This document shows positions 1-64,000 of a stretch of DNA of 64,000 bases, one piece after another. The DNA is from Streptococcus sanguinis. Lineage in GTDB: Bacteria; Bacillota; Bacilli; Lactobacillales; Streptococcaceae. The stretch is from positions 2,244,611 through 2,308,610 of the forward strand of contig NZ_CDMW01000001.1 of NCBI RefSeq assembly GCF_001078705.1, given 5' to 3'. A program made the position numbers and the translations under genes. Below the pieces are notes generated by a model. The model had not been told where the DNA came from and did no database searches. It saw only the letters and a list, made by a program, of their open reading frames with translations. Positions within the stretch are counted from its first letter, which is position 1. The number at the start of each line of letters is the position of its first letter.

Positions 1-377
1 ATCAGACCCCGGCGTTTCTCAGCTAGCTTTTTGATAACTGGTGGCAATCCCAGAGATTCCATAGATGGAATATCCTTGGGAATGACCCGCAAGGCAATCC
101 CGCAGTTGTTTTTCTGCTTAAAGATATTGACCCGCAAGCGATAGCCATTGTCGACCTCGTAGGCACAGTCCACTTCACCAACTTCTAAAAGATGAGCAAT
201 CTGCTTCTCATTTAAAATATGCTTGGTGAAGCGAACCGTGTCTTCGTTGGTCAAAATTGTATTGTTGAGTTGTGTTAACCTCCCGTGCAGACGCATGGTT
301 GGCTCTGCGCCAACCGTGAAGTGGATATCTGATGCACCCGCTTCAATCGCCTGCTTAATTAACTCATCCAAATTCAT
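1..377 (-). CDS. pilT: Type IV pilus twitching ATPase PilT, 3' part cut by window edge
   Basis: The N-terminal ~125 residues are visible, starting MNLDELIKQAIEAGASDIHF; the rest lies outside the window. The stretch ASDIHFTVGAEPTMRLHG is the typical PilT N-terminal signature (a PAS-like N domain that precedes the RecA-like ATPase core). PilT is the hexameric retraction motor of type IV pili and acts at the cytoplasmic face of the membrane. The ATG at 377 lies one base after the pilB stop, with an AAGGGG-type ribosome site inside the end of pilB, so the two are translationally coupled. The Walker motifs cannot be checked because they lie outside the window. Among streptococci, S. sanguinis is known for functional type IV pili. 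Confidence 0.93.
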   Translation of the reverse strand, partial: MNLDELIKQAIEAGASDIHFTVGAEPTMRLHGRLTQLNNTILTNEDTVRFTKHILNEKQIAHLLEVGEVDCAYEVDNGYRLRVNIFKQKNNCGIALRVIPKDIPSMESLGLPPVIKKLAEKRRGL

Positions 378-378
378 C

Positions 379-2061
379 CTAAACTTCCCCTTCTAGACTA
401 AAGGCAATCTTCATTGCTTCTTCAATCGTTGTAGTCCCCTGTTTTGCGATATCAATGGCCTCCTCCGCCAAGTCTCGCATACCATTTTTCTTAGCTTCTG
501 CTCGAAGCTGTGCTGTTGTTCCACCATCATTAATTAGTGATTTAATCTCCCTTGTCACTGCCATGATTTCGTGGATAGCGATACGTCCATAGTATCCCGT
601 ACCGCTGCAGTAGTTGCAGCCGCGTCCGCGATACAAGGTGTCTCCCTTGTGAATACCGATACCTGCATGTTCATTTGTTTCTACAGTGTACTCAGTCTTG
701 CACTTAGGACAGATGCGCTTAATCAAGCGCTGTGCGATAATACCGACAGTCGCCGTTGAGACCAGATAAGGCTTGATGCCCATATCGACCAAACGGTTGA
801 CTGTACTAGCTGTGTCATTGGTGTGGATAGTCGAGAGAACGACGTGACCAGTGATAGCGGCACGAACCGCGATACTAGCTGTCTCTTCGTCCCGAATCTC
901 CCCCAAAAGAACGATGTCCGGGTCCTGACGCAGGATACTTCTCAAACCACTCGCGAAGGTCAGTCCAGCTTTGTTATTTACCTGAACTTGGTTGACCCCT
1001 TCCAATCGGTACTCAACCGGATCTTCAACAGTGATGATATTTTTTCCTACATCATTGAGCTCACGGAGCGCTGTGTAGAGAGTGGTCGTCTTTCCGCTTC
1101 CCGTAGGACCAGTCAGCAAGATGATGCCTTCTGGCGCCTTAAGAATATCTTCGAAGAGCTTCTGATTGGTCGGCGAGAATCCCAGCTCCTCTTTACTGAG
1201 GAGGGTTGCATTCCGGCTCAAAATCCGAATAACGATTTTTTCACCGAATACAGTAGGCAAGACTGAAACCCGCATGTCGACTTCTTTGCCGTCGATGGTT
1301 GTTTCAATCCGTCCATCCTGAGGAATCCGTCGCTCGGCAATGTCCAGACCACTCATGATCTTAATCCGTGTCGCAATGGCTGAGTGAGCATTGGCTTTCA
1401 ACTGCATGTTTTCCACCAAGGTTCCGTCAACCCGGAAACGAACACGAACAACTTTTTCAAAGGGCTCAATATGGATATCGCTGGTCCGCGTCTTGATTGC
1501 CTGACTGATAATCGAGTCAATCAAACGTACAACCGGAGCGTTTTTGATTTCGAGATCTTCTTCGACGATCTCTTCATCCACATTAAAACCTTCGATTTCG
1601 GTCGCTGCCTGTTGGGCTTCTTCTCCTTTGGAATAGTATTGATCGATATACTTCTCAATATCATCCCGAAAAGTTACATAAGGTTCTACCGCCATCTTAG
1701 AAACGATTTTAACATCGTCTAGGGCGATATAGTTGCTTGGGTCTGCCATCGCAACTACTAACTTGGGTTCTTCTCCCTCTTCCCCATCTGTGAAAGAGAT
1801 CGGAATCAATCCATGACGTTTAGCAACTTTTTCTGAAACCTTCTCGACAGCTTCCTTTTCTATCACAAACTGTGATAGATTGACATGAGGTACACGATAA
1901 TAGTAACTCATGACTTTCAGCATATCTTCTTCTGTCACATAGCCCTTGCTGATTAGATATCTCTCTAACTGCATGTTTGATTGTGGCATATCTTGAAGAA
2001 TTTCTTCTTTTTGAGCTGCCGTTATCAGATTGAATTGAACCAATATAGCGATTAGTGCCAT
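379..2061 (-). CDS. pilB: Type IV pilus extension ATPase PilB (GspE family)
   Basis: 560 aa, the normal PilB/GspE length. Residues ~1-150 form the GSPII_E N-terminal domain. The ATPase core carries ASP-box residues near TSDIHIEP (193-200), Walker A GPTGSGKTT (318-326), Walker B region GEIRDEE (387-393) and a His box TIHTN (411-415). A tetracysteine zinc motif, CPKC (451) and CNYC (482), is typical of PilB and absent from PilT. PilB powers pilin polymerisation. The start is preceded by CAGGAGAAACAA. It is followed directly by pilT, and the remaining pil genes presumably lie beyond the window edge. The upstream 1.1 kb is gene-poor, so its promoter is unclear. Confidence 0.95.
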   Translation of the reverse strand: MALIAILVQFNLITAAQKEEILQDMPQSNMQLERYLISKGYVTEEDMLKVMSYYYRVPHVNLSQFVIEKEAVEKVSEKVAKRHGLIPISFTDGEEGEEPKLVVAMADPSNYIALDDVKIVSKMAVEPYVTFRDDIEKYIDQYYSKGEEAQQAATEIEGFNVDEEIVEEDLEIKNAPVVRLIDSIISQAIKTRTSDIHIEPFEKVVRVRFRVDGTLVENMQLKANAHSAIATRIKIMSGLDIAERRIPQDGRIETTIDGKEVDMRVSVLPTVFGEKIVIRILSRNATLLSKEELGFSPTNQKLFEDILKAPEGIILLTGPTGSGKTTTLYTALRELNDVGKNIITVEDPVEYRLEGVNQVQVNNKAGLTFASGLRSILRQDPDIVLLGEIRDEETASIAVRAAITGHVVLSTIHTNDTASTVNRLVDMGIKPYLVSTATVGIIAQRLIKRICPKCKTEYTVETNEHAGIGIHKGDTLYRGRGCNYCSGTGYYGRIAIHEIMAVTREIKSLINDGGTTAQLRAEAKKNGMRDLAEEAIDIAKQGTTTIEEAMKIAFSLEGEV

Positions 2062-2164
2062 TTGTTTCTCCTGTCTGTGATTTTTTTGTAAAAATCCTTC
2101 AATTCTTTCTATGCGTTATTAGATAACAGCTTTCTTAAAAAAATCTCCCTCGCTTAAAGTTTCC

Positions 2165-2197
2165 TTTAAGGTTTCTTTAAGCTTTTTAAGTTAGGCT
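2165..2197 (+). promoter_or_regulatory. CiaR-type promoter (TTTAAG-N5-TTTAAG)
   Basis: A perfect direct repeat TTTAAG-gtttc-TTTAAG (2165-2181) is followed after 10 bases by TAGGCT (2192-2197), a weak -10 that keeps the conserved T, A and T. This is the layout of CiaR-activated streptococcal promoters, and the same spacing recurs upstream of htrA in this window. It points rightward, away from pilB, into a region without an ORF. A cia-dependent small RNA is one possible product; alternatively the site modulates pilB from 110 bp upstream. The motif is seen; the function is inferred. Confidence 0.6.
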
Positions 2198-2461
2198 AGT
2201 ACATGGAAAATTTACCAATAGAACCAAACTTAATGTTTTAAGTTAGATGCTTTGAGCAGTATCTCCATTTGATAAACCTAGTAACAGTCCTTAAAACAAT
2301 CCTAAGATTGATAAAGGAAGTTTTAGATTTGTCAAAAGGGGCGCAAAAAAGCAGATGCCAAAAACATTTGTTCTTGCGTTCTTAGATACTATACAAAGCA
2401 AGTTCTCTTGCAAAATTTCTCATGCTTTGAGATTTAGGTTAAACCGTGTGTGTGTGAAGTT

Positions 2462-2530
2462 GGTTTAACCCGAATCAGCAAGCAGCCAGTGCCATAAGAT
2501 AAGAATTCTTGTCTTATGGTTTTTTCTTTT
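2462..2530 (+). terminator. Rho-independent terminator in the pilB upstream region
   Basis: A near-perfect palindrome at 2492-2519 (CCATAAGA t AAGAATTCTT g TCTTATGG) is followed by TTTTTT C TTTT on the plus strand. Just upstream, GGTTAAACC (2437-2445) and GGTTTAACC (2462-2470) can form a second stem. No ORF ends here, so a rightward transcript without a protein product is implied. A possible promoter is the TTGTTC...TATACA pair near 2369-2396, or the CiaR-type promoter further left. Confidence 0.65.
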
Positions 2531-2767
2531 TACCGATATGCATATTTTGGTAGGAAATGCTAGGAACAAAAGCTTTATTTGCTTTAAAAAACATTTACCT
2601 ATCACAGTATATGACATAATTGACATCTTGTCAACAAGTTTGCTTCGAAAAAAATGATTGCATTTAAAAAAATGTTCAACTTTGATAAAATCTTGTTATA
2701 TCAACGTTTCTAACGTTTTTTTAATGATTTTTTTCTTTTTTAGGGTTTAAAAAGCTACAATTTTTTT

Positions 2768-2910
2768 GAGGTGTTTCACCTCCTTGTCGCTTTCTCCCTA
2801 GCCTTCAGATGGACAGTGTGACAGCATCTGTCTTCTTCTGATCGGTAGTCGATATGCTTAGGAAAGGCGCTTCAGGACAAGGCTTAGCAAGCTTTGCCTG
2901 TTTCTTCCTA
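2768..2910 (-). ncRNA. Candidate structured small RNA or long leader, unidentified
   Basis: Downstream of a consensus promoter lies ~140 nt with no ORF but strong pairing. CCTTGTC near the 5' end (2882-2876) pairs with GACAAGG near the 3' end (2788-2782). Inside it, CGCCTTTCCTAAGC can pair with GCTAGGGAGAAAGCG, and CAGATG...CATCTG with flanking GACAG/CTGTC closes an inner stem. A GAGGTG-AAA-CACCTC hairpin (2768-2782) follows, but it lacks a T-run on this strand. The arrangement resembles a rod-shaped regulatory RNA. I do not recognise it as tmRNA, RNase P RNA, SRP RNA or a known riboswitch. It could also be the 5' leader of a long pilB transcript. Confidence 0.5.
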
Positions 2911-2916
2911 CTCAAT

Positions 2917-2945
2917 AGTATATGCTAAAGAAAATGCATTGTCAA
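2917..2945 (-). promoter_or_regulatory. Strong sigma-A promoter reading toward pilB
   Basis: On the minus strand TTGACA (2945-2940) is separated by exactly 17 bases from TATACT (2922-2917). This is one of the best consensus promoters in the window. Transcription would start near 2910 and enter the structured segment, then possibly continue ~850 nt to pilB. Confidence 0.75.
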
Positions 2946-3133
2946 TACATTTGCATTTTATTATATGGAAAACCTCTCTAAAAATGCACAATGTACTCAG
3001 CTTGTCTATTTTTTTATAGAAAAACCACAAAATCAAAAAGCTAGAATTTTCAGACAGGGAAATAGAGGAATTAAATAAGAAGAAAATCGTAAGAATAGGA
3101 CCAGTTAAGTGATGGAAATTATACTGCAAAACG

Positions 3134-3158
3134 AAAAAACAGCCCGAAATATCGGACT
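3134..3158 (-). terminator. Terminator of the cation efflux gene
   Basis: Minus-strand hairpin AGTCCGA-TATT-TCGGGCT followed by GTTTTTT, 29 bases after the stop codon of the gene at 3187-4080. Confidence 0.8.
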
Positions 3159-3186
3159 GCAGAGATATAGTTTATAGTAGTACTAT

Positions 3187-4080
3187 TTAAGTATGAGGTT
3201 TTAAATCGCCTTCTCCACCTATACACCACTCTTCATGCTCTTCCAAGCTACTATCTGTCTGAATAGTGATTTTGGTAATACCGTAGGCCTGCAGTTCTTG
3301 ACGCAGGGTGGCTTGGGTCTCGGCCAGCAGGTCTGGATTTTCAAGACAGATATGGATCATGGCAAATTTTTCCAAACCGTCTGTGGTCCAGACATTGAGC
3401 TGGGTAATAGCCTGAACGTTTTCAACCGCCAGAATTTCCTGATAAAGCTGGCTCAAATCAATATCGCTTGGGATGTGATCCAGAAAGATCTTGATGTTTT
3501 CCCAGAACTTAGGCAGGGCCTTGCTGAGAATGAAGCCTGCAATGAGCAGGGAGAGCAGCGGATCTAGAAAATACCAATCGGTAAAGCGCAAAACAATAGA
3601 GACCAGAATAACAGCCACCCAACCCAAAATGTCCTCTAAAAAATGAAGACTGAGAATAGACTCATTATGACTGTGTCCATGGCTATGTCCATGACCGACC
3701 ACCTTGCTGGCTGCTAGATTGACTATAATGGCGAAAATACCCAGCACCAGCATGCCGTCATAATTGACCTTTTCAGGCGCAAAGACCTTGGGTACATTCT
3801 CAATAATCACCAAGGTCGAGCCGACCAGCAAGATGACCGAGGTCAGAAGGGCTCCTAAAAGGCTGTAGCGCTTGTAGCCCAGAGTATATTTCTTGTCTTC
3901 TTTTTTATTAGAAATTTTTTCAAAAAGGGTGGAAAGTCCGATGGCCATCGCGTCTCCCGTGTCGTGCACGGCGTCGGCTAGTACAGCGCTGGAATTGAAC
4001 ATGAAGCCAAAGATAAACTCAAGAATGGCAAAGGAAAAGTTTAACAGAAAAGCGATGGTCATATTTTTACTAGATTTCAC
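3187..4080 (-). CDS. czcD: Cation diffusion facilitator, probable zinc exporter (CzcD-like)
   Basis: 297 aa CDF-family transporter exporting Zn2+ (possibly other divalent metals) across the cytoplasmic membrane in exchange for protons. Six hydrophobic segments are visible. The metal-site motif DAVHD is at 36-40 and HFLED at 146-150. A histidine-rich loop, HGHSHGHSH (130-138), lies between TM4 and TM5, and a C-terminal cytoplasmic domain follows. The start is GTG at 4080, preceded by AAAGGAGG. A TetR-family gene is divergently transcribed across a 169-bp gap holding GAACA/TGTTC palindromes, the arrangement of pneumococcal sczA-czcD. On the minus strand a TATACT -10 has no good -35, which fits activator-dependent transcription. 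Confidence 0.9.
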   Translation of the reverse strand: MKSSKNMTIAFLLNFSFAILEFIFGFMFNSSAVLADAVHDTGDAMAIGLSTLFEKISNKKEDKKYTLGYKRYSLLGALLTSVILLVGSTLVIIENVPKVFAPEKVNYDGMLVLGIFAIIVNLAASKVVGHGHSHGHSHNESILSLHFLEDILGWVAVILVSIVLRFTDWYFLDPLLSLLIAGFILSKALPKFWENIKIFLDHIPSDIDLSQLYQEILAVENVQAITQLNVWTTDGLEKFAMIHICLENPDLLAETQATLRQELQAYGITKITIQTDSSLEEHEEWCIGGEGDLKPHT

Positions 4081-4131
4081 GGCAGCCTCCTTTCAGTTTG
4101 GCTAAATTTATAGTATAATGTAATCAAAACG

Positions 4132-4240
4132 GAACACCTTGTTCAGTTTTCTTCATCTTTATTATCCCTTATTCTCAGAAAGGAAACAAGAAGCAATTGA
4201 GGGGCTTTGTCTGTTACTGAACAATCCCGCTCTTTTGTTC
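4132..4240. promoter_or_regulatory. Two GAACA/TGTTC operator-like palindromes between czcD and sczA
   Basis: GAACA-CCT-TGTTC occurs at 4132-4144, where the -35 of czcD should be. A second pair, TGAACA (4218-4223) and TGTTC (4236-4240), lies just before the TetR gene start at 4250. Paired palindromes of this type are the known SczA sites upstream of pneumococcal czcD. The placement suggests zinc-dependent activation of czcD and autoregulation of the regulator. Confidence 0.6.
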
Positions 4241-4249
4241 CGAAATACT

Positions 4250-4771
4250 ATGGACAGACGAGTCAAGAAATCACGCGCAGCTATTTACCAAGCTTTTATC
4301 AACCTGCTGCATCAAAAAAGCTATGAAAGCATCACGGTGCAAGAAATCATCGACCTGGCAGACGTTGGCCGGTCGACTTTTTATGCCCATTTCGATACTA
4401 AGGAAGCCTTGCTAGAGGAGGTTTGCCAAGACCTCTTTCAGCATACCTTTCTTGAGCGCGACGACGGCAAGGATCTCTTTGAAGCAACCACACATATTTT
4501 CCAGCATTTCCAAAAAAATCAGGATAAGATTGCGACCTTGCTGCTTTCGAAAAATATCTATTTCACCAATCGCTTAAAGATTGAGCTGGAAAACTATCTC
4601 TTTCCGATGATTCAGGAGCAGCTCCTGCAGAAAAAATCTCAGCTGCCGGAGCCTTTTCTGAGAAATTACGTGACCTCTACCTTTGTGGAGACGGTCAGCT
4701 GGTGGCTTCAGCAAAAGAAAATATTGCCAGAAACAGTTATCAGCCAGTATTTTCTGGATTTGATGGACTGA
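4250..4771 (+). CDS. sczA: TetR-family regulator, SczA-like
   Basis: 173 aa from ATG 4250 (MDRRVKKSRAAIYQAF). This start was chosen because the TetR helix-turn-helix normally begins there; the longer open frame upstream crosses the operator region and encodes nothing TetR-like. The HTH spans residues ~26-50 (ITVQEIIDLADVGRSTFYAHF). The C-terminal domain is the short TetR_C type found in streptococcal SczA and DhaS. No strong ribosome site is visible. It lies divergent to the zinc exporter, so it is probably the zinc-sensing activator of that gene. Naming rests on context and fold, not alignment. The CynX-like gene 38 bp downstream may be cotranscribed. Confidence 0.75.
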   Translation: MDRRVKKSRAAIYQAFINLLHQKSYESITVQEIIDLADVGRSTFYAHFDTKEALLEEVCQDLFQHTFLERDDGKDLFEATTHIFQHFQKNQDKIATLLLSKNIYFTNRLKIELENYLFPMIQEQLLQKKSQLPEPFLRNYVTSTFVETVSWWLQQKKILPETVISQYFLDLMD

Positions 4772-4809
4772 TTTTATTTTGATATTTATATAGGAGGAAA
4801 CTTAACTTT

Positions 4810-5976
4810 ATGAAAAAGCAACATTCGAAATTTTTACTTCCAGGTATTCTGACGGTGGGGATTGTCCTGCGTGCACCTTTTGCAGTGCTGCCCGTTGTTC
4901 TGGGCGATATTGCTAAGGGGCTGCAAGTTCCCGTCAACTCTCTGGGACTGCTGACTAGCCTGCCCTTGATCATGTTTGCCCTCTGCTCAGCCTTTTCCCC
5001 ACGCCTGGCTCAAAAGGTCGGCCTAGAAAAGCTCTTTACCATAGCCATGATTGTGCTGACTCTGGGCTCTTTTATTCGTATCTTTAACCTGCCTCTACTC
5101 TATGCAGGTACAATCATGCTAGGGGCTGCCATCGCTGTCTTAAATGTGCTCCTGCCTAATGTTATTCAGGCCAATCAGCCAGAGAGAATTGGATTTTTAA
5201 CCACACTCTATATCACTTCTATGGGACTGGCCATCTCAGTCATGTCTCCCTTGGCCGCGCCTATTGTCCGCTTAGCTGGCTGGAAAGGACTGATTCTCGT
5301 CCTGACCTTTATCTGCTTACTGGCCTGCTTAATCTGGCTGCCGAACAGCCGGCACAATCACAAACTGACTAGTAAAAATCGCGAGCAGCAAATGGGCTCC
5401 CTGCTAAAAAATCCTAGAGTATGGGCTCTGATTGTTTTCGGCGGCTTGCAGTCCTTGCTCTTTTACACAGCTATCACTTGGCTGCCGACTCTTGGCCAGT
5501 TGGCAGGACTTTCCGATGATGCTACTGGTTTCTTAGCCTCTATCTTTTCGATTATCAGCCTTCCTTTGGCTATGACGATACCTAGTCTGACAACGCGTCT
5601 ATCCGCTAAAAAACGCTTGGGGATGATTGCTCTCTTTTCTGTAACTGGTATGGTTGGTCTGGGCATGCTGCTGATCAAGACAGATTCCTTTATCTACTGG
5701 CTCATTCTCAATCTGCTAATCGGTATGTCCGTCAGCGCCCTCTTCCCCTACCTCATGGTCACTTTCTCGCTCAAAACCAGTACTCCTGAACAAACCGCTC
5801 AGCTATCTGGCTTAGCCCAAACTGGTGGTTATATTCTGGCCGCCTTTGGACCTAGCCTCTTTGGATACAGCTTTGATTTATTCCATTCCTGGACTCCAGC
5901 CATCCTCATTCTCATTGGCTTGGCTGCCATCGTGACACTAACTCTCTTTTACATTGAGAAGTTTGACAAGATCTAA
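4810..5976 (+). CDS. MFS transporter of the CynX/NimT type
   Basis: 388 aa with about 12 hydrophobic segments. The N-terminal signature GIVLRAPFAVLPVVLGDIA, followed by a loop with SLGLLTSLPLIMFALCS, is typical of the cyanate/2-nitroimidazole transporter branch (CynX, NimT) of the major facilitator superfamily. The substrate in streptococci is unknown; export or uptake of a small organic anion is likely. AGGAGG lies 12 bases before the ATG. It follows the TetR regulator by 38 bp without a terminator between, and a strong terminator closes the unit at 5985-6013. No cyanase gene is nearby, so cyanate itself is not supported as substrate. Confidence 0.82.
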   Translation: MKKQHSKFLLPGILTVGIVLRAPFAVLPVVLGDIAKGLQVPVNSLGLLTSLPLIMFALCSAFSPRLAQKVGLEKLFTIAMIVLTLGSFIRIFNLPLLYAGTIMLGAAIAVLNVLLPNVIQANQPERIGFLTTLYITSMGLAISVMSPLAAPIVRLAGWKGLILVLTFICLLACLIWLPNSRHNHKLTSKNREQQMGSLLKNPRVWALIVFGGLQSLLFYTAITWLPTLGQLAGLSDDATGFLASIFSIISLPLAMTIPSLTTRLSAKKRLGMIALFSVTGMVGLGMLLIKTDSFIYWLILNLLIGMSVSALFPYLMVTFSLKTSTPEQTAQLSGLAQTGGYILAAFGPSLFGYSFDLFHSWTPAILILIGLAAIVTLTLFYIEKFDKI

Positions 5977-5984
5977 TATAGACG

Positions 5985-6013
5985 AAAAACGCTTAGAAAT
6001 CCTAAGCGTTTTT
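5985..6013. terminator. Bidirectional terminator
   Basis: AAAAACGCTTAG-AAATC-CTAAGCGTTTTT, a 12-bp perfect stem with A and T runs on both sides. It ends the transporter gene on the plus strand and the small broken ORF/mpg transcript on the minus strand. The stop codon of the broken ORF lies within the stem. Confidence 0.9.
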
Positions 6014-6120
6014 GCAATAGTTGAGACACTCTTCCAGGTCCACATCCCGCTCTAAATGCTCTGGTGTCTATCCTCTCGCATAATTTCTACGACTTGGTCA
6101 AAAATCTCTGTTTTCTTCAT
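6002..6120 (-). pseudogene. Frameshifted small ORF downstream of mpg
   Basis: A good ribosome site (GAAGGAGTAAAAG) precedes ATG 6120. Frame one reads MKKTEIFDQVVEIMREDRHQSI then TAG at 6052-6054. In another frame the sequence continues TPEHLERDVDLEECLNYCKNA and stops at 6002-6004. Adding one base near 6056-6068 would give a single 39-aa acidic protein, so this looks like a small gene with one missing base. I do not recognise the family. It starts 4 bases after the mpg stop and is probably cotranscribed with it. Confidence 0.5.
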
Positions 6121-6123
6121 CTT

Positions 6124-6705
6124 TTACTCCTTCTTCCAGGTGTCCTCATCATACAGCAGGCCTCGCTTGGGCATTTTTGAGACATGGCGATTGCCGTCCA
6201 CATAAAAGCCCAAGGGCTCCTCTCGCCAGGCATCTGTGCAGGTCACGCCAATCCGCGGACGGCTGGCAATCTGATTCGGAGTCAGGTCATAGGCTAATTG
6301 CAGACTGGAGGTCGCTAAACTTTGTCCATCAAAACGCTTATCAATCCCAGCGTACTTGGTTAACTTGCCAGGGCCGTTAGCTAAAAGACGGCCATCCGGT
6401 AGCTCCAAGGCTCGAATCAGTACGGCTTCGGCCACATTTTCAGCCTTGGTCACCAGATTCAGCATCTGATGGCCATGAATCTGATAGACATACCAGTGAC
6501 CAGCTGGCAGATACATGGATTCATTCTTAGGGGAGCGGCGCCCTCTAGCTGAATGACAGGCGCTGTCCTGACTTCCTAGATAGGCTTCTGTTTCGACAAT
6601 CCGGCCTAACTTCTGGCCATTTAGAATCAGCTGCATACCTAACAAAGCTCGCGCTGCTGCAACTGTGTCTGTCTCGATTAGTTTCTGAAAATCTCTTGAT
6701 AACAT
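6124..6705 (-). CDS. mpg: DNA-3-methyladenine glycosylase (AAG/MPG family)
   Basis: Base-excision repair glycosylase that removes alkylated purines. From ATG 6705 it has 193 aa, close to the usual ~190-205. The catalytic glutamate sits in GRIVETEAYLG, followed by DSACHSARGRR, the YVYQIHGHQMLNL strand and the NGPGKLTKYAGI motif, all family hallmarks. An in-frame ATG at 6732 would add nine residues; I prefer 6705 because family members start close to LSRDFQKL. No convincing ribosome site is seen at either, and a TATAAT just upstream of 6705 suggests a very short leader. The small broken ORF at 6002-6120 follows. Confidence 0.88.
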   Translation of the reverse strand: MLSRDFQKLIETDTVAAARALLGMQLILNGQKLGRIVETEAYLGSQDSACHSARGRRSPKNESMYLPAGHWYVYQIHGHQMLNLVTKAENVAEAVLIRALELPDGRLLANGPGKLTKYAGIDKRFDGQSLATSSLQLAYDLTPNQIASRPRIGVTCTDAWREEPLGFYVDGNRHVSKMPKRGLLYDEDTWKKE

Positions 6706-6984
6706 AGCTTGATTATAGCATGATTTCTCCATTTACAGAGGAAAAGAAATGTTGCAAAAATGTTATTTTTCTCTTTCTCATGGACTTGTTGTTTATTACA
6801 AAAAAATTATGACACAAATAGCCTAGAAAGCACGAAAAGCTTATAAAATCTATGTATTATCTAATAATCGTACATATAATTTGTAACATTTTTATTAATA
6901 CAGTATGTTATTTGTGTATCATTCCGGTTTTTCATTGCTTCAAATGAAATATTTGTTTAATATTATACTAGAAGGAGGGGTAAG

Positions 6985-7380
6985 ATGAAAAAATTATCTA
7001 AAATTTCTTTATTTTTATTACCACTAATTGCACTTTTCTTTTTGGCAGCTTGCGGAAATTCTGCAGATAAGAAGACTGAAGAAAGCTCAAGTTCCAGCTC
7101 AAGCGTATCTTCTTCATCTAAAGCTAAGACAAGCTCTAGCAGCACATCTGAAGAAAGCGGTAGTGCCAAAGTCAACGTAAACGGCGGAGATGCTAGCGTT
7201 AATGTAAATGGCGGAGACGAAAGCGGAGATGCTTCTGTTGAAACTAACGGAGACGGTAGTGCTAATGTACAAACTGACAACGCTGCTGTTAGCGTAAATG
7301 AAGATGGCGTTCATGTTGAAGGCGGCGGTGTTGATGTTAAGGTCGGCAGCGATGGAACTATCAATATCCAAACACCTTAA
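6985..7380 (+). CDS. Small low-complexity lipoprotein
   Basis: 131 aa. A signal peptide with lipobox FLAAC places the lipidated Cys at residue 23, so the protein is anchored on the outer face of the membrane. A Ser/Thr-rich linker (about residues 33-56) follows. The rest is Asn/Gly/Val repeat sequence in which SVNVNGGD-like units alternate hydrophobic and polar residues, as in a beta-strand or beta-solenoid fold. No catalytic motif is seen and I do not recognise a family. GAAGGAGGGG precedes the ATG. It is a single gene with its own terminator. The 250-bp upstream gap holds only AT-rich sequence with a possible TATAAT near 6875. Confidence 0.8.
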   Translation: MKKLSKISLFLLPLIALFFLAACGNSADKKTEESSSSSSSVSSSSKAKTSSSSTSEESGSAKVNVNGGDASVNVNGGDESGDASVETNGDGSANVQTDNAAVSVNEDGVHVEGGGVDVKVGSDGTINIQTP

Positions 7381-7413
7381 TTGAAAAAAGTCTTTCGATT
7401 ATTATAGATCATG

Positions 7414-7439
7414 AAAACCGAGATTTGCTCGGTTTTTTT
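7414..7439 (+). terminator. Terminator after the small lipoprotein gene
   Basis: AAAACCGAG-ATTTG-CTCGGTTTT followed by TTT, 33 bases past the stop codon. Confidence 0.88.
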
Positions 7440-7544
7440 GATTTTCTCCAATGTAATTCTTAGTGACTTATAAATGATTATAAATACTTTTAAAAACTTA
7501 TCAATTATGTTATACTCTATTTAGAAAAATAAGGAGAAACAAGC

Positions 7545-8291
7545 ATGTACCAAGAACAACGCTTAACTGAAATCTTAGAGCTCTTGGCTGAGAAAAAACA
7601 GCTGTCAGCCAAGGATATGATTGAGCATTTTCAGGTCTCTAAAGATACTATTCGGCGAGATTTTTCGATTTTGAGCGAGCGTAGGCTTGTGCAGCGCACC
7701 CACGGAGGCATTATCCCGCTGGACACTAGTCGGCAAATTCCCTCCTTTAACGATCGCATCAACCAACTAAGTCAAGAAAAAAAGGCTATTGCTCAGAAGG
7801 CTCATGACTTTCTCAAGGCAGGGCAAATAGCTTTCTTTGATGTCTCAACCATTGTTCTCCATCTGGCTCAGCGCATCAAGGAGCCTATGACAATCTACTC
7901 CCATTCTCTGGATAATGCAATCATGCTGAGCACTCAGGACAAAGTGGACTTTCACCTCTTAGGCGGAAAATTTTATCCCAAAAACCGATTCTACTATGCG
8001 CTCAATGAAGCAGAGCTGCTGGAGCAGATTTCCTTTGACATTGCCTTTATCGGGGCAGCCAGTGTCTCTGATGGCCTAGTCAGCTTTGAAGACGAGGCCG
8101 ATGCTCACCTGAAAAAACTAGCTTTGAAACACGCCAAAATCAAAGTTTTACTGGCTGAGCAAGACAAGTGGCAGAAAGAGTCTAACTACATCCTGGCTCC
8201 TGTCAGCGACTTTGACTACTGGATTACGGACCAAAAGCCAAGTCCTGAAGTCCAAGAAAAGCTAGGAGACAAGGTTAAAATAATTTATTAA
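7545..8291 (+). CDS. DeoR/GlpR-family transcriptional regulator
   Basis: 248 aa. The N-terminal winged helix-turn-helix (residues ~5-58) carries the DeoR signature VSKDTIRRDFSILSE followed by RTHGGI. The C-terminal DeoRC sugar-phosphate sensor domain contains the expected FFDVSTIVLHLA and FIGAASVSDGL-type motifs. Regulators of this family respond to phosphorylated sugars and usually control neighbouring sugar metabolism genes. Here the partner is a Cof-type phosphatase 32 bp downstream, so the pair may handle a sugar-phosphate stress signal. AAGGAG precedes ATG 7545. The effector cannot be told from sequence. Confidence 0.88.
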   Translation: MYQEQRLTEILELLAEKKQLSAKDMIEHFQVSKDTIRRDFSILSERRLVQRTHGGIIPLDTSRQIPSFNDRINQLSQEKKAIAQKAHDFLKAGQIAFFDVSTIVLHLAQRIKEPMTIYSHSLDNAIMLSTQDKVDFHLLGGKFYPKNRFYYALNEAELLEQISFDIAFIGAASVSDGLVSFEDEADAHLKKLALKHAKIKVLLAEQDKWQKESNYILAPVSDFDYWITDQKPSPEVQEKLGDKVKIIY

Positions 8292-8323
8292 ATCGATTCA
8301 TTAGACACATAGGAGGACGCCCC

Positions 8324-9151
8324 ATGACAAAACAAGCGATTCGCCTGATTATCAGCGATATTGACGGCACCATTTTGGATGACCAACATCAAGTAGATTC
8401 TAAACTCAAGGACATGATTCCCCTGCTAAGCCGAGAAAAAATCCCTTTCGTTCTGGCTTCTGCCCGCTCTCCTCTGGGCATGGAGCCGATTGCGCGTGAG
8501 CTGGGGCTGGGAGATAATCCACTGGCCTGCTACAATGGCGCTTTAGTCATCAAGGGCGACCCGCAAGCTTATGAGACCATTATCGAGCACCCTCTGGATA
8601 AGGAAGAAATCCGCACTTTTCTGGAACTGGTCAAGGCTGAATTTCCCAGTGTGTCCATCAATCTCTACTCTGGCAAGGATTGGATTGCTGATCGTCTGGA
8701 TAAGTGGGTGCAGATAGAGGCAGAGATTACAGGTGAGCAGCCGATGATTCAGAATGAGCTAATCCCAGTGCTGAATGCGCAAATGCCCGTCCACAAGCTA
8801 CTCCTGATTGATCAAGCGCCTATCATCCAGAAACTCCATGACTACCTGCAGACCTTAGACTTTCCCAAGACAGCCTTCTACCTCTCTAAAGACAACTACA
8901 TGGAAGTCACAGCCAAGCATGTCTCCAAGGAGCAAGCCTTGTACGAAATTGCCCAGCACTATCAAGTGCCACTAGAGGAGGTCATGACAATCGGAGACAA
9001 CTTCAATGACCTTCCTATGCTACGCCTGGCTGGACTTGGAGTCGCTATGGGCAATGCCCCTGAAGCAGTTAAAACCGAGGCAAAAGCCGTCACCAAAAGC
9101 AACAATGAGCACGGGGTCGCAGAAGCTGTAGAAAAGTATGTTTTGATATAA
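8324..9151 (+). CDS. Cof-type HAD-IIB hydrolase (sugar-phosphate phosphatase)
   Basis: 275 aa. Motif I DIDGT (residues 12-16) holds the nucleophile Asp; motif II is in FVLASARS; motif IV GDNFNDLPML lies near residue 225. A large C2B cap occupies the middle. These are marks of the Cof/YidA branch, which dephosphorylates sugar phosphates or flavin and pyridoxal phosphates. AGGAGG precedes the ATG. It forms an operon with the DeoR-type regulator and ends at the terminator at 9155. The exact substrate is unknown. Confidence 0.88.
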   Translation: MTKQAIRLIISDIDGTILDDQHQVDSKLKDMIPLLSREKIPFVLASARSPLGMEPIARELGLGDNPLACYNGALVIKGDPQAYETIIEHPLDKEEIRTFLELVKAEFPSVSINLYSGKDWIADRLDKWVQIEAEITGEQPMIQNELIPVLNAQMPVHKLLLIDQAPIIQKLHDYLQTLDFPKTAFYLSKDNYMEVTAKHVSKEQALYEIAQHYQVPLEEVMTIGDNFNDLPMLRLAGLGVAMGNAPEAVKTEAKAVTKSNNEHGVAEAVEKYVLI

Positions 9152-9154
9152 CCT

Positions 9155-9183
9155 AAAAAATCTGCCCTTGAGCAGATTTTTTT
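9155..9183. terminator. Bidirectional terminator between convergent genes
   Basis: AAAAATCTGC-CCTTGA-GCAGATTTTTTT separates the Cof hydrolase (plus) from the GNAT gene (minus). The last bases overlap the GNAT stop codon at 9182. Confidence 0.88.
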
Positions 9184-9667
9184 ATTGATGATAGTCATAA
9201 GCCAGGCGAGGACTGCCGTCTGCCACATGAATAATGCCGCACTCCCTAAAGCCGTAGTTCAGCACAGCTGCCTGCATAGGCTGATTGTCCGCATGGGTAT
9301 CGATTCGCAAGTAGGGAATCTGCTGGCAGCAAAAATCAAAGACCTGACGGGATAGGCCTCTGACTTGGCCATTTGAAGCAATGCGGTGAATGGTGCCGTA
9401 AGGCTCCGCAAAATGCCAGGCCCCCTTTTCGATGACCTGATAGGTCGGGTCTTCTCCGATGATAAAGGCAAAGGTGCCGACCAGCCGCCCTTCTTCCTCA
9501 ACAACAAAGGAATGGCCAGCCGCAATATCATCCTCAATCAAGCCCGCGCTGGGATAGCCTCCATCCCACTGAGTCGGATTGCCCTGGTCTTTCATGAACT
9601 GACGGGCCACATCATAAATCGCCATAATGGCTGGGATATCTTCTATTTGGGACAAACGAATTTTCAT
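9182..9667 (-). CDS. GNAT-family N-acetyltransferase
   Basis: 161 aa from ATG 9667 (MKIRLSQIEDIPAIMAIYD), chosen because AAAGGAGGAAAG lies just upstream; a longer open frame extends only into intergenic DNA. Acetyl-CoA-dependent acetyltransferase fold: N-terminal RLSQIEDIPAI strand-helix, SFVVEEEGRLVGTFAFI core, and the HRIASNGQVRGLSRQVF segment at the acetyl-CoA site. The pyrophosphate loop is a degenerate version of Q/RxxGxG/A. The substrate is unknown. It lies 40 bp downstream of dltD but is separated by a terminator. Confidence 0.85.
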   Translation of the reverse strand: MKIRLSQIEDIPAIMAIYDVARQFMKDQGNPTQWDGGYPSAGLIEDDIAAGHSFVVEEEGRLVGTFAFIIGEDPTYQVIEKGAWHFAEPYGTIHRIASNGQVRGLSRQVFDFCCQQIPYLRIDTHADNQPMQAAVLNYGFRECGIIHVADGSPRLAYDYHQ

Positions 9668-9681
9668 CTTTCCTCCTTTAT

Positions 9682-9713
9682 AAAAATAAGGCTGGAAAGT
9701 CCCAACCCTATTT
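9682..9713 (-). terminator. Terminator of the dlt operon
   Basis: Minus strand AAATAGGGTTGG-GACTTT-CCAGCCTTATTTTT, a stem with G-T pairs and a T-run. The first bases overlap the end of dltD (stop at 9708). Confidence 0.75.
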
Positions 9714-10976
9714 GAATTCTTCTGGTTTGCCAGTATACTGAGACCATTCCCTAGTGAAGAAACGGTCATTCATCTGGTAGTTTGGCGCTGGATGTGGATT
9801 GGCCACAAAAGGATCAACCGCCTTGTCAAAGGCCAGCCAGCCATTCCAGCCCATGTGAATAGTATCCTGCATGAAGTAAGGCTTGTCGCCGTCCTTAGAA
9901 AAATCAGCAATGTTGGTAAAGCCCTGACTTTCCAGCTGGTAGCGAATCTTGGCCACCGTCCGCTGGTACATTTCTGGACTGAGTCCTGTATACTCCATCC
10001 ACTTAGAATTGACCGGTGGAATGATGAAGATAACATTGGTCTTTGATTTGGCGAACTGATCCAGAACCAGCTGCAAGTCGTTGTACTCAGGAGATTTTTC
10101 ATAAGATTGCTTGGTCTGAAAACCTCTGAGCTTAGCAACCTTGCCAGCGATACGATACTTGTAAAAGTGATTGTCTATGCCGAATTGGTTGTTATTGGTC
10201 TTCTTTTTAGCTTCTGCTGTGGCAATCTCTTCCAAAGCCTGATAAGAGAAGGTGTCTGGCAAATCAGCCATATAAGGTAAAATTCGCTGGTCATAATTTT
10301 CATTATTGAGGGCAGCAAAGTTGCTAAAAAAAGCATCTTGGCGCTCATTAAGATGAGCCATCATATCAATATGACGCTCTTCAAAGCTGCTCAGCTTTTT
10401 ACCTTCAGACAGCTTCTGCACACTCTCTGCCATAGCGACATCTGGATAGAGCTGCAGGAGGCGCTGGGCTGCATATTGCGCAGCCGCATCTCCTTTCTGC
10501 TGAGACAGATAAGCCGTCAGCTGATCACTGTTGAAGTACTGCTGAAAGGCCGAAGCATCATAGCCGGTCTTGGTAAACCACTGGGGCGACACCACATAAA
10601 CTGCCGTTTGTCCCTCCAACTCGGAAGACATCTGCTGCATGCCAAAGTACTGATTAAATGATGCCGCCCCGCGCTGGCCTAGAAAATAAGGCCGATAGGA
10701 GCGATCATACTTCTCAGCCAGCACTGCCGGATGCATGCTATCAAAGCGCAGCCATTCGCTAGACCCAAAGAAGGGAACAAAGCGCATCTTCTTATCAGTC
10801 AAGGCTGTCACCTTCTTGCTGCGGCTCTTAAAGTTTTCTGCTGTCAGGGTCACTGCCGAGCGCTTCTCTGCTTCTATATCATGCTTTTTATCAAGCGGAT
10901 AGAAGAAAAAGAGCAGGGCAACCATGACCATGGCGCAGAAAACCGGCCCCAGAATCAGCCAGAGTCGTTTAAGCAT
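9708..10976 (-). CDS. dltD: D-alanyl-lipoteichoic acid biosynthesis protein DltD
   Basis: 422 aa, last gene of the dlt operon. One N-terminal membrane anchor (residues ~5-27) is followed by an extracellular SGNH-hydrolase-like domain. The proposed nucleophile Ser is in FGSSEW near residue 72 and the Asp/His pair in [10 protein letters not shown] near 373. DltD completes transfer of D-alanine from the membrane intermediate to teichoic acid, lowering surface negative charge and giving resistance to cationic peptides. It overlaps dltC by 8 bases. Confidence 0.94.
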
Positions 10977-11208
10977 TGCGAAGCTCCGTTACGCCTTCAA
11001 CGATTTTGTTAGCTGTGTTCCAGTCATCGCGGCCAAACTCTGACACTGGCACGCGGATATCAAAACGGTTTTCCAGCTCAACAATCAGCTCAACCGTCCC
11101 CATACTGTCTAGGACACCAGCGTCAAACAAATCCTCGTCTATCATGTCTGACACATCTTCCATAAATAGTTCTTCAATAATTTCAATTACTTCTGCTTTT
11201 ATATCCAT
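10969..11208 (-). CDS. dltC: D-alanyl carrier protein DltC
   Basis: 79 aa acyl-carrier-like protein of normal length. The 4'-phosphopantetheine attachment serine is S35 in DSMG. DltA loads D-alanine on the thiol and DltB/DltD take it across the membrane. GAGGAAGAAAA precedes the ATG, and the C-terminus overlaps the start of dltD. Confidence 0.95.
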
Positions 11209-11227
11209 TTTTCTTCCTCATTCATTT

Positions 11228-12471
11228 TTATTTTTTAAACCAAAGCTCATTTAAAAATCCAGAAAAGATTAAAAATGAGAACATGACTGCGTGAAAGGTC
11301 ACCACAATCCCCAAAGCTTGGGTCCATTTATTATCTGGCAGAGGCGGAAGCCCCTTAGCCTTGCGCTCTTTGTTTAGCGTTTTCTTCTTGCGCAGCCAGG
11401 CATCATTGACGACCAGACCAGCTCCATGAAAGAGACCGTAGGCGATATAGTACCAGGTCACACCATGCCAGAATCCCATTATCAGCATGTTGATCAGATA
11501 GGCCACACTGGAGGTCGTGTTGCGGTTTTTAAAGACCTTATTGCGCATCAGGACCATGACTAGACGCATAAAGACAAAGTCACGGAACCAAAAGGACAGA
11601 CTCATGTGCCAGCGATTCCAAAATTCTTTCAAATCGCGTGAGAGAAAGGGCTTATCAAAGTTGATAGGGCTCTTGATTCCCATGAGATTGGAAATAGCTA
11701 GCGCAAACATCGAATAACCGGCAAAATCAAAGAAGAGATCCAGACCAAAGACATACATGACGCCCAGAGTTCCCAGATTAAAGAAGCCGCCGGTGTAGAG
11801 AGCGTAGGTCTTGACATGCCCCAGCAGCAGATGTCCAAAGATATGTGCCAGGATAAACTTATAAAGGAAGCCTAGCATGATATACTTGACAGACTGCTCC
11901 AGCATATCCAGCAGCTCATCGCGCTCAGGAATGTTCAAATAGTCTTCATTGAAACGCTTGAAACGATCAATAGGACCGCTTGAAAAGGTCGGCATGAAGA
12001 GCAGGAAACGTAAGAACTCCCAGAGCGTGAAGTCTGTCAAAACTCCATCCCGCATCTCAATCATCATCCCTACCGAGCGAAAGGTCAGATAGGAAATCCC
12101 CAAAAAGCCAAAGAGAGACTGATGACCGCTGATTGCGGGCTCTACCTTGACAAGCACAAGCGGCAGAACTGCCAGCAAAGTATGCAGAAAAAAGACCACT
12201 TGCTGTCTCGCGACCGCCGATAAAGCTTGTATGAGTAAACCCAGACTATCTGCCAGATGACATAGCCCAGTAAAGCACAAAGCTGCGCCAGACTAGGACC
12301 TGTCAGCATCAGGACGATAAAGACCAAGCTGACCAATGCTTCATAAAGGGGAAAGCGTTTCTTAAAGAAAAGTCCAACAAAGATTGGCAGAACTGCCAGA
12401 ACGATATAGACAAAGTAAACTGGGTTGCCGTAGGGTTCCAAGTGAGGCAGCTGTTTCAAGAAATCCATCAT
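11228..12471 (-). pseudogene. dltB: D-alanyl transfer protein DltB, interrupted by a single-base frameshift
   Basis: Two overlapping frames together encode an entire DltB (MBOAT family, ~414 aa). The first runs from ATG 12471 to ...RRSRDSKW, and the second continues VFFLHTLLAVLPLVLVKVEP to the stop at 11228. The break is at about 12191-12199, where the sequence reads AAGTGG-TC-TTTTTT. One extra G (TGGGTC) or one extra T restores a single frame. The MBOAT histidine (FWHGVTWYY) and the EFWNRWHMSLSFWF motif are intact in the second part. DltB is the membrane channel/acyltransferase for D-alanine, so a real frameshift would disable the pathway. Its ATG overlaps the dltA stop (ATGA). All the other dlt genes are intact, which makes an undercalled base plausible. 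Confidence 0.9.
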
Positions 12472-14018
12472 CGTTTATTGACCTCGCTAATCAGCCCCTT
12501 GATGTCAATCTTGCCATTCGGGGTCAGAGGCAGGGTCTCTCGATAGAGAAACTTGGACGGCATCATGTAGGACATCATGATATCCTGCAGATCTTCCTTG
12601 ATAGCCTTGGTAATATCAATTTCCCGCTCAAACTGCTCAGCCACACCGTCTTTGAGAATGACATAGGCCAGCAGATTTTGGACCTTGTGATCCTTATTGT
12701 AGCGGGGCACAGCCACCGCAGATTCAACGTATTTCGATTTGTTGAGGTTTTGAGACACATCCTCCAGCTCAATACGGAAACCATTAAACTTGATCTGGAA
12801 GTCCATCCGGCCGCCGTAGAGCAGCAGGCCTTCGTCCGTCATCGAGCCGACATCTCCTGTATGATAGGCTGGCAGACCTTCAAATTCAAAGAAGGCCTCC
12901 GCTGTCTTCTCAGGATTATTCAGATAACCTTTGGATACGGCTGGGCCGCAGATGATGATTTCTCCCTGCTGGCCATTCGGTACTTTCTGCCTTTCTTCGT
13001 CAATGACAAAGGTCGGAGAGTCTGCCTTGGTATAGCCAATCGGTAGGCGCTTGCAATTTTGCAGCATCTCATCTGTCACTGCTACTGCAGACAGGGCCAC
13101 TGTTGCCTCAGTCGGACCGTAAGCATTGATAATGCGAGCTTGAGGGAAGCGATCACGCAGCTTCTGAGCTGTCTTGACCGTCAACTCCTCACCGTCAAAG
13201 TAGAAATGCGTCAGCTGAGGCAGCTTCTGGCTGTTAAAGTCATCCGACAGCAAGGCCATGTCCGCGAAGGAAGGCGTCGAAGTCCAGATAGCAATAGGCA
13301 GACTGAGAATCGTCTCAAACAGCTGCTTGAAATCCTGAGTCACAGTCGAAGGCAGGGCAAAAAGAGTCCCTCCTAAGGCTAAAGTCGGCGCCCAATACAT
13401 GACTGATAAGTCAAAAGAATAAGGCGGCTGAGCCAACATTTGAGGACGAGCCGGAGTCGCAAACTCTTTATCTGTAATCATCCAATTCGTAAAGCTGAGC
13501 AAATTATTGTGGGAAATTTGCACCCCCTTAGGCTTGCCAGTTGTTCCCGATGTGAAAATGATATAGTAGTTGTCATCTCCCTGGACCGGATGGCTAAGCT
13601 CATAGGGCGCTCCCTCTCTGAAGGCTTTCTGAACTTGCTCCGCACTGAAAATAGGAGCAGCTACATCTGCCAGCGGAAAATCATTGATGGCAATAATCAA
13701 GCTTGGCTCAGCAACTTCCACAATCGCTGCCACGCGCTCCAAGGCTGAATGGCTGTCAATAGGAATGTAGGCATGACCAGACTTGGTCAGGGCCACAAAA
13801 GTAGCCAGCATTTCGTATTCCTGACCGCCAAAGACCACAACTGGAGACTTGTCAGGAAGTCCCAAACGGTCAATCTGAGCCGCCAACGAATCGGAATCCT
13901 TCTTTAAATCACCATAAGTATGAACTTGACCTAAAATATCATAGACCGGAAAATCCGGCTGCACCTGAGCAAAATGCTCAATCGCTTCAATCATATCATG
14001 TATCACTTTATTTGACAT
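12468..14018 (-). CDS. dltA: D-alanine--D-alanyl carrier protein ligase DltA
   Basis: 516 aa adenylate-forming enzyme that activates D-alanine with ATP and loads it on DltC. The phosphate-binding loop is [13 protein letters not shown] (about 150-164). The [14 protein letters not shown] core motif follows near 300, YHTGDVG near 390, and the C-terminal catalytic lysine in NGKIDIK near 505. Ribosome site TAGGAAAC lies before ATG 14018. It is preceded by dltX and its stop overlaps the dltB start. Confidence 0.96.
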
Positions 14019-14037
14019 TGTTTCCTACTCTCTCACA

Positions 14038-14169
14038 TTAAAATTCATTATAGATAAAGCCGCCCTGACCCTGACCTAGATAGCTAAAGAAATAAAGCAA
14101 GGCCAGAAAGATAACAAAATATAGTAGGGTTTGGCCCAAAAACTTATATAGGGTTTGATGTTTTTTCAT
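14038..14169 (-). CDS. dltX: DltX, small membrane protein of the dlt operon
   Basis: 43 aa, too short for most gene callers: starts MKKHQTLYKFLGQTLLYFVI and ends with GGFIYNEF. One transmembrane helix and the conserved C-terminal FIYNEF motif identify DltX, the first gene of most Gram-positive dlt operons, which is needed for D-alanine transfer and thought to act with DltB/DltD at the outer face. AGAGAGA lies before ATG 14169, and dltA starts 19 bases after its stop. Confidence 0.93.
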   Translation of the reverse strand: MKKHQTLYKFLGQTLLYFVIFLALLYFFSYLGQGQGGFIYNEF

Positions 14170-14203
14170 TGATCTCTCTTATATTTTTAGTTAGACTTAC
14201 ACC

Positions 14204-14233
14204 ATTTTACCATTTTATGGAAGATGTTTTCAA
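14204..14233 (-). promoter_or_regulatory. dlt operon promoter
   Basis: Minus strand TTGAAA (14233-14228), 18 bases, TAAAAT (14209-14204). Transcription would start about 30 bases before dltX. A second TAAAAT eight bases upstream of the chosen -10 is less well spaced. Confidence 0.6.
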
Positions 14234-14323
14234 CACAAAAGCTAAGGAAGATGTAAAGTTCTTGTAAGGAAGAAAGGTACTTTGATGTGCCTTATAAACA
14301 GCCATTAAAAGACTTTTTCAAAA

Positions 14324-14346
14324 AATATATAAAAATTTTATATATT
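14324..14346. promoter_or_regulatory. AT-rich palindrome, candidate PadR operator
   Basis: A perfect 11-bp inverted repeat, AATATATAAAA-A-TTTTATATATT, lies immediately upstream of the padR promoter. A second ATAT-rich stretch (CTATATATAG at 14378-14387 and TTATATATAAATA downstream) overlaps the -10 region. PadR proteins bind such AT-rich dyads and usually repress their own operon. Confidence 0.5.
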
Positions 14347-14350
14347 TTGC

Positions 14351-14379
14351 TTGACTTTTTCCCTAAGAGGTTGTAGACT
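14351..14379 (+). promoter_or_regulatory. Promoter of the padR operon
   Basis: TTGACT (14351-14356), 17 bases, TAGACT (14374-14379); about 40 bases of leader before the AAGGAGG ribosome site. Confidence 0.6.
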
Positions 14380-14427
14380 ATATATAGAAAGATTATATAT
14401 AAATATTTTACACAAGGAGGTGGTCCT

Positions 14428-14766
14428 ATGTCTTTCCCCACATCATCGGCTTTGATTGAGTTTCTCATCTTAGCCATCCTTGAAAAAGACGATTCCTACG
14501 GTTATGAAATCAGCCAAACGATCAAGCTGATTGCCAATATCAAAGAATCAACACTTTACCCCATTCTGAAGAAGCTGGAGCAAAATGACTGCCTCACGAC
14601 TTATTCGCAGGAGTACCAAGGACGAAAACGAAAATACTATTCACTCACTGCCTACGGGCACGAACATCTACTCACTCTAAAAGAAGAGTGGCAAACTTAT
14701 ACTACGACCATCAGCGGTATCATAGAAGGGAGCATCCGTCATGACAAGAACCGAGTATCTAGCTGA
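14428..14766 (+). CDS. PadR-family transcriptional regulator
   Basis: 112 aa winged-helix regulator. ALIEFLILAILEKDDSYGYEISQ is the classic PadR N-terminus, STLYPILKKLEQ is the recognition helix and KYYSLTAYG the wing. ACAAGGAGGTGG precedes the ATG. It overlaps the next gene by 26 bases and leads a three-gene operon with DUF1700 and DUF4097 proteins. In Firmicutes this trio typically forms an autoregulated cell-envelope stress module, with PadR as local repressor. The ligand is unknown. Confidence 0.9.
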   Translation: MSFPTSSALIEFLILAILEKDDSYGYEISQTIKLIANIKESTLYPILKKLEQNDCLTTYSQEYQGRKRKYYSLTAYGHEHLLTLKEEWQTYTTTISGIIEGSIRHDKNRVSS

Positions 14767-15340
14767 GCTAGAAAAATATCTGAAAAAACTGCCACGCAAG
14801 GACTATGAGGAAGCTATGGATTACTTCACTGAGTACTTCGACGAGGTAGGCCCAGAGGGCGAGGAAGCCGCTATTGCTGAGCTTGGCAGCCCTAAGGAAG
14901 CGGCCCACGAGATTATGTTGAATCTTTTGGACAAAAAAGTCGAGGAAGATAATCAAGACAGCAGTTCATCAAAAAACACTAAGAACATCGTCCAGATTGC
15001 TATCCTATCCATTTTGGCAGCACCCTTGGCAATTCCGCTCTTTATAGTAGCAGCACTTTTGACTTTTGTTTTCTTCCTCTTAGTCTTTATCTTTGCTCTC
15101 GTCATGGCTATAGGTGCCTTTGCATTCTTTATCTTTGGCATCAGCCTGATCTGGGACACTTTGACAGTGGGACTGACGACATCTATCCCGGCCTTCCTGT
15201 TCACTCTGGGGCTCAGTGTTCTAGCTCTGGGACTGTCAGGCATCTTCTACGCAGGCATTTCTCCTGTTACTCAGTTTGGCAAGGCTGGCTTTGTCAAACT
15301 AGCTCAACTTTTCGCAAAGAAAGGAGCACGTCATGGCTAA
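14741..15340 (+). CDS. DUF1700 (HAAS-type) membrane protein
   Basis: 199 aa. The N-terminal ~75 residues (MTRTEYLAELEKYLKKLPRK... DYFTEYFDE... ELGSPKEAAHEI) form the HAAS/DUF1700 helical domain, which is thought to bind partners in PadR modules. Three to four hydrophobic helices follow (about residues 85-185). A short Ser-rich acidic linker separates the halves. It overlaps padR upstream and the DUF4097 gene downstream (8 bases), so the three are tightly coupled. The molecular function is not established. Confidence 0.87.
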   Translation: MTRTEYLAELEKYLKKLPRKDYEEAMDYFTEYFDEVGPEGEEAAIAELGSPKEAAHEIMLNLLDKKVEEDNQDSSSSKNTKNIVQIAILSILAAPLAIPLFIVAALLTFVFFLLVFIFALVMAIGAFAFFIFGISLIWDTLTVGLTTSIPAFLFTLGLSVLALGLSGIFYAGISPVTQFGKAGFVKLAQLFAKKGARHG

Positions 15341-16373
15341 CATCAAATTGAAAAAACCTCTTTTATCCGCAGCTATTTTAGCCTGCCTCTTTGGTGGAGC
15401 CCTGACAACTATCGGCTCCATGACAGGCGGTGTCAACGACTTGGTCAATTCTGCCAAAAGCAAGATAAAACTAACGAAAAAAGAAGAAAGCTTCTCTGAT
15501 CTTTCTTCCCTAAATATTAACTTAGCGGCTAGAAACCTCGTCATCAGCGAATCTCCTGATGACAAGGCTCACTTGACCTATTACCAAAGCGATGGTAACT
15601 ATCAGATTGATGGAAGCTCGCTTGGAAAAATCACAACAAGTTCTGAAAACGGAAACTTAAACATCAAGGAAGATGGTGCAGGCTCCTTCCACATAAGCGC
15701 TGGCATCCGCTCCTTACTCAGCTTATTTGACCAAGAATCTCAAGGAAAGCGTACTGTACAGCTTTCCCTACCTAAGGGGACCAAGCTTGAGACATTCAGC
15801 GGCAGTTCGTCATTAGGAGATGTTACGCTGTCCAATCTATCAGCAAAAAATGCTGACTTCTCTCTATCCAATGGCTCGTTGACTGTGAATGATAGCCAAT
15901 TCGCATCTGGTAAATTTAAGAACTCTCTGGGAGAGATTTCCTTTAATAACAGTCAGATTAGCTCTGGAAAAATCATTGATTCTTCGGGTACCATCACTCT
16001 GAGCAACAGCCAGTTCGCATCTGGCGAAATAGCAAACTCTCTGGGAGAGGTCAATCTAAACTCGAGCAAAATCTCCGACAGCACTCTGAAAATCTCAAGC
16101 GGCTCACTGAACTCTGAACAGTTGGAATTAGCTGGTACAATCTCTATCACTGACCAATTGGGCGATATTAATCTGCATCTGGTTTCTGGCAGTTTGTCGC
16201 AGCTATCCTTTGATCTGAAAACGGATCTAGGTGAAATTGACATCCCTAGTGGTATAAGTGTAGAGCACTCCAAAGGCGATGAACTTGGCGGCTCTGCCAT
16301 CCGTAAAGTCGAAAATCCGACAACTACACTTAGTGCCAGCGCCCAAAGTGGCAGCATTAAGCTCAGCGAATAA
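15333..16373 (+). CDS. DUF4097 family putative surface beta-solenoid protein
   Basis: 346 aa. One N-terminal hydrophobic segment (residues ~8-28) probably serves as membrane anchor. The rest is DUF4097-like, made of many short repeats of the form LSNSQFASGEIANSLGEVNL, as expected of a right-handed beta-helix. A 20-mer-like unit recurs around residues 185-245. Proteins of this family are sometimes called putative adhesins, but their real role in envelope stress modules is unknown. It is the last gene of the PadR operon and is followed by a good terminator. Confidence 0.85.
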   Translation: MANIKLKKPLLSAAILACLFGGALTTIGSMTGGVNDLVNSAKSKIKLTKKEESFSDLSSLNINLAARNLVISESPDDKAHLTYYQSDGNYQIDGSSLGKITTSSENGNLNIKEDGAGSFHISAGIRSLLSLFDQESQGKRTVQLSLPKGTKLETFSGSSSLGDVTLSNLSAKNADFSLSNGSLTVNDSQFASGKFKNSLGEISFNNSQISSGKIIDSSGTITLSNSQFASGEIANSLGEVNLNSSKISDSTLKISSGSLNSEQLELAGTISITDQLGDINLHLVSGSLSQLSFDLKTDLGEIDIPSGISVEHSKGDELGGSAIRKVENPTTTLSASAQSGSIKLSE

Positions 16374-16399
16374 ATCATAGAAATGATTATATACAATCA

Positions 16400-16425
16400 G
16401 GGAGTCCTCAGCGGCTCCCTTTTTT
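16400..16425 (+). terminator. Terminator of the PadR-DUF1700-DUF4097 operon
   Basis: GGGAG-TCCTCAGCGG-CTCCC followed by six Ts. Confidence 0.85.
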
Positions 16426-16517
16426 GATAAAAATTCCCGCAATGCCCTAAGATTGCTTTACAGGCCTTGGCCTTTGTGCTATGATATTCTATAAAAATTT
16501 ATCACAAGGAGGTCCCT

Positions 16518-17471
16518 ATGAAAAAACTCACACCTGGTATGCACATTCGGGTCGTCAGCCCCTCAGCGTCAATCGAACACATCGGTGGCTTTGAGGCCAA
16601 TCTAGCCGCCAAGGAGCGCTTGGAAAAACTAGGTTTTACCGTGTCTTTTTCGGAGCATTATCTGGAAAATGATATGCTAGACTCTGCCTCCATCGAAAGC
16701 CGGGTGGCAGACATTCATGCTGCCTTTTCGGATGACTCCGTTGATGCTATTCTGGCCACCATCGGAGGTTTCAACTGCAATGAGCTCCTGCCCTATCTGG
16801 ACTTTGAGTTGATTGCTAGAAATCCTAAGATTTTCTGCGGCTACTCAGACACGACAGCCTTGCTCAGCGCCATCTATAGCAAGACCGGCATGAAAACCTA
16901 TATGGGACCATCCTACTCCAGTTTTAAGATGGATGCTCTGCAGGACTATCAGACCGAGAGCTGGCTCAAGGCCGTCAGCCAGACTTCTTATGAATTGACT
17001 CCTAGTGAAAAATGGGGCGACAACGCCTGGTACCTGCCCGATGCCCCACTGACCTTCCATGAAACGGAGTGGAAGGTCTATCACCACGGACAAACCCAAG
17101 CCACTACTATCGGTGGCAATCTTTCCACTTTCTCACTCCTACGTGGCACACCCTATGCCCCAACAGATGAAAACTATGTCCTCTTTGTTGAAGAGGCGGA
17201 GGAAGATCATTATGTGGAGTTTGAACGCAATCTAGCTGCCCTCCTTCAGGCCTATCCTAACCCGCAGGCCCTGCTCATCGGCCGCTTTCCAAAAGAATGT
17301 CAGATGACAGAGGAGCTGCTCCTTTATATCTTGGATAAACATCCTATTCTAAAGACGATTCCCGTCCTCTATGACTTGGACTTTGCCCATACTCAGCCTC
17401 TCTTTACCATCACCATCGGTGCTCAAGTGACGGTGGATACGGAGAAGATGTTGATTAAGATAGATGAGTAA
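16518..17471 (+). CDS. S66-family peptidase (LD-carboxypeptidase/MccF-like)
   Basis: 317 aa serine peptidase. The nucleophile Ser lies in the elbow IFCGYSDTT near residue 115, the Glu in LFVEEAEEDHYVE near residue 232, and the His in DFAHTQPLFTI near 300, which is the S66 triad. This branch resembles MccF, which cleaves microcin C-type acyl-sulfamoyl adenylates, rather than LdcA, which trims muropeptides. Either detoxification or cell-wall recycling is possible. The protein has no signal peptide, so it is cytoplasmic. ACAAGGAGG precedes the ATG. Confidence 0.87.
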   Translation: MKKLTPGMHIRVVSPSASIEHIGGFEANLAAKERLEKLGFTVSFSEHYLENDMLDSASIESRVADIHAAFSDDSVDAILATIGGFNCNELLPYLDFELIARNPKIFCGYSDTTALLSAIYSKTGMKTYMGPSYSSFKMDALQDYQTESWLKAVSQTSYELTPSEKWGDNAWYLPDAPLTFHETEWKVYHHGQTQATTIGGNLSTFSLLRGTPYAPTDENYVLFVEEAEEDHYVEFERNLAALLQAYPNPQALLIGRFPKECQMTEELLLYILDKHPILKTIPVLYDLDFAHTQPLFTITIGAQVTVDTEKMLIKIDE

Positions 17472-17502
17472 GGCATATCATAATTACTGTGGAGGTAGTA
17501 AA

Positions 17503-18117
17503 ATGTCAGCTCATAAATGGTTGTTTTTTGACATTGGCTCTACTTTGATTGATGAAAAAGAAGCCTATCAAGATAGAATTAGGAGAGCAATTACAGGGAC
17601 AAATATTAACTACGATATTTTTTATGCTCGTATGGTTGAACTGTTTAAAGAAGGCAAAAAGGGAGACTTGGAGACAATAAAAGAATTTAACTTAGAACGT
17701 CCCATTTGGAACTCTAATTTGGAGAAATTATACCCAGATGCCCAAGTGGTCTTAAAAGAATTGCACAACCGATATAAAATCGGGATCATCGCCAACCAAC
17801 TACCTGGCCTAAAAGAACGTTTGAAAAAAATGGGACTATATCAATGGATTGATTTAGTTGTCTCTTCTGCAGAGTTCGAACTTGCCAAGCCTTCCCCTGC
17901 CATTTTCACTTTAGCTTTAGAGAAAGCTCATTGCCCTGCTCAACAAGCTGTTATGATTGGTGATCGAATAGACAATGATATCATACCTGCGAAAGCACTA
18001 GGAATGACAACTATCTGGTTAAAACAAGGTTTTAGTGCTTATTACCAACCCCAACGACTAGAAGAAAAACCTGATTTCACTATAGAAAATTTATCGTCTC
18101 TCTTAAGTCTCCTATAA
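17503..18117 (+). CDS. HAD-superfamily hydrolase (HAD-IA)
   Basis: 204 aa from ATG 17503 (MSAHKWLFFDIGSTLID), chosen because GTGGAGGTAG lies just before it. Motif I is FFDIGSTLID: the usual second Asp of DxDxT is replaced by Gly (DIGST), as in several HAD-IA proteins of uncertain activity. Motif II is around IIANQLPG, motif III Lys in ELAKPSPAIF, and motif IV MIGDRIDNDI. It is probably a small-molecule phosphatase. It follows the S66 peptidase by 31 bp and may share its transcript. AT content is higher than in its neighbours. Confidence 0.83.
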   Translation: MSAHKWLFFDIGSTLIDEKEAYQDRIRRAITGTNINYDIFYARMVELFKEGKKGDLETIKEFNLERPIWNSNLEKLYPDAQVVLKELHNRYKIGIIANQLPGLKERLKKMGLYQWIDLVVSSAEFELAKPSPAIFTLALEKAHCPAQQAVMIGDRIDNDIIPAKALGMTTIWLKQGFSAYYQPQRLEEKPDFTIENLSSLLSLL

Positions 18118-18166
18118 AAGATTACTTTGCAGAAACATAGCTGCATCCCCGTCTTTTTCATAAATT

Positions 18167-18197
18167 AATAAGGCAGTTCAAATTGAACTGCCTTATT
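18167..18197. terminator. Bidirectional terminator
   Basis: AATAAGGCAGTTCAA/TTGAACTGCCTTATT, nearly loop-free stem between convergent genes, with A/T runs on both sides. Confidence 0.88.
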
Positions 18198-18200
18198 TTC

Positions 18201-19460
18201 TTATCGTCCACCAAAACCGCCTTGGCCGCCCGGGGCACCGCCGCCACCAGGGCCACCAGCGCCGGGTCCGTCTGCTGTGATTTCTGTTCGGCTTTCACCA
18301 TTGACCGTGATGGTACCGCCAGTGTAGGTAGCCGTTCCGTCAAAGTCAAAGGCAGATACCGTAGAAGTAATATCCAAGTTTCCTCCTGACATGATGACAT
18401 CGCCGTTGGAGTCAATAGCGTCGGTATCGCCTTCACCGACCTCAACCTTGATATCGCCACCGGTAATCTTGATAAAGATATCAGCTCCAGTTACGTCACT
18501 AGCTGCATTGATACCATCATCTGTCGCATAAAGGTCCAGCTTGCCTCCGTTAATGGTGACATTAGTCCCCTCCAGAGCTTCTACACTCTTAGAAACCGTA
18601 ATTGTTCCACCATCAATCAAAGCGATATTGCTAGCGTGCAGACCATCATCACCAGCATTAATCGTGATGGTACCGGACTGGATATAGAGATTCCCCAGAG
18701 AAGTATCTTCATCATTGTCCGCGTGGATAGCATCTTCTGTCGCTGTGATATCGATAGTTGCGTCCTTGATATTAATGGCTGAAGCTGCTGACAGACCATG
18801 CTTAGCTGCTTTGAGCGTATAAGTGCCACCTGTTACCCGCAAGGTCTGCTCAGACTTAATCGCTGTTTCATACTTGCCGTCAACTGTCAGACTGCCAGAG
18901 CCGTTGAGAGTCAGGTCAGAGTTACTATAGATAGCTGCATCTGCATCTTTATTGCTGTGATTTGATGAGTCTGAGATTGTGTTTTGGCTGCCGTCAGCCA
19001 GAGTTAGGCTTGTTTTACCCGCATTTTCTACCAGAATAGCTGCGTCTGTCCCGCTCATGGTTACGCCATTTAGGACGATTTGAACCTTGTCGCTATCACC
19101 TGCTTTGACAACAATCTGCACATTTTCACTCGTTCCGGAAACGACATAAGTCCCAGCCTCTGAGATTGTCACGGTAGAACCGGAGACACTAGCGCCATCA
19201 CCAGAGGTCTTAGCACTAGAGCCGCTCAAGCTGATAGTCGTCGCCTTGGACTCATCATAAGAAGCGTCCGAATCCTCTGAGGCAAAGTAATCAGAAGTAT
19301 TGGTCTTGGTCTGACTGGTGCTTGTAGCATTAGCAGCCTGGGTGCTGCTTGAAGCTGTAGAGCTGCTGGCGTTTGAGCTGCATGCTCCTAGCACTGCTGT
19401 CATCAAGATCAGTGGAATCATCAATTTAATTTTTTTAAGGGTTGATTTTGATTGTTTCAT
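18201..19460 (-). CDS. Lipoprotein with carbohydrate-binding beta-solenoid domain (Cthe_2159-like)
   Basis: 419 aa from ATG 19460 (MKQSKSTLKKIKLM), chosen over a longer frame that overlaps the upstream gene because AGATAGGAAAAG lies just before it. The signal peptide ends with lipobox VLGAC. A Ser/Thr-rich linker follows, then a long repeat region with units such as ATEDAIHADND, AGDDGLHASN and ATDDGINAASD. These are the hallmark of the Cthe_2159 calcium-dependent pectin-binding family. The tail is Gly/Pro-rich. It is likely surface-attached and binds a polysaccharide. It starts 19 bases after the VTC-like gene, so the two form an operon. Confidence 0.85.
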   Translation of the reverse strand: MKQSKSTLKKIKLMIPLILMTAVLGACSSNASSSTASSSTQAANATSTSQTKTNTSDYFASEDSDASYDESKATTISLSGSSAKTSGDGASVSGSTVTISEAGTYVVSGTSENVQIVVKAGDSDKVQIVLNGVTMSGTDAAILVENAGKTSLTLADGSQNTISDSSNHSNKDADAAIYSNSDLTLNGSGSLTVDGKYETAIKSEQTLRVTGGTYTLKAAKHGLSAASAINIKDATIDITATEDAIHADNDEDTSLGNLYIQSGTITINAGDDGLHASNIALIDGGTITVSKSVEALEGTNVTINGGKLDLYATDDGINAASDVTGADIFIKITGGDIKVEVGEGDTDAIDSNGDVIMSGGNLDITSTVSAFDFDGTATYTGGTITVNGESRTEITADGPGAGGPGGGGAPGGQGGFGGR

Positions 19461-19479
19461 TTTTCTTTTCCTATCTTTT

Positions 19480-20193
19480 TTATTTACTGCTGATACAGTT
19501 TGCCTTTTTATAGGCAAAGCCATATTTGGAGAAAGAGCATGGAGACAGCTGGTAGCGATCCATGATTTCACTCAGCCATAGCGGACAAGCTTCTGGAATC
19601 TTAACTTCCATAATCACGTGGTTGGCTGGCAGGAGATGATCTCCATGACGACCGGCCAATAGACTCAGATCATAAGGACGGTAGGTCAGGTCGTGATCAA
19701 AGGTAATCCGAATCCGCTCATCCTCAATCCCTTTCATCGAATAACGATTGTAGCCGATATACATCATAGGCTGAATATTGCCAAAATGCTGGGTCAGCCA
19801 GACCATTTCCTTATCTATCTGAAGGTCAGTCAGCTGACTGTAATCACCGTCCAGATAGGCTTCCGCTGCCAGCAAATCTGCTGCAAGACGGCGTTTGGTG
19901 ACCAGATTCTCAGTCTTTTTCTTGATTTCCAAAAAGACTTGACTATCCTCAGTCGGATGCTCTTGATAAGTTCGCAAACGCACCTTCTCATCAAAGTGAG
20001 GATTTTCCAAGGACTCACGAATGAGCTGATAAGATGGCGTATCATAGTAGAGATTGTTAATGGTCGAATAAGCTCGCTCATCCTCCACCAGATAGCCTTC
20101 AAACTCTAGCAATAGATCCAATAAGGTTTCCTTGGAAATGATGTATTTGGTTTCAAAGCGCTGAAAATGATGTTGAAAAAATTTTTCTGCCAT
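19480..20193 (-). CDS. Polyphosphate polymerase (VTC) domain protein
   Basis: 237 aa. This is a VTC/CYTH-like tunnel-fold domain: RFETKYIISKE at the N-terminus, then RLRTYQE, FLEIKKKTENLVTKRR, YNRYSMKG, RITFDHDLTYR and the C-terminal VIMEVKIP, which carry the basic and acidic residues lining a triphosphate tunnel. In eukaryotes VTC4 makes polyphosphate from ATP. Bacterial copies usually sit with a DUF4956 membrane protein and a CotH or Cthe_2159 partner. Here only the Cthe_2159-like partner is present. The protein has no membrane segment. GAGGGGAGAAG precedes the ATG. Confidence 0.85.
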   Translation of the reverse strand: MAEKFFQHHFQRFETKYIISKETLLDLLLEFEGYLVEDERAYSTINNLYYDTPSYQLIRESLENPHFDEKVRLRTYQEHPTEDSQVFLEIKKKTENLVTKRRLAADLLAAEAYLDGDYSQLTDLQIDKEMVWLTQHFGNIQPMMYIGYNRYSMKGIEDERIRITFDHDLTYRPYDLSLLAGRHGDHLLPANHVIMEVKIPEACPLWLSEIMDRYQLSPCSFSKYGFAYKKANCISSK

Positions 20194-20283
20194 GGGCTTC
20201 TCCCCTCTCTATCTTTCTTGAATGTAATGCAATTTTAAAGATGAAAACTTAAAAGAAAGATAAAGAAAACTTAAAGAAAACAA

Positions 20284-20308
20284 AACATCTCCCTTTTCAG
20301 GAGATGTT
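20284..20308 (-). terminator. Terminator upstream of the VTC-like gene
   Basis: AACATCTCC-CTTTTCA-GGAGATGTT, with TTTGTTTTC following on the minus strand. It would end leftward transcripts coming from the yhgE remnant. Confidence 0.7.
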
Positions 20309-20382
20309 GGTTAGAGAAAAAGTAAACGAATTACAGATAGACTTTTCATCTACATTTTTACAGATTCATAAAAGTACGAGCC

Positions 20383-20550
20383 CTAAGCTAGCTGTTTTTT
20401 ATCTGTTCGATAGACTAGAGTACCAAGCGCCGTGAAAAGAACTAAAACAAAAGCAAGGAAGAGCACCTGAGTACCAATTTGGCCGTTCATAGAAATAGTT
20501 TGGCGTAAGCCCGATACAGAATAGCTCATTGGCAGCCAAGGGTTGATAAT
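20383..20550 (-). pseudogene. C-terminal remnant of a YhgE/Pip membrane protein
   Basis: 55 codons open to a TAG at 20383 read IINPWLPMSYSVSGLRQTIS... and then a final membrane helix ending YRTDKKQLA. This matches the last segment of YhgE/phage-infection-protein (ABC-2-like) membrane proteins, normally ~700-900 aa. The 5' part is missing; homology ends at about 20550 just before an inverted repeat. A TetR gene lies 0.8 kb away, the usual neighbour of intact yhgE, so a deletion probably removed the rest. Confidence 0.75.
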
Positions 20551-20574
20551 AAAACAATCATAAGCTTATTCTTT

Positions 20575-20599
20575 AAAATTAGACACTATGTCTAATTTT
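20575..20599. repeat. Perfect inverted repeat at the yhgE remnant border
   Basis: AAAATTAGACA-CTA-TGTCTAATTTT has 11-bp arms and a 3-base loop. It may act as a bidirectional terminator, or mark a recombination scar between the two gene remnants. Confidence 0.6.
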
Positions 20600-21121
20600 G
20601 TTTAAAAAGATTGCAGGGAAACGGAATCAGTTAATCCTACTGTCTTTAATCCCTGAACAATCTGTAAATAAAAGGTATTTTTCCACAGGTAAGTACACAG
20701 AAAATCAGTATTATGTTAGAATGATAAGATTTATGCGACTGGCAATGCCAAGGTTTATTATCAATCCTATGAATCTGGCGGTTTTGAAGCTCAAATTCCT
20801 GAATTTAAAGGATATACCCAAGAAAAAGTCAAAAGTATTCTCGGCGAACCAGAGAAAGTAAGCACTGATCTCGCTTCTGAATATGAAGCCTTCCAAGACA
20901 AAGAATTAGAAAATCTGAAGAGGCTGGTTCAGGATCAAAAAATAAGCAAAGAACAAGCGCGTGCTTTCTTAGCGGGTGCAGTTGACATTGCTCAAGCATC
21001 AAGATTACAAAACACCTACACAATTTACTCTTATAAAAATGAGCAAATTTCTATTATCTTCTCGCAAGAGGGTGAGTTGCTTTACGTCACTCCTGACCCC
21101 GACTACCTCTACTTTAAATAA
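20598..21121 (+). pseudogene. Broken DUF4947-like gene
   Basis: The main part reads in one frame from about 20720 to the stop at 21119-21121 (DKIYATGNAKVYYQSYESGG ... TPDPDYLYFK). It has no in-frame start codon and a TAG just upstream. A second frame from TTG 20598 (LFKKIAGKRNQLILLSL ... GKYTENQYYV) joins it if one base is added near 20720, giving ~174 codons. The C-terminal part resembles the streptococcal DUF4947 family of small exported proteins, recognised from memory. No credible signal peptide or ribosome site remains, so the 5' end also looks damaged. Confidence 0.6.
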
Positions 21122-21132
21122 TGCTCAAAACG

Positions 21133-21170
21133 AAGGCCGAGACTTTACTTTAAGTCTTGGCTTTATTATT
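21133..21170 (+). terminator. Terminator after the DUF4947-like remnant
   Basis: AAGGCCGAGACTT-TACTTT-AAGTCTTGGCTTT followed by ATTATTTTA. Confidence 0.7.
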
Positions 21171-21353
21171 TTACCAGTCTAAGAAGCCTATTAAAATAAA
21201 ATTTTGCCTATCTATGCCTATTTTCGGAATTTAACTCTTTTCCACTTGAAAAACATTTGATATAATAGTACATGGAGAAAAAGAAAAAGTAGTTTGCTAT
21301 GATAGCTATTAGTTTGAAGAGCAGACTGAGGCTTAGCCTCAAAGGGAGATTTT

Positions 21354-21884
21354 ATGTTAGAAAGCAATAAACGCCGAAAAACCAAGGCTATTATTGAGAG
21401 AGCCATGGTTACACTACTGCATCAGCAGTCCTTCGACCATATCACTACTGTCCAGCTAGCTCAAGCTGCTGGCATCAGCCGTAGTAGTTTCTATACTCAC
21501 TACAAGGACAAGTACGATATGATTGAACGTTATCAGCAAAACCTCTTTCATCAACTGGGGTATATTTTTGATAACAATCAGGAGGATATTCAAATTGCGA
21601 TTACGGAGGTCTTTCAGTTCCTCCAGCTAGAGCCGCTTTTAGCTGCTCTTCTGACGGAAAACGGAACGAAAGAAATTCAAAATTTCCTGCGCCATAAGCT
21701 GCAGGTGATGCTGGCGGATAGTCTGCAGGATCGTTTTAGTAGACGTGTTTACAATCATTTTGAAAAAGAATACAGCCGGGTCTTTCTCGCTAATGCCTTC
21801 TTCGGCGTCTGCCAGATGTGGGTTTCCAGAGGAAAAAAAGAAAGTCCTGAACAAATAGCAGAATTTCTTTTAAAAATGATATAA
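21354..21884 (+). CDS. TetR/AcrR-family regulator
   Basis: 176 aa. The helix-turn-helix at residues ~26-50 is ITTVQLAQAAGISRSSFYTHYKDK. The C-terminal ligand domain is of the streptococcal TetR_C_33/YxaF-like short type. AAAGGGAG lies before the ATG. In related streptococci such regulators sit next to a yhgE/pip efflux-like gene that they control. Here only the tail of that gene survives 0.8 kb away, so this regulator may have lost its local target. The 230-bp gap upstream holds a TATAAT near 21261. Confidence 0.85.
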   Translation: MLESNKRRKTKAIIERAMVTLLHQQSFDHITTVQLAQAAGISRSSFYTHYKDKYDMIERYQQNLFHQLGYIFDNNQEDIQIAITEVFQFLQLEPLLAALLTENGTKEIQNFLRHKLQVMLADSLQDRFSRRVYNHFEKEYSRVFLANAFFGVCQMWVSRGKKESPEQIAEFLLKMI

Positions 21885-21935
21885 GAAGTTGCTTAAGTCC
21901 ATCGGGCACACTTCTACTCAAATTTTTGAACAATT

Positions 21936-21981
21936 AAACAGGGTGTACGAAACCAAAAGAGGTTCTGTACACCCTGTTTTT
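21936..21981. terminator. Bidirectional terminator
   Basis: AAACAGGGTGTAC ... GTACACCCTGTTTTT, a 13-bp stem with an 18-base loop between the TetR gene and the convergent KAS III-like gene. Confidence 0.88.
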
Positions 21982-21982
21982 A

Positions 21983-22927
21983 TTATAATTTCATAGCCAA
22001 CATATTGACTGTCATACCAGCTGCTGTTCCCATCAGAGCGATGGTGTCTCCTTCCTTTACTAGATTGCGCTCCAGAGCATAGCAGAGAGAAAAAGGCACT
22101 GCCACTGACACCATATTACCATAGTCTTGCACGAGATTGAGGTATTTATCATCAGGAATACCCAAGCTGCGCATGACCATTGGCAGAGCACGACTCGCCT
22201 GATGCGGAATGATATAATCCAGGTCAGATAGGCTGAGACCACTCTTTTCTTTAAATTCTTTAAACATTTCCGGAATTTTTCTGGCAGAAAGCAAGAGAAT
22301 CTTCTTGCCATTCATGTCAAACATGTAGTGAGTCTTGGTAGCATCCGAATACTCCTTAGGCTGAAAAGATGTCAGACCACCGCGAATCTCTGTATCGTGA
22401 GCTCCTTCAGACCAGGTCCGCTGCAGGCTGGAGATAACCCCTCTCTCTTCCTCTGTTGCTTCAAAAATCAAAGCAGCCGCTCCATCACTGAACAACTCAA
22501 AACTTTCCTTCTGATTAGGATTGAGGCCCAGGCTTCCAACCTCACTGGACACGATGAGGATCCTTTGATACTCACCAGCCTCCAACAAATGAGACATGAG
22601 ACTCAAAGCAGAGATAAAGCTGGTGCAGGTCGTATTGATATCCATGGCTGGAATGGACAAGCCCTTGGCCACCAACTCATGAATCAGGGCCGCTGTGCAA
22701 GGAATAGGCTGAACGCCCACTGCACTGGCCGATACGATGCAGTCAACATCTTTGATAGTCAAGCCCGCTTGCTGCAGGGCTTTTTCAATCGCCTTAACAG
22801 CCATAGAAAGCTGGGTTTCTTCATTTTCCACCACTCGATAACGGGTCTGATCCTTAAAAGTCACAGTATTTCTAGGTAGATGCGTACCGTAACCAACAAT
22901 CTTTATATGATTCTTTACTGCTGTCAT
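21983..22927 (-). CDS. 3-oxoacyl-ACP synthase III-like (KAS III/OleA-type) condensing enzyme
   Basis: 314 aa thiolase-fold condensing enzyme. The catalytic triad is complete: Cys101 in NTTCTSF, His242 in YIIPHQASR and Asn271 in YGNMVS. It is not the housekeeping FabH, which in streptococci lies in the fab cluster; its active-site context differs and it is the last gene of a four-gene operon with an adenylate-forming enzyme, an MBL-fold hydrolase and an NAD-dependent epimerase. That set recalls OleA-type or beta-ketoacyl secondary pathways. It probably condenses an acyl-thioester with a malonyl or acyl partner. GAAGGAG precedes the ATG. Confidence 0.87.
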   Translation of the reverse strand: MTAVKNHIKIVGYGTHLPRNTVTFKDQTRYRVVENEETQLSMAVKAIEKALQQAGLTIKDVDCIVSASAVGVQPIPCTAALIHELVAKGLSIPAMDINTTCTSFISALSLMSHLLEAGEYQRILIVSSEVGSLGLNPNQKESFELFSDGAAALIFEATEEERGVISSLQRTWSEGAHDTEIRGGLTSFQPKEYSDATKTHYMFDMNGKKILLLSARKIPEMFKEFKEKSGLSLSDLDYIIPHQASRALPMVMRSLGIPDDKYLNLVQDYGNMVSVAVPFSLCYALERNLVKEGDTIALMGTAAGMTVNMLAMKL

Positions 22928-23027
22928 ATTAAACTCCTTCTTGTCAGACTTGGGGCTTCTCGGCAGCTAGGTAAACTGCCAAAGCACTTCAGCCTCTGAT
23001 TCATATATTTTTCCACTTGGGGCATTC

Positions 23028-24287
23028 TTAAGCCCGATAGATGCGTTTCAACTTACGGCTTCTGTCCCGCTGATAATCTTCAAAAGAAATAGCCGGCATA
23101 AGAAATCTTTTATCAGTCGCTAAGTTTTGAAACTGCTGGACAATCTCGTCTTCTCGCTGCTGACTACGATGTTCGATAGCAATGGTCAGCGAATGGTCCT
23201 GCTTCTGAGCTACCTGGTATTCTCCAATCCCATCAACTAAGAGCAGGCAGCGGCGGATAAAGTCTGGAAAGATCTCCACCGACTGACCTGCGGCATTTTC
23301 AAAAATGAAAATATCATCCGAGCGCCCCTCGATTCTGTCAATCCGTGTAAAGACCGAACCGCAGGGGCAAGGTTCAGGATTTTCCACCAAGATATCATTC
23401 AGCTCATATTGAAAAATTGGCTGAGAAGTCCGCTTGAAATCCGTAATTATTGGATAAAATCGCCTATCATCCAAGTAGCGTTTATCTATATGGACAATGT
23501 CTTCGTTTAGATGAAGATTCCCGTAAGCACAACTGCAAGCTAGAAAGCCCTCAGTCGCTTGGTAGACCTGATCCACCATTTTCAGACCAAATCCTGCTTG
23601 AATCCTCTGCCGATCCGGCTCTTCTAAAATCTCTGCCACCGATACGACTTTGCTAGGGGCAATTTTCAAATTTCCTGCCTGGACTTGTTTAGCCAGATCC
23701 AAGAGCATTGACGCTGGAGCCACCAAAATCGTCGGCTGGTAAGCATTCAAGCGCTCTACATGTTCTTCAGCCCTCTGAAAAGTATCAAAATACTCCAAAG
23801 AAATCAATCCTGAATTGACAGTCTGATAGAGCTGGTTATCTGCCCGAAGAAAGAAGGCTATTTTGTGCCCAAAGAGTTTGCCTGTAGGCAGCATCTTGGC
23901 CAAGATGGCTGCCGCCCACATACTGCGCTCCTTTTCAGTGGTGACAAACAAGCCTCGGTGACCAGATGTCCCTGAAGACAGGCCGACAGCAATTTCTCCT
24001 ATCATGGGACTGAAATCACGTGTCCGCTCGCTCTCAAGTGCCAAGGCTAACAACTCATCTCGATCCAGCCCCTGAGTATTGAGCTCATTGAAATGCTCCA
24101 TCATAAAGGCCTTATTCATCTTAAAATCTACTGGAATACCTGATTTGAAATAAGGTGATTCCTGCTGCAGAAATTCCCGATAGGTCTCTAAAGCCTTGAC
24201 TTGATAGCTTTCCAGGGCCTGTCGATCTTTAAATCGATGCCCCCAGCGCATGACGCTAAAGGTTTTTAGAAATGTTCCTAGTTTCAT
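23028..24287 (-). CDS. Adenylate-forming enzyme related to coenzyme F390 synthetase/PaaK
   Basis: 419 aa from ATG 24287 (MKLGTFLKTFSVMRWG), chosen because CGGAGC lies upstream and family members start here. The nucleotide loop is VGLSSGTSGHRGLF, the VYQATEGFLACSC motif follows, and a CPCGS cysteine pair sits near FTRIDRIEGRSDD, which matches the A8-type YxxTE/GRxDD pattern. The C-terminal lid ends RSRKLKRIYR. Such enzymes activate a carboxylic acid as acyl-adenylate. It overlaps the end of the MBL gene by 32 bases. The acyl acceptor is unknown, and no dedicated carrier protein is seen nearby. Confidence 0.85.
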   Translation of the reverse strand: MKLGTFLKTFSVMRWGHRFKDRQALESYQVKALETYREFLQQESPYFKSGIPVDFKMNKAFMMEHFNELNTQGLDRDELLALALESERTRDFSPMIGEIAVGLSSGTSGHRGLFVTTEKERSMWAAAILAKMLPTGKLFGHKIAFFLRADNQLYQTVNSGLISLEYFDTFQRAEEHVERLNAYQPTILVAPASMLLDLAKQVQAGNLKIAPSKVVSVAEILEEPDRQRIQAGFGLKMVDQVYQATEGFLACSCAYGNLHLNEDIVHIDKRYLDDRRFYPIITDFKRTSQPIFQYELNDILVENPEPCPCGSVFTRIDRIEGRSDDIFIFENAAGQSVEIFPDFIRRCLLLVDGIGEYQVAQKQDHSLTIAIEHRSQQREDEIVQQFQNLATDKRFLMPAISFEDYQRDRSRKLKRIYRA

Positions 24288-25083
24288 ACAAAATCTGCTC
24301 CGCTCTCTCAGCCGGATCATGACTGACTAGCACCTGATAACCGACAGCAAGTAACTGTCGAAGCAAGGCCACACCAGCCATGTATTCTTCCTTGTTATCC
24401 TGCATTAGTGACGGCAAGAAACGCATCTGCTCCGTATAAGGCAACAGATCCACGCCCCAGCACAAATCAGCTCCGATAAACAGATGATAATCTGGCAAAA
24501 AGAGACAAGCTTGACCAGCGGCATGGCCATCAACTGAGGCCAGATATATACTTCCATCCCCAAACAAGTCAACTGTCTTGCGATAGAGGAATTCTGCTTG
24601 GACCTGCTGAGGTTCCACCACTTCCAACCGACTCTCAAAATCCTGCGGAAGAAATTCCTTGAAAATCAAATCCTTAAGCTTGGCATGCTGATAAGTTTTA
24701 AAAACGGTCTTGGTCAGAATGAAGCGGGCCTTGGAAAAGAAAGCAGATCCGCCGATGTGATCTGGATGCAAGTGCGACAAGATGACATAAGAAATCTCTT
24801 CTAGCGCAATTCCTTTTTTCTCAAGCAGCCGATCTACACGCTCCTCTTCTGACATATCTACAGGCGTTCCCAGACCATAGAGCCAGTATTTGAGCTTGGG
24901 CTTCAGAATAGCTGGAGAATAGCCAGTGTCGTAGAGAATATAGCCTTTCTCACGATGCTTCAAGAGGAAAACACCAGCTGGAAAAATCATTTTTTTCTTG
25001 GTAACTCCCTTAAACATCTGCTGCAAGTGACTGCTACAGCGCCCAGGCTGAAGATACTCAATTTTCTCGATAATGTTGGACAT
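24256..25083 (-). CDS. Metallo-beta-lactamase-fold hydrolase
   Basis: 275 aa from ATG 25083 (MSNIIEKIEY), preferred to an in-frame GTG 18 bases upstream. The zinc-binding motif HLHPDH gives H104, H106, D108, H109. Further ligands are probable in DGHAAGQACLF and the C-terminal VLVSHDPAE. YDTGY near 51-55 is the N-terminal part of the site. This pattern matches AHL-lactonase-like and other N-acyl/thioester hydrolases. In the operon it may act as a thioesterase or lactonase on the pathway product. It overlaps both neighbours, indicating translational coupling. Confidence 0.86.
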   Translation of the reverse strand: MSNIIEKIEYLQPGRCSSHLQQMFKGVTKKKMIFPAGVFLLKHREKGYILYDTGYSPAILKPKLKYWLYGLGTPVDMSEEERVDRLLEKKGIALEEISYVILSHLHPDHIGGSAFFSKARFILTKTVFKTYQHAKLKDLIFKEFLPQDFESRLEVVEPQQVQAEFLYRKTVDLFGDGSIYLASVDGHAAGQACLFLPDYHLFIGADLCWGVDLLPYTEQMRFLPSLMQDNKEEYMAGVALLRQLLAVGYQVLVSHDPAERAEQILYETRNISKNL

Positions 25084-26035
25084 ATTTTGCAATCCCTTCA
25101 CTGATTGTCAACTTGGGTTGATAGCCCAAATCCCTTACTGCTGCTGATATATCCAGCGTTTGACTGTAACGCATTAAGTAATAAGTGTAAAGAGTCAGAG
25201 GAGGCTCTTTTTCAATGTTAAAAAAGCGATAAAAGCTTTCAAACCCCTGTGCCAGAAGACCTAGAAAAGCAGCAGGCAACTTAATATAACGTTTACGAAC
25301 CTGTAAACCTTCCAAAGCTTCATCCAGCATATCCTTGAAACTACGGGATTCTCCGTTGGTAATGTTGTAAACCTGTCCTTGCGCTTCTGGAATTTCCAAA
25401 GCCAGTCGAACAGCCAAGGCCACATTTTCCACACAGGTCATGTCCATCATTTGCTGGCCATTTCTGATAAGTGGAATCGCCAGTTTTTGACTTAAGCGCA
25501 GAATCCTAGGAAAGATACTGGTATCTCCAATACCAAAAAGCCCTCTAGGACGCAAGATAACAGATGGAACTTGAGGATAGCTTCGGACAATCCGCTCAGC
25601 CATGAGCTTGCTTTTGATATAGAAATTCAGCTCATTCTCCTGAGGAGCAGCCTCTTCTTTGATAGCAAGTTGGTCACGCGCGGCAGCATAAACACTCGGA
25701 GAGGAAATATAGACCAGTCGTTGCACTCCAAAATGTCGGCAGGCTTCCATAACCAACTTGGTTCCTACTACATTGGTCTGATAAAACTGCTCCCATGGTC
25801 CCCAAATCGTTGAGAGAGCACCAGCGTGCACCACTGCATCCACTCCTTCGCAGGCTGCAAAAATTTCTTCTTCTCTGGTAAAATCTCCAGCAAAAAACTC
25901 TACTAAAGGACCTTCTAACTGCCGACCAGCCTTCAGATTACGACCAAAAGCCCGCACCTGATAGCCTTGTTCAGCCAGCTCTTCAACAACATACCTTCCT
26001 AGAAAGCCAGTCGCTCCTGTCACTAGAACCTTCAT
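25058..26035 (-). CDS. NAD-dependent epimerase/3-beta-hydroxysteroid dehydrogenase-like reductase (OleD-like)
   Basis: 325 aa from ATG 26035, with GAAAGGAGTAGC upstream. The Rossmann loop TGATGFLG occupies residues 6-13. The catalytic pair YIKSK (YxxxK) follows the Ser in VYISSPSVY. The extended SDR fold with LRPRGLFG and a C-terminal hydrophobic helix is typical of the 3-beta-HSD/OleD branch, which reduces beta-keto acids or similar. It is first of the four-gene operon. The upstream region contains GTGTATAAT but no clear -35. The substrate is unknown. Confidence 0.86.
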   Translation of the reverse strand: MKVLVTGATGFLGRYVVEELAEQGYQVRAFGRNLKAGRQLEGPLVEFFAGDFTREEEIFAACEGVDAVVHAGALSTIWGPWEQFYQTNVVGTKLVMEACRHFGVQRLVYISSPSVYAAARDQLAIKEEAAPQENELNFYIKSKLMAERIVRSYPQVPSVILRPRGLFGIGDTSIFPRILRLSQKLAIPLIRNGQQMMDMTCVENVALAVRLALEIPEAQGQVYNITNGESRSFKDMLDEALEGLQVRKRYIKLPAAFLGLLAQGFESFYRFFNIEKEPPLTLYTYYLMRYSQTLDISAAVRDLGYQPKLTISEGIAKYVQHYREN

Positions 26036-26246
26036 CGCTACTCCTTTCATATAATTTTCTGTTTGTGTCTTATCCTCATTATACACCATTTCAGCAAATC
26101 TTCCGTAAAAAAGCTGGAAAAAATCTTTACAAAGTGTCTCACCTGATTAGATAGGAGCAGAAAGAAATCAACTAATTTCTGAAAAACAGCTGCCTCTTTT
26201 TGACCTATTCTTAGTTAGAATCAGCTTTATTAGTTCATTGATAGTA

Positions 26247-26274
26247 TAAAAAAGAAGCCGGAAAACCGACTTCT
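26247..26274 (-). terminator. rpsD terminator
   Basis: Minus strand AGAAGTCGG-TTTT-CCGGCTTCT followed by TTTTTT. Confidence 0.88.
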
Positions 26275-26287
26275 GAACAAATACAAA

Positions 26288-26899
26288 TTAAAGCATTTTG
26301 TTGTAGAATTCAACGATAAGTGCTTCGTTGATTTCTGGGTTGATTTCGTCGCGCTCTGGAAGGCGAGTCAATGAACCTTCTAATTTTTCAGCATCGAATG
26401 ATACGAATGCTGGACGTCCAAGAGTTGCTTCAACAGCTTCAAGGATTGCAGGCACTTTCAATGATTTCTCACGAACTGAGATTACTTGACCTGGAGTTAC
26501 GCGGTATGATGGGATATCAACGCGTTTGCCGTCAACAAGGATGTGACCGTGGTTTACGAATTGACGAGCTTGACGACGAGTAGTCGCAAGACCAAGACGG
26601 TAAACAACGTTATCCAAGCGACGCTCCAAGAGAAGCATGAAGTTAAAACCAAGGATTCCTTCTTTGATTTTTGAAGCTTGAACAAACAAGTTACGGAATT
26701 GTTTTTCACCTACACCGTAAGTGAAACGAAGTTTTTGCTTTTCAGCCAATTGCAAACCGTATTCTGACAATTTGCTGCGGTTGTTTGGTCCATGTTGACC
26801 AGGTACATAGTTACGGCGAGCCAATTCTTTACCTGTACCAGTAAGAGAAAGACCCAAACGACGAGCTTGTTTCCAAGATGGTCCTGTATAACGTGACAT
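26288..26899 (-). CDS. rpsD: 30S ribosomal protein S4
   Basis: 203 aa from ATG 26899 ([16 protein letters not shown]), with CAGGAGG upstream; the longer open frame is leader RNA. S4 binds 16S rRNA and nucleates 30S assembly. The S4 RNA-binding domain is seen at [27 protein letters not shown]. In Firmicutes rpsD stands alone and S4 often controls its own mRNA, which fits the long structured leader here. Confidence 0.97.
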
Positions 26900-27049
26900 A
26901 AAAATGTCCTCCTGTAAAATTTTTTTGAGGAAATAGTCACTTAGAAAGCCCTGATTCGTGCAGAACATTTTCGCCCAAACAGCTAAGGCTACTTTTATAG
27001 CTGATGTTCTGTTGACGAGCTCCATGCTTTCCTGCTGCTATTTCACACA
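26900..27049 (-). promoter_or_regulatory. Structured rpsD leader (possible S4 autoregulatory element)
   Basis: About 150 nt between the promoter and rpsD. An 8-bp stem CAGAACAT (27011-27004) / ATGTTCTG (26968-26961) encloses a smaller AGC...GCT-type arrangement. A long leader with conserved pairing upstream of rpsD fits ribosomal-protein autoregulation as known for B. subtilis rpsD; that it works the same way here is inference. Confidence 0.5.
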
Positions 27050-27055
27050 AAGGCT

Positions 27056-27084
27056 ATTGTACCACGAATAAAGTCAAAAGTAAA
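27056..27084 (-). promoter_or_regulatory. rpsD promoter
   Basis: Minus strand TTTACT (27084-27079), 17 bases, TACAAT (27061-27056). Confidence 0.7.
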
Positions 27085-27094
27085 GGGGCTCATC

Positions 27095-27121
27095 CAAAAA
27101 ATCAAGCCAAAAGGCTTGATT
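27095..27121 (-). terminator. Terminator of the thiXYZ operon
   Basis: Minus strand ATCAAGCC-TTTT-GGCTTGAT followed by TTTTTT, 40 bases past the ATPase gene. Confidence 0.88.
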
Positions 27122-27161
27122 TAGGTTGTTTCTTGAAAGCAAAGGAATTCCGACAGTTGCT

Positions 27162-27884
27162 TCACACTCCTAAAATCTTCAGAATCTCCTGCTTGTATCG
27201 CAGCTTCTGCAGTTCCTTATCCTCGCTGTCTGACCAAGTCAGTTGGAGATCTGCAACGATTTGCCCAGGGCGATTTTTCAGAATATAGATACGGTCGCTG
27301 AGAGCCAGAGCCTCTTCAATACTATGCGTGATGAGAAGAGTCGTCAGACCCAGCCTACGATGAATGTCCAGATACCAAGTGTGTAGCTCCATCTTGGTCA
27401 GCTCATCCAAGGCACTAAAGGCCTCGTCTAGAAGAAATAGCTTGTAACCGAACATATAGGTCCGTAGCAGTGCCACGCGCTGCCGCATCCCCCCGCTCAG
27501 CTCATGTGGATACTTATCTGCCACATCAAAGAGCCCGAACTCCTTCAAAATCTGAGTTGCCTGCTCCGTCGCTTCCTTTTTGGATACTTTTCGGATTAGC
27601 AGGGGTAAGATGACATTGCCCAACACCGTCTTGTACTCCAGCAGCAAGTCCTTCTGCAGCATATAACTCACCCGGCCCTTGGGATTTTCCTGCCCGTCTA
27701 GGACAATCCTACCCGACTGGACCTCCAAAATCCCCGCAATCAGATTAAAGAGGGTCGTTTTCCCGACTCCACTAGGCCCCAAAATCGCTACGACCTGGCC
27801 TGCTTCTACTTGTAGGCTGATATCTTTCAAAATCTGCTGCTCATCATAAGCATAACTTACATTTTCAAGTTTAATTTCTGTCAT
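27162..27884 (-). CDS. thiZ: ABC transporter ATPase, ThiZ (thiamine-precursor uptake)
   Basis: 240 aa of the NitT/TauT (SsuB) ATPase type. Walker A is GPSGVGKTT (about 35-43), signature LSGGMRQRVALLR, Walker B LFLLDEAFSALD, and the switch His is in LLITHSIEEAL. It energises uptake of a pyrimidine precursor (HMP or formyl-aminopyrimidine). Its ATG overlaps the thiY stop (TAATG). The upstream TPP riboswitch supports the assignment to thiamine rather than nitrate or sulfonate. Confidence 0.9.
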   Translation of the reverse strand: MTEIKLENVSYAYDEQQILKDISLQVEAGQVVAILGPSGVGKTTLFNLIAGILEVQSGRIVLDGQENPKGRVSYMLQKDLLLEYKTVLGNVILPLLIRKVSKKEATEQATQILKEFGLFDVADKYPHELSGGMRQRVALLRTYMFGYKLFLLDEAFSALDELTKMELHTWYLDIHRRLGLTTLLITHSIEEALALSDRIYILKNRPGQIVADLQLTWSDSEDKELQKLRYKQEILKILGV

Positions 27885-28882
27885 TATTTTATATAGTCGT
27901 TGCTAAATCCCTTGTCACTCAAGTCATTGTCCACGATACCCTTATCCTTGGCCCATTTGTAAAAGGCATTCCAGCGGCTAGCCTCAAACTGACCCCACTT
28001 GTCCTTATCTGATGCATATTGCTCGGACAAATATTTTTGAGAAGCCAAAACAAAGTCTCGTTTGTTCTTCAGCTCTGGCGCATGCTTGATTAAAATATCC
28101 GCTGCTTCTTCAGGGTGCTCCATGGCATATTGATAGCCCTTCTTGATAGCCTGCAGGACCTTTTTCGCTTCATCCGGATTCTTCTTCAGATAGTCATTAT
28201 TAGCAATAATCACTGGAGAATAATAGTCAAACTCCTTGACATAGTCCTTCATGTAAAAGAAATTAGTGTCCATGCCTTGCGTCTCTGCCATGATGCCGTC
28301 CCAGCCATGATAAATCCACGCTGCATCAAACAAACCATTTTCAATCGGCGTAATGGAGTTGGAATCGTTGTTGGGAACTTTTTCCACTTCATCAAACTGG
28401 CCGCCTTGGCTTTCAACCAAAGTTTTGAGCATGCCTAGCTCCACCGGATCATTCCAGGTGCCATATTTCTTCCCAGCTAGGTCCTTAGGTCCAGTAATCC
28501 CTGCAGACTTCTTGGAAATAATGCCCGAAGTATTGTGCTCTACAATAGCGGCAACAGCTGTGATTTCCGCACCCTTATCCAATTTTTTAGCCATAGAGTC
28601 CTGGAAATAAATTCCAAAAGGAGCCTTGCCGTTGATAATCAAATCCGAACTGCTATCTTCAGGCGGCAACTTGATATCCACATCCACGCCTGCTTCCTTG
28701 AAGTAGCCTTTTTCCTGAGCCACATAAAGGCCGGTATGATTGGTGTTAGGTGACCAGTCTAGGATAAAATCAATCTTTTTATCCTTCTTAGCTGACTCCG
28801 AGTCTGACTGACTGCAAGCCGCTAGACCAAAGATAGACACAGCAGCCAAGCCTGCCAGCAACACTTTATAACTTTTTTTCAT
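27884..28882 (-). CDS. thiY: Substrate-binding lipoprotein ThiY (NMT1/THI5-like)
   Basis: 332 aa from ATG 28882 (MKKSYKVLLAG), six bases after GAGG. The lipobox is GLAAC. The mature part is the NMT1/THI5-like fold: DFILDWSPNTNHTGLYVAQEKGYF at the start, the GKAPFGIYFQD segment, and the DAAWIYHGWDG motif. Proteins of this group bind HMP-type pyrimidines outside the membrane and deliver them to the permease. It lies between ThiX and ThiZ in one operon. Confidence 0.92.
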   Translation of the reverse strand: MKKSYKVLLAGLAAVSIFGLAACSQSDSESAKKDKKIDFILDWSPNTNHTGLYVAQEKGYFKEAGVDVDIKLPPEDSSSDLIINGKAPFGIYFQDSMAKKLDKGAEITAVAAIVEHNTSGIISKKSAGITGPKDLAGKKYGTWNDPVELGMLKTLVESQGGQFDEVEKVPNNDSNSITPIENGLFDAAWIYHGWDGIMAETQGMDTNFFYMKDYVKEFDYYSPVIIANNDYLKKNPDEAKKVLQAIKKGYQYAMEHPEEAADILIKHAPELKNKRDFVLASQKYLSEQYASDKDKWGQFEASRWNAFYKWAKDKGIVDNDLSDKGFSNDYIK

Positions 28883-28926
28883 CATTATCCTCTTTTCTTT
28901 CTTTGGAAAATAGCAGAGCTGAGCTC

Positions 28927-29679
28927 CTATTTCCACTTAATGACATATTTTTCACTGACAGCCACCAGCTTCATCCCCAGAAGACTGATAACCGAAACCA
29001 ATATGATAATAGCAAACATGGTGTCGTACTGGAAAAGCTTCTTAGACTGGATCATATAAACACCCAAGCCTTCAAAACCACCCAGCCATTCGGAAACCAC
29101 AGTCGTGATGAAGGCATAGGAAACACTGACGCGCAAGCCCGCATAGAAATAAGGCAAGCTAGCTGGAATCTTAAAATGCCAAAGAATCTGCCAGCGATTG
29201 GCCTGCATGAGCTCAAAGAGAGTCAAGGTGTCTCGGTCACAATGCCGAAAACCGTCCAGAATACTGACGATAATCGGAAAAGTCGTCGTCAGAATAATGA
29301 GCACAATCTTGGGCAAAATCCCATATCCCAGCCAGAGAACCAAGATTGGCGCCAAAGCAATGGTCGGAATAGTCTGTACCACGACCATCATGGGGTAGAT
29401 TAGATCATTGAGCCAGCTCATGCTGTCCATCAGGACAGCTAAGATACAGGCCAAGATCAACCCCAAGAACAAACCCAACAAGGCTACTTTTAAGGTGGCC
29501 CAGCTATGAGTTGCCAGGAATCCAGCATCTCTCATAAAAGCCTGACAGATTTCCAGGGGTGTCGGCAAGATAAACTTGGGCAAGAGCTTGAGCCAGCCCA
29601 TGACCTGCCAGATGACAAGTACACCCAGCATCCCTAAGAGACCGATTTGCTGCCGCATCAGCCTTTGTAGTGCTTTCAT
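28927..29679 (-). CDS. thiX: ABC transporter permease ThiX
   Basis: 250 aa, about six membrane helices of the BPD_transp_1 type. The EAA-like coupling loop is seen at DGFRHCDRDTLTLFELMQANRWQILWHFKIPASLP. GGGAGG lies before ATG 29679. First gene of the operon after the TPP riboswitch; forms the membrane channel with the ThiZ dimer. Confidence 0.92.
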   Translation of the reverse strand: MKALQRLMRQQIGLLGMLGVLVIWQVMGWLKLLPKFILPTPLEICQAFMRDAGFLATHSWATLKVALLGLFLGLILACILAVLMDSMSWLNDLIYPMMVVVQTIPTIALAPILVLWLGYGILPKIVLIILTTTFPIIVSILDGFRHCDRDTLTLFELMQANRWQILWHFKIPASLPYFYAGLRVSVSYAFITTVVSEWLGGFEGLGVYMIQSKKLFQYDTMFAIIILVSVISLLGMKLVAVSEKYVIKWK

Positions 29680-29754
29680 TGATTAATTTTCCTCCCTTCC
29701 TGCATTTTAGCACTGCAATTCTTCAAGATATCACCATTCGATAAAGATGATAAA

Positions 29755-29785
29755 AGAAAAGGCCTTTTCCATATATGGAAAAGGC
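29755..29785 (-). terminator. Riboswitch-controlled terminator
   Basis: Minus strand GCCTTTTCC-ATATAT-GGAAAAGGC followed by CTTTTCTTTTAT, directly downstream of the TPP aptamer. Thiamine pyrophosphate binding should favour this stem and stop transcription before thiX. Confidence 0.85.
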
Positions 29786-29804
29786 GCACAAATACCACAT
29801 TTTT

Positions 29805-29888
29805 CGGTATGTTTCCTACGCTGGCATTACCCAGATCAGGTGCGGTCGAAGCTTACACTTCCTCTCAGACTGTACACAGACTCCCATA
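29805..29888 (-). promoter_or_regulatory. TPP riboswitch (THI element)
   Basis: The conserved THI-box blocks are present in order on the minus strand: GGGAGTC at the 5' end, CTGAGAGG, GACCGCACCTGATCTGG, GTAATGCCAGCGTAGG at the 3' end. It controls the thiXYZ operon in response to thiamine pyrophosphate. Confidence 0.97.
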
Positions 29889-29981
29889 TATAGGACTATG
29901 ATAGCGCAATCATCAGCAAATGTCAAGGTTGGAGCTTGGACTCACTCCCTTTCAACGATAAGTGAAGCAAACTATCATCAA

Positions 29982-30605
29982 TCAGTCAAACTTCCCTTTC
30001 GCAGCCAGCAAAGTCTCCATAGCCCTGATATTCTCTGTTTCGCTTGTGGATAAGATAGTTTCAAAGCCTAGTTCAGCTGCCGTATCTAAGTTAGCCTGAA
30101 TATCATCAATGAAGACGGATTCTACCGGATTCAGATTATATTTTTTTAACAGCTTTTGGTAAATCTCTGCTTCTGGCTTGACGACCCCGACCTCTGAGGA
30201 AAGGATATAGCCCGACAACAGTGGGTAAATGGGCAACAAACCAGCTTTTTCAATATGGTAAAAAATCTCACAAGTGGTTGACAAGATATAGATTCGATAG
30301 CCTTGATTAGCCCATAGCCGAATCCTTTCCTGTAAATCACTGTAAACATGCACAACCTCATACCAGTGATAGAAGATATTCTTAACGGCAGAATGATAGG
30401 AAACGTCCAGCTGAGCCAGGACTTCCTCACAAGCTTCTTTCAAACTCAGCTCTCCCTTGTCCGTCTGATGCCAGACACCCGACTCAAAAATAGCCTGTCT
30501 AAGGGCCTGCCGCCGCTCTTTCTCAGGTTCAAAATATGTCAAGATTTTCTCAGAATTCCATTCAATCAGAACATTGCCCAAATCAAAAACCAAATTTTTA
30601 ATCAT
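29982..30605 (-). CDS. HAD-IA family phosphatase (YihX-like)
   Basis: 207 aa from ATG 30605 (MIKNLVFDLGNVLIEW). Motif I is FDLGNVL (the second Asp replaced by Gly-Asn, as in the YihX/epoxide-hydrolase N-terminal subgroup). Motif II is IYILSTT, motif III Lys in VGVVKPEAEIYQ, and motif IV FIDDIQANLDTA. YihX dephosphorylates glucose-1-phosphate in E. coli; the substrate here is unknown. It stands between the thi riboswitch and veg with no clear partner. Confidence 0.86.
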   Translation of the reverse strand: MIKNLVFDLGNVLIEWNSEKILTYFEPEKERRQALRQAIFESGVWHQTDKGELSLKEACEEVLAQLDVSYHSAVKNIFYHWYEVVHVYSDLQERIRLWANQGYRIYILSTTCEIFYHIEKAGLLPIYPLLSGYILSSEVGVVKPEAEIYQKLLKKYNLNPVESVFIDDIQANLDTAAELGFETILSTSETENIRAMETLLAAKGKFD

Positions 30606-30680
30606 GATGACCACCTGTTTTCTTTGCTTATCATCCTCTATATACGTCGATTTGACTGAGGAATTGCTTCAAATATAAGT

Positions 30681-30701
30681 AAAAAGGCCCACTGGACCTT
30701 T
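30681..30701 (-). terminator. Terminator after veg
   Basis: Minus strand AAGGTCC-AGTG-GGCCTT followed by TTT, immediately after the veg stop. Confidence 0.8.
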
Positions 30702-30977
30702 CTATTCATCAAAATAACGGATGAGGTTCTTTTCTGTCAAAATGTCAGAATAAGTATAAGATTCCACATAGGTATTGGAGATTTCCCCTGGCTGACCGCC
30801 TTCATTGGAATATTCCACGATAAACAAAGACGGATAGACTTCAATCAGACGGCCTTGCTTGCTTTTTTGGCGCTTACGACCGTTTTCCAGCGTCATCTCA
30901 ACGATTTGTCCTTCATGCGCCTTGATATCTTCTTTGATTTTTTTCATTTTTGCCACATCTGTAAATGCATCACTCAT
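30702..30977 (-). CDS. veg: Veg family protein
   Basis: 91 aa. DVAKMKKIKEDIKAHEGQIVEMTLENGRK at the N-terminus and RLIEVYPSLFIVE in the middle are the Veg signature. In B. subtilis Veg is a highly expressed small protein that promotes biofilm matrix expression; its role in streptococci is not established. It starts 2 bases after the dnaB stop and is the last gene of the gdpP-rplI-dnaB-veg run. Confidence 0.92.
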   Translation of the reverse strand: MSDAFTDVAKMKKIKEDIKAHEGQIVEMTLENGRKRQKSKQGRLIEVYPSLFIVEYSNEGGQPGEISNTYVESYTYSDILTEKNLIRYFDE

Positions 30978-30979
30978 CT

Positions 30980-32335
30980 TTATTCGTCCTCTCTTTTGGA
31001 AATACTTGAGAATTTATTATACTCTTTCTGGAAAATTAACTCTACTGTGCCACGCGCCCCACTCCGGTTTTTCTCGATAATGACTTCAACCTTGTTGTTG
31101 GGAATGCCTTCTTCCTCCTCACCAGCTCGATCATAATAATCATCCCGGTAAAGGAAGGCAACGATATCCGCATCCTGCTCAATGGAACCTGATTCCCGAA
31201 TATCAGACAGCACTGGTCGCTTATCCTGCCGCTGCTCCACGCCACGCGAGAGCTGACTCAGCGCAATGACCGGCACCTTGAGCTCCTTCGCCAAGATTTT
31301 TAACTGACGGGAAATTTCCGAAACTTCTTGCTGGCGATTTTCACGACCAGTTCCTGTGATCAGCTGCAGATAGTCAATCAAGACCAGCCCTAGATTACCC
31401 GTTTCCTGAGCTAGTTTTCGAGCCCGCGAGCGAATCTCCGTAATCCGAATCCCTGGTGTATCATCGATATAGATACTAGCGTTGGCCAGATTAGCTGTCG
31501 CAATGGTATATTTCTGCCATTCTTCATCTGTCAATTGCCCCGTACGAATGGAGTGAGAGTTAATCACCCCTTCTGAAGCCAACATCCGGTCCACCAAGCT
31601 CTCCGCCCCCATTTCCAGAGAGAAAATGGCTACAGTCTTATCCAGCTTGGTTCCGATATTCTGAGCAATATTAAGGGCAAAGGCCGTCTTTCCGACCGCT
31701 GGCCGAGCCGCCAGAATGATTAATTCTTCCTCATGCAGACCAGTCGTCATCTTGTCCAGCTCACGGTAGCCAGTCGCAATCCCAGTGATATCTGATGTCT
31801 GCAGAGACCGAGCCTCCAGATTGCCAAAGTTAAGATTCAGCACATCACGGATATTTTTAAAACCGCTGCGGTTAGCTGTTTCACTGACATCAATCAGAGC
31901 TTTTTCAGCTCCAGCGATAATTTCTTCTGACAGCCGGTCACCATCGTAGGCTTGATTGATAGACTCTGTCAGACGCGAAATCAGCCGCCTTAGAATGGCC
32001 TTTTCTGCAACTATTTTAGCATAGTATTCAGCATTGGCAGATGTTGGCACAGAATTGACCACTTCTACCAAGTAGCTGAGACCCCCGATATTCTGCAGGT
32101 CACCCTGACTGTCCAAAATATTGCGAACCGTCGTTGCATCAATGGCATCCCCACGGTCAGCCAAGTCAATCATAGCCTTGAAAATCAAGCGATTGGCATA
32201 CTTAAAGAAGTCGGCAGGCTCGATATACTCACGAACAAAGACCAGTTTGCTCTCATCAATGAAAATGGCTCCTAAGACAGACTGCTCCGCTAAAATATCC
32301 TGAGGCTGAGCTCGGAGTTCATCAATCTCTGCCAT
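30980..32335 (-). CDS. dnaB: Replicative DNA helicase DnaB
   Basis: 451 aa hexameric 5'-3' helicase (DnaC in Bacillus naming). N-terminal collar domain starts LRAQPQDILAEQSVLGAI. RecA-like C-terminal domain: Walker A AARPAVGKTAFAL, Walker B IDYLQLI, and the arginine-finger region SDIRESGSIEQDADIV. No intein interrupts it. It follows rplI by 26 bases, a conserved streptococcal order (gdpP-rplI-dnaB). Confidence 0.97.
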   Translation of the reverse strand: MAEIDELRAQPQDILAEQSVLGAIFIDESKLVFVREYIEPADFFKYANRLIFKAMIDLADRGDAIDATTVRNILDSQGDLQNIGGLSYLVEVVNSVPTSANAEYYAKIVAEKAILRRLISRLTESINQAYDGDRLSEEIIAGAEKALIDVSETANRSGFKNIRDVLNLNFGNLEARSLQTSDITGIATGYRELDKMTTGLHEEELIILAARPAVGKTAFALNIAQNIGTKLDKTVAIFSLEMGAESLVDRMLASEGVINSHSIRTGQLTDEEWQKYTIATANLANASIYIDDTPGIRITEIRSRARKLAQETGNLGLVLIDYLQLITGTGRENRQQEVSEISRQLKILAKELKVPVIALSQLSRGVEQRQDKRPVLSDIRESGSIEQDADIVAFLYRDDYYDRAGEEEEGIPNNKVEVIIEKNRSGARGTVELIFQKEYNKFSSISKREDE

Positions 32336-32361
32336 CGGTAAATCCTTCCTTCAAATCACTA

Positions 32362-32814
32362 TTATCCTTCTTTAACCTGCAAACGAATCACCCCAGTTAT
32401 ATCCTGATAAATTTTCACTGGAACATCTATCAGACCAATAGAGCGAATCGGTGAGTCCACCTTAATATGCCGTTTGTCAATTTTGATGCCAAACTGCTTC
32501 TGTAGCTCTTCTGCTATTTTCTTGCTAGTAATAGAGCCAAAGGTGCGGCCGTCTGGACCAACTTTTTCAGTAAATTCAACAAGAGTAGCTTCTTCTGCTA
32601 ACTTAGCTTTAATAGCTTGAGCTTCTGCCACTAGTTCCGCATGGGCTTTTTCTTCGGACTTTTGCTTGCCGCGCAGTTCTCCGATAGCCTGGGCTGTTGC
32701 TTCCTTGGCTAAATTTTTCTTAATCAGAAAATTTTGAGCATAGCCAGTCGGCATTTCTTTGATTTCGCCTTTTTTGCCCTTGCCTTTTACATCTGCTAAA
32801 AAAATTACTTTCAT
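32362..32814 (-). CDS. rplI: 50S ribosomal protein L9
   Basis: 150 aa. N-terminal [25 protein letters not shown] is the L9 rRNA-binding domain. A long helix linker rich in Ala/Glu/Lys leads to the C-terminal domain ([20 protein letters not shown]). L9 overlaps the gdpP stop by 4 bases. Confidence 0.97.
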
Positions 32815-34802
32815 CCTTTTTTCTCCTCGTCTATTATTACTTCCTCTTTAATGACTTGGTCCATAATTTCTTGATTCAGCGACTGAAGGACCTCAGAAAC
32901 TGTTTTACCTTCAATTTGAGCTGCCGCCAGATTGAAATGACCGCCACCGCCCAGCTTTTCCATAATTCGCTGAACATTGATTTTGCTGCGACTGCGAGCC
33001 GAAATAGACACATAGCCTTTGGTATTCTTGCTCACGACAAAAGTAGCTTCAATTCCTGACATAGAGAGCATGGTATCAGCTGCCTTACTGATGACAACCG
33101 TATCATAAGTATTCTCCTCTGGACCAGCTGCTACAATGACATTTGGCAAAATCTTCTTGCCATTTAAAATCAGCTCATTAATCGCACGATAATCCTCAAA
33201 ATTCGTAGCAGAAATATCCTGAATCACAACACTGTCACTGCCCCGAGTTCGTAGATAGCTGGCCACATCAAAGGTCCGACTGGTGACTCGAGATGAAAAT
33301 CCTTTGGTGTCAAGCATGATCCCCGCCATGAGAAGGCTGGCTTGCATCTTACTGAGACGATTCTTTTTAGAATTCTGGAATTGAATCAGCTCCGTTACCA
33401 ATTCACTGGCACTGCTAGCCCCACTTTCGATATAGGCAATCACAGCATTTTCTGGGAAATCTTCATCACGGCGATGGTGGTCAACTACGATAATCTGACT
33501 GAATTGATCAAAGAAATCCTTAGACAGAGTCAGAGATATCTTAGAGTGGTCAACCATAATCAAGAGCGAACGATTGGTCACCATATTTACTGCTTCAGAA
33601 AGCGGCACCAGATAATCAGCCCCTTCCTGCTGGAGCTTTGTAATGGATCGCTCAATGTCAGAAGCCATCTGAGACGGATCATAGACCACATAAGCTTTCT
33701 CAATGATATTACTGGCAAAGAGCTGCATACCAAGAGAAGAACCCAAGGCATCCATATCCAGATTTTTATGTCCGACTATAAAGACCTGATCCACACTCTT
33801 AATCTTATCAGAAATCGCAGTCATCATAGCCCGAGTACGGGTGCGCGTGCGCTTAACAGCTGACGCCGTTCCTCCACCAAAGAAGATTGGGTTCATGTTG
33901 TCATTATTTTCTTTAACGACAGCCTGATCCCCACCTCGAACTTCAGCTAAGTTGAGGTTAAGCAGGGCGACCCGACCGATTTCATCATGATTGCCATCAC
34001 CATAAGAAAAGCCCATACTGAGTGTCAGTGACAGCTCTCGATTTTTAGCTTCCGTCCGGAACTGATCAATGATAGAAAATTTATTTTCCATCAGTTGTTC
34101 CAGCACCGTATAATCCGTAAAAAGATAGAACCGATCCATGCCAACCCGACGGTAAAACATGTGAAACTGCTCAGAAAATTCTGCTACGAAGTTGGCTACA
34201 AAGCTATTGATATGGCTGATATCCGTGTCTGAAACGACATCTTCCAAATCATCATAATTATCCACCGAGATAATCCCAATCACCGGGCGCGTTGTTACCA
34301 GACCAACAGTCGCTTCGTATTCATTGGATGCATCAAAAAAATAAAACACACTGGATGCACGGTCCAAGTAAACCGAATATTTCTTGTCTCCAACCGTAGC
34401 ATAATGACCAGAGTCTGAATAAGCAGCCTTCATGATATTCTTGAGCATATCAGCATCAAAATCGCCATCTTCGGTTGTAAAAATCAGTTCTGCATAGGGA
34501 TTAAACCACTCTACATCACCATTATCTTCACTAATTTTAATGACACCAACTGGCATCTTATCCAGCAAGGAAGCGAGGCTTCCTTCTGCTTGATGATTGA
34601 CATAATGAATCTGCTCAATCTCGTCTAGCTCGGATACTCTCTGTTGCTGGATAAAAAGCACAATCAAAAGAGCCAGCACAAGCATGAGAGCAGCTAGCAT
34701 GGCCAAACTATCACCAAAAAGCCTCAAACAGATGGCTAAGATTATAAAGGAAATTAGACCCGCCATCGCCAAGTGAATTGGGGCAAAACGAAATTTTTTC
34801 AT
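32811..34802 (-). CDS. gdpP: Cyclic-di-AMP phosphodiesterase GdpP
   Basis: 663 aa from ATG 34802 ([13 protein letters not shown]), six bases after GAGG; the longer frame has no ribosome site. Domain order: two N-terminal membrane helices (about 10-60), a PAS-like domain (~85-180), a degenerate GGDEF domain with RGGDQAV instead of GG(D/E)EF, then DHH and DHHA1 domains. The catalytic motifs are [16 protein letters not shown] and [12 protein letters not shown]. GdpP hydrolyses c-di-AMP to pApA and affects wall stress, potassium balance and beta-lactam tolerance. Confidence 0.95.
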
Positions 34803-34895
34803 CATAGACCTCTTATTCCGCCATTTTACCATAAATCCTAGAAAAAAGCGAATTTCTCCCAATAAGTAAAGCATTTAAGAAGGGTAAAGGAAGCG

Positions 34896-34957
34896 AAAAA
34901 CAGCCTTTCAAAGTTTACAACATTGTAAATCTCTTGTAAATTTACACAAAAAGGCTG
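34896..34957 (-). terminator. Terminator of mnmG, with an embedded TTTACAA palindrome
   Basis: Minus strand CAGCCTTT ... GAAAGGCTG followed by TTTTTCG, with a ~40-base loop. The loop holds TTTACAA-TG-TTGTAAA (34914-34929), which recurs elsewhere in the window. Confidence 0.75.
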
Positions 34958-34989
34958 CTTCCCAAAGGAAACTAAGCCTTTTACAAGAG

Positions 34990-36897
34990 TTACTTCGCTT
35001 GATTTTTAGAAATGCTTCTGGACTTGCCTTCTAAGTAAACCATCAAAATAGAAATATCTGCTGGATTGACACCAGAAATACGACTAGCCTGACCAATTGT
35101 TTCTGGATTGATTTTCTTAAACTTCTGTCGTGCTTCAGTTGCAATCGAGTCAATATCATCCCAGTCAATATTTGCTGGAATCCGCTTCTCTTCCATGCGC
35201 TTCATCTTTTCAACCTGATCAAGAGCTTTGGAAATATAGCCTTCGTACTTAATCTCTGTCTCAAGCAGCTCGATAATCTTTTCATCAAGCTCTTCTGCTG
35301 CTGGACCAATGAATTGAACCACATCTTGATAAGACACTTCCGGCCGCCGCATAAATTCTTTGGCAGTTACCGCATCTGTCAGAGCTTTAAAACCAAGTGC
35401 TTCTACCTTGGCATTGGTTTCCTTGACAGGCTTTAGCTTGATGGATTCCAAACGCTTCATCTCATTGTCAAATTGATTCTTTTTAATCTCGAAACGAGCC
35501 CAGCGCTCATCATCTACCAGACCAATTTCTCGTCCCATCTCTGTCAAACGCATATCAGCATTGTCATGGCGGAGAATCAAACGGTACTCAGCTCGGCTGG
35601 TCAAAAGTCGATAAGGTTCTACGGTTCCCTTGGTGACCAAATCATCAATCATGACTCCAATGTAACCATCACTGCGCTTCAAGATCAACTCCGGCTTACC
35701 TTGGATTTTCAAGGCCGCATTAATCCCAGCGATAATCCCTTGACCTGCAGCTTCTTCATAACCAGAAGTTCCATTTGTCTGACCTGCTGTAAAGAGCCCT
35801 GAAATTTTCTTGGTTTCCAAGGTTGCTCGCAACTGGTGGGGCATAATCATATCGTACTCAATGGCATAGCCTGTCCGCATCATCTCAGCATTTTCTAGAC
35901 CCTTGATAGAGTGAACCAAGTCCTTTTGTACATCTTCTGGCAGACTAGTTGATAGCCCCTGCACATAAACTTCTTCCGTATCACGTCCCTCAGGCTCTAA
36001 GAAAAGTTGGTGGCGCTCTTTGTCTGCAAAACGGACAATCTTATCCTCAATAGAGGGGCAATAGCGTGGCCCAACACCCTTGACTACTCCTGAAAACATG
36101 GGAGCACGGTGCAGGTTATTTTGGATAATTTCATGACTTTCCGCATTGGTATAAGTCAACCAACAAGGAACTTGATCTTTCACATAGTCTTCATCACGAG
36201 ACGTGTAAGAGAAATGATTGGCCTTTTCATCACCTGGCTGAATCTCGGTCACATCATAATTGATAGATGAAGCCTTGACACGCGGAGGCGTTCCGGTTTT
36301 AAAACGACCAATTTCAAAACCTAGATCCCGTAGGTTATCAGCCAAAGGAATTGCTGCTAGACTATGGTTAGGACCAGATGAATATTTGAGATCACCAATG
36401 ATAATTTCTCCCCGCAAGGCTGTTCCAGTCGTAACAATAACAACTTTAGCCGCATACTCCTGATGAGTCGCTGTCTTAACACCAATTACCTTACCATCTT
36501 CTACCAAGATTTCATTAATCATAGTTTGCCGCAAGGTCAGATTTTCTTGATTTTCGACAGTCTTCCGCATTTCTTTGGAGTAGACCTCTTTATCAGCCTG
36601 AGCACGAAGAGCCCTAACTGCAGGTCCCTTACCCGTGTTGAGCATCTTCATCTGGATATAGCTCTTGTCAATATTCTTGGCCATCTCACCGCCCAAAGCG
36701 TCTACTTCACGGACAACAATGCCTTTAGCAGACCCTCCGATAGATGGATTGCAGGGCATAAAAGCCAACATCTCAATATTAAGAGTTGCCAGCAGAACTT
36801 TACAGCCCATTCGACTGGCAGCCAGAGAAGCCTCAACTCCTGCATGGCCTGCCCCAATCACGACAATATCATAACTTTCAGTAAAATTGTGTGTCAT
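34990..36897 (-). CDS. mnmG: tRNA uridine 5-carboxymethylaminomethyl modification enzyme MnmG (GidA)
   Basis: 635 aa FAD enzyme. The N-terminal dinucleotide fold [19 protein letters not shown] binds FAD; two GidA signature blocks are [13 protein letters not shown] and ATGOQ-type [20 protein letters not shown]. With MnmE it modifies U34 of several tRNAs. It has a TTGACA promoter and its own terminator. The nearby mnmA also acts on U34. Confidence 0.97.
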
Positions 36898-37006
36898 TTT
36901 CTTTTTCCCTCATTTTTTCACCAAAAAAGGCCAAGTCTCTAGAAGTGCAGGACAAAAAAGCCTGCAACATCCATGAGCTTTGACCATCATAGGTATTGCT
37001 TATCTT

Positions 37007-37034
37007 ATTTTAGCAAATTATGTTGAATTGTCAA
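37007..37034 (-). promoter_or_regulatory. mnmG promoter
   Basis: Minus strand TTGACA (37034-37029), 16 bases, TAAAAT (37012-37007). Confidence 0.7.
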
Positions 37035-37044
37035 TCTAAAGCAA

Positions 37045-37469
37045 CTAAGATTGGCGAATCGCTTCAAAAGCTTCTTTATCAATCTCGACAGGTTCAGAGA
37101 AAGCATCCAGAACAACCCCTCTTACTGGGAATCTCCCTCTGCCTTCTGCTGCAAACAAACAGTCTGTAAAAGGTAGTTGCAACCAAGAAAAGCGATCATA
37201 GTATTCTTTTGGAATCTCTTGCTCATTTGAGAAACAGGGATAGAAATAATCATCTCCCTTCTGCAGAATATCAGGTGTTAGGCGAGCACCCTCTTGACCT
37301 TCACTCTCATCCATTAGATAAGCATTGAAAGGAACCCAAACTTTAGATTGCTTTAATACTTTAAATAATGCCTCTATAGATTCTGTCGTTTTCTCATCCC
37401 AATACTGTTTCTTATAGTCAGAAAGAGTTTCAAGTCCTTCCTTCTTATCATTTTTTTAAAATGAAACAT
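37045..37469 (-). pseudogene. SseB-family protein with a frameshift at an A7 tract
   Basis: An ATG at 37469 with AAGAGGAACAAG upstream starts MFHFKK and enters a run of seven As (minus strand; plus coordinates 37451-37457). Read directly, the frame turns into MIRRKDLKLF and soon stops. If the run had eight As it would continue NDKKEGLETLSDYKKQYW ... VWVPFNAYLMDESEGQEGARL to the stop at 37045, a 141-aa protein. That protein resembles the SseB N-terminal domain family, whose role is unclear. The remaining intact frame has only an internal ATG (37314). It starts 22 bases after mnmA and is likely cotranscribed. The break may be an undercalled base, a real mutation, or slippage-based on/off switching. 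Confidence 0.7.
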
Positions 37470-37490
37470 TCTTGTTCCTCTTGTAGTTAC

Positions 37491-38680
<1,190 letters not shown>

Positions 38681-38694
38681 CTTGAGCAAGCCCT

Positions 38695-38723
38695 ATTATA
38701 GCACGAAAGGACTAGGAAAACAA
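38695..38723 (-). promoter_or_regulatory. mnmA promoter
   Basis: Minus strand TTGTTT (38723-38718), 17 bases, TATAAT (38700-38695). Confidence 0.7.
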
Positions 38724-38910
38724 ATCAGAAATTCAACTAAATTTATTAACTGTAAATTATGTTTACAACGTTGTAAATATATTGATTTTCTCATTTACTT
38801 TAATCTCTAGCAAAATTTTATAATATCAACTTTTAATTCATTTAAAAAATCAGCAGAAAGCCCTTAACTTTGTTATAATGAAAATAATAAATAAGCTGCA
38901 AGGAGAAATC

Positions 38911-39582
38911 ATGACTTCACTAAGATTTCAATCTGTTTTTGATATTATCGGACCTGTGATGATAGGTCCATCAAGCAGCCATACGGCAGGCGCAGTCCGT
39001 ATTGGAAAAATTGTCTCCTCTATTTTTAACGATGAGCCAACAGAGGTAGAGTTCCAGCTCTTTAACTCTTTTGCTAAAACTTACCGAGGTCACGGAACTG
39101 ACTTGGCTCTTGTCGCAGGGATTCTGGGAATGGAGACAGATGACCCTGAGATTCCTAACAGCCTTGAAATTGCTCATAAACGTGGTATCAAGATTGTCTG
39201 GACGATTCAAAAGGATAGCAATGCTCCCCACCCCAATACGACAAAGATTACAGTCAAAAATGACCGTAAAACAATCAGTGTGACTGGAGTCTCTATCGGT
39301 GGCGGCAACATTCAAGTAACAGAGCTGAATGGCTTTTCAGTATCTCTGAGCATGAATACTCCGACCATCATTATTGTCCACCAGGATGTCCCAGGTATGA
39401 TTGCCCATGTCACCGAAGCTCTGTCACGCTACAATATCAATATAGCGCAGATGAATGTTACCCGTGAGAAGGCTGGAGAAAAAGCGATTATGATTATTGA
39501 AGTTGACAGCCGCAGCTGTGAGGAAGCCATCGATGAAATTCGCAATATTCCTCATCTGCATAATGTGAATTTCTTTAAATAG
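38911..39582 (+). CDS. sdaAB: L-serine dehydratase, iron-sulfur-dependent, beta subunit
   Basis: 223 aa from ATG 38911 (MTSLRFQSVFDIIG), with GCAAGGAG upstream. The SDH_beta signature GPVMIGPSSSHTAGAVRIG is near residue 15, and an ACT domain (about 150-223, PGMIAHVTEALSRYNINIAQ) probably senses serine. With the alpha subunit it deaminates L-serine to pyruvate and ammonia. The alpha subunit gene follows after 8 bases. Confidence 0.94.
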   Translation: MTSLRFQSVFDIIGPVMIGPSSSHTAGAVRIGKIVSSIFNDEPTEVEFQLFNSFAKTYRGHGTDLALVAGILGMETDDPEIPNSLEIAHKRGIKIVWTIQKDSNAPHPNTTKITVKNDRKTISVTGVSIGGGNIQVTELNGFSVSLSMNTPTIIIVHQDVPGMIAHVTEALSRYNINIAQMNVTREKAGEKAIMIIEVDSRSCEEAIDEIRNIPHLHNVNFFK

Positions 39583-39590
39583 GAGAAAAT

Positions 39591-40463
39591 ATGTTTTATT
39601 CCATCAAAGAATTGGTAGAGCAAGCTGACTTGGATTACCAAGGAAATGTTGCTGAATTGATGATTGCTACCGAGTATGAATTAACTGGTCGTGAAAGAGA
39701 TGAAGTCCTGCGACTGATGGGTCGCAATCTGGAAGTCATGAAAGCCTCTGTCCTTCTGGGACTTGATGAGAGCAAGTCTCGCAGCGGATTGACTGGCGGA
39801 GACGCAGCAAAACTTGACCACTATATTCAGTCAGGAAAGACTTTATCAGATTACACTGTACTGACTGCTGCAAAAAATGCTATTGCTGTCAATGAGCATA
39901 ATGCTAAAATGGGTTTAGTTTGTGCAACACCTACTGCCGGCAGCGCTGGCTGTCTGCCGGCTGTTCTTACATCAGCTATTGAAAAATTAGGCCTTTCAGA
40001 AGAAGAACAGCTAAACTTTCTATTAGCTGCAGGCGCTTTTGGCCTAGTTATTGCCAATAACGCCTCAATTTCGGGTGCTGAAGGCGGCTGTCAAGCTGAG
40101 GTTGGCTCCGCTTCTGCTATGAGTGCAGCTGCTTTAGTTCTGGCTGCTGGAGGTTCACCTTTTCAAGCCAGCCAAGCTATTTGTTTTGTCATCAAAAACA
40201 TGCTGGGTTTGATTTGCGATCCAGTAGCTGGTCTGGTGGAAGTGCCTTGTGTCAAGCGGAATGCTATGGGAGCCAGTTACGCCTTTATTGCAGCTGATAT
40301 GGCTCTTGCGGGAATCGAGTCTAAAATTCCTGTTGACGAAGTCATTGACGCTATGTATCAAGTCGGGTCAAGTCTACCTACTGCTTTCAGAGAAACAGCT
40401 GAAGGCGGTCTAGCTACAACACCAACAGGCCGCAGACTTTCAAAAGAAATCTTTGGAGAATAA
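39591..40463 (+). CDS. sdaAA: L-serine dehydratase, iron-sulfur-dependent, alpha subunit
   Basis: 290 aa. Cysteines for the [4Fe-4S] cluster appear in GLVCATPTAGSAGCLP, GCQAEVGSASAM and GLICDPVAGLVEVPC. The cluster activates serine without PLP and makes the enzyme oxygen-sensitive. AGGAGAAAAT precedes the ATG. The operon is sdaAB-sdaAA. A CTTGACAA/TTGTCAAG palindrome lies just after the stop. Confidence 0.95.
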   Translation: MFYSIKELVEQADLDYQGNVAELMIATEYELTGRERDEVLRLMGRNLEVMKASVLLGLDESKSRSGLTGGDAAKLDHYIQSGKTLSDYTVLTAAKNAIAVNEHNAKMGLVCATPTAGSAGCLPAVLTSAIEKLGLSEEEQLNFLLAAGAFGLVIANNASISGAEGGCQAEVGSASAMSAAALVLAAGGSPFQASQAICFVIKNMLGLICDPVAGLVEVPCVKRNAMGASYAFIAADMALAGIESKIPVDEVIDAMYQVGSSLPTAFRETAEGGLATTPTGRRLSKEIFGE

Positions 40464-40514
40464 CCTTGACAATTTTGTCAAGTAGATTTACGGGATAGTA
40501 AACAAGGAGACAAG

Positions 40515-41162
40515 ATGATTCATTTGAAACATATCTTCTTTGATTTGGATGGAACCTTAGTTGACAGTTCAAAGGGCATCCAAAAATCCTTTGAATACGG
40601 CTTCAAACAACTTGGAAAAGAGTGCCCTGAAGAAAGTATTATAAAAAGTTTTATGGGGCCGCCTCTTGAAGTAAGCTTTGCCTCTGTTCTTGAAGAAAGC
40701 CAAGTTCCAGAAGCGATTAACTATTATCGCAGCTTCTATAAGGAAAAAGGCATCTGGGGCGTTCGCCTCTATGAGGGGATACCAGAATTGCTGACACAGT
40801 TAAAAGAGGCTGGTTATCAGATTTATGTAACAACGAGTAAAAATCAACCCACGGCACAAGATTTATTAGCAAATCTAGCTATCTCTGAGCAATTTGATGA
40901 TATTTTTGGCTCACTGCCAGATTCATTTCACAAAGCAGATGTTCTGCGCCGAGCTCTGCGAACACTAGATGCAAATCCAGAAGAAACCATAATTATAGGC
41001 GATACAAAGTTTGATATAATTGGCGGTAAAGAAGTAGGAATCTCAACTCTAGGAGTTCTTTGGGGCTTTGGCAGCCAAAGAGAGTTACTAGAAAATGGAG
41101 CAGATTTGCTGGCTAATTCTCCCAACTACATTTTAAAAATATTGAAAGAACACTTTTCATAA
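40515..41162 (+). CDS. HAD-IA hydrolase, phosphoglycolate phosphatase-like
   Basis: 215 aa. Motif I FFDLDGTLVDSSKGI, the IKSFMGPPLEVSF helical cap, motif II IYVTTSKNQPTA, motif IV IIIGDTKFDIIGG. This is the Gph/PpaX-like branch, which removes phosphate from small metabolites such as phosphoglycolate or pyrophosphate. AAGGAGACAAG precedes the ATG. It lies 51 bp after sdaAA and may be cotranscribed. Confidence 0.87.
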   Translation: MIHLKHIFFDLDGTLVDSSKGIQKSFEYGFKQLGKECPEESIIKSFMGPPLEVSFASVLEESQVPEAINYYRSFYKEKGIWGVRLYEGIPELLTQLKEAGYQIYVTTSKNQPTAQDLLANLAISEQFDDIFGSLPDSFHKADVLRRALRTLDANPEETIIIGDTKFDIIGGKEVGISTLGVLWGFGSQRELLENGADLLANSPNYILKILKEHFS

Positions 41163-41257
41163 CTTTACGCAGCTGTCAATATAGATAAGATTGTTACCTT
41201 TAAATCTTTATCTAAACTATCATTTTCTGCTTATAAATTGTCAATTTTTTGTAAACC

Positions 41258-41284
41258 AAAAAACCACAGAGTTTCTGTGGTTTT
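41258..41284. terminator. Bidirectional terminator
   Basis: AAAACCACAGA-GTT-TCTGTGGTTTT between the phosphatase gene and the convergent LysM gene. Confidence 0.88.
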
Positions 41285-41296
41285 CTTATTTTTATC

Positions 41297-41887
41297 TTAG
41301 TAACCCCAAGCTGAAAGTCCTTGAGCACTATAGGCGCTATAGGCTGATTGGATTTGATCATCAACAGTAGCTGTTGATCCCCAACCTGGCATTGTTTGGA
41401 AAAGGCCACTAGCACCTGAAGGGTTGTAGGCATCTACTTGACCATTTGATTCACGGGCAATAATAGCTTCCCAAGTTGATGCAGGAACACCAGTCATTTC
41501 TGCCATACGTGATGCTGCATAAGAACCAGTTGTACCAGCGGTATTACCATTGCTAAGTACAAGGCCTCCTGATGTTGCTGCTGAATTAGCTGTTGCTGCA
41601 GGTGCTGCATAATTATTTACGGGAGTTGCAGTTGCTGCTACGCTTGTTTCAGACGTTTTGGCACTATTTCCAAGTTCCAAGATTTGACCAACACGGATGT
41701 GATTTGGATCTGCAATCTTGTTTAACTCTACTAATTTCTCAAGAGTTGTATTTTTTTCGTTAGCAATAGCTGATAAAGTATCACCGGCTTCAACTGTATA
41801 GGTCTCAGCATTCGCAATACCTGAAACCAAGAAAGCCGCTGCAGCGACTGCACCTGTTAAAGTCCATTTTGCTGTTTTTTTGTTCAT
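41297..41887 (-). CDS. Secreted LysM-domain protein with transglycosylase-like C-terminus
   Basis: 196 aa. The Sec signal peptide ends near GIANAET (cleavage about residue 27). A LysM domain (about 28-72, [28 protein letters not shown]) binds peptidoglycan. A Thr/Ala-rich linker leads to a C-terminal ~75-residue domain with [34 protein letters not shown]. This matches the transglycosylase-like (Slt-type) end found in streptococcal LysM wall hydrolases; the ES and GLFQ motifs hold the likely catalytic Glu. A WalR-type box lies upstream, as expected for a wall-turnover gene. Confidence 0.9.
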
Positions 41888-41935
41888 TAAAAAGTAATTC
41901 TCCTTTCGGTGATAATACTATCTTACACATAAAAT

Positions 41936-41952
41936 ATTACCAAAAAGTTACA
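41936..41952 (-). promoter_or_regulatory. WalR (VicR) binding site upstream of the LysM gene
   Basis: Minus strand TGTAAC-TTTTT-GGTAAT, one mismatch from the WalR consensus TGTWAH-N5-TGTWAH. A further TGTAAC lies 13 bases upstream. LysM/CHAP wall hydrolases are classic targets of this essential two-component system. Confidence 0.6.
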
Positions 41953-42097
41953 TTACCAAGTCAAACGTTACAAGAACATTTAGTTTAGACTTTAAAAACA
42001 GACTTTTACAGCTTTTTTGCCAAATATTTTCTTTGATCAAGTAAAAAATAGACGGTTTTAACCTATACTATTCTCTAAAAAAACTTTAAACAACAGG

Positions 42098-42892
42098 TCA
42101 GTTTTTCAATATATAAAGTAAAATACCCAATATAAGTAAGCTAATAATAGCCAAGCTGTCATTTCTTTTCCATGCCAAGCGGCGAAAACGTGTCCGACCT
42201 TCACCTCCATTATAGCCGCGCGCTTCCATGGCAATTGCTAGAGCGTCTGCCCTTTTAAAACTGGAAGCAAACAAAGGGATTAGAATGGGAATAATAGATT
42301 TAACCTTTTGAACAAGCTTTCCCTCGCCAAAGTCAACACCACGCGCCCTCTGGGCGTTCATAATCCGAGTAGTATCATCCATTAACGTTGGAACGAAGCG
42401 CAGGCTCATAGAAAGCATCAGGCCAATCTCATGTGCTGGCACTTTGAAAACCTTCAATGGTTTCAACAAAGACTCAACCGCATCGGACAAGCTTAAGGGT
42501 GTCGTTGTCAGAGTCAGAAGAGTAGAAAAGAAAATAATCAGAATAAAGCGGCTAAAAATAATTCCAGCCTGTGACAATCCTAGTTCTGTAATTCTGATAA
42601 AAGCGAATCGAAAGATTGTGGCCCCTCCAGAGGTTAAAAACAGCTGGAACAAGGTGGTAAAAGCTATGATAAAAACCATGGACTGGATACCCTTTAAAAA
42701 GAACTTCAAAGGAACCTTGGACAGCAAGACCAAACTAAAAACGAAAACAAACAACAGCAGATTGGTCACAAGATTACTAGCCCAGAAAATTAATAGAATA
42801 AAAAGAAACATCGCCAGCAACTTGCTCCGCGGATCCAAACGATGGATGATTGAATTTCCGGGAATATAGCGACCTAAAATCAACTTATCCAT
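42098..42892 (-). CDS. ecfT: Energy-coupling factor transporter transmembrane protein EcfT
   Basis: 264 aa from ATG 42892 ([20 protein letters not shown]), with AAGGAG upstream. Five to six helices; the two coupling motifs for the ATPases are in [14 protein letters not shown] and [14 protein letters not shown] (the ARG pairs). EcfT links the EcfA1/A2 ATPases to interchangeable S-components that bind vitamins. It overlaps ecfA2 by 8 bases. Confidence 0.95.
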
Positions 42893-43724
42893 GCAAGATC
42901 TCCTTGAATTCTTCAATTGTAATAGGATAGTGCGAGAAATTCATCCCTTTCTCCGCCAATTCGTGAGCAAATTTTGTAATCTTGGGAACACCCAATTGGA
43001 TACTCTCCATAAAATCAAGATCCTGAAAGACCTGAGCAGGCTGACCGCTCTTGACGACTCTGCCCTTATCTAAAACATAGACTGTATCAGCAAAGTTGGC
43101 TACATCATCCATTAGGTGAGTTACCAAAACAATAGTCATACCAGCTCGATGCAGCTCTTCAAAGAGCCTCATCAGTTCTTTTCGTCCGGATGGATCAAGT
43201 CCTGCTGTCGGCTCATCCAAAACCAAGATATCAGGCTCCATGGCCAGTATGCCCGCTATGGCCACCCTGCGCATCTGGCCACCAGAAAGTTCGAAAGGAC
43301 TGCGATTGAACAAATCCTCAGAAATTCCGACTAAGTGCAGTTTTTCACGCGCCAAAGCTTCCGCTTCTTCCTTAGAAACACCAAAATTCTGAGGACCAAA
43401 AGCCACATCTTTCAAAACAGTTTCATCAAAAACTTGACTTTCCGGAAATTGAAAGACTAGACCGACCTTCTTGCGCACCTGTTTAATGTCTTTATTGACG
43501 GAATCAGCCGTGATGACTGTACTGCCTACTTCAACACTGCCCTGATTGGGAACTAGCAAGCCATTTAAAAGCTGGAGAATGGTGGACTTACCGCTGCCTG
43601 TATGCCCGATAAGAGCGGTATAGCTGCCGGATTTTATCTCCAAATCCACTCCAAAAAGCGCTGGTCCCTCAAAAGGAGTGCCAGCTTGATAAGTATAACT
43701 TACATTTTTGAGAGTAATGCCCAT
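42885..43724 (-). CDS. ecfA2: Energy-coupling factor transporter ATPase EcfA2
   Basis: 279 aa. Walker [11 protein letters not shown], signature [13 protein letters not shown], Walker [16 protein letters not shown], and switch His LVTHLMDD. The signature LSGGQMRRV is typical of EcfA2. It forms a heterodimer with EcfA1. It overlaps ecfA1 by 25 bases. Confidence 0.95.
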
Positions 43725-44536
43725 AGTTGATCCTGCAATTCTTTTTCTGTTAAGTAAGTCTCTGGTAGAGGAAGCCCTGACTGACGCAAAGCCGCCTTTA
43801 CCTGATTAACAAATGGCTGATCCAATCCTAGCTCTACCAAATCTTCTCGAGAAAAAAGTTCTCTCGGGGTAGCGGTAGACTCAACCTGCCCCTCTTTCAT
43901 GACCAAAACACGGTCGCTTAAGGCTATTTCATCCAGGTCATGAGTGATAGAAATGACGGTCAGCTGATTACTATCTTTAATTTTTTTCACGGTCTGGATA
44001 AGATCCAAACGCCCCTCTGGATCCAGCATGCTGGTTGCTTCATCCAAAATAATAATATCCGGTCTCAGAGCTACGACACCTGCAACAGCTACCCGCTGTT
44101 TCTGACCTCCGGAAAGACGAGCTGGTTCACGCTCCTTAAAATCCTGCATGCCGACAAGCTCTAATGCCTGCTGGACTCGCTCTACCATCAGATCATAGTC
44201 CAGCCCTTGATTTTCCAAACCAAAGGCTACATCGTCTTCTACAGTTGCTCCGACAAACTGATTATCTGGATTTTGGAATACCATGCCAATCTGTCTGCGT
44301 TTTTCCCAGACATTTTCAGCTGTTAGCTTATCACCTGAGATAATAATATCTCCGCTTTCCGCTTCTAAAAGACCGTCAATCAAACGAACTGTGGTTGATT
44401 TTCCACTCCCATTATGACCGACAATAGACAGCCATTCCCCTTTTTTTACTTGAAAGGAGACATCATTTAAAGTGTAATTCTCAGACTCACTATCGTATTT
44501 GTACTTAAGATTTCTTACTTCGATGATATTTTCCAT
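43700..44536 (-). CDS. ecfA1: Energy-coupling factor transporter ATPase EcfA1
   Basis: 278 aa from ATG 44536 ([15 protein letters not shown]), one base after the pgsA stop; the longer frame overlaps pgsA. Walker [11 protein letters not shown], signature [13 protein letters not shown], Walker [16 protein letters not shown], His in SITHDLDE. No clear ribosome site, consistent with coupling to pgsA. The ecfA1-ecfA2-ecfT order is the standard streptococcal arrangement. Confidence 0.95.
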
Positions 44537-44537
44537 A

Positions 44538-45077
44538 TTATTTAAAGGTATCTTTAAAGAGATAGGCACTTCCCTTGAAGTAGTCATATCCAGAATAAAT
44601 CGTAAAGATTAAAGCGATATACAGAAGGATTTGTCCTAAGAGAGTCCAATGAATCAGTAGAAAAATAATAGCAAACATCTGCGTGAAGGTCTTGATTTTA
44701 CCTGGCATAGCAGCCGCTAAGACTGTACCGCCCGTTTCCACTAAAAGCAAGCGCAGACCTGTTACTGCCAATTCCCGGCAAATAATAATAGCCACAACCC
44801 AGGCAGGAGCCATTTTCATCTCAATCAACATGATAAAAGCAGACATCACTAAAAGCTTATCAGCCATGGGATCAGCAAATTTACCAAAGTTTGTCACCAC
44901 TTCCCACTTTCGAGCCAAATAACCATCTAGATAATCAGTTATACTGGCAAAAGCAAAGATAAAAGCTGCCAAGATATGCATGGCATAAGAATGACCGAAT
45001 GTTAAAATCACAACAAATACAGGGATTAAAGCAATTCTAACAAGAGTTAAGGCATTTGGAATATTTTCTTTTTTCAT
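44538..45077 (-). CDS. pgsA: CDP-diacylglycerol--glycerol-3-phosphate 3-phosphatidyltransferase
   Basis: 179 aa membrane enzyme. The CDP-alcohol phosphotransferase motif D-x2-DG-x2-AR-x8-G-x3-D-x3-D is complete in TDYLDGYLARKWEVVTNFGK followed by FADPMADK. It makes phosphatidylglycerol phosphate. First of the pgsA-ecf group and 16 bases after rodZ. Confidence 0.95.
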   Translation of the reverse strand: MKKENIPNALTLVRIALIPVFVVILTFGHSYAMHILAAFIFAFASITDYLDGYLARKWEVVTNFGKFADPMADKLLVMSAFIMLIEMKMAPAWVVAIIICRELAVTGLRLLLVETGGTVLAAAMPGKIKTFTQMFAIIFLLIHWTLLGQILLYIALIFTIYSGYDYFKGSAYLFKDTFK

Positions 45078-45093
45078 GGTATTCCCTTCGTTT

Positions 45094-45918
45094 TTATCCT
45101 TTCGTAATGTTCAAACTAATGGTTCCACTATCGCTAGTCAAAGCCGAAGTATCTAGTTTTTGTCCCTCTATCGTCACAGTTGCTCCTTTAACAGGTGCTA
45201 ACGTAATAAGATACTTATTTCCTAGCTCAAGAGAAACCGTCTGGCTTGATTTTTCAGGAGATAAGGTGATGCCTTCGGCTAGTTCTGAATCGCTTATGCT
45301 TACCAAATTGGTTGTTTGCTCCACAGAAACAGTCACTTTGACAGGCTGACCTGCTCCGCTGTACTCAGCAGTCAAATTCTCTCCGCTTCCACTAACTGTC
45401 AATTTGCCAGCTGAGGAAGAAACAGACTTAGAATCAGCTGAAGAAAAGGAACCCATCTGACTGTTAGTGCTTGTAGAGGAAACCAGACTATAATTGTTGT
45501 TAGATGCTTTGAAACTTACCGAATTGGTGTGAGCATAGCTCCAGATATAGTAAGCTACGAAAGCAGCAATAGCTGAAGCTAATAAGAGAAAATAGAACAA
45601 GGGCAGAAAAGAGCTTTTATTTTTATTTTTTCTGCTCCTAAATTCCTCATCTGCTGCCAGTGACACTTCATCAAAGACAATCATCTCACCAGCTTCGTAA
45701 GCCTCCAGAATAATAGATTCATCCAAATCTACAGCCCAAGCATATTTCCGCAAGAAGCTGCGGGCATAGAAAGGACTAGGAAGCAAATCATAGTCATTTC
45801 GTTCCAGCGCTTCCAGCAAATCCTGCTGGATATCTGTCTTTTTTGACAATTCCTCTAAGCTCATCCCTTGATTGGTCCGGGCAAGTTTCAACACTTCTCC
45901 TATCGTTTTTTTTCTCAT
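45094..45918 (-). CDS. rodZ: RodZ-like cell-shape protein (helix-turn-helix/DUF4115)
   Basis: 274 aa from ATG 45918 (MRKKTIGEVLKLARTNQGM). N-terminal XRE-type HTH (residues ~6-65), a basic RKNKNK stop, one membrane helix (about 105-125), a Ser-rich linker, then a DUF4115-like beta domain outside. RodZ tethers cytoskeletal or wall-synthesis machinery to the membrane. In cocci it is implicated in peripheral wall growth. AAGGGAAAAG precedes the ATG. The run ymfF-ymfH-rodZ-pgsA is conserved in streptococci. Confidence 0.9.
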   Translation of the reverse strand: MRKKTIGEVLKLARTNQGMSLEELSKKTDIQQDLLEALERNDYDLLPSPFYARSFLRKYAWAVDLDESIILEAYEAGEMIVFDEVSLAADEEFRSRKNKNKSSFLPLFYFLLLASAIAAFVAYYIWSYAHTNSVSFKASNNNYSLVSSTSTNSQMGSFSSADSKSVSSSAGKLTVSGSGENLTAEYSGAGQPVKVTVSVEQTTNLVSISDSELAEGITLSPEKSSQTVSLELGNKYLITLAPVKGATVTIEGQKLDTSALTSDSGTISLNITKG

Positions 45919-45981
45919 ACGTACTTTTCCCTTATTTCTATTCTTCACTATTTTAACAAAATTTTAAAAACGATTCTGGAA

Positions 45982-47277
45982 TTATTTTGGAAAAATAGTA
46001 AAATCTGTCATATCACACTGATTGATAAATCGATGACCTAGTTTTATCACATCATTCAAGCTGATATCCTGTAAAATTTTCGGTAAATCAAACAGATTCT
46101 CACCCGTCAAATGCGGTTCATACTGAGTTGCAATATACTCAAGCGAGTTTAAACCATGCAGAAAATCACCAAACATCTCACTTTTGATGGTATCCAAATG
46201 CTCTTCTGTCACATCCGGATCCTTGTCAAAACTCTTGATAGCTGAACGAAATTGATGAGAAAGTCCCACCGGTTCCTGAGTATCCATCGTCAGCATGACA
46301 AAGTGAAAATCTTTTTCTACTTCCACTTCCAGCGTTAAAGAATTATCCATTTTCCCACTTTCATAGAGGGACTGGAAACGCTTGGAAGTCCAGCCAAACA
46401 TCATGGCAAATAAGAGTTTCAAAGTGATTTTATAGCGATACAACTCCGATTCATCAACAAAATCTGTCCCTCGAATCCCAACTGCCAGTTTTGGACTAGC
46501 CACCTCCATTCGGTAGGTATCCGTTGACACCACTGGGTGAAGGCTAACAGGAATTTTTTCAATAGGTTCCGAACTCCCAGGAAAAACTAGTTTTTCCTGC
46601 TGTTCTGCAATCTCAGCAGCTATCTGCGCCAAATCGAAATTACCAATTACAAACAAAGTCATATTAGAAGGATGATAAAAGTTACTGAAATTTTCCTTCA
46701 AATTTTCGACGGTAATCTCAGAGATGGACTCTTTCGTTCCTGCAATGTCTTCTGCCAGAGGTGTTTGAGGATAGAGATTGGCCAAGGCTCCAAAAAAGAG
46801 ACGATAATCTGGATTATCCTGATACATTTCAATTTCTTGGCCGATAATATCCTGTTCCCGCAAAATGGATTCTTTTGTGAAATCAACCCGATGCACCAGT
46901 TCTTGCAAAAGCTGTAGATTTTCTGAAATATTATCCGTTGCAGAAAACAGATAGCTAGTCCGAGTAAAGCTTGTAAAGGCATTGCTCTCAGCCCCTAGCT
47001 TAGTAAATTCCAACAGCAAATCCTTTCCCTGCGGGCCTTCAAAAAGCTTATGTTCCAAAAAATGAGCTATTCCCGCCGGATATTGGGTAACCTGCTTGGT
47101 TTCACGTGAAACAATCCCTGTATCCACTGAACCAAAATTAGTTGAGATAATCCCATAAGTTTCATTAAAATCATTTTTAGGCAGAAGAAACACACGCAAA
47201 CCATTTGCTAAGACTGTCTGATAAACAGTTTCTCCCACTGCTGAATAATTGATTTTTTCTAGCACTTCTCCCTGCAT
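45982..47277 (-). CDS. ymfH: M16-family peptidase, YmfH-like
   Basis: 431 aa. The inverted zinc motif HxxEH is present as HFLEHKLF with the downstream Glu in the ESNAFTSF/QEIEMYQDN region, so this copy is probably the active partner. It pairs with the YmfF-like gene, whose stop overlaps its start (TAATG). In Bacillus the pair processes peptides exported or imported by ABC systems; the substrate in streptococci is unknown. Confidence 0.9.
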   Translation of the reverse strand: MQGEVLEKINYSAVGETVYQTVLANGLRVFLLPKNDFNETYGIISTNFGSVDTGIVSRETKQVTQYPAGIAHFLEHKLFEGPQGKDLLLEFTKLGAESNAFTSFTRTSYLFSATDNISENLQLLQELVHRVDFTKESILREQDIIGQEIEMYQDNPDYRLFFGALANLYPQTPLAEDIAGTKESISEITVENLKENFSNFYHPSNMTLFVIGNFDLAQIAAEIAEQQEKLVFPGSSEPIEKIPVSLHPVVSTDTYRMEVASPKLAVGIRGTDFVDESELYRYKITLKLLFAMMFGWTSKRFQSLYESGKMDNSLTLEVEVEKDFHFVMLTMDTQEPVGLSHQFRSAIKSFDKDPDVTEEHLDTIKSEMFGDFLHGLNSLEYIATQYEPHLTGENLFDLPKILQDISLNDVIKLGHRFINQCDMTDFTIFPK

Positions 47278-48524
47278 TATTTTCCTTCCATAAAGTAAAT
47301 AGCTTGTAATTTTAAGAGACCAGCTGCTTTGACAATATCATCTTTATGAACCTGTTCCAAAGCTTCCAGCCAAGCTTCAAGAGATAAGAATTTTTTCCCT
47401 AAAACAGAAGCCATATAAGCTCTCTCTAAGATTGTATTCTGTCGATCCTGAGCTAACAATACTGAATTTCTTAGCATTTTCTTGGTTTGATTCAGTTCTT
47501 CCAGACTAAAATTCCCACGCTTCAAATCAAGAATCTGTCGGTTGATTAAAGCAACTGTTCTGGTCCGATTACTGCGGTCAATACCAGCGTAAATCCTCAT
47601 CATTCCTGAAAAAATATCAAAATTGCTAGAAATTGTATAAGCCAGTCCTTCCTTTTCACGAAGATTGACAAATAATTTCGAATGGGCAAAGCCACCTAGC
47701 AAAGCATTTAAAACGACCAAAGGCAGGTGCTCACTCTCTCCGTACTGAATAGGGAAGTGATAGGCCAACTCAATAATTGACTGATGGACATCTTTCTGCT
47801 CCAGTCCTTCTCGCAAAACATTGGAATATTCTTGCTGATAAACTAACTGAAGTTCTTGCTGGCGAGGCGCAAAATTGAAAGATTGAATTTTCTCCCGAAC
47901 AGCCACTTCATTAAAGTCCCCAATAAAGAAAAAGTCAATCTGATTTTCCTGAAGCATCTGCTGAAAAGCAGCAAAACTGCTTGCAGCTGTCTCTTTCTGG
48001 ATTAATTCAATCGTCCCAACACGAGGCATCTGCATTTCCTCTTCTTCATAAAAGAGTTTATCTAATTCTCGATGAGCATGATAAAAATGATTCTCAATTT
48101 CTGCTTCCAAATCATTCAAGATATTTTTCTTCTCAATTTCAAAAGCAGATTCATCAAAAGCGTCCTGACTTACCAATGGAGAAAACAAGCTAGCTTTCAA
48201 AAAATCAAGCATAACATCTGTCAGGACATTCTTACGACTCAAAAATTTATCCCGCACAAAAGAAAGATTGATATCTAAATAATGCACCAATCCTCTCCTT
48301 GAAAGACTCGTTGAATAATCAGCACCATACAAATTGGCCAAACGTTCTCTAAAAGCCTGTGAAGTAGGATAAACCGTATTGACAGTCTCTAGCATGCTGG
48401 CTGTTAAAACCCGACCAGCTACTGTTTCTTTGGACATAGGCGCTGAAAAACGAACCCTAATTTTGTTTGTTTTAAATTTTTCTGATTGAATAAAATGGAG
48501 ACGAACTCCTTTAGTGATTTCCAT
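47277..48524 (-). CDS. ymfF: M16-family peptidase-like protein, YmfF-like (probably inactive partner)
   Basis: 415 aa from ATG 48524 (MEITKGVRLHFIQSEKF), with GAGGGG upstream. It has the M16 fold (GGFAHSKLFVNLREKEGLAYTISS is the C-terminal R/Y motif) but I see no HxxEH in the N-terminal half, as in other YmfF proteins. It therefore probably forms a heterodimer with YmfH in which only YmfH is catalytic. First gene of the minus-strand run ending at ecfT. Confidence 0.88.
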   Translation of the reverse strand: MEITKGVRLHFIQSEKFKTNKIRVRFSAPMSKETVAGRVLTASMLETVNTVYPTSQAFRERLANLYGADYSTSLSRRGLVHYLDINLSFVRDKFLSRKNVLTDVMLDFLKASLFSPLVSQDAFDESAFEIEKKNILNDLEAEIENHFYHAHRELDKLFYEEEEMQMPRVGTIELIQKETAASSFAAFQQMLQENQIDFFFIGDFNEVAVREKIQSFNFAPRQQELQLVYQQEYSNVLREGLEQKDVHQSIIELAYHFPIQYGESEHLPLVVLNALLGGFAHSKLFVNLREKEGLAYTISSNFDIFSGMMRIYAGIDRSNRTRTVALINRQILDLKRGNFSLEELNQTKKMLRNSVLLAQDRQNTILERAYMASVLGKKFLSLEAWLEALEQVHKDDIVKAAGLLKLQAIYFMEGK

Positions 48525-48711
48525 GACGCCCCTCATACTGAATAATATAGACTACTATTATATCATGAAATGCATCTGATTTGTTTGTTCTAGAAAGCTT
48601 TTTACTGATTAAAACGTTTTCTGATAACAGGAGAAAATTTCCGCTTTTATCCAAAGCACCTCAGCACTTTTTACTAACAAATATGGTATAATGACAGGGT
48701 TGAGGTGAAAT

Positions 48712-49110
48712 ATGGAATATAAATTATTTGATGACTACATCACGCTACAAGCCCTTTTAAAAGAAACAGGAATTATCCAAAGCGGCGGAGCAATTAAAAC
48801 ATTTCTAAGTGAGTATCCAGTCCTTTTTAACGGTGAGCCAGAAAACCGCCGGGGGAAAAAACTCCGTGTCAATGATAGGATTTCCCTTCCTGAGCAAGGA
48901 ATTGAAATTAATCTGACAGCTCCTAGTCAAGAAGAAATTCTGCAACACCAGAAAGAAATGGCAGAAAAAAAACGAGTTGCTGAACTTGTCAAAGCCATGA
49001 ATAAGGATTTAAAAAAATCTCAGACTTCTAAAAAAGAAAAGCGTAAGAATACAGGGCTACCTAAAAAGCAGAAAACTACTAAAAGGCCTGTTCGCTTCCC
49101 TGGTATCTAA
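48712..49110 (+). CDS. yaaA: S4-domain protein YaaA
   Basis: 132 aa. The N-terminal ~75 residues form an S4-like RNA-binding domain ([29 protein letters not shown], then [15 protein letters not shown]). The C-terminal half is very basic ([14 protein letters not shown]...). The longer tail compared with the ~70-aa Bacillus protein is common in streptococci. TATAAT at 48687 and GAGGTGA serve as promoter and ribosome site. recF follows after 2 bases. Confidence 0.9.
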
Positions 49111-49112
49111 TC

Positions 49113-50207
49113 ATGTGGCTGCAATCATTAAAAATCAAGCATTTCCGAAATTATCAGGAAGCTGATATTGACTTCCATCCTGGCTTAAATGTCTTTCTAG
49201 GCCAGAACGCACAAGGTAAAACCAATATTTTAGAAGCTGTTTATTTCCTAGCCTTGACAAGAAGCCACCGCACACGCTCAGATAAGGATCTGATTCATTT
49301 TACAGAAAATGACCTCCTTGTCTCTGGCCTCTTAGAAAAAAAGACTGGCAAAGTTCCTCTTGACATTAACTTGACACCAAAAGGTCGCATCACAAAAGTC
49401 AATCACTTGAAACAAAGTAAATTATCAGACTATATTGGAACTATGAATGTTGTTCTTTTTGCTCCTGAAGATTTACAGTTGATTAAAGGTTCTCCCAGTC
49501 TACGTCGTAAATTTATAGACATTGAGCTTGGACAAATCAAGCCTGTCTATCTATCAGATCTATCCAATTATAATCATGTCCTCAAACAACGCAATGTCTA
49601 TCTGAAAGCTAATGATAAAGTTGATGAAACCTTCTTGACTGTCCTTGATGAGCAGCTGGTTGACTATGGCTGTCGTGTGATCAGGCATCGGTTAGATTTT
49701 TTGCAAAAATTAGAAAGCTTTGCTCAAGACAAGCACTGGGACATCTCTCAAAATTTGGAAGAATTGACTGTCAAGTATCTGTCATCTATTCCTTTACACC
49801 AAATTGACAGTTTAGAAGAAACTTACCACTCTTCTTTATTAAGCAGCCGTAAACGCGATCTATTCAAAAAAAATACAGGCGTTGGTCCCCATCGTGATGA
49901 TATTGCTTTTTTTATCAACCAGATGGATGCCAACTTTGGTAGTCAAGGTCAGCATCGCAGTCTTGTTTTATCACTGAAACTAGCCGAAATCAAGTTAATA
50001 GAAAGCATTACGAAGGAAACGCCTATTTTGTTGCTTGACGATGTAATGAGCGAACTTGACAATAACCGCCAACTAAAATTATTAGAAACTATTTCTCAGG
50101 ATATTCAAACTTTCATCACTACAACAACTCTAGAACATTTAAAAAATCTTCCACAAGATATAAAAATTTTCACCATCCAACAAGGACAAATCATATCTCA
50201 ATCCTAG
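49113..50207 (+). CDS. recF: DNA recombination/repair protein RecF
   Basis: 364 aa. Walker [12 protein letters not shown], signature [16 protein letters not shown], Walker [13 protein letters not shown]. RecF with RecO/RecR loads RecA at single-strand gaps. It lies in the yaaA-recF unit, here not adjacent to dnaN. No gyrB follows. Confidence 0.96.
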
Positions 50208-50346
50208 CATTACATGAGGTTTACGTTTTTGTAAATTTTATTTACAAAAAATTGCTTATATTGTAAACGAATTATATCGAATTGTTGTTAGAACAGCTTT
50301 TATAGCCTTTTGAATTGTAAAAGTATGTCAATTTAAATCGTAAATT

Positions 50347-50377
50347 TAAAAAGAGGTTAGGAAAAATTCCCGACCTC
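50347..50377 (-). terminator. guaB terminator
   Basis: Minus strand GAGGTCGGG-AATTTTT-CCTAACCTC followed by TTTTT. Confidence 0.85.
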
Positions 50378-50387
50378 GTTTTATTTT

Positions 50388-51899
<1,512 letters not shown>

Positions 51900-51964
51900 C
51901 TAATACCCAAAGAAAATTGAAGTTCAGTTTTCTTTGAATAAGAGCTGGTTTTTTTGTTGTTAAT

Positions 51965-51992
51965 ATCATACCATTCTATAGGAAATTGTCAA
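51965..51992 (-). promoter_or_regulatory. guaB promoter
   Basis: Minus strand TTGACA (51992-51987), 16 bases, TATGAT (51970-51965). A CAAAGAAAA...TTTTCTTTG hairpin without a T-run lies in the leader. Confidence 0.65.
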
Positions 51993-52011
51993 TCATTATT
52001 ACACAAAAAAT

Positions 52012-52049
52012 AAAAACCATCATTTTTGAAACTAAAAACGATAGTTTTT
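52012..52049 (-). terminator. trpS terminator
   Basis: Minus strand AAAACTATCGTTTTT ... AAAAATGATGGTTTTTATTTTTT, imperfect stem with long T-run, 25 bases after the trpS stop. Confidence 0.65.
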
Positions 52050-52073
52050 GTGATTTATAATCAATAATGTTCG

Positions 52074-53099
52074 TTATTTAAAATAATTAATCCCCATCGC
52101 AGACTTCACTTCTGAAAGTGTCTGAGCGGCGGTTTGACGTGCCTTATCGCATCCTTCTTTCAGCATCTGATAGACCTGCCCCATATCTTGAGCAAACTCC
52201 ACACGACGTTCACGAATCGGACCTAACTCTCGCTCTAAAATTTCTAACAGATAGCGTTTAGTTTTGACATCTCCCAGACCACCTCTTTGATAATGCTCTT
52301 TCATTGAAGCAATATCCGCAGCATCTTCTGGGCGGCCAAAAACATCCAGGTAATGAAAGACCATGTTGCCCTCAACTTTTCCAGGATCTTCTACTCTGAT
52401 ATGATTCGGATCTGTGTACATACTCATGACTTTCTTTTGCAGAATATCCATGTCATCTGCCAGATAAATGCCATTATTGAGAGATTTGGACATCTTGGCA
52501 TTGCCATCCAAACCAGGCAAGCGTCCAGCAGCTTCATTTTCAGGATAAATTCCTTCTGGCTCTACCAAAACATCTGTCTGATAGGCGTTATTAAAGGAAC
52601 GGACAATTTCCCGAGTCTGCTCAATCATAGGTTTTTGATCATGGCCTACTGGTACATAATTAGCCTTGAAAGCAGTGATATCTGCAGCTTGAGAAATCGG
52701 ATAAACTAAAAAACCAGTCGGCAAACTTTCACCAAATCCTTTTTGCGCAATCTCAGTCTTGACAGTAGGATTACGCTCAAGACGAGCCAATGACACCAAA
52801 TTCATGTAATACATTGACAACTCTGCCAACTCAGGAATCTGACTTTGAATAAAAATAGTCACCTTTTCAGGATCCAATCCAGCTGCCAGATAATCCAAAG
52901 CTACATTCCCAATGGACTCAACAATTGTCTGAGGGTCCTTTGCATGATCTGTCAAAGCTTGCTGATCAGCCAAAAATACGAACATCTCATACTTACCCTG
53001 ATCCTGCAAAAGCACGCGGTTTCGTAAACTTCCTACATAATGACCAATATGCAATTTTCCTGTGGGACGATCTCCTGTTAAAATAATTGGTTTAGTCAT
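52074..53099 (-). CDS. trpS: Tryptophanyl-tRNA synthetase
   Basis: 341 aa class I synthetase. HIGH motif as [12 protein letters not shown] and KMSKS as [11 protein letters not shown]. This is the longer Lactobacillales TrpS form. No T-box element is seen upstream. A TATAAT lies 30 bases before the ATG. Confidence 0.96.
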
Positions 53100-53330
53100 T
53101 TATTACTCCTCAATTTATAATGAGTTCATTATATCATTTTCAATGAAAATGAGAAAGAAGTTTCTAGAAAAAAGCGAAAAATCCAGTTTTTACAGCTTGA
53201 TTGACATACCTTTACAATATTTGTAAACTTAATTGACAAACTATTCTGGTTGTAAAATCTAAAAATCTTAGTTCATTCTATTCTTCTTTTTTCTTTTGGC
53301 TTCGTTTTTTACTTTTTATCTCAGAATTAT

Positions 53331-53359
53331 TTGAAAAAAGTTCTGTTTTCTAGTAAAAT
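53331..53359 (+). promoter_or_regulatory. Promoter of the ABC-F gene
   Basis: TTGAAA (53331-53336), 17 bases, TAAAAT (53354-53359). Confidence 0.65.
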
Positions 53360-53389
53360 GAAGAAGATTATATATATAGGAGAAAGACA

Positions 53390-55012
53390 TTGCTTACAGT
53401 ATCAGATGTATCACTGCGTTTCAGTGACCGAAAATTGTTTGATGAAGTCAACATCAAATTTACAGAAGGAAATACTTATGGATTGATTGGAGCTAACGGC
53501 GCTGGAAAATCAACCTTTTTAAAAATTTTAGCTGGCGATATCGAGCCAACAACAGGCCACATTTCTCTCGGACCAAATGAACGTCTTTCAGTCCTTCGCC
53601 AGAACCACTTTGACTATGAAGAAGAACGGGCTATTGATGTTGTAATCATGGGAAATGAGCATCTCTACAACATCATGAAAGAAAAAGATGCTATTTATAT
53701 GAAGTCTGATTTTTCTGATGAAGATGGTGTACGTGCAGCAGAGCTTGAGGGAGAATTTGCTGAGCTAGGTGGCTGGGAAGCTGAAAGTGAAGCTTCTCAA
53801 TTATTGCAAAACCTCAATATTCCAGAAGATCTTCACTATCAAAATATGAGCGAGCTCTCTAACGGAGACAAGGTCAAAGTACTCTTAGCCAAAGCCCTTT
53901 TTGGTAAACCTGATGTCTTACTTCTGGACGAGCCAACTAACGGTTTAGATATTCAGTCTATTACTTGGCTGGAAGACTTTCTTATTGATTTTGACAATAC
54001 AGTTATTGTTGTATCCCACGACCGTCACTTTTTGAATAAAGTCTGCACTCATATGGCCGACCTTGACTTTGGAAAAATCAAACTCTATGTCGGAAACTAT
54101 GATTTCTGGAAAGAATCAAGCGAACTAGCGGCTAAGCTTCTTGCTGACCGAAATGCCAAAGCAGAAGAAAAAATCAAGCAACTTCAAGAATTTGTTGCTC
54201 GCTTTTCTGCCAATGCTTCAAAATCAAAACAAGCAACTTCTCGTAAAAAGATGCTTGACAAGATTGAGTTAGAAGAAATTGTTCCATCTAGCCGTAAATA
54301 CCCATTTATCAGCTTTAAAGCAGAACGTGAAATCGGTAATGATCTCTTGACAGTGGAAAACCTTTCTGTCAAGATAGACGGAGAAATTATTCTTGATAAT
54401 ATTAACTTCATTTTACGTCCTGGCGATAAAACAGCTTTGATTGGCCAAAACGACATCCAAACAACAGCTTTGATTCGTGCTTTGATGGGTGATATTGAGT
54501 ATGAAGGAACTGTCAAGTGGGGTGTCACAACAAGTCAATCTTACCTGCCAAAAGATAATTCTCGTGACTTTGCTAGTGGCGAATCAATCCTTGACTGGCT
54601 GCGTCAATTTGCTAGCAAAGAAGAGGATGACAACACCTTCCTTCGAGGATTCCTTGGACGCATGCTTTTCTCTGGAGATGAGGTTAACAAGTCTGTCAAT
54701 GTCTTGTCAGGAGGAGAAAAAGTTCGGGTTATGCTATCTAAGTTGATGTTGCTTAAATCCAACGTTTTAGTCTTAGACGATCCGACCAATCACTTAGATT
54801 TGGAATCAATCTCCAGCTTAAATGATGGATTGAAAAACTTCAAAGGATCCATTATTTTTGCTAGCCATGACCATGAATTTATTCAAACCCTGGCCAACCA
54901 TATCATTGTCCTGTCTAAAAATGGTGTGATTGACCGCATTGACGAAACTTATGATGAATTCTTGGAAAATCAGGAAGTTCAGGCAAAAGTCAAGGAACTT
55001 TGGAAAGATTAA
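53390..55012 (+). CDS. ABC-F family ATPase (YkpA/YbiT-like)
   Basis: 540 aa with two fused ABC domains and no membrane part. The first has Walker A GANGAGKST, signature LSNGDKVKVLLAKAL and LLLDEPTNGLD. The second has signature LSGGEKVRVMLSKL and LVLDDPTNHLD, but its Walker A position reads GQNDIQTTA, without the usual Lys. The linker is a long charged helix (~245-300). ABC-F proteins act on the ribosome, by clearing stalled or drug-bound states or tuning translation; this one is not of a known resistance type. TTG start at 53390, after AGGAGAAAG. Confidence 0.88.
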   Translation: MLTVSDVSLRFSDRKLFDEVNIKFTEGNTYGLIGANGAGKSTFLKILAGDIEPTTGHISLGPNERLSVLRQNHFDYEEERAIDVVIMGNEHLYNIMKEKDAIYMKSDFSDEDGVRAAELEGEFAELGGWEAESEASQLLQNLNIPEDLHYQNMSELSNGDKVKVLLAKALFGKPDVLLLDEPTNGLDIQSITWLEDFLIDFDNTVIVVSHDRHFLNKVCTHMADLDFGKIKLYVGNYDFWKESSELAAKLLADRNAKAEEKIKQLQEFVARFSANASKSKQATSRKKMLDKIELEEIVPSSRKYPFISFKAEREIGNDLLTVENLSVKIDGEIILDNINFILRPGDKTALIGQNDIQTTALIRALMGDIEYEGTVKWGVTTSQSYLPKDNSRDFASGESILDWLRQFASKEEDDNTFLRGFLGRMLFSGDEVNKSVNVLSGGEKVRVMLSKLMLLKSNVLVLDDPTNHLDLESISSLNDGLKNFKGSIIFASHDHEFIQTLANHIIVLSKNGVIDRIDETYDEFLENQEVQAKVKELWKD

Positions 55013-55088
55013 TTCCCTTGTCAATTTACGTTTACAAAGCTTTACAGAGGCATGAAACAACGTTTCTGCCTCTTTCTATATAAGAAAT

Positions 55089-57674
55089 ATGAATCACATT
55101 AAAGAATATTTTAAAAAAAATTGGCCTTATTTTTGTGCCTTCTTTCTTCCATTTTTCATCATGTTCTTTGTCTACTTGATGTATGGAATTTACTGGAATA
55201 GCGAAACATCTCCCTTGCTTGGTGATGGCTTTCATCAGTATGTCATTTTTGACACTAACCTAAGAAATATCCTCCATGGCACAGACAGTATTTTCTATAC
55301 TTTCTCCAGTGGACTGGGCCAGAATTTCTATGCTTTATCCAGTTATTATTTAGGTAGCTTCTTATCTCCTCTGGTTTATTTCTTTGATTTGAAATCAATG
55401 CCAGATGCCGTCTATCTATTTACCTTAATCAAGTTTGGATTAATTGGACTCTCTGCCTTTATCAGCATCAAAGGAATATTCAAAAAGATTCCAGCTTTAC
55501 TCATCATCACTCTTTCAACTTCATTTTCTTTAATGAGTTTTTCAGTCAGTCAATTGGAAATAAAAACCTGGCTGGATGTGTTTATCCTTGCACCTTTGAT
55601 AGTGCTAGGTTTACATAGGTTGATAACTGGAAAAGGAAGAGTACTATACTTTACAACACTGTCAATCCTCTTTATCCAAAATTATTATTTTGGGTATATG
55701 ATGGCAATCTTTTTGGTCTTTTGGTACCTTCTTCAATTATCTTGGGATTTCAAAAATAGAATTAAAAGTTTACTTGACTTTACAGTCGTATCTGCTTTAG
55801 CAGGTCTGACTAGCTTAATCATGATTCTGCCAACTTACCTAGACATAAGCACTCATGGTGAAACATTAACAAAAGTTTCTTCTTTGTTAACAGAAAAAAG
55901 TTGGTTTTTAGATGTGTTTGCTAAAAATTTTATTGGCAGTTTTGATACAACCAAGTATGGTTCTATCCCTATGATTTATGTCGGCACCTTCCCCTTGATT
56001 TTGGCTATCTTATTTTTCACCTTAAAATCTGTTAAGTTTCACGTGAAACTTTGCTACTTTTTACTCCTTGTAATTTTCATAGCTAGTTTCTATCTTCAAT
56101 ATTTAGACTTACTTTGGCAGGGAATGCATGCTCCGAACATGTTTCTTCACCGTTATTCTTGGCTATTTTCTCTGGTAGTTATCTATATGGCTGCTGAGAC
56201 TTTAAATCGTTGGAAAGACGTGAAATTGATGAATGTTGCCATTAGTTTCACTTTGCTCAGTCTCGGATTCATTATGACTTTTATCCAGAGAAAACATTAT
56301 GACTTTTTAGGTCCTGAGAATTATATTCTAACATTAGAATTTCTGCTGGCTTATCTCTTGATTAGCTTTGTCTTAGCAAAATCTTCTATTCAACCAAAAA
56401 TCATTCTCCCTGTCTTGCTCTTCTTTGTTACTTTTGAATTGTCGCTTAATTCCTATTATCAAGTTGGAGGAATTGCTAAAGAATGGGTATTTGCCACTCG
56501 TTCATCTTATGCCAGTCACCTTGACGAGATTGACAAGCTTGTCAATTATTCCAAAAAGGACAATATTGACTTTTTTAGAACAGAAAGATTGAATCCACAA
56601 ACGGGAAATGACAGTATGAAATTCAACTACAATGGAATTTCCCAGTTCTCATCTGTTCGAAATACTCAGGCAAGTTCTACTTTAGATAAACTTGGTTTTA
56701 AATCAGCAGGAACAAATCTGAATCTCCGATATCAAAACAATAGTATTTTGATGGACAGTATTTTTGGTGTTCGCTACAATCTATCTGAAACAGATCCTCA
56801 AAAATTTGGTTTTCTTCCTGAGAAAACTGAAAAAGAAATGTCTCTCTACCAAAATGATGCTGCTCTTGGTTTAGCTTTTCTGACAAATGATGTTTACCAG
56901 GATGTCAAGTTTACAAATTTGACCCTAGATAATCAAACAGAATTTTTAAATCGGTTGACTGGTTTTGATTTTAAATATTATGATAAAGTAGATGCTATAA
57001 CTACTAATGAAAATGTCAAGCAAATTGGTAACAGAGTAACTGTTTATGTTGACAGAGAGCATAATACAAGCTTTGCTAGTGTAATCTATACTGTCAATGT
57101 ACCTGCTAACAGTCAACTATATGTTAATGTTGCTGGGATTGATTTTAGTAATGATGATCAGACAGATATTGACATTACTGTCAATAACTTTACAGAACGT
57201 TATACAACTAATAATGTATTTCCTTTCTTTAATGCTGGCTATTTCAGTCAAAGTCAAACAGTATCTATTCGCTTTACATTCCCAGACAATTCGACAGTTT
57301 CATTTGATACGCCAGAATTTTTTGCCGTTAATACTGAGCAATATCAAAATGTCATTCAAAAATTAAAAGAGCAGCTTGTTTCCACAACTACTGATTTAAA
57401 CACAGTAAAAACAAACTATAGAGCGGAAAAGGATACTTCATTATTCTTTACCATTCCTTATGATAAGGGATGGTCAGCCACTCTTAACGGGAAGCCTGTC
57501 ACACTAAAACGAGCTCAAAACGGCTTTATGAAATTAGATGTGAAAAAAGGAGAAGGAAATGTTGTCCTCACTTTTATTCCTAATGGACTGAAAGAAGGTG
57601 GCATTGCCTTCATATCTGGCATAATCTTATTTGTTTGCTATAATTTTCTACGTAGGAAACAACAGAGAATATAA
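55089..57674 (+). CDS. YfhO-family multipass membrane protein
   Basis: 861 aa with about 12-14 hydrophobic segments in the N-terminal ~460 residues and one at the C-terminus (IAFISGIILFVCYNFL). The large extracellular part lies between. The start NWPYFCAFFLPFFIMFFVYL, the GDGFHQYVIFDTNLRN loop and the late FFTIPYDKGWSATLNGKPV motif are marks of YfhO, a GT-C-fold protein implicated in glycosylation of lipoteichoic acid in Bacillus and Listeria. It starts 77 bases after the ABC-F gene with no good ribosome site. The gene carries a parS site. Confidence 0.88.
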   Translation: MNHIKEYFKKNWPYFCAFFLPFFIMFFVYLMYGIYWNSETSPLLGDGFHQYVIFDTNLRNILHGTDSIFYTFSSGLGQNFYALSSYYLGSFLSPLVYFFDLKSMPDAVYLFTLIKFGLIGLSAFISIKGIFKKIPALLIITLSTSFSLMSFSVSQLEIKTWLDVFILAPLIVLGLHRLITGKGRVLYFTTLSILFIQNYYFGYMMAIFLVFWYLLQLSWDFKNRIKSLLDFTVVSALAGLTSLIMILPTYLDISTHGETLTKVSSLLTEKSWFLDVFAKNFIGSFDTTKYGSIPMIYVGTFPLILAILFFTLKSVKFHVKLCYFLLLVIFIASFYLQYLDLLWQGMHAPNMFLHRYSWLFSLVVIYMAAETLNRWKDVKLMNVAISFTLLSLGFIMTFIQRKHYDFLGPENYILTLEFLLAYLLISFVLAKSSIQPKIILPVLLFFVTFELSLNSYYQVGGIAKEWVFATRSSYASHLDEIDKLVNYSKKDNIDFFRTERLNPQTGNDSMKFNYNGISQFSSVRNTQASSTLDKLGFKSAGTNLNLRYQNNSILMDSIFGVRYNLSETDPQKFGFLPEKTEKEMSLYQNDAALGLAFLTNDVYQDVKFTNLTLDNQTEFLNRLTGFDFKYYDKVDAITTNENVKQIGNRVTVYVDREHNTSFASVIYTVNVPANSQLYVNVAGIDFSNDDQTDIDITVNNFTERYTTNNVFPFFNAGYFSQSQTVSIRFTFPDNSTVSFDTPEFFAVNTEQYQNVIQKLKEQLVSTTTDLNTVKTNYRAEKDTSLFFTIPYDKGWSATLNGKPVTLKRAQNGFMKLDVKKGEGNVVLTFIPNGLKEGGIAFISGIILFVCYNFLRRKQQRI
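56034..56051. other. parS centromere-like site inside the yfhO gene
   Basis: AAGTTTCACGTGAAACTT is a perfect palindrome whose 14-bp core GTTTCACGTGAAAC equals the conserved core of Firmicutes parS (TGTTTCACGTGAAACA), with only the outer base pairs changed. ParB binds such sites near the origin to load SMC and segregate the chromosome. parB itself is ~6.4 kb away. Confidence 0.88.
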
Positions 57675-57711
57675 ATATATCAAAAATCAGCTCTTTACCA
57701 ATATAAAAAAT

Positions 57712-57750
57712 AAGGCTCTTCATAAAAAATGCTAGTGAAGGCCTTTTTTT
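57712..57750 (+). terminator. Terminator after yfhO
   Basis: AAGGCTCTTCA ... TGAAGGCCTT followed by TTTTT; the stem has one bulged base. Confidence 0.75.
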
Positions 57751-57756
57751 GAACAA

Positions 57757-57780
57757 TAAAAAAACACCCACTAGGAGTGT
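57757..57780 (-). terminator. Terminator of the tRNA-Glu/tRNA-Asn transcript
   Basis: Minus strand ACACTCC-TA-GTGGGTGT followed by seven Ts, just after tRNA-Asn. Confidence 0.75.
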
Positions 57781-57786
57781 CTCTAG

Positions 57787-57860
57787 CTCCGGCAGTAGGA
57801 CTCGAACCTACGACATCATGATTAACAGTCATGCGCTACTACCAACTGAGCTATGCCGGA
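57787..57860 (-). tRNA. tRNA-Asn (GTT)
   Basis: 74 nt; acceptor TCCGGCA/TGCCGGA, T-loop GGTTCGAGTCC, anticodon GTT in GACTGTTAATC. No CCA is encoded. Confidence 0.97.
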
Positions 57861-57865
57861 TAATA

Positions 57866-57937
57866 TAGTCCGTACGGGATTCGAACCCGTGTTACCGCCG
57901 TGAAAAGGCGGTGTCTTAACCCCTTGACCAACGGACC
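57866..57937 (-). tRNA. tRNA-Glu (TTC)
   Basis: 72 nt; acceptor GGTCCGT/ACGGACT, T-loop GGTTCGAATCC, anticodon TTC in CCTTTTCACGG. No CCA is encoded. Tandem with tRNA-Asn, 5 bases apart. Confidence 0.97.
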
Positions 57938-57982
57938 ATATGGTATGCTCTCTTTCAGAACATATTCCATTATATCAGGTTT

Positions 57983-58747
57983 TTAAGCTTTGTCAACTCT
58001 TTTCCCTTTATTTTCGAAAATATCTTTCAGATATTTCACTCTTAAACGAGTGACCGGACAGCGATGATTTTCGTAAAAAATAATTTCTCGATTTTTCTTG
58101 TCATAATCAACAATGTTGCCAATATTCACCAGATAAGATTTATGTGGTGAAAAAAATCGTTTAGATTGCTGATCTTTTTCTTGAATATCTGTTATCGTTC
58201 CATAAAACTCCTTGAGAAAATTTTTACCGACAATCCGAAGTTTATGGGAGCTCCCTGTCGTTTCGATATACAAAATATCGTTATAAGGCATTCGAACATC
58301 ATTGCCACGATAACTATATTCAAAATAATCTACCATATTGGTATTTTCAATCAGTGTACTCTTAGTGTAAAGAATACTGTCTTTGATTCTATTTTTAAAA
58401 GCATCATTGTTGATATCTTTATCAATAAAATCAAGTGCTGATACTTTATATTTAAAAGTCATAGTAGCAAATTCAGATTTTGAGGTTACAAAAACTATAA
58501 TGGCATAAGGATTATGATGACGGATAAATTGAGCTACTTCCAGCCCTTTTGTTTCCTCTCCTTTAATGTCAATATCCAAAAAATAAAGCTGGTTAACGTC
58601 TCCATTTTCAATATATTTTTTGAATTCTTTGATTTTTCCTGTAACCTGAACCTGGATGTCAATTCCAAGTTCCTCAGCAATTTCTGCTAATGTCGTTTCC
58701 ATCCTGACTTGATGAGATACAGTATCCTCTAAAACTAACACTTTCAT
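57983..58747 (-). CDS. comE: Competence response regulator ComE (LytTR)
   Basis: 254 aa. The receiver domain has the phospho-acceptor Asp58 in LYFLDIDI. The LytTR DNA-binding domain (about 145-245) carries YRGNDVRMPYNDILYIETTGSSHKLRI. Phosphorylated by ComD, ComE binds direct repeats upstream of comC and other early competence genes. It lies 5 bases after comD and next to the tRNA pair, as in S. pneumoniae. Confidence 0.95.
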   Translation of the reverse strand: MKVLVLEDTVSHQVRMETTLAEIAEELGIDIQVQVTGKIKEFKKYIENGDVNQLYFLDIDIKGEETKGLEVAQFIRHHNPYAIIVFVTSKSEFATMTFKYKVSALDFIDKDINNDAFKNRIKDSILYTKSTLIENTNMVDYFEYSYRGNDVRMPYNDILYIETTGSSHKLRIVGKNFLKEFYGTITDIQEKDQQSKRFFSPHKSYLVNIGNIVDYDKKNREIIFYENHRCPVTRLRVKYLKDIFENKGKRVDKA

Positions 58748-58752
58748 AAATT

Positions 58753-60087
58753 CTATCTCCTAATTGTTAAAATCTGTGTAAAACTTCTTGGCTCAATTTG
58801 TGTATCAAGAGTGATAAATTCATACCTATCTAAAATTTCCTTGATGTTATTCAATCCATAGCCTCTATTTTCTCCTTTAGTTGAAAATTCCGGCTGATAG
58901 AGTTCTTCCAAATCCAATTTTCCTTCTTTACGAGAATTTTGAACAACAAAAATGGTTCTATCATCCAGTTGAACCAGAGAAACATGGACAATTTTTTCCA
59001 GGCTGTCAATTGCACTCTCAATAGCATTATTTAATAAAATACTAGCAATTCTGACCAGATCTAACAACTTGATTGGAAGGCGTTCCACTTTATCCTTAAC
59101 TTCAAAAGTCAGCTGAATCTGATGTTCACGCGCTTGAAAGATTGTCTCAGTCATGACACTCCTTAAAGCTGAATCTCCTACATTATTCAAATCAAAAACT
59201 GTATATTTATCTGAACGCAGGTTCAAATTTGCATCAGCCAAGACCTCTTGATAAATATGCTCAATTTCTTTGATATCTCCAGTTTGAATAGCCACTTGCA
59301 TACTTGTCAGCATGCTAGCATAATCATGACGAAATCCTTTGATTTCATAGTACAATCTCACAATTTCATCAGTATATTCCTGAAGTCGAAGCTGCTCAGA
59401 TTCTTTTTGACGCAAACGTTCTTCTTTCTCGTATTTCTCACGGCTGTCCTTGAATGTCACCAAGGTAGAAAGAAAGGCCAAGAAACAAATAGTAGCAATC
59501 ATACTGCTAAAACTGTTGAAATGCTTTATATTACTAATCCAGTGAGAGATATTTAAAATCAGCCAATTCATTGCATATAAACTACTAATCATCAGAATCT
59601 GAGATTTAAAGAAACTTCTTTTAAGATAATCTATTCTGAAATCAAAAATATCAATAACCTTTACCATAAAGAACAAGGAAAGTAAGTTGATACATGTCAG
59701 AAACAAACCCATGTACTGAGCTACAAAATCATCTCCTAAAACAGATGAAATAATAACAGAAAAGAAAGTAGTAGAGCTATCAATTGACAAACATAAAAAT
59801 AAGGAAAGTAAGAAAGATTGATATTTTTTAATTTTTTCAACTCCACAAAAATACCAAACTATAAATAGAGGGAGAAAAAATGACAGCGTATAAGATGGAA
59901 ATGTGATTTCAAATGAAAACACATGCCCTAAAAAAGCAATTATAAACGGAATTATAATCTCAAGACCAAAGCAAACAGCTACAAAAAAGCGAGTATGCTT
60001 AATTTTAGTGATTTTTGATAAAATCACTAAAAATGCAGTTACATTAATAAAAGGATGAATAATTAATCCGATTATTTCAAGTGACAT
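58753..60087 (-). CDS. comD: Competence histidine kinase ComD
   Basis: 444 aa. Six to seven membrane helices (residues ~1-205) form the pheromone sensor. The phosphorylated His sits in the HPK10 motif IKGFRHDYASML. The ATPase part has LLNNAIESAIDS (N box) and GYGLNNIKEILDRY (G box). It detects the ComC-derived pheromone. GGGGAGAAATTT precedes the ATG, 27 bases after comC. Confidence 0.95.
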   Translation of the reverse strand: MSLEIIGLIIHPFINVTAFLVILSKITKIKHTRFFVAVCFGLEIIIPFIIAFLGHVFSFEITFPSYTLSFFLPLFIVWYFCGVEKIKKYQSFLLSLFLCLSIDSSTTFFSVIISSVLGDDFVAQYMGLFLTCINLLSLFFMVKVIDIFDFRIDYLKRSFFKSQILMISSLYAMNWLILNISHWISNIKHFNSFSSMIATICFLAFLSTLVTFKDSREKYEKEERLRQKESEQLRLQEYTDEIVRLYYEIKGFRHDYASMLTSMQVAIQTGDIKEIEHIYQEVLADANLNLRSDKYTVFDLNNVGDSALRSVMTETIFQAREHQIQLTFEVKDKVERLPIKLLDLVRIASILLNNAIESAIDSLEKIVHVSLVQLDDRTIFVVQNSRKEGKLDLEELYQPEFSTKGENRGYGLNNIKEILDRYEFITLDTQIEPRSFTQILTIRR

Positions 60088-60114
60088 AAATTTCTCCCCT
60101 AAACTTTAAAATTC

Positions 60115-60222
60115 TTATCTTCCAAAAATCCAATCCCATGGATTTGGAATACCTCTTAAATCCCAAAAGGTTTGAACAAGTGAATTGCTATTTGCAGCAA
60201 TTTGAAAAGAATAGATTTTCAT
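60115..60222 (-). CDS. comC: Competence-stimulating peptide precursor ComC, S. sanguinis type
   Basis: 35 aa. The leader MKIYSFQIAANSNSLVQTFW is followed by the predicted pheromone DLRGIPNPWDWIFGR (15 aa). The leader has no Gly-Gly before the mature part, unlike ComC of S. pneumoniae or S. mutans; this is the known oddity of S. sanguinis. From memory the SK36 peptide is DLRGVPNPWGWIFGR, so V5I and G10D would be variants. GATAGGAGATAGTT precedes ATG 60222. comD and comE follow in one operon. The gene is too short for most gene callers. Confidence 0.95.
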   Translation of the reverse strand: MKIYSFQIAANSNSLVQTFWDLRGIPNPWDWIFGR

Positions 60223-60304
60223 AACTATCTCCTATCTTTTTATCTTGTAAGTCACCTTACATTTATCATTATAGAAAAATAGAAAGAGTTAGTGACAATT
60301 TTCC

Positions 60305-60334
60305 CTGAAATGTCATTTTTTATCCCCAAAATGA
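60305..60334 (-). promoter_or_regulatory. ComE box upstream of comC
   Basis: Minus strand TCATTTTGG-N12-ACATTTCAG, the direct-repeat geometry of ComE sites (9-mers with a 12-base spacer). A TATAAT -10 lies at 60273-60268. An overlapping inverted repeat AATGTCATTTT/AAAAATGACATT also covers the site. It explains positive feedback of comCDE by ComE. Confidence 0.75.
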
Positions 60335-60403
60335 CATTATACCAAAAAAATAGAAGAAAAAAACACGAAATATTGTAAAATATTCCGCATTTTTTTACCT
60401 TTC

Positions 60404-60477
60404 TGATCTCAGCAGGATTCGAACCTGCGACCGTTCGCTTAGAAGGCGAATGCTCTATCCAGCTGAGCTATGAGACC
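60404..60477 (-). tRNA. tRNA-Arg (TCT)
   Basis: 74 nt; acceptor GGTCTCA/TGAGATC, T-loop GGTTCGAATCC, anticodon TCT in GCCTTCTAAGC. It lies between rlmH and comC, the usual streptococcal place. Confidence 0.97.
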
Positions 60478-60519
60478 AATACTATCTCATTCTATCAGAA
60501 AATGGGGTTGCCGTCAAGA

Positions 60520-60999
60520 TTACTTGTGATAAGGGCTTCCCTGCTGAATCATAAAAGCTCGATAGATTTGCTCTATTAAAACAAGGCGCATCAGTTGATG
60601 AGGTAAGGTTAATTTGCCAAAACTCATCAGAAGATTTGCTCGTTTTTTTACAGTAGGAGATAAACCTAAACTTCCGCCGATAACAAAAGTGATATCAGAA
60701 AAACCACGTACTGTCGCATCCATCATGAGTTGACTAAATTTTTCTGATGGAAATTGCTTTCCTTCAATTGCTAAAACAATAACAAATTCACGCTCATTGA
60801 TTTTAGCCAGAACTTTATTCCCTTCTTTTTCAAGAATCTGCTGATTTTCTAAATCCCTAGCTTTATCAGGTGTTTTTTCATCCGCTAGCTCAATCATTTC
60901 CACTTTGCAAAATCGATTGAGGCGCTTTACGTATTCAGCAATTCCATCCTTTAAATATTTTTCTTTCAGTTTTCCAACTGTTACAAGTTTTATTTTCAT
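60520..60999 (-). CDS. rlmH: 23S rRNA (pseudouridine1915-N3)-methyltransferase RlmH
   Basis: 159 aa SPOUT methyltransferase. [20 protein letters not shown] starts the fold; the SAM knot has [14 protein letters not shown] and the C-terminal [19 protein letters not shown] motif. It methylates pseudouridine 1915 in helix 69 of 23S rRNA. It is divergent from htrA, as in other streptococci. Confidence 0.96.
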
Positions 61000-61105
61000 A
61001 GGTTTATTCTATCATATTCATCAGTACTTCACACTTTATTAACAAGTAAAATTTATCTGGGAATCGGCTAATCTGTGTATTTTCTAATGCCTATCAACAG
61101 TTTTT

Positions 61106-61136
61106 CTAAGTTTTCCACAAGGTGTGGAAAACTTAG
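61106..61136. other. Perfect 14-bp inverted repeat with DnaA-box-like cores
   Basis: CTAAGTTTTCCACA-AGG-TGTGGAAAACTTAG. Each arm contains TTTTCCACA, one base from the DnaA box TTATCCACA. It lies between the divergent rlmH and htrA genes, so it is not a terminator. CTATCAACA just to the left is another weak DnaA-like site. Possible DnaA-binding or regulatory site near the origin. Confidence 0.55.
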
Positions 61137-61140
61137 AGGA

Positions 61141-61173
61141 TTTAAGTTATAATTAAGTTTGTCTAAATATAAT
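61141..61173 (+). promoter_or_regulatory. CiaR-controlled htrA promoter
   Basis: TTTAAG-ttata-ATTAAG (61141-61157), 10 bases, TATAAT (61168-61173). This is the known CiaR site and spacing upstream of htrA in pneumococcus, with one mismatch in the second half-site. Confidence 0.8.
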
Positions 61174-61202
61174 TTCATCAATTGTAATTCAAGGAGGAAA
61201 AC

Positions 61203-62375
61203 ATGAAAAACTCTTCAAATGCCATCAAAAGGGCTTTATTGCTTTTTGCAGTATTAATTGTAGGTTTTATCGGCGGAAGTTTAGGAAATTATGTTACTAC
61301 ATTATTAACTTCACGTGTAAAAATGAATGGAAATTCAACAACTAGTGTAACTACTTCATATAAAAACTCTACAGACATTTCAGAAGCTGTGAAAAAGGTT
61401 CAAAATGCCGTTGTTTCAGTAATTACTTATGCTGAATCTTCCAGCAGCGTTATCAATGATGAATCTTCCAATGATGAATCACAAATCTCCAGTGAAGGTT
61501 CTGGCGTAATTTATAAAAAAGACGGAAAATCAGCCTATCTGGTAACCAACACCCACGTTCTTAATGGATCAACCAATGTAGATATCTTGCTAGCTGATGG
61601 AAACAAGGTTCCAGGTGAAGTAGTTGGATCAGATGTTTATTCAGATATCTCTGTCGTTAAAATTAGCTCTGAAAAAGTAACTGATGTCGCAGAATTTGGA
61701 GATTCTGGTTCTCTGACAGTTGGTGAAACAGCAATCGCCATCGGAAGTCCTCTTGGAACAGAATACGCTAACTCTGTAACACAAGGAATTATTTCTAGTT
61801 TAGGCAGAAACGTTACGTTACAATCTGAAAATGGTGAAAATATTTCAACAACTGCATTGCAAACAGATGCTGCAATCAATCCTGGTAACTCTGGCGGCCC
61901 GTTGATTAACATCCAAGGACAAGTTATTGGGATTACTTCAAGTAAAATTTCAACAAATGGCCAAACTTCTGTTGAAGGGATGGGATTTGCGATTCCATCT
62001 AATGATGTCGTAAATATTATCAATCAACTTGAGAAAAATGGAACAGTCACACGTCCTGCTTTAGGGATTCAAATGATGGATTTATCTAATCTGACAACTT
62101 CTGATTTTTCTAAATTAAATCTTCCTTCTTCAGTGAAATCAGGTATTCTTGTTCGCTCTGTTCAGCAAGGGATGCCTGCTGATGGCAAACTTCAAAAAAA
62201 TGATGTCATTACAAAAGTAGATAACACAGATGTGGAATCCACTAGTGACCTTCAGTCTGCTCTCTACAAGCATAGCATTGGAGATGAGGTAGAGATTACT
62301 TATTATCGAGATGGTAAATCTCAAACAGTCAAAATCAAACTCACTAAATCAACAAAAGAGTTAAGCTCAAATTAA
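61203..62375 (+). CDS. htrA: Surface serine protease HtrA (DegP family)
   Basis: 390 aa. One N-terminal membrane anchor (residues ~9-33), a Ser-rich linker, then the trypsin-like domain with His118 (TNTHVL), Asp148 (YSDISV) and Ser230 (PGNSGGP), then one PDZ domain (about 285-380). It degrades misfolded exported proteins; in pneumococcus it also limits competence by cleaving the pheromone. GGAGGAAAAC precedes the ATG. parB lies 63 bases downstream, the standard origin-side order. Confidence 0.96.
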
Positions 62376-62393
62376 CCTATTTACAAGATTGTC

Positions 62394-62427
62394 AACACAC
62401 CTTTACACAATCGTAAAGGTGTGTTAT
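62394..62427 (+). terminator. Terminator-like hairpin between htrA and parB
   Basis: AACACACCTTTAC-ACAATC-GTAAAGGTGTGTT followed by ATT. The 13-bp stem ends 14 bases before the parB start; the weak T-run suggests partial termination, so some parB readthrough is likely. Confidence 0.6.
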
Positions 62428-62438
62428 TCTATATACAA

Positions 62439-63200
62439 ATGGAAAACTTTCAATATATTGCACTTAAAGACATTCGAACCAATCCTTATCAGCCTCGTAA
62501 AGAGTTCTCGCAAAAAAAGATTGAAGAATTAGCAGCATCAATCAAAGAAAATGGTCTCATTCAGCCAATCATTCTTCGGAAATCTTCGCTTTTTGGTTAT
62601 GAAATTTTAGCAGGCGAACGGAGATTTAGAGCTGCCTCTTTTCTTGGCCTAGAAACGATCCCAGCTGTCATCAAAGAATTATCTGATGATGAAATGCTGA
62701 AACAGGCCATTATCGAAAACCTTCAAAGAGAAGACTTGAATCCTATAGAAGAGGCTGAGTCTTATCAAAATTTAATTGACAAAAGCTTGACACATGATGA
62801 AATTGCTAAGATCATGGGAAAATCTAGACCCTATATCAGCAATATTGTCAGACTTTTACAATTATCCAAAGAAGTTCGTCAAGCTATCAAGGAAGAAGAG
62901 ATATCTCAAGGACATGCTCGCCTGCTGGTCCCCTTAAAAGAAGAAGAACAGTTATTATGGCTAGAAAAAATCTGTCGAGAAGATTTATCGGTTCGAGCAG
63001 TTGAAAAACTTCTCCAGCAAAAAAAGAGCATTAAAAAGAGACCTAATAAAGAACTGTTTGCTAAATCTGAAGAGGAAAAAATAAAAAAAATTCTCGGTCT
63101 GGAAGTTTCTATTCAGTTAAAAAGCCAGAGTAAAGGAAAGCTAATTATTCCTTTTGAAAGCGAAGAAGAATATCAAAGAATTATAAACAGTTTTAAATAA
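62439..63200 (+). CDS. parB: Chromosome partitioning protein ParB (Spo0J)
   Basis: 253 aa from ATG 62439 (MENFQYIALKDIRTNPYQPR); an in-frame GTG at 62421 lies in the hairpin and is less likely. The CTPase/ParB N domain has the GERRFRAA motif (LAGERRFRAASFLGL), the NLQREDLNPIEEA segment, and an HTH (LTHDEIAKIMGKSRPYISNIVRLLQLS) for parS binding. The C-terminal dimerisation part is intact (stop at 63198-63200). Streptococci lack ParA. dnaA should follow within ~200 bases but does not. Confidence 0.95.
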   Translation: MENFQYIALKDIRTNPYQPRKEFSQKKIEELAASIKENGLIQPIILRKSSLFGYEILAGERRFRAASFLGLETIPAVIKELSDDEMLKQAIIENLQREDLNPIEEAESYQNLIDKSLTHDEIAKIMGKSRPYISNIVRLLQLSKEVRQAIKEEEISQGHARLLVPLKEEEQLLWLEKICREDLSVRAVEKLLQQKKSIKKRPNKELFAKSEEEKIKKILGLEVSIQLKSQSKGKLIIPFESEEEYQRIINSFK

Positions 63201-63673
63201 GACGCAGTCCCTCATTATCAATCTCAGGTAACTGGCAATGCTGCTGATGGCTTTGTAGTGACCAACACTTACAAGCCAGAAACCATCAAGATTTCCGGTC
63301 AGAAGAAGTGGGATGATGCGGAAAACCAAGACGGCAAGCGTCCAAATGCTGTTAGAGTCAAGATTTTGAAAGGCCAAGATATTGTCGATGTACAGGAAGT
63401 GACGGCTGCTAACGGTTGGAAATATGAATCTAATCCTCTTCCTAAATATGCAGCAGGCCAAGAAATTGCTTATACTGTTGCAGAAGAAGCTGTGTCAGGC
63501 TACACGAGCAAGGTGGACGGTTACAACATCACCAACTCTTACACTCCAGAAACGGTCAAGATTTCCGGTCAGAAGAAGTGGGATGATGCAGATAACCAAG
63601 ATGGTAAGCGCCCAGCTTCTGTTAAGGTTAAAATTCTGAATGGTGATACGGTTGTTGACGAGCAAAATGTGAC
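63201..63673 (+). pseudogene. Internal fragment of a Cna B-type repeat surface protein
   Basis: Open in one frame from the base after the parB stop. It begins DAVPHYQSQVTGNAADGF in the middle of a CnaB domain and continues through a full repeat (TIKISGQKKWDDAENQDGK ...) into a second one, with no start, signal or LPXTG anchor. Two copies of the repeat start 270 bases (90 codons) apart and are nearly identical for ~45 bases. CnaB domains form the stalk of Gram-positive adhesins such as collagen-binding proteins. Both ends of the fragment are abrupt. Confidence 0.8.
63286..63600. repeat. 270-bp CnaB-coding direct repeat
   Basis: TCAAGATTTCCGGTCAGAAG at 63286 recurs at 63556; the matching stretch is TCAAGATTTCC... 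GGGATGATGC and then diverges slightly (GGAAAACCAAGACGG versus AGATAACCAAGATGG). Repeats of this kind are common assembly break points. Confidence 0.85.
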
Positions 63674-64000
63674 TTTTGCCAGCCCTAGCTTTAGCTGCAA
63701 CTTAGCCAAGCCCTTTCTGCGTTGACTGGGCCGGATAGAATAGCCAATATGCCCACCCTCCACAAATAATTTGTCATTCAAAGACAAGCGCAGAGCTAAA
63801 AAGCCCAGAGGCAAGCCGGTCTCATCAAAGGATAAAAATTGAATGGCAGGAACCCAGCCTGCTGGCAAATTAGCAGCATCCTCCTGCTGCTCTACAATCT
63901 TTAACCAATCCTCATAATCCTTTGCTCGCTTCCAAGCGGAGCCCATGCCACCATGCATATAGGATTTTGCTGCATCGAACTCCGCAATCATCTCTAAAAT
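63674..64000 (-). CDS. GNAT acetyltransferase fragment, both ends missing
   Basis: About 109 codons read on the minus strand: ILEMIAEFDAAKSYMHGGMG at the window edge, then LDFDETG-like LSFDETGLPLGFLALRLSLND, then the acetyl-CoA loop GYSIRPSQRRKGLAKLQLKLGLAK. The frame passes into CnaB sequence at 63673/63674, so the C-terminal third is replaced, and the true start lies beyond the window. The RPSQRRKGLA loop is the GNAT Q/RxxGxG/A motif. Confidence 0.75.

Follow-up and report, generated by a model that had tools for sequence, protein, structure and literature searches.

A conserved four-gene operon of Streptococcus sanguinis that co-occurs with glycosyltransferase genes and probably builds a lipid

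The operon and its surroundings

The window (the whole 64,000-nucleotide stretch of Streptococcus sanguinis DNA that was analysed) carries one operon on its minus strand (26035-21983), made up of the genes for an SDR reductase, an MBL-fold hydrolase, an adenylating enzyme and a KAS III protein. The features of the locus are as follows.

21354..21884, plus strand: TetR-type regulator gene, convergent with the KAS III gene (Pfam TetR_N and TetR_C_8)
21936..21979, no strand assigned: hairpin between the converging KAS III and TetR genes, 13-bp outer stem
21983..22927, minus strand: stand-alone KAS III, 314 aa, Cys101-His242-Asn271, loop of the FabH CoA-stacking Trp deleted
23028..24287, minus strand: adenylate-forming enzyme of the F390-synthetase-related family TIGR02304, 419 aa
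24256..25083, minus strand: MBL-fold dizinc hydrolase, AHL-lactonase-like, 275 aa
25058..26035, minus strand: SDR reductase, extended, 3-beta-HSD/OleD-like, 325 aa
26078..26083, minus strand: TATAAT, candidate -10 box 42 nt upstream of the SDR start, read by eye
26253..26274, minus strand: terminator-like hairpin after rpsD, between the operon and the upstream gene, from the terminator scan

The ORF coordinates bear out an earlier note on this DNA in placing all four genes on the minus strand in one operon, and the ORF list agrees with it that the block holds no carrier-protein or transporter gene. Its statement that the genes overlap or nearly touch holds for three of the four, with overlaps of 26 nt between the SDR and MBL ORFs and 32 nt between the MBL and adenylating-enzyme ORFs (ORF list and sequence), but not for the KAS III gene, which is preceded by a 100-nt gap. 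The ATG of the ORF list at 26089 sits upstream of the TATAAT (26083-26078), and an AGGAG of its own serves the start at 26035, as read by eye; the TATAAT is missing from the output of the terminator scan and is thus a weak candidate for a -10 box. The hairpin at 21936..21979 (-28.6 kcal/mol, z = -7.8) is probably the terminator and the end of the operon, a role that we infer because the hairpin is not among the sites of the terminator scan. That scan found 4 sites against 5.4 expected in shuffles, so the hairpin on the rpsD side is only suggestive.

Among 32 short loci, 6 show a match to the TetR gene (L001 and L007, which both come from the S. sanguinis window genome, and L003, L013, L021 and L023); the fetched stretches stop soon past the KAS III gene. 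It occupies the same position in genome G242, and is a candidate only for regulation of the operon.

One conserved unit of four genes

Within the family, a TIGR02304 enzyme above the cut-off is found in 60 of 245 genomes, and 59 of these 60 keep an intact cassette-type KAS III (409 bits or more), the gene being broken in G164; the matches listed in the KAS III survey reach down to cassette-type scores, and a broken KAS III gene in a genome that lacks the adenylating enzyme could escape it. All four genes occur in one order in each of the 30 streptococcal loci examined (the best 30 of 60, including the window's own), with a broken KAS III gene in L027. The 80 named loci from further afield are the top-scoring 80 out of 521 for an alignment headed by the E. 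coli protein and are therefore proteobacterial; in 77 of them all four genes lie on one strand within 7 kb, as they do in 18 of 22 further loci, among which are L095 from the same genus and L096 from the same family. Of the 80 named loci, 79 carry the MBL gene, as does every streptococcal locus examined. Between the four proteins, distance matrices agree with r 0.94-0.97 in the 80 loci, out of 108, where a simple ORF caller recovered the complete set (Mantel test, which ignores shared ancestry).

The conserved co-occurrence that the earlier note had proposed to look for is thus seen in both the streptococcal and the proteobacterial loci, and most relatives keep the genes together. A chance neighbourhood is ruled out by these joint loci and by the presence of KAS III alongside the adenylating enzyme in 59 of 60 genomes. 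Fusobacterium, E. coli and numerous other bacteria carry the cassette as well, usually complete, and a seven-gene version is present in 672 of 5426 complete E. coli genomes. A phage collection gave 2 weak matches and a plasmid collection 91 records with a match, 32 of which cover at least 80% of the query.

The enzymes and their nearest relatives

The adenylating enzyme had been described as F390-synthetase-like, and it falls in TIGR02304 at 553.1 bits against a cut-off of 251.9. It has distant PaaK relatives in the PDB and no Pfam match at E 0.01, and ANL-type motifs are present in 89 to 102 of 104 adenylating-enzyme ORFs. No OleC model is among its 8 NCBIfam matches, in a library that may or may not contain one. 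The HLHPDH motif reported for the MBL protein is present and, together with His187, Asp206 and His255, completes seven dizinc ligands that are invariant in 20 rows. Its nearest PDB chains include the lactonases GcL, 4-pyridoxolactonase and AiiA, and it scores 71.7 bits with the AHL-lactonase model AttM, short of the cut-off of 390. The SDR carries the expected TGATGFLG and Tyr139-x3-Lys143 motifs; its best PDB match is sterol-4-alpha-carboxylate 3-dehydrogenase (6jkg) and its best NCBIfam match the OleD model NF042422 (208 bits over the full length, with the cut-off of 580 not reached), a model matched by all 19 SDR members scanned.

The KAS III alignment comprises 136 rows (43 tblastn matches over 290 residues, 92 ORFs and the window protein, with the split KAS III of L027 dropped), of which 133 are distinct strings and in which some genomes are represented twice. 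The Cys101-His242-Asn271 triad read from the window protein is invariant throughout. That this protein might be the housekeeping FabH, which the earlier note had named as a possible refutation, is ruled out: the genome encodes FabH elsewhere (G000:C1:1782073-1782912, 31% identity to the window KAS III and closest to the solved FabH 5bqs), and the window protein reaches 162.8 bits with the FabH model TIGR00747, below the cut-off of 292.1. In FabH a loop Trp stacks on CoA; the corresponding loop has 6 residues in the streptococcal KAS III clade versus 24 in the other clade. The Asn of the FabH HQAN motif is replaced by Ser in all 136 rows, preceded by Ala or Gly, and a GTAAG-type motif stands where FabH has GFGGG.

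At the position of the OleA Glu117-Pro pair, a feature that two OleA proteins lack according to an excerpt of PMC7064751, the 136 rows have Ile (62) or Leu (74) followed by an invariant Pro. MxnB and CorB, of myxopyronin and corallopyronin, are described in an excerpt of PMC4578411 as having Val where OleA and PpyS carry the catalytic Glu, and the genome's own FabH has Met there, so that a hydrophobic residue at this position cannot separate MxnB/CorB from FabH. By sequence score, MxnB and CorB appear to be the nearest solved relatives: the window KAS III alone gives 147.5 bits with MxnB, 136.3 with CorB, 115.3 with the best FabH and 62 with OleA, and a FabH-free profile gives 261.7, 245.0 and 217.7 bits for the first three. 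With one FabH in the profile, FabH comes top at 316 bits and MxnB third at 293, so that ordinary decarboxylative elongation is a less favoured alternative to the two-chain step, the case for which comes from sequence scores. The cassette enzyme further resembles MxnB/CorB in its triad, in the hydrophobic residue at the catalytic-Glu position as given in that excerpt (PMC4578411) and in the Thr of the GTxxG motif, seen in the alignment. MxnB and CorB, however, take carrier-protein-bound chains of large PKS lines to alpha-pyrones (excerpts of PMC4901931 and PMC5724707), whereas the cassette KAS III is accompanied by an SDR, an MBL enzyme and an adenylating enzyme in a block with neither PKS nor carrier protein.

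Glycosyltransferases and the proposed pathway

Glycosyltransferase genes co-occur with the cassette, and the pathway extends beyond the four-gene operon, which is a new finding here. An MGT-type glycosyltransferase (E 1e-40) is encoded in 58 of the 60 cassette genomes versus 3 of the 185 others (Fisher p 6e-50, a test that ignores shared ancestry). The MGT gene lies within 6 kb of the cassette in 45 of the 58, and 12 of the 13 genomes with no nearby copy carry the HpnI-like gene of a second operon. The S. sanguinis window genome has this second operon at G000:C1:1200844-1204651, about 1.07 Mb from the cassette, with genes for an SDR, an HpnI-like glycosyltransferase, a serine-hydrolase-like protein and an MGT-type glycosyltransferase. 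The exceptions are G073 and G192, with MGT and HpnI-like genes but no cassette; G106, with a glycosyltransferase fragment; and G213 and G026, with the cassette but no glycosyltransferase.

In some other Lactobacillales-type and enterobacterial genomes the second operon is kept beside the cassette, its genes being contiguous with it in L083-L085 and in enterobacterial loci such as L107, L112 and L127. The L084 relative of the second-operon glycosyltransferase matches both Pfam GT21 (81.5 bits, cut-off 21.7) and the hopanoid model HpnI (44.9 bits, far under the cut-off of 310). The c12 protein has Ser123, Asp173 and His192 invariant in 12 rows, but scans of two members gave no Pfam match and the PDB offered no convincing relative, so its alpha/beta-hydrolase label is by motif only.

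The accessory genes found near cassettes encode GT21/HpnI-type glycosyltransferases, FA_hydroxylase, FA_desaturase and PAP2 proteins. A module of PAP2 phosphatase, fatty-acid hydroxylase and desaturase occurs in many Proteobacteria, and an ATP-grasp enzyme in Bacillales and others. No glycosyltransferase lies within the fetched stretch of 54 of the 57 named loci with the PAP2, hydroxylase and desaturase genes, so glycosylation is not general. The lipid-like product envisaged in the earlier note fits this accessory set of fatty-acid hydroxylase, desaturase and lipid-type glycosyltransferases.

On balance, it is somewhat likely that a lipid-assembly pathway has the four genes at its core; its product would be a two-chain or beta-hydroxy lipid that is glycosylated in streptococci, perhaps an envelope or secreted glycolipid. 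To judge from its family, the adenylating enzyme would activate a fatty or hydroxy acid with ATP. KAS III would load an acyl chain on Cys101 and, more doubtfully than the other steps, may condense it with another chain, acyl or beta-ketoacyl, as its nearest relatives MxnB and CorB would. The SDR, like its OleD and 3-beta-HSD relatives, would reduce the beta-keto group to a hydroxyl, and the dizinc MBL enzyme may free the product by hydrolysing a thioester or lactone. In streptococci the hydroxyl would then be glycosylated, by the product of the MGT-type gene that stands beside the operon in most cassette-bearing genomes or, in the S. sanguinis window genome, from the separate second operon; in other bacteria different tailoring modules (PAP2/hydroxylase/desaturase, or ATP-grasp) would be swapped in. 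The heterocyte glycolipid and rhamnolipid pathways resemble this scheme in outline, each also glycosylating a hydroxy-lipid.

Decarboxylative elongation is a possible, if doubtful, alternative, in which KAS III would add two carbons from malonyl-ACP, the SDR would reduce the product, the MBL enzyme would free a 3-hydroxy acid as a thioesterase and the adenylating enzyme would couple this acid to another hydroxyl or to a sugar, giving a rhamnolipid-like glycolipid. The intact triad, the lack of an OleA-type Glu, the top rank of FabH once the profile includes it and the linked MGT gene are all consistent with this route, which requires only the carrier protein of fatty acid synthesis, but the Ser in place of the HQAN Asn, the GTAAG-type motif with the short loop of the streptococcal clade, and the two-chain chemistry of the nearest solved relatives argue against it. 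The earlier note had likened the set to ole pathways, and that resemblance, in enzyme kinds and in an SDR nearest to OleD, holds up in part; an ole-type cluster with a glycosyltransferase has moreover been predicted to make a glycosylated beta-lactone (excerpt of PMC7064751). An ole-type route is nevertheless unlikely; in it, after head-to-head condensation and reduction, the adenylating enzyme would close a beta-lactone, the MBL protein would stand in for OleB, and the product would be a beta-lactone or an olefin. On the missing Glu, ole membership is rejected for KAS III, which also scores far closer to MxnB (147 bits) and CorB than to OleA; the SDR is far under the OleD cut-off, the ANL enzyme belongs to TIGR02304, and the hydrolase has an MBL fold where OleB has an alpha/beta-hydrolase fold.

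In the Pseudomonas quinolone signal, PqsA, PqsD and PqsE are likewise an adenylating enzyme, a KAS III and an MBL protein, and the adenylating enzyme of the cassette is distantly PaaK-like. A PQS-like or aryl-ketone signal, for which this enzyme would activate an aromatic acid, KAS III condense it and the MBL protein act as thioesterase, is nonetheless improbable to a high degree: the PQS enzyme 3h76 (65.5 bits with the window protein, 135.0 with the FabH-free profile) scores far under MxnB and FabH, the accessory genes are those of fatty-acid and glycolipid enzymes, and the MBL protein is nearest to AHL lactonases, a PqsE-like identity being rejected as PqsE is not named among 23 PDB matches at E 1e-8. 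Its resemblance to the AHL-lactonase family could also point to a defence or quorum-quenching lactonase, the four genes standing together for unrelated reasons; this is scarcely credible given the near-constant presence of the MBL gene and the tight grouping of all four.

The lipid-assembly reading may be extended across phyla, as a speculative and rather improbable scheme in which the acyl-AMP would pass directly to a KAS III that has no FabH CoA-binding loop, and two chains would be joined with no dedicated carrier protein, followed by reduction, release and modular tailoring. Its products would be two-chain glycolipids in streptococci and their relatives, Fusobacterium and some Enterobacterales, and acyl-tailored counterparts in other Proteobacteria, many E. 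coli among them.

A search of the open-access literature, with subscription journals and preprints outside its scope, found no paper on the cassette or its product, and a lipid-type pathway present in 60 of 245 family genomes and 672 of 5426 E. coli genomes thus has a product that no paper found there names. With the co-occurring glycosyltransferases and a second operon lying apart, what was an orphan operon becomes a defined hypothesis of eight genes. The cassette KAS III proteins offer a free-standing group in which to study a possible joining of two acyl chains that does not use the glutamate of OleA, in a cassette that probably builds a lipid which some bacteria decorate with sugars.

Conservation of the four genes as one unit

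The earlier note had placed four genes here, and the ORF list together with a reading of the sequence confirms them.

Open reading frames of the cassette (window positions)
26035-25058, minus strand, SDR reductase
25083-24256, minus strand, MBL-fold hydrolase (MBL)
24287-23028, minus strand, F390-synthetase-related adenylating enzyme (TIGR02304)
22927-21983, minus strand, KAS III

The SDR and MBL genes overlap by 26 nt and the MBL and adenylating enzyme genes by 32 nt, with a 100-nt gap before KAS III. Folding places a strong hairpin between KAS III and a convergent TetR gene (-28.6 kcal/mol, z -7.8), which is probably a terminator; it is absent from the terminator scan list. The window is the final 64 kb of a 2.31-Mb genome, and also encodes a secreted Ser/Thr-rich repeat protein adjoining a protein that resembles a VTC-type domain (18201-19571 and 19480-20193). 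Its gene content, together with the FabH described below, points to a Streptococcus. ORFs resembling this pair lie near the cassette in G242, another genome of the family (L189).

The four genes form one unit. In the Streptococcaceae the adenylating enzyme scores above cut-off in 60 of 245 sampled genomes, and 59 of the 60 have an intact cassette-type KAS III, scoring at least 409 bits (FabH, the group below, peaks at 361). In G164 this gene is broken, and no other genome sampled from the family showed it at that score. At the G164 locus (L027) the KAS III match is in two pieces and the other three cassette genes match whole. The order SDR-MBL-adenylating enzyme-KAS III is kept in all of the best 30 of the 60 family loci, the window's own and L027 included. 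Sampling over the order and the phylum placed the adenylating enzyme above cut-off in 28/295 and 9/398 genomes, respectively. When named genomes were scanned with an E. coli-led query, 521 loci were obtained, of which the best 80 are, by their titles, mostly Enterobacterales, Pseudomonas and Burkholderiales; all four genes lie on one strand within 7 kb in 77 of these 80, the exceptions being L169 (5.8 kb only), and L145 and L154, with no KAS III match. The same 7-kb grouping is present in 18 of 22 further loci, which include two from the window's family (L095, L096); the genes are more spread out in L080, and just the adenylating enzyme is present in L079, L093 and L094. The conserved co-occurrence that the earlier note had proposed as a check is borne out, and the genes do not stand apart in most relatives. 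Comparing the four proteins by their pairwise distances gives r = 0.94 to 0.97 (80 of 108 loci), as expected under joint inheritance, although shared ancestry alone also raises r.

Architectures, neighbouring modules and the glycosyltransferase link

In 56 of 135 loci a KAS loop of 6 residues goes with the order SDR-MBL-adenylating enzyme-KAS III, and in 77 the loop has 24 residues and the order is KAS III-SDR-MBL-adenylating enzyme; L088 has the former order but an 8-residue loop, and L087 a long loop and a different gene order. The seven-gene E. coli version (KAS III, SDR, MBL, adenylating enzyme, PAP2, sterol-desaturase-family protein and acyl-CoA desaturase) sits between narI and purU in the record read and matches in 672 of 5426 complete E. 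coli genomes, in 671 with a coverage of 80% or more. Two loci labelled as plasmid look chromosomal: L075 (NZ_CP141085.1), with narGHJI, purU, galU and hns, and the 2.1-Mb L076 (NZ_CP084075.1) from Fusobacterium.

Clustering the neighbours of 108 loci gave three kinds of putative tailoring module. Module A comprises a PAP2 phosphatase, a fatty-acid hydroxylase and a fatty-acid desaturase, all three present in 57/80 named loci. Module B has four genes: two encode glycosyltransferases, one GT21/HpnI-like and one MGT-type, and the others a second SDR and a small protein in which a Ser-Asp-His set is invariant. Loci with this module next to the cassette are L083-L085, which belong to other families within the order, and eight from Enterobacterales: L105, L106, L107, L112, L113, L123 (where no small protein was found), L127 and L168. 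In L076 the module stands beside the cassette without an MGT gene. The second SDR of L107, the one enterobacterial member scanned, is nearest OleD, the ole-pathway reductase (114 bits). Module C, a PRK06849-type ATP-grasp protein, has a match in 10/22 further loci and 1/80 named loci.

The cassette is linked to glycosyltransferases: in the family, an MGT match (E 1e-40) is present in 58/60 cassette genomes versus 3/185 without the cassette (Fisher p 6e-50, a descriptive figure, as the genomes are related). The MGT gene lies within 6 kb of the cassette in 45 of the 58, including a G162 copy just 31% identical to the query. The other thirteen, the window's genome among them, have no nearby MGT; the HpnI-like gene of module B is present in 12 and absent in G242. 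The window's genome carries module B as a compact second operon.

Module B operon (contig positions)
1200844-1204651 (6845-10652 of L188), about 1.07 Mb from the cassette and outside the window: SDR, HpnI-like glycosyltransferase, hydrolase-like protein and MGT glycosyltransferase

Module B MGT copies are approximately 41-44% identical to those beside the cassette operon. The pathway extends past the four-gene operon, and the second operon probably completes it. Against the link, MGT/HpnI-like genes occur in G073 and G192, and a fragment in G106, in the absence of the cassette, and neither G213 nor G026 has these genes although both carry the cassette; in G213 (L095) an ATP-grasp protein lies upstream instead. 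Many streptococcal (same genus by genome label) MGT matches contain one internal TGA, e.g. in G113, G223 and G082, possibly 5' of the true start.

Enzyme relatives and the proposed pathway

The earlier note had named identity of the KAS III with the housekeeping FabH as grounds for refutation. FabH is another gene: a second KAS III elsewhere in the genome, 31% identical, has the solved FabH 5bqs as its closest solved structure and aligns well with it, and the cassette protein falls far under the FabH cut-off (162.8 versus 292.1 bits). Cys-His-Asn is kept in 136/136 aligned KAS III rows, with Ser at the Asn of FabH HQAN and a GTAAG-type motif where FabH has GFGGG. The residues missing from the short KAS III loop are those carrying, in FabH, the Trp that stacks against CoA.

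The proposed pathway would run from activation through two-chain condensation, reduction and hydrolytic release to glycosylation; what the data establish is the gene unit and its tie to the glycosyltransferases. The main competing reading is simple decarboxylative elongation that yields a 3-hydroxy acid, then coupling and glycosylation. Searched alone against solved structures, the window KAS III places the stand-alone ketosynthases MxnB (147.5 bits) and CorB (136.3) at the top, then FabH (best 115.3), which favours the two-chain reading at sequence level. A FabH-free, mostly proteobacterial profile gives MxnB 261.7, CorB 245.0 and the best FabH 217.7; with one FabH included, FabH comes first (315.8) and MxnB third (293.3). 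For the condensing enzyme, an ole pathway in the strict sense is unlikely, with OleA at 62 bits in the search with the window KAS III and Ile or Leu at the OleA Glu117 position throughout the 136 rows. In MxnB and CorB, which fall inside the FabH clade, Val94 occupies the Glu position (PMC4578411); both enzymes join two beta-ketoacyl chains (PMC4901931, PMC5724707).

OleD is the best model for the SDR (208 bits versus 580 required). With its seven dizinc ligands, the MBL protein is closest to AHL lactonases and 4-pyridoxolactonase. The adenylating enzyme has only distant PDB relatives (PaaK); its Cys253, His259, Cys307 and Cys309 (window numbering) are invariant in the 24 rows of alignment A6 and nearly so in A1, a pattern by which they could be metal-ion ligands.

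A search limited to open-access literature found nothing on this cassette; its components are each of a familiar type, and it is their combination that appears to be new. In streptococci, the proposed outcome of two-chain condensation and of the elongation rival alike is a glycolipid.
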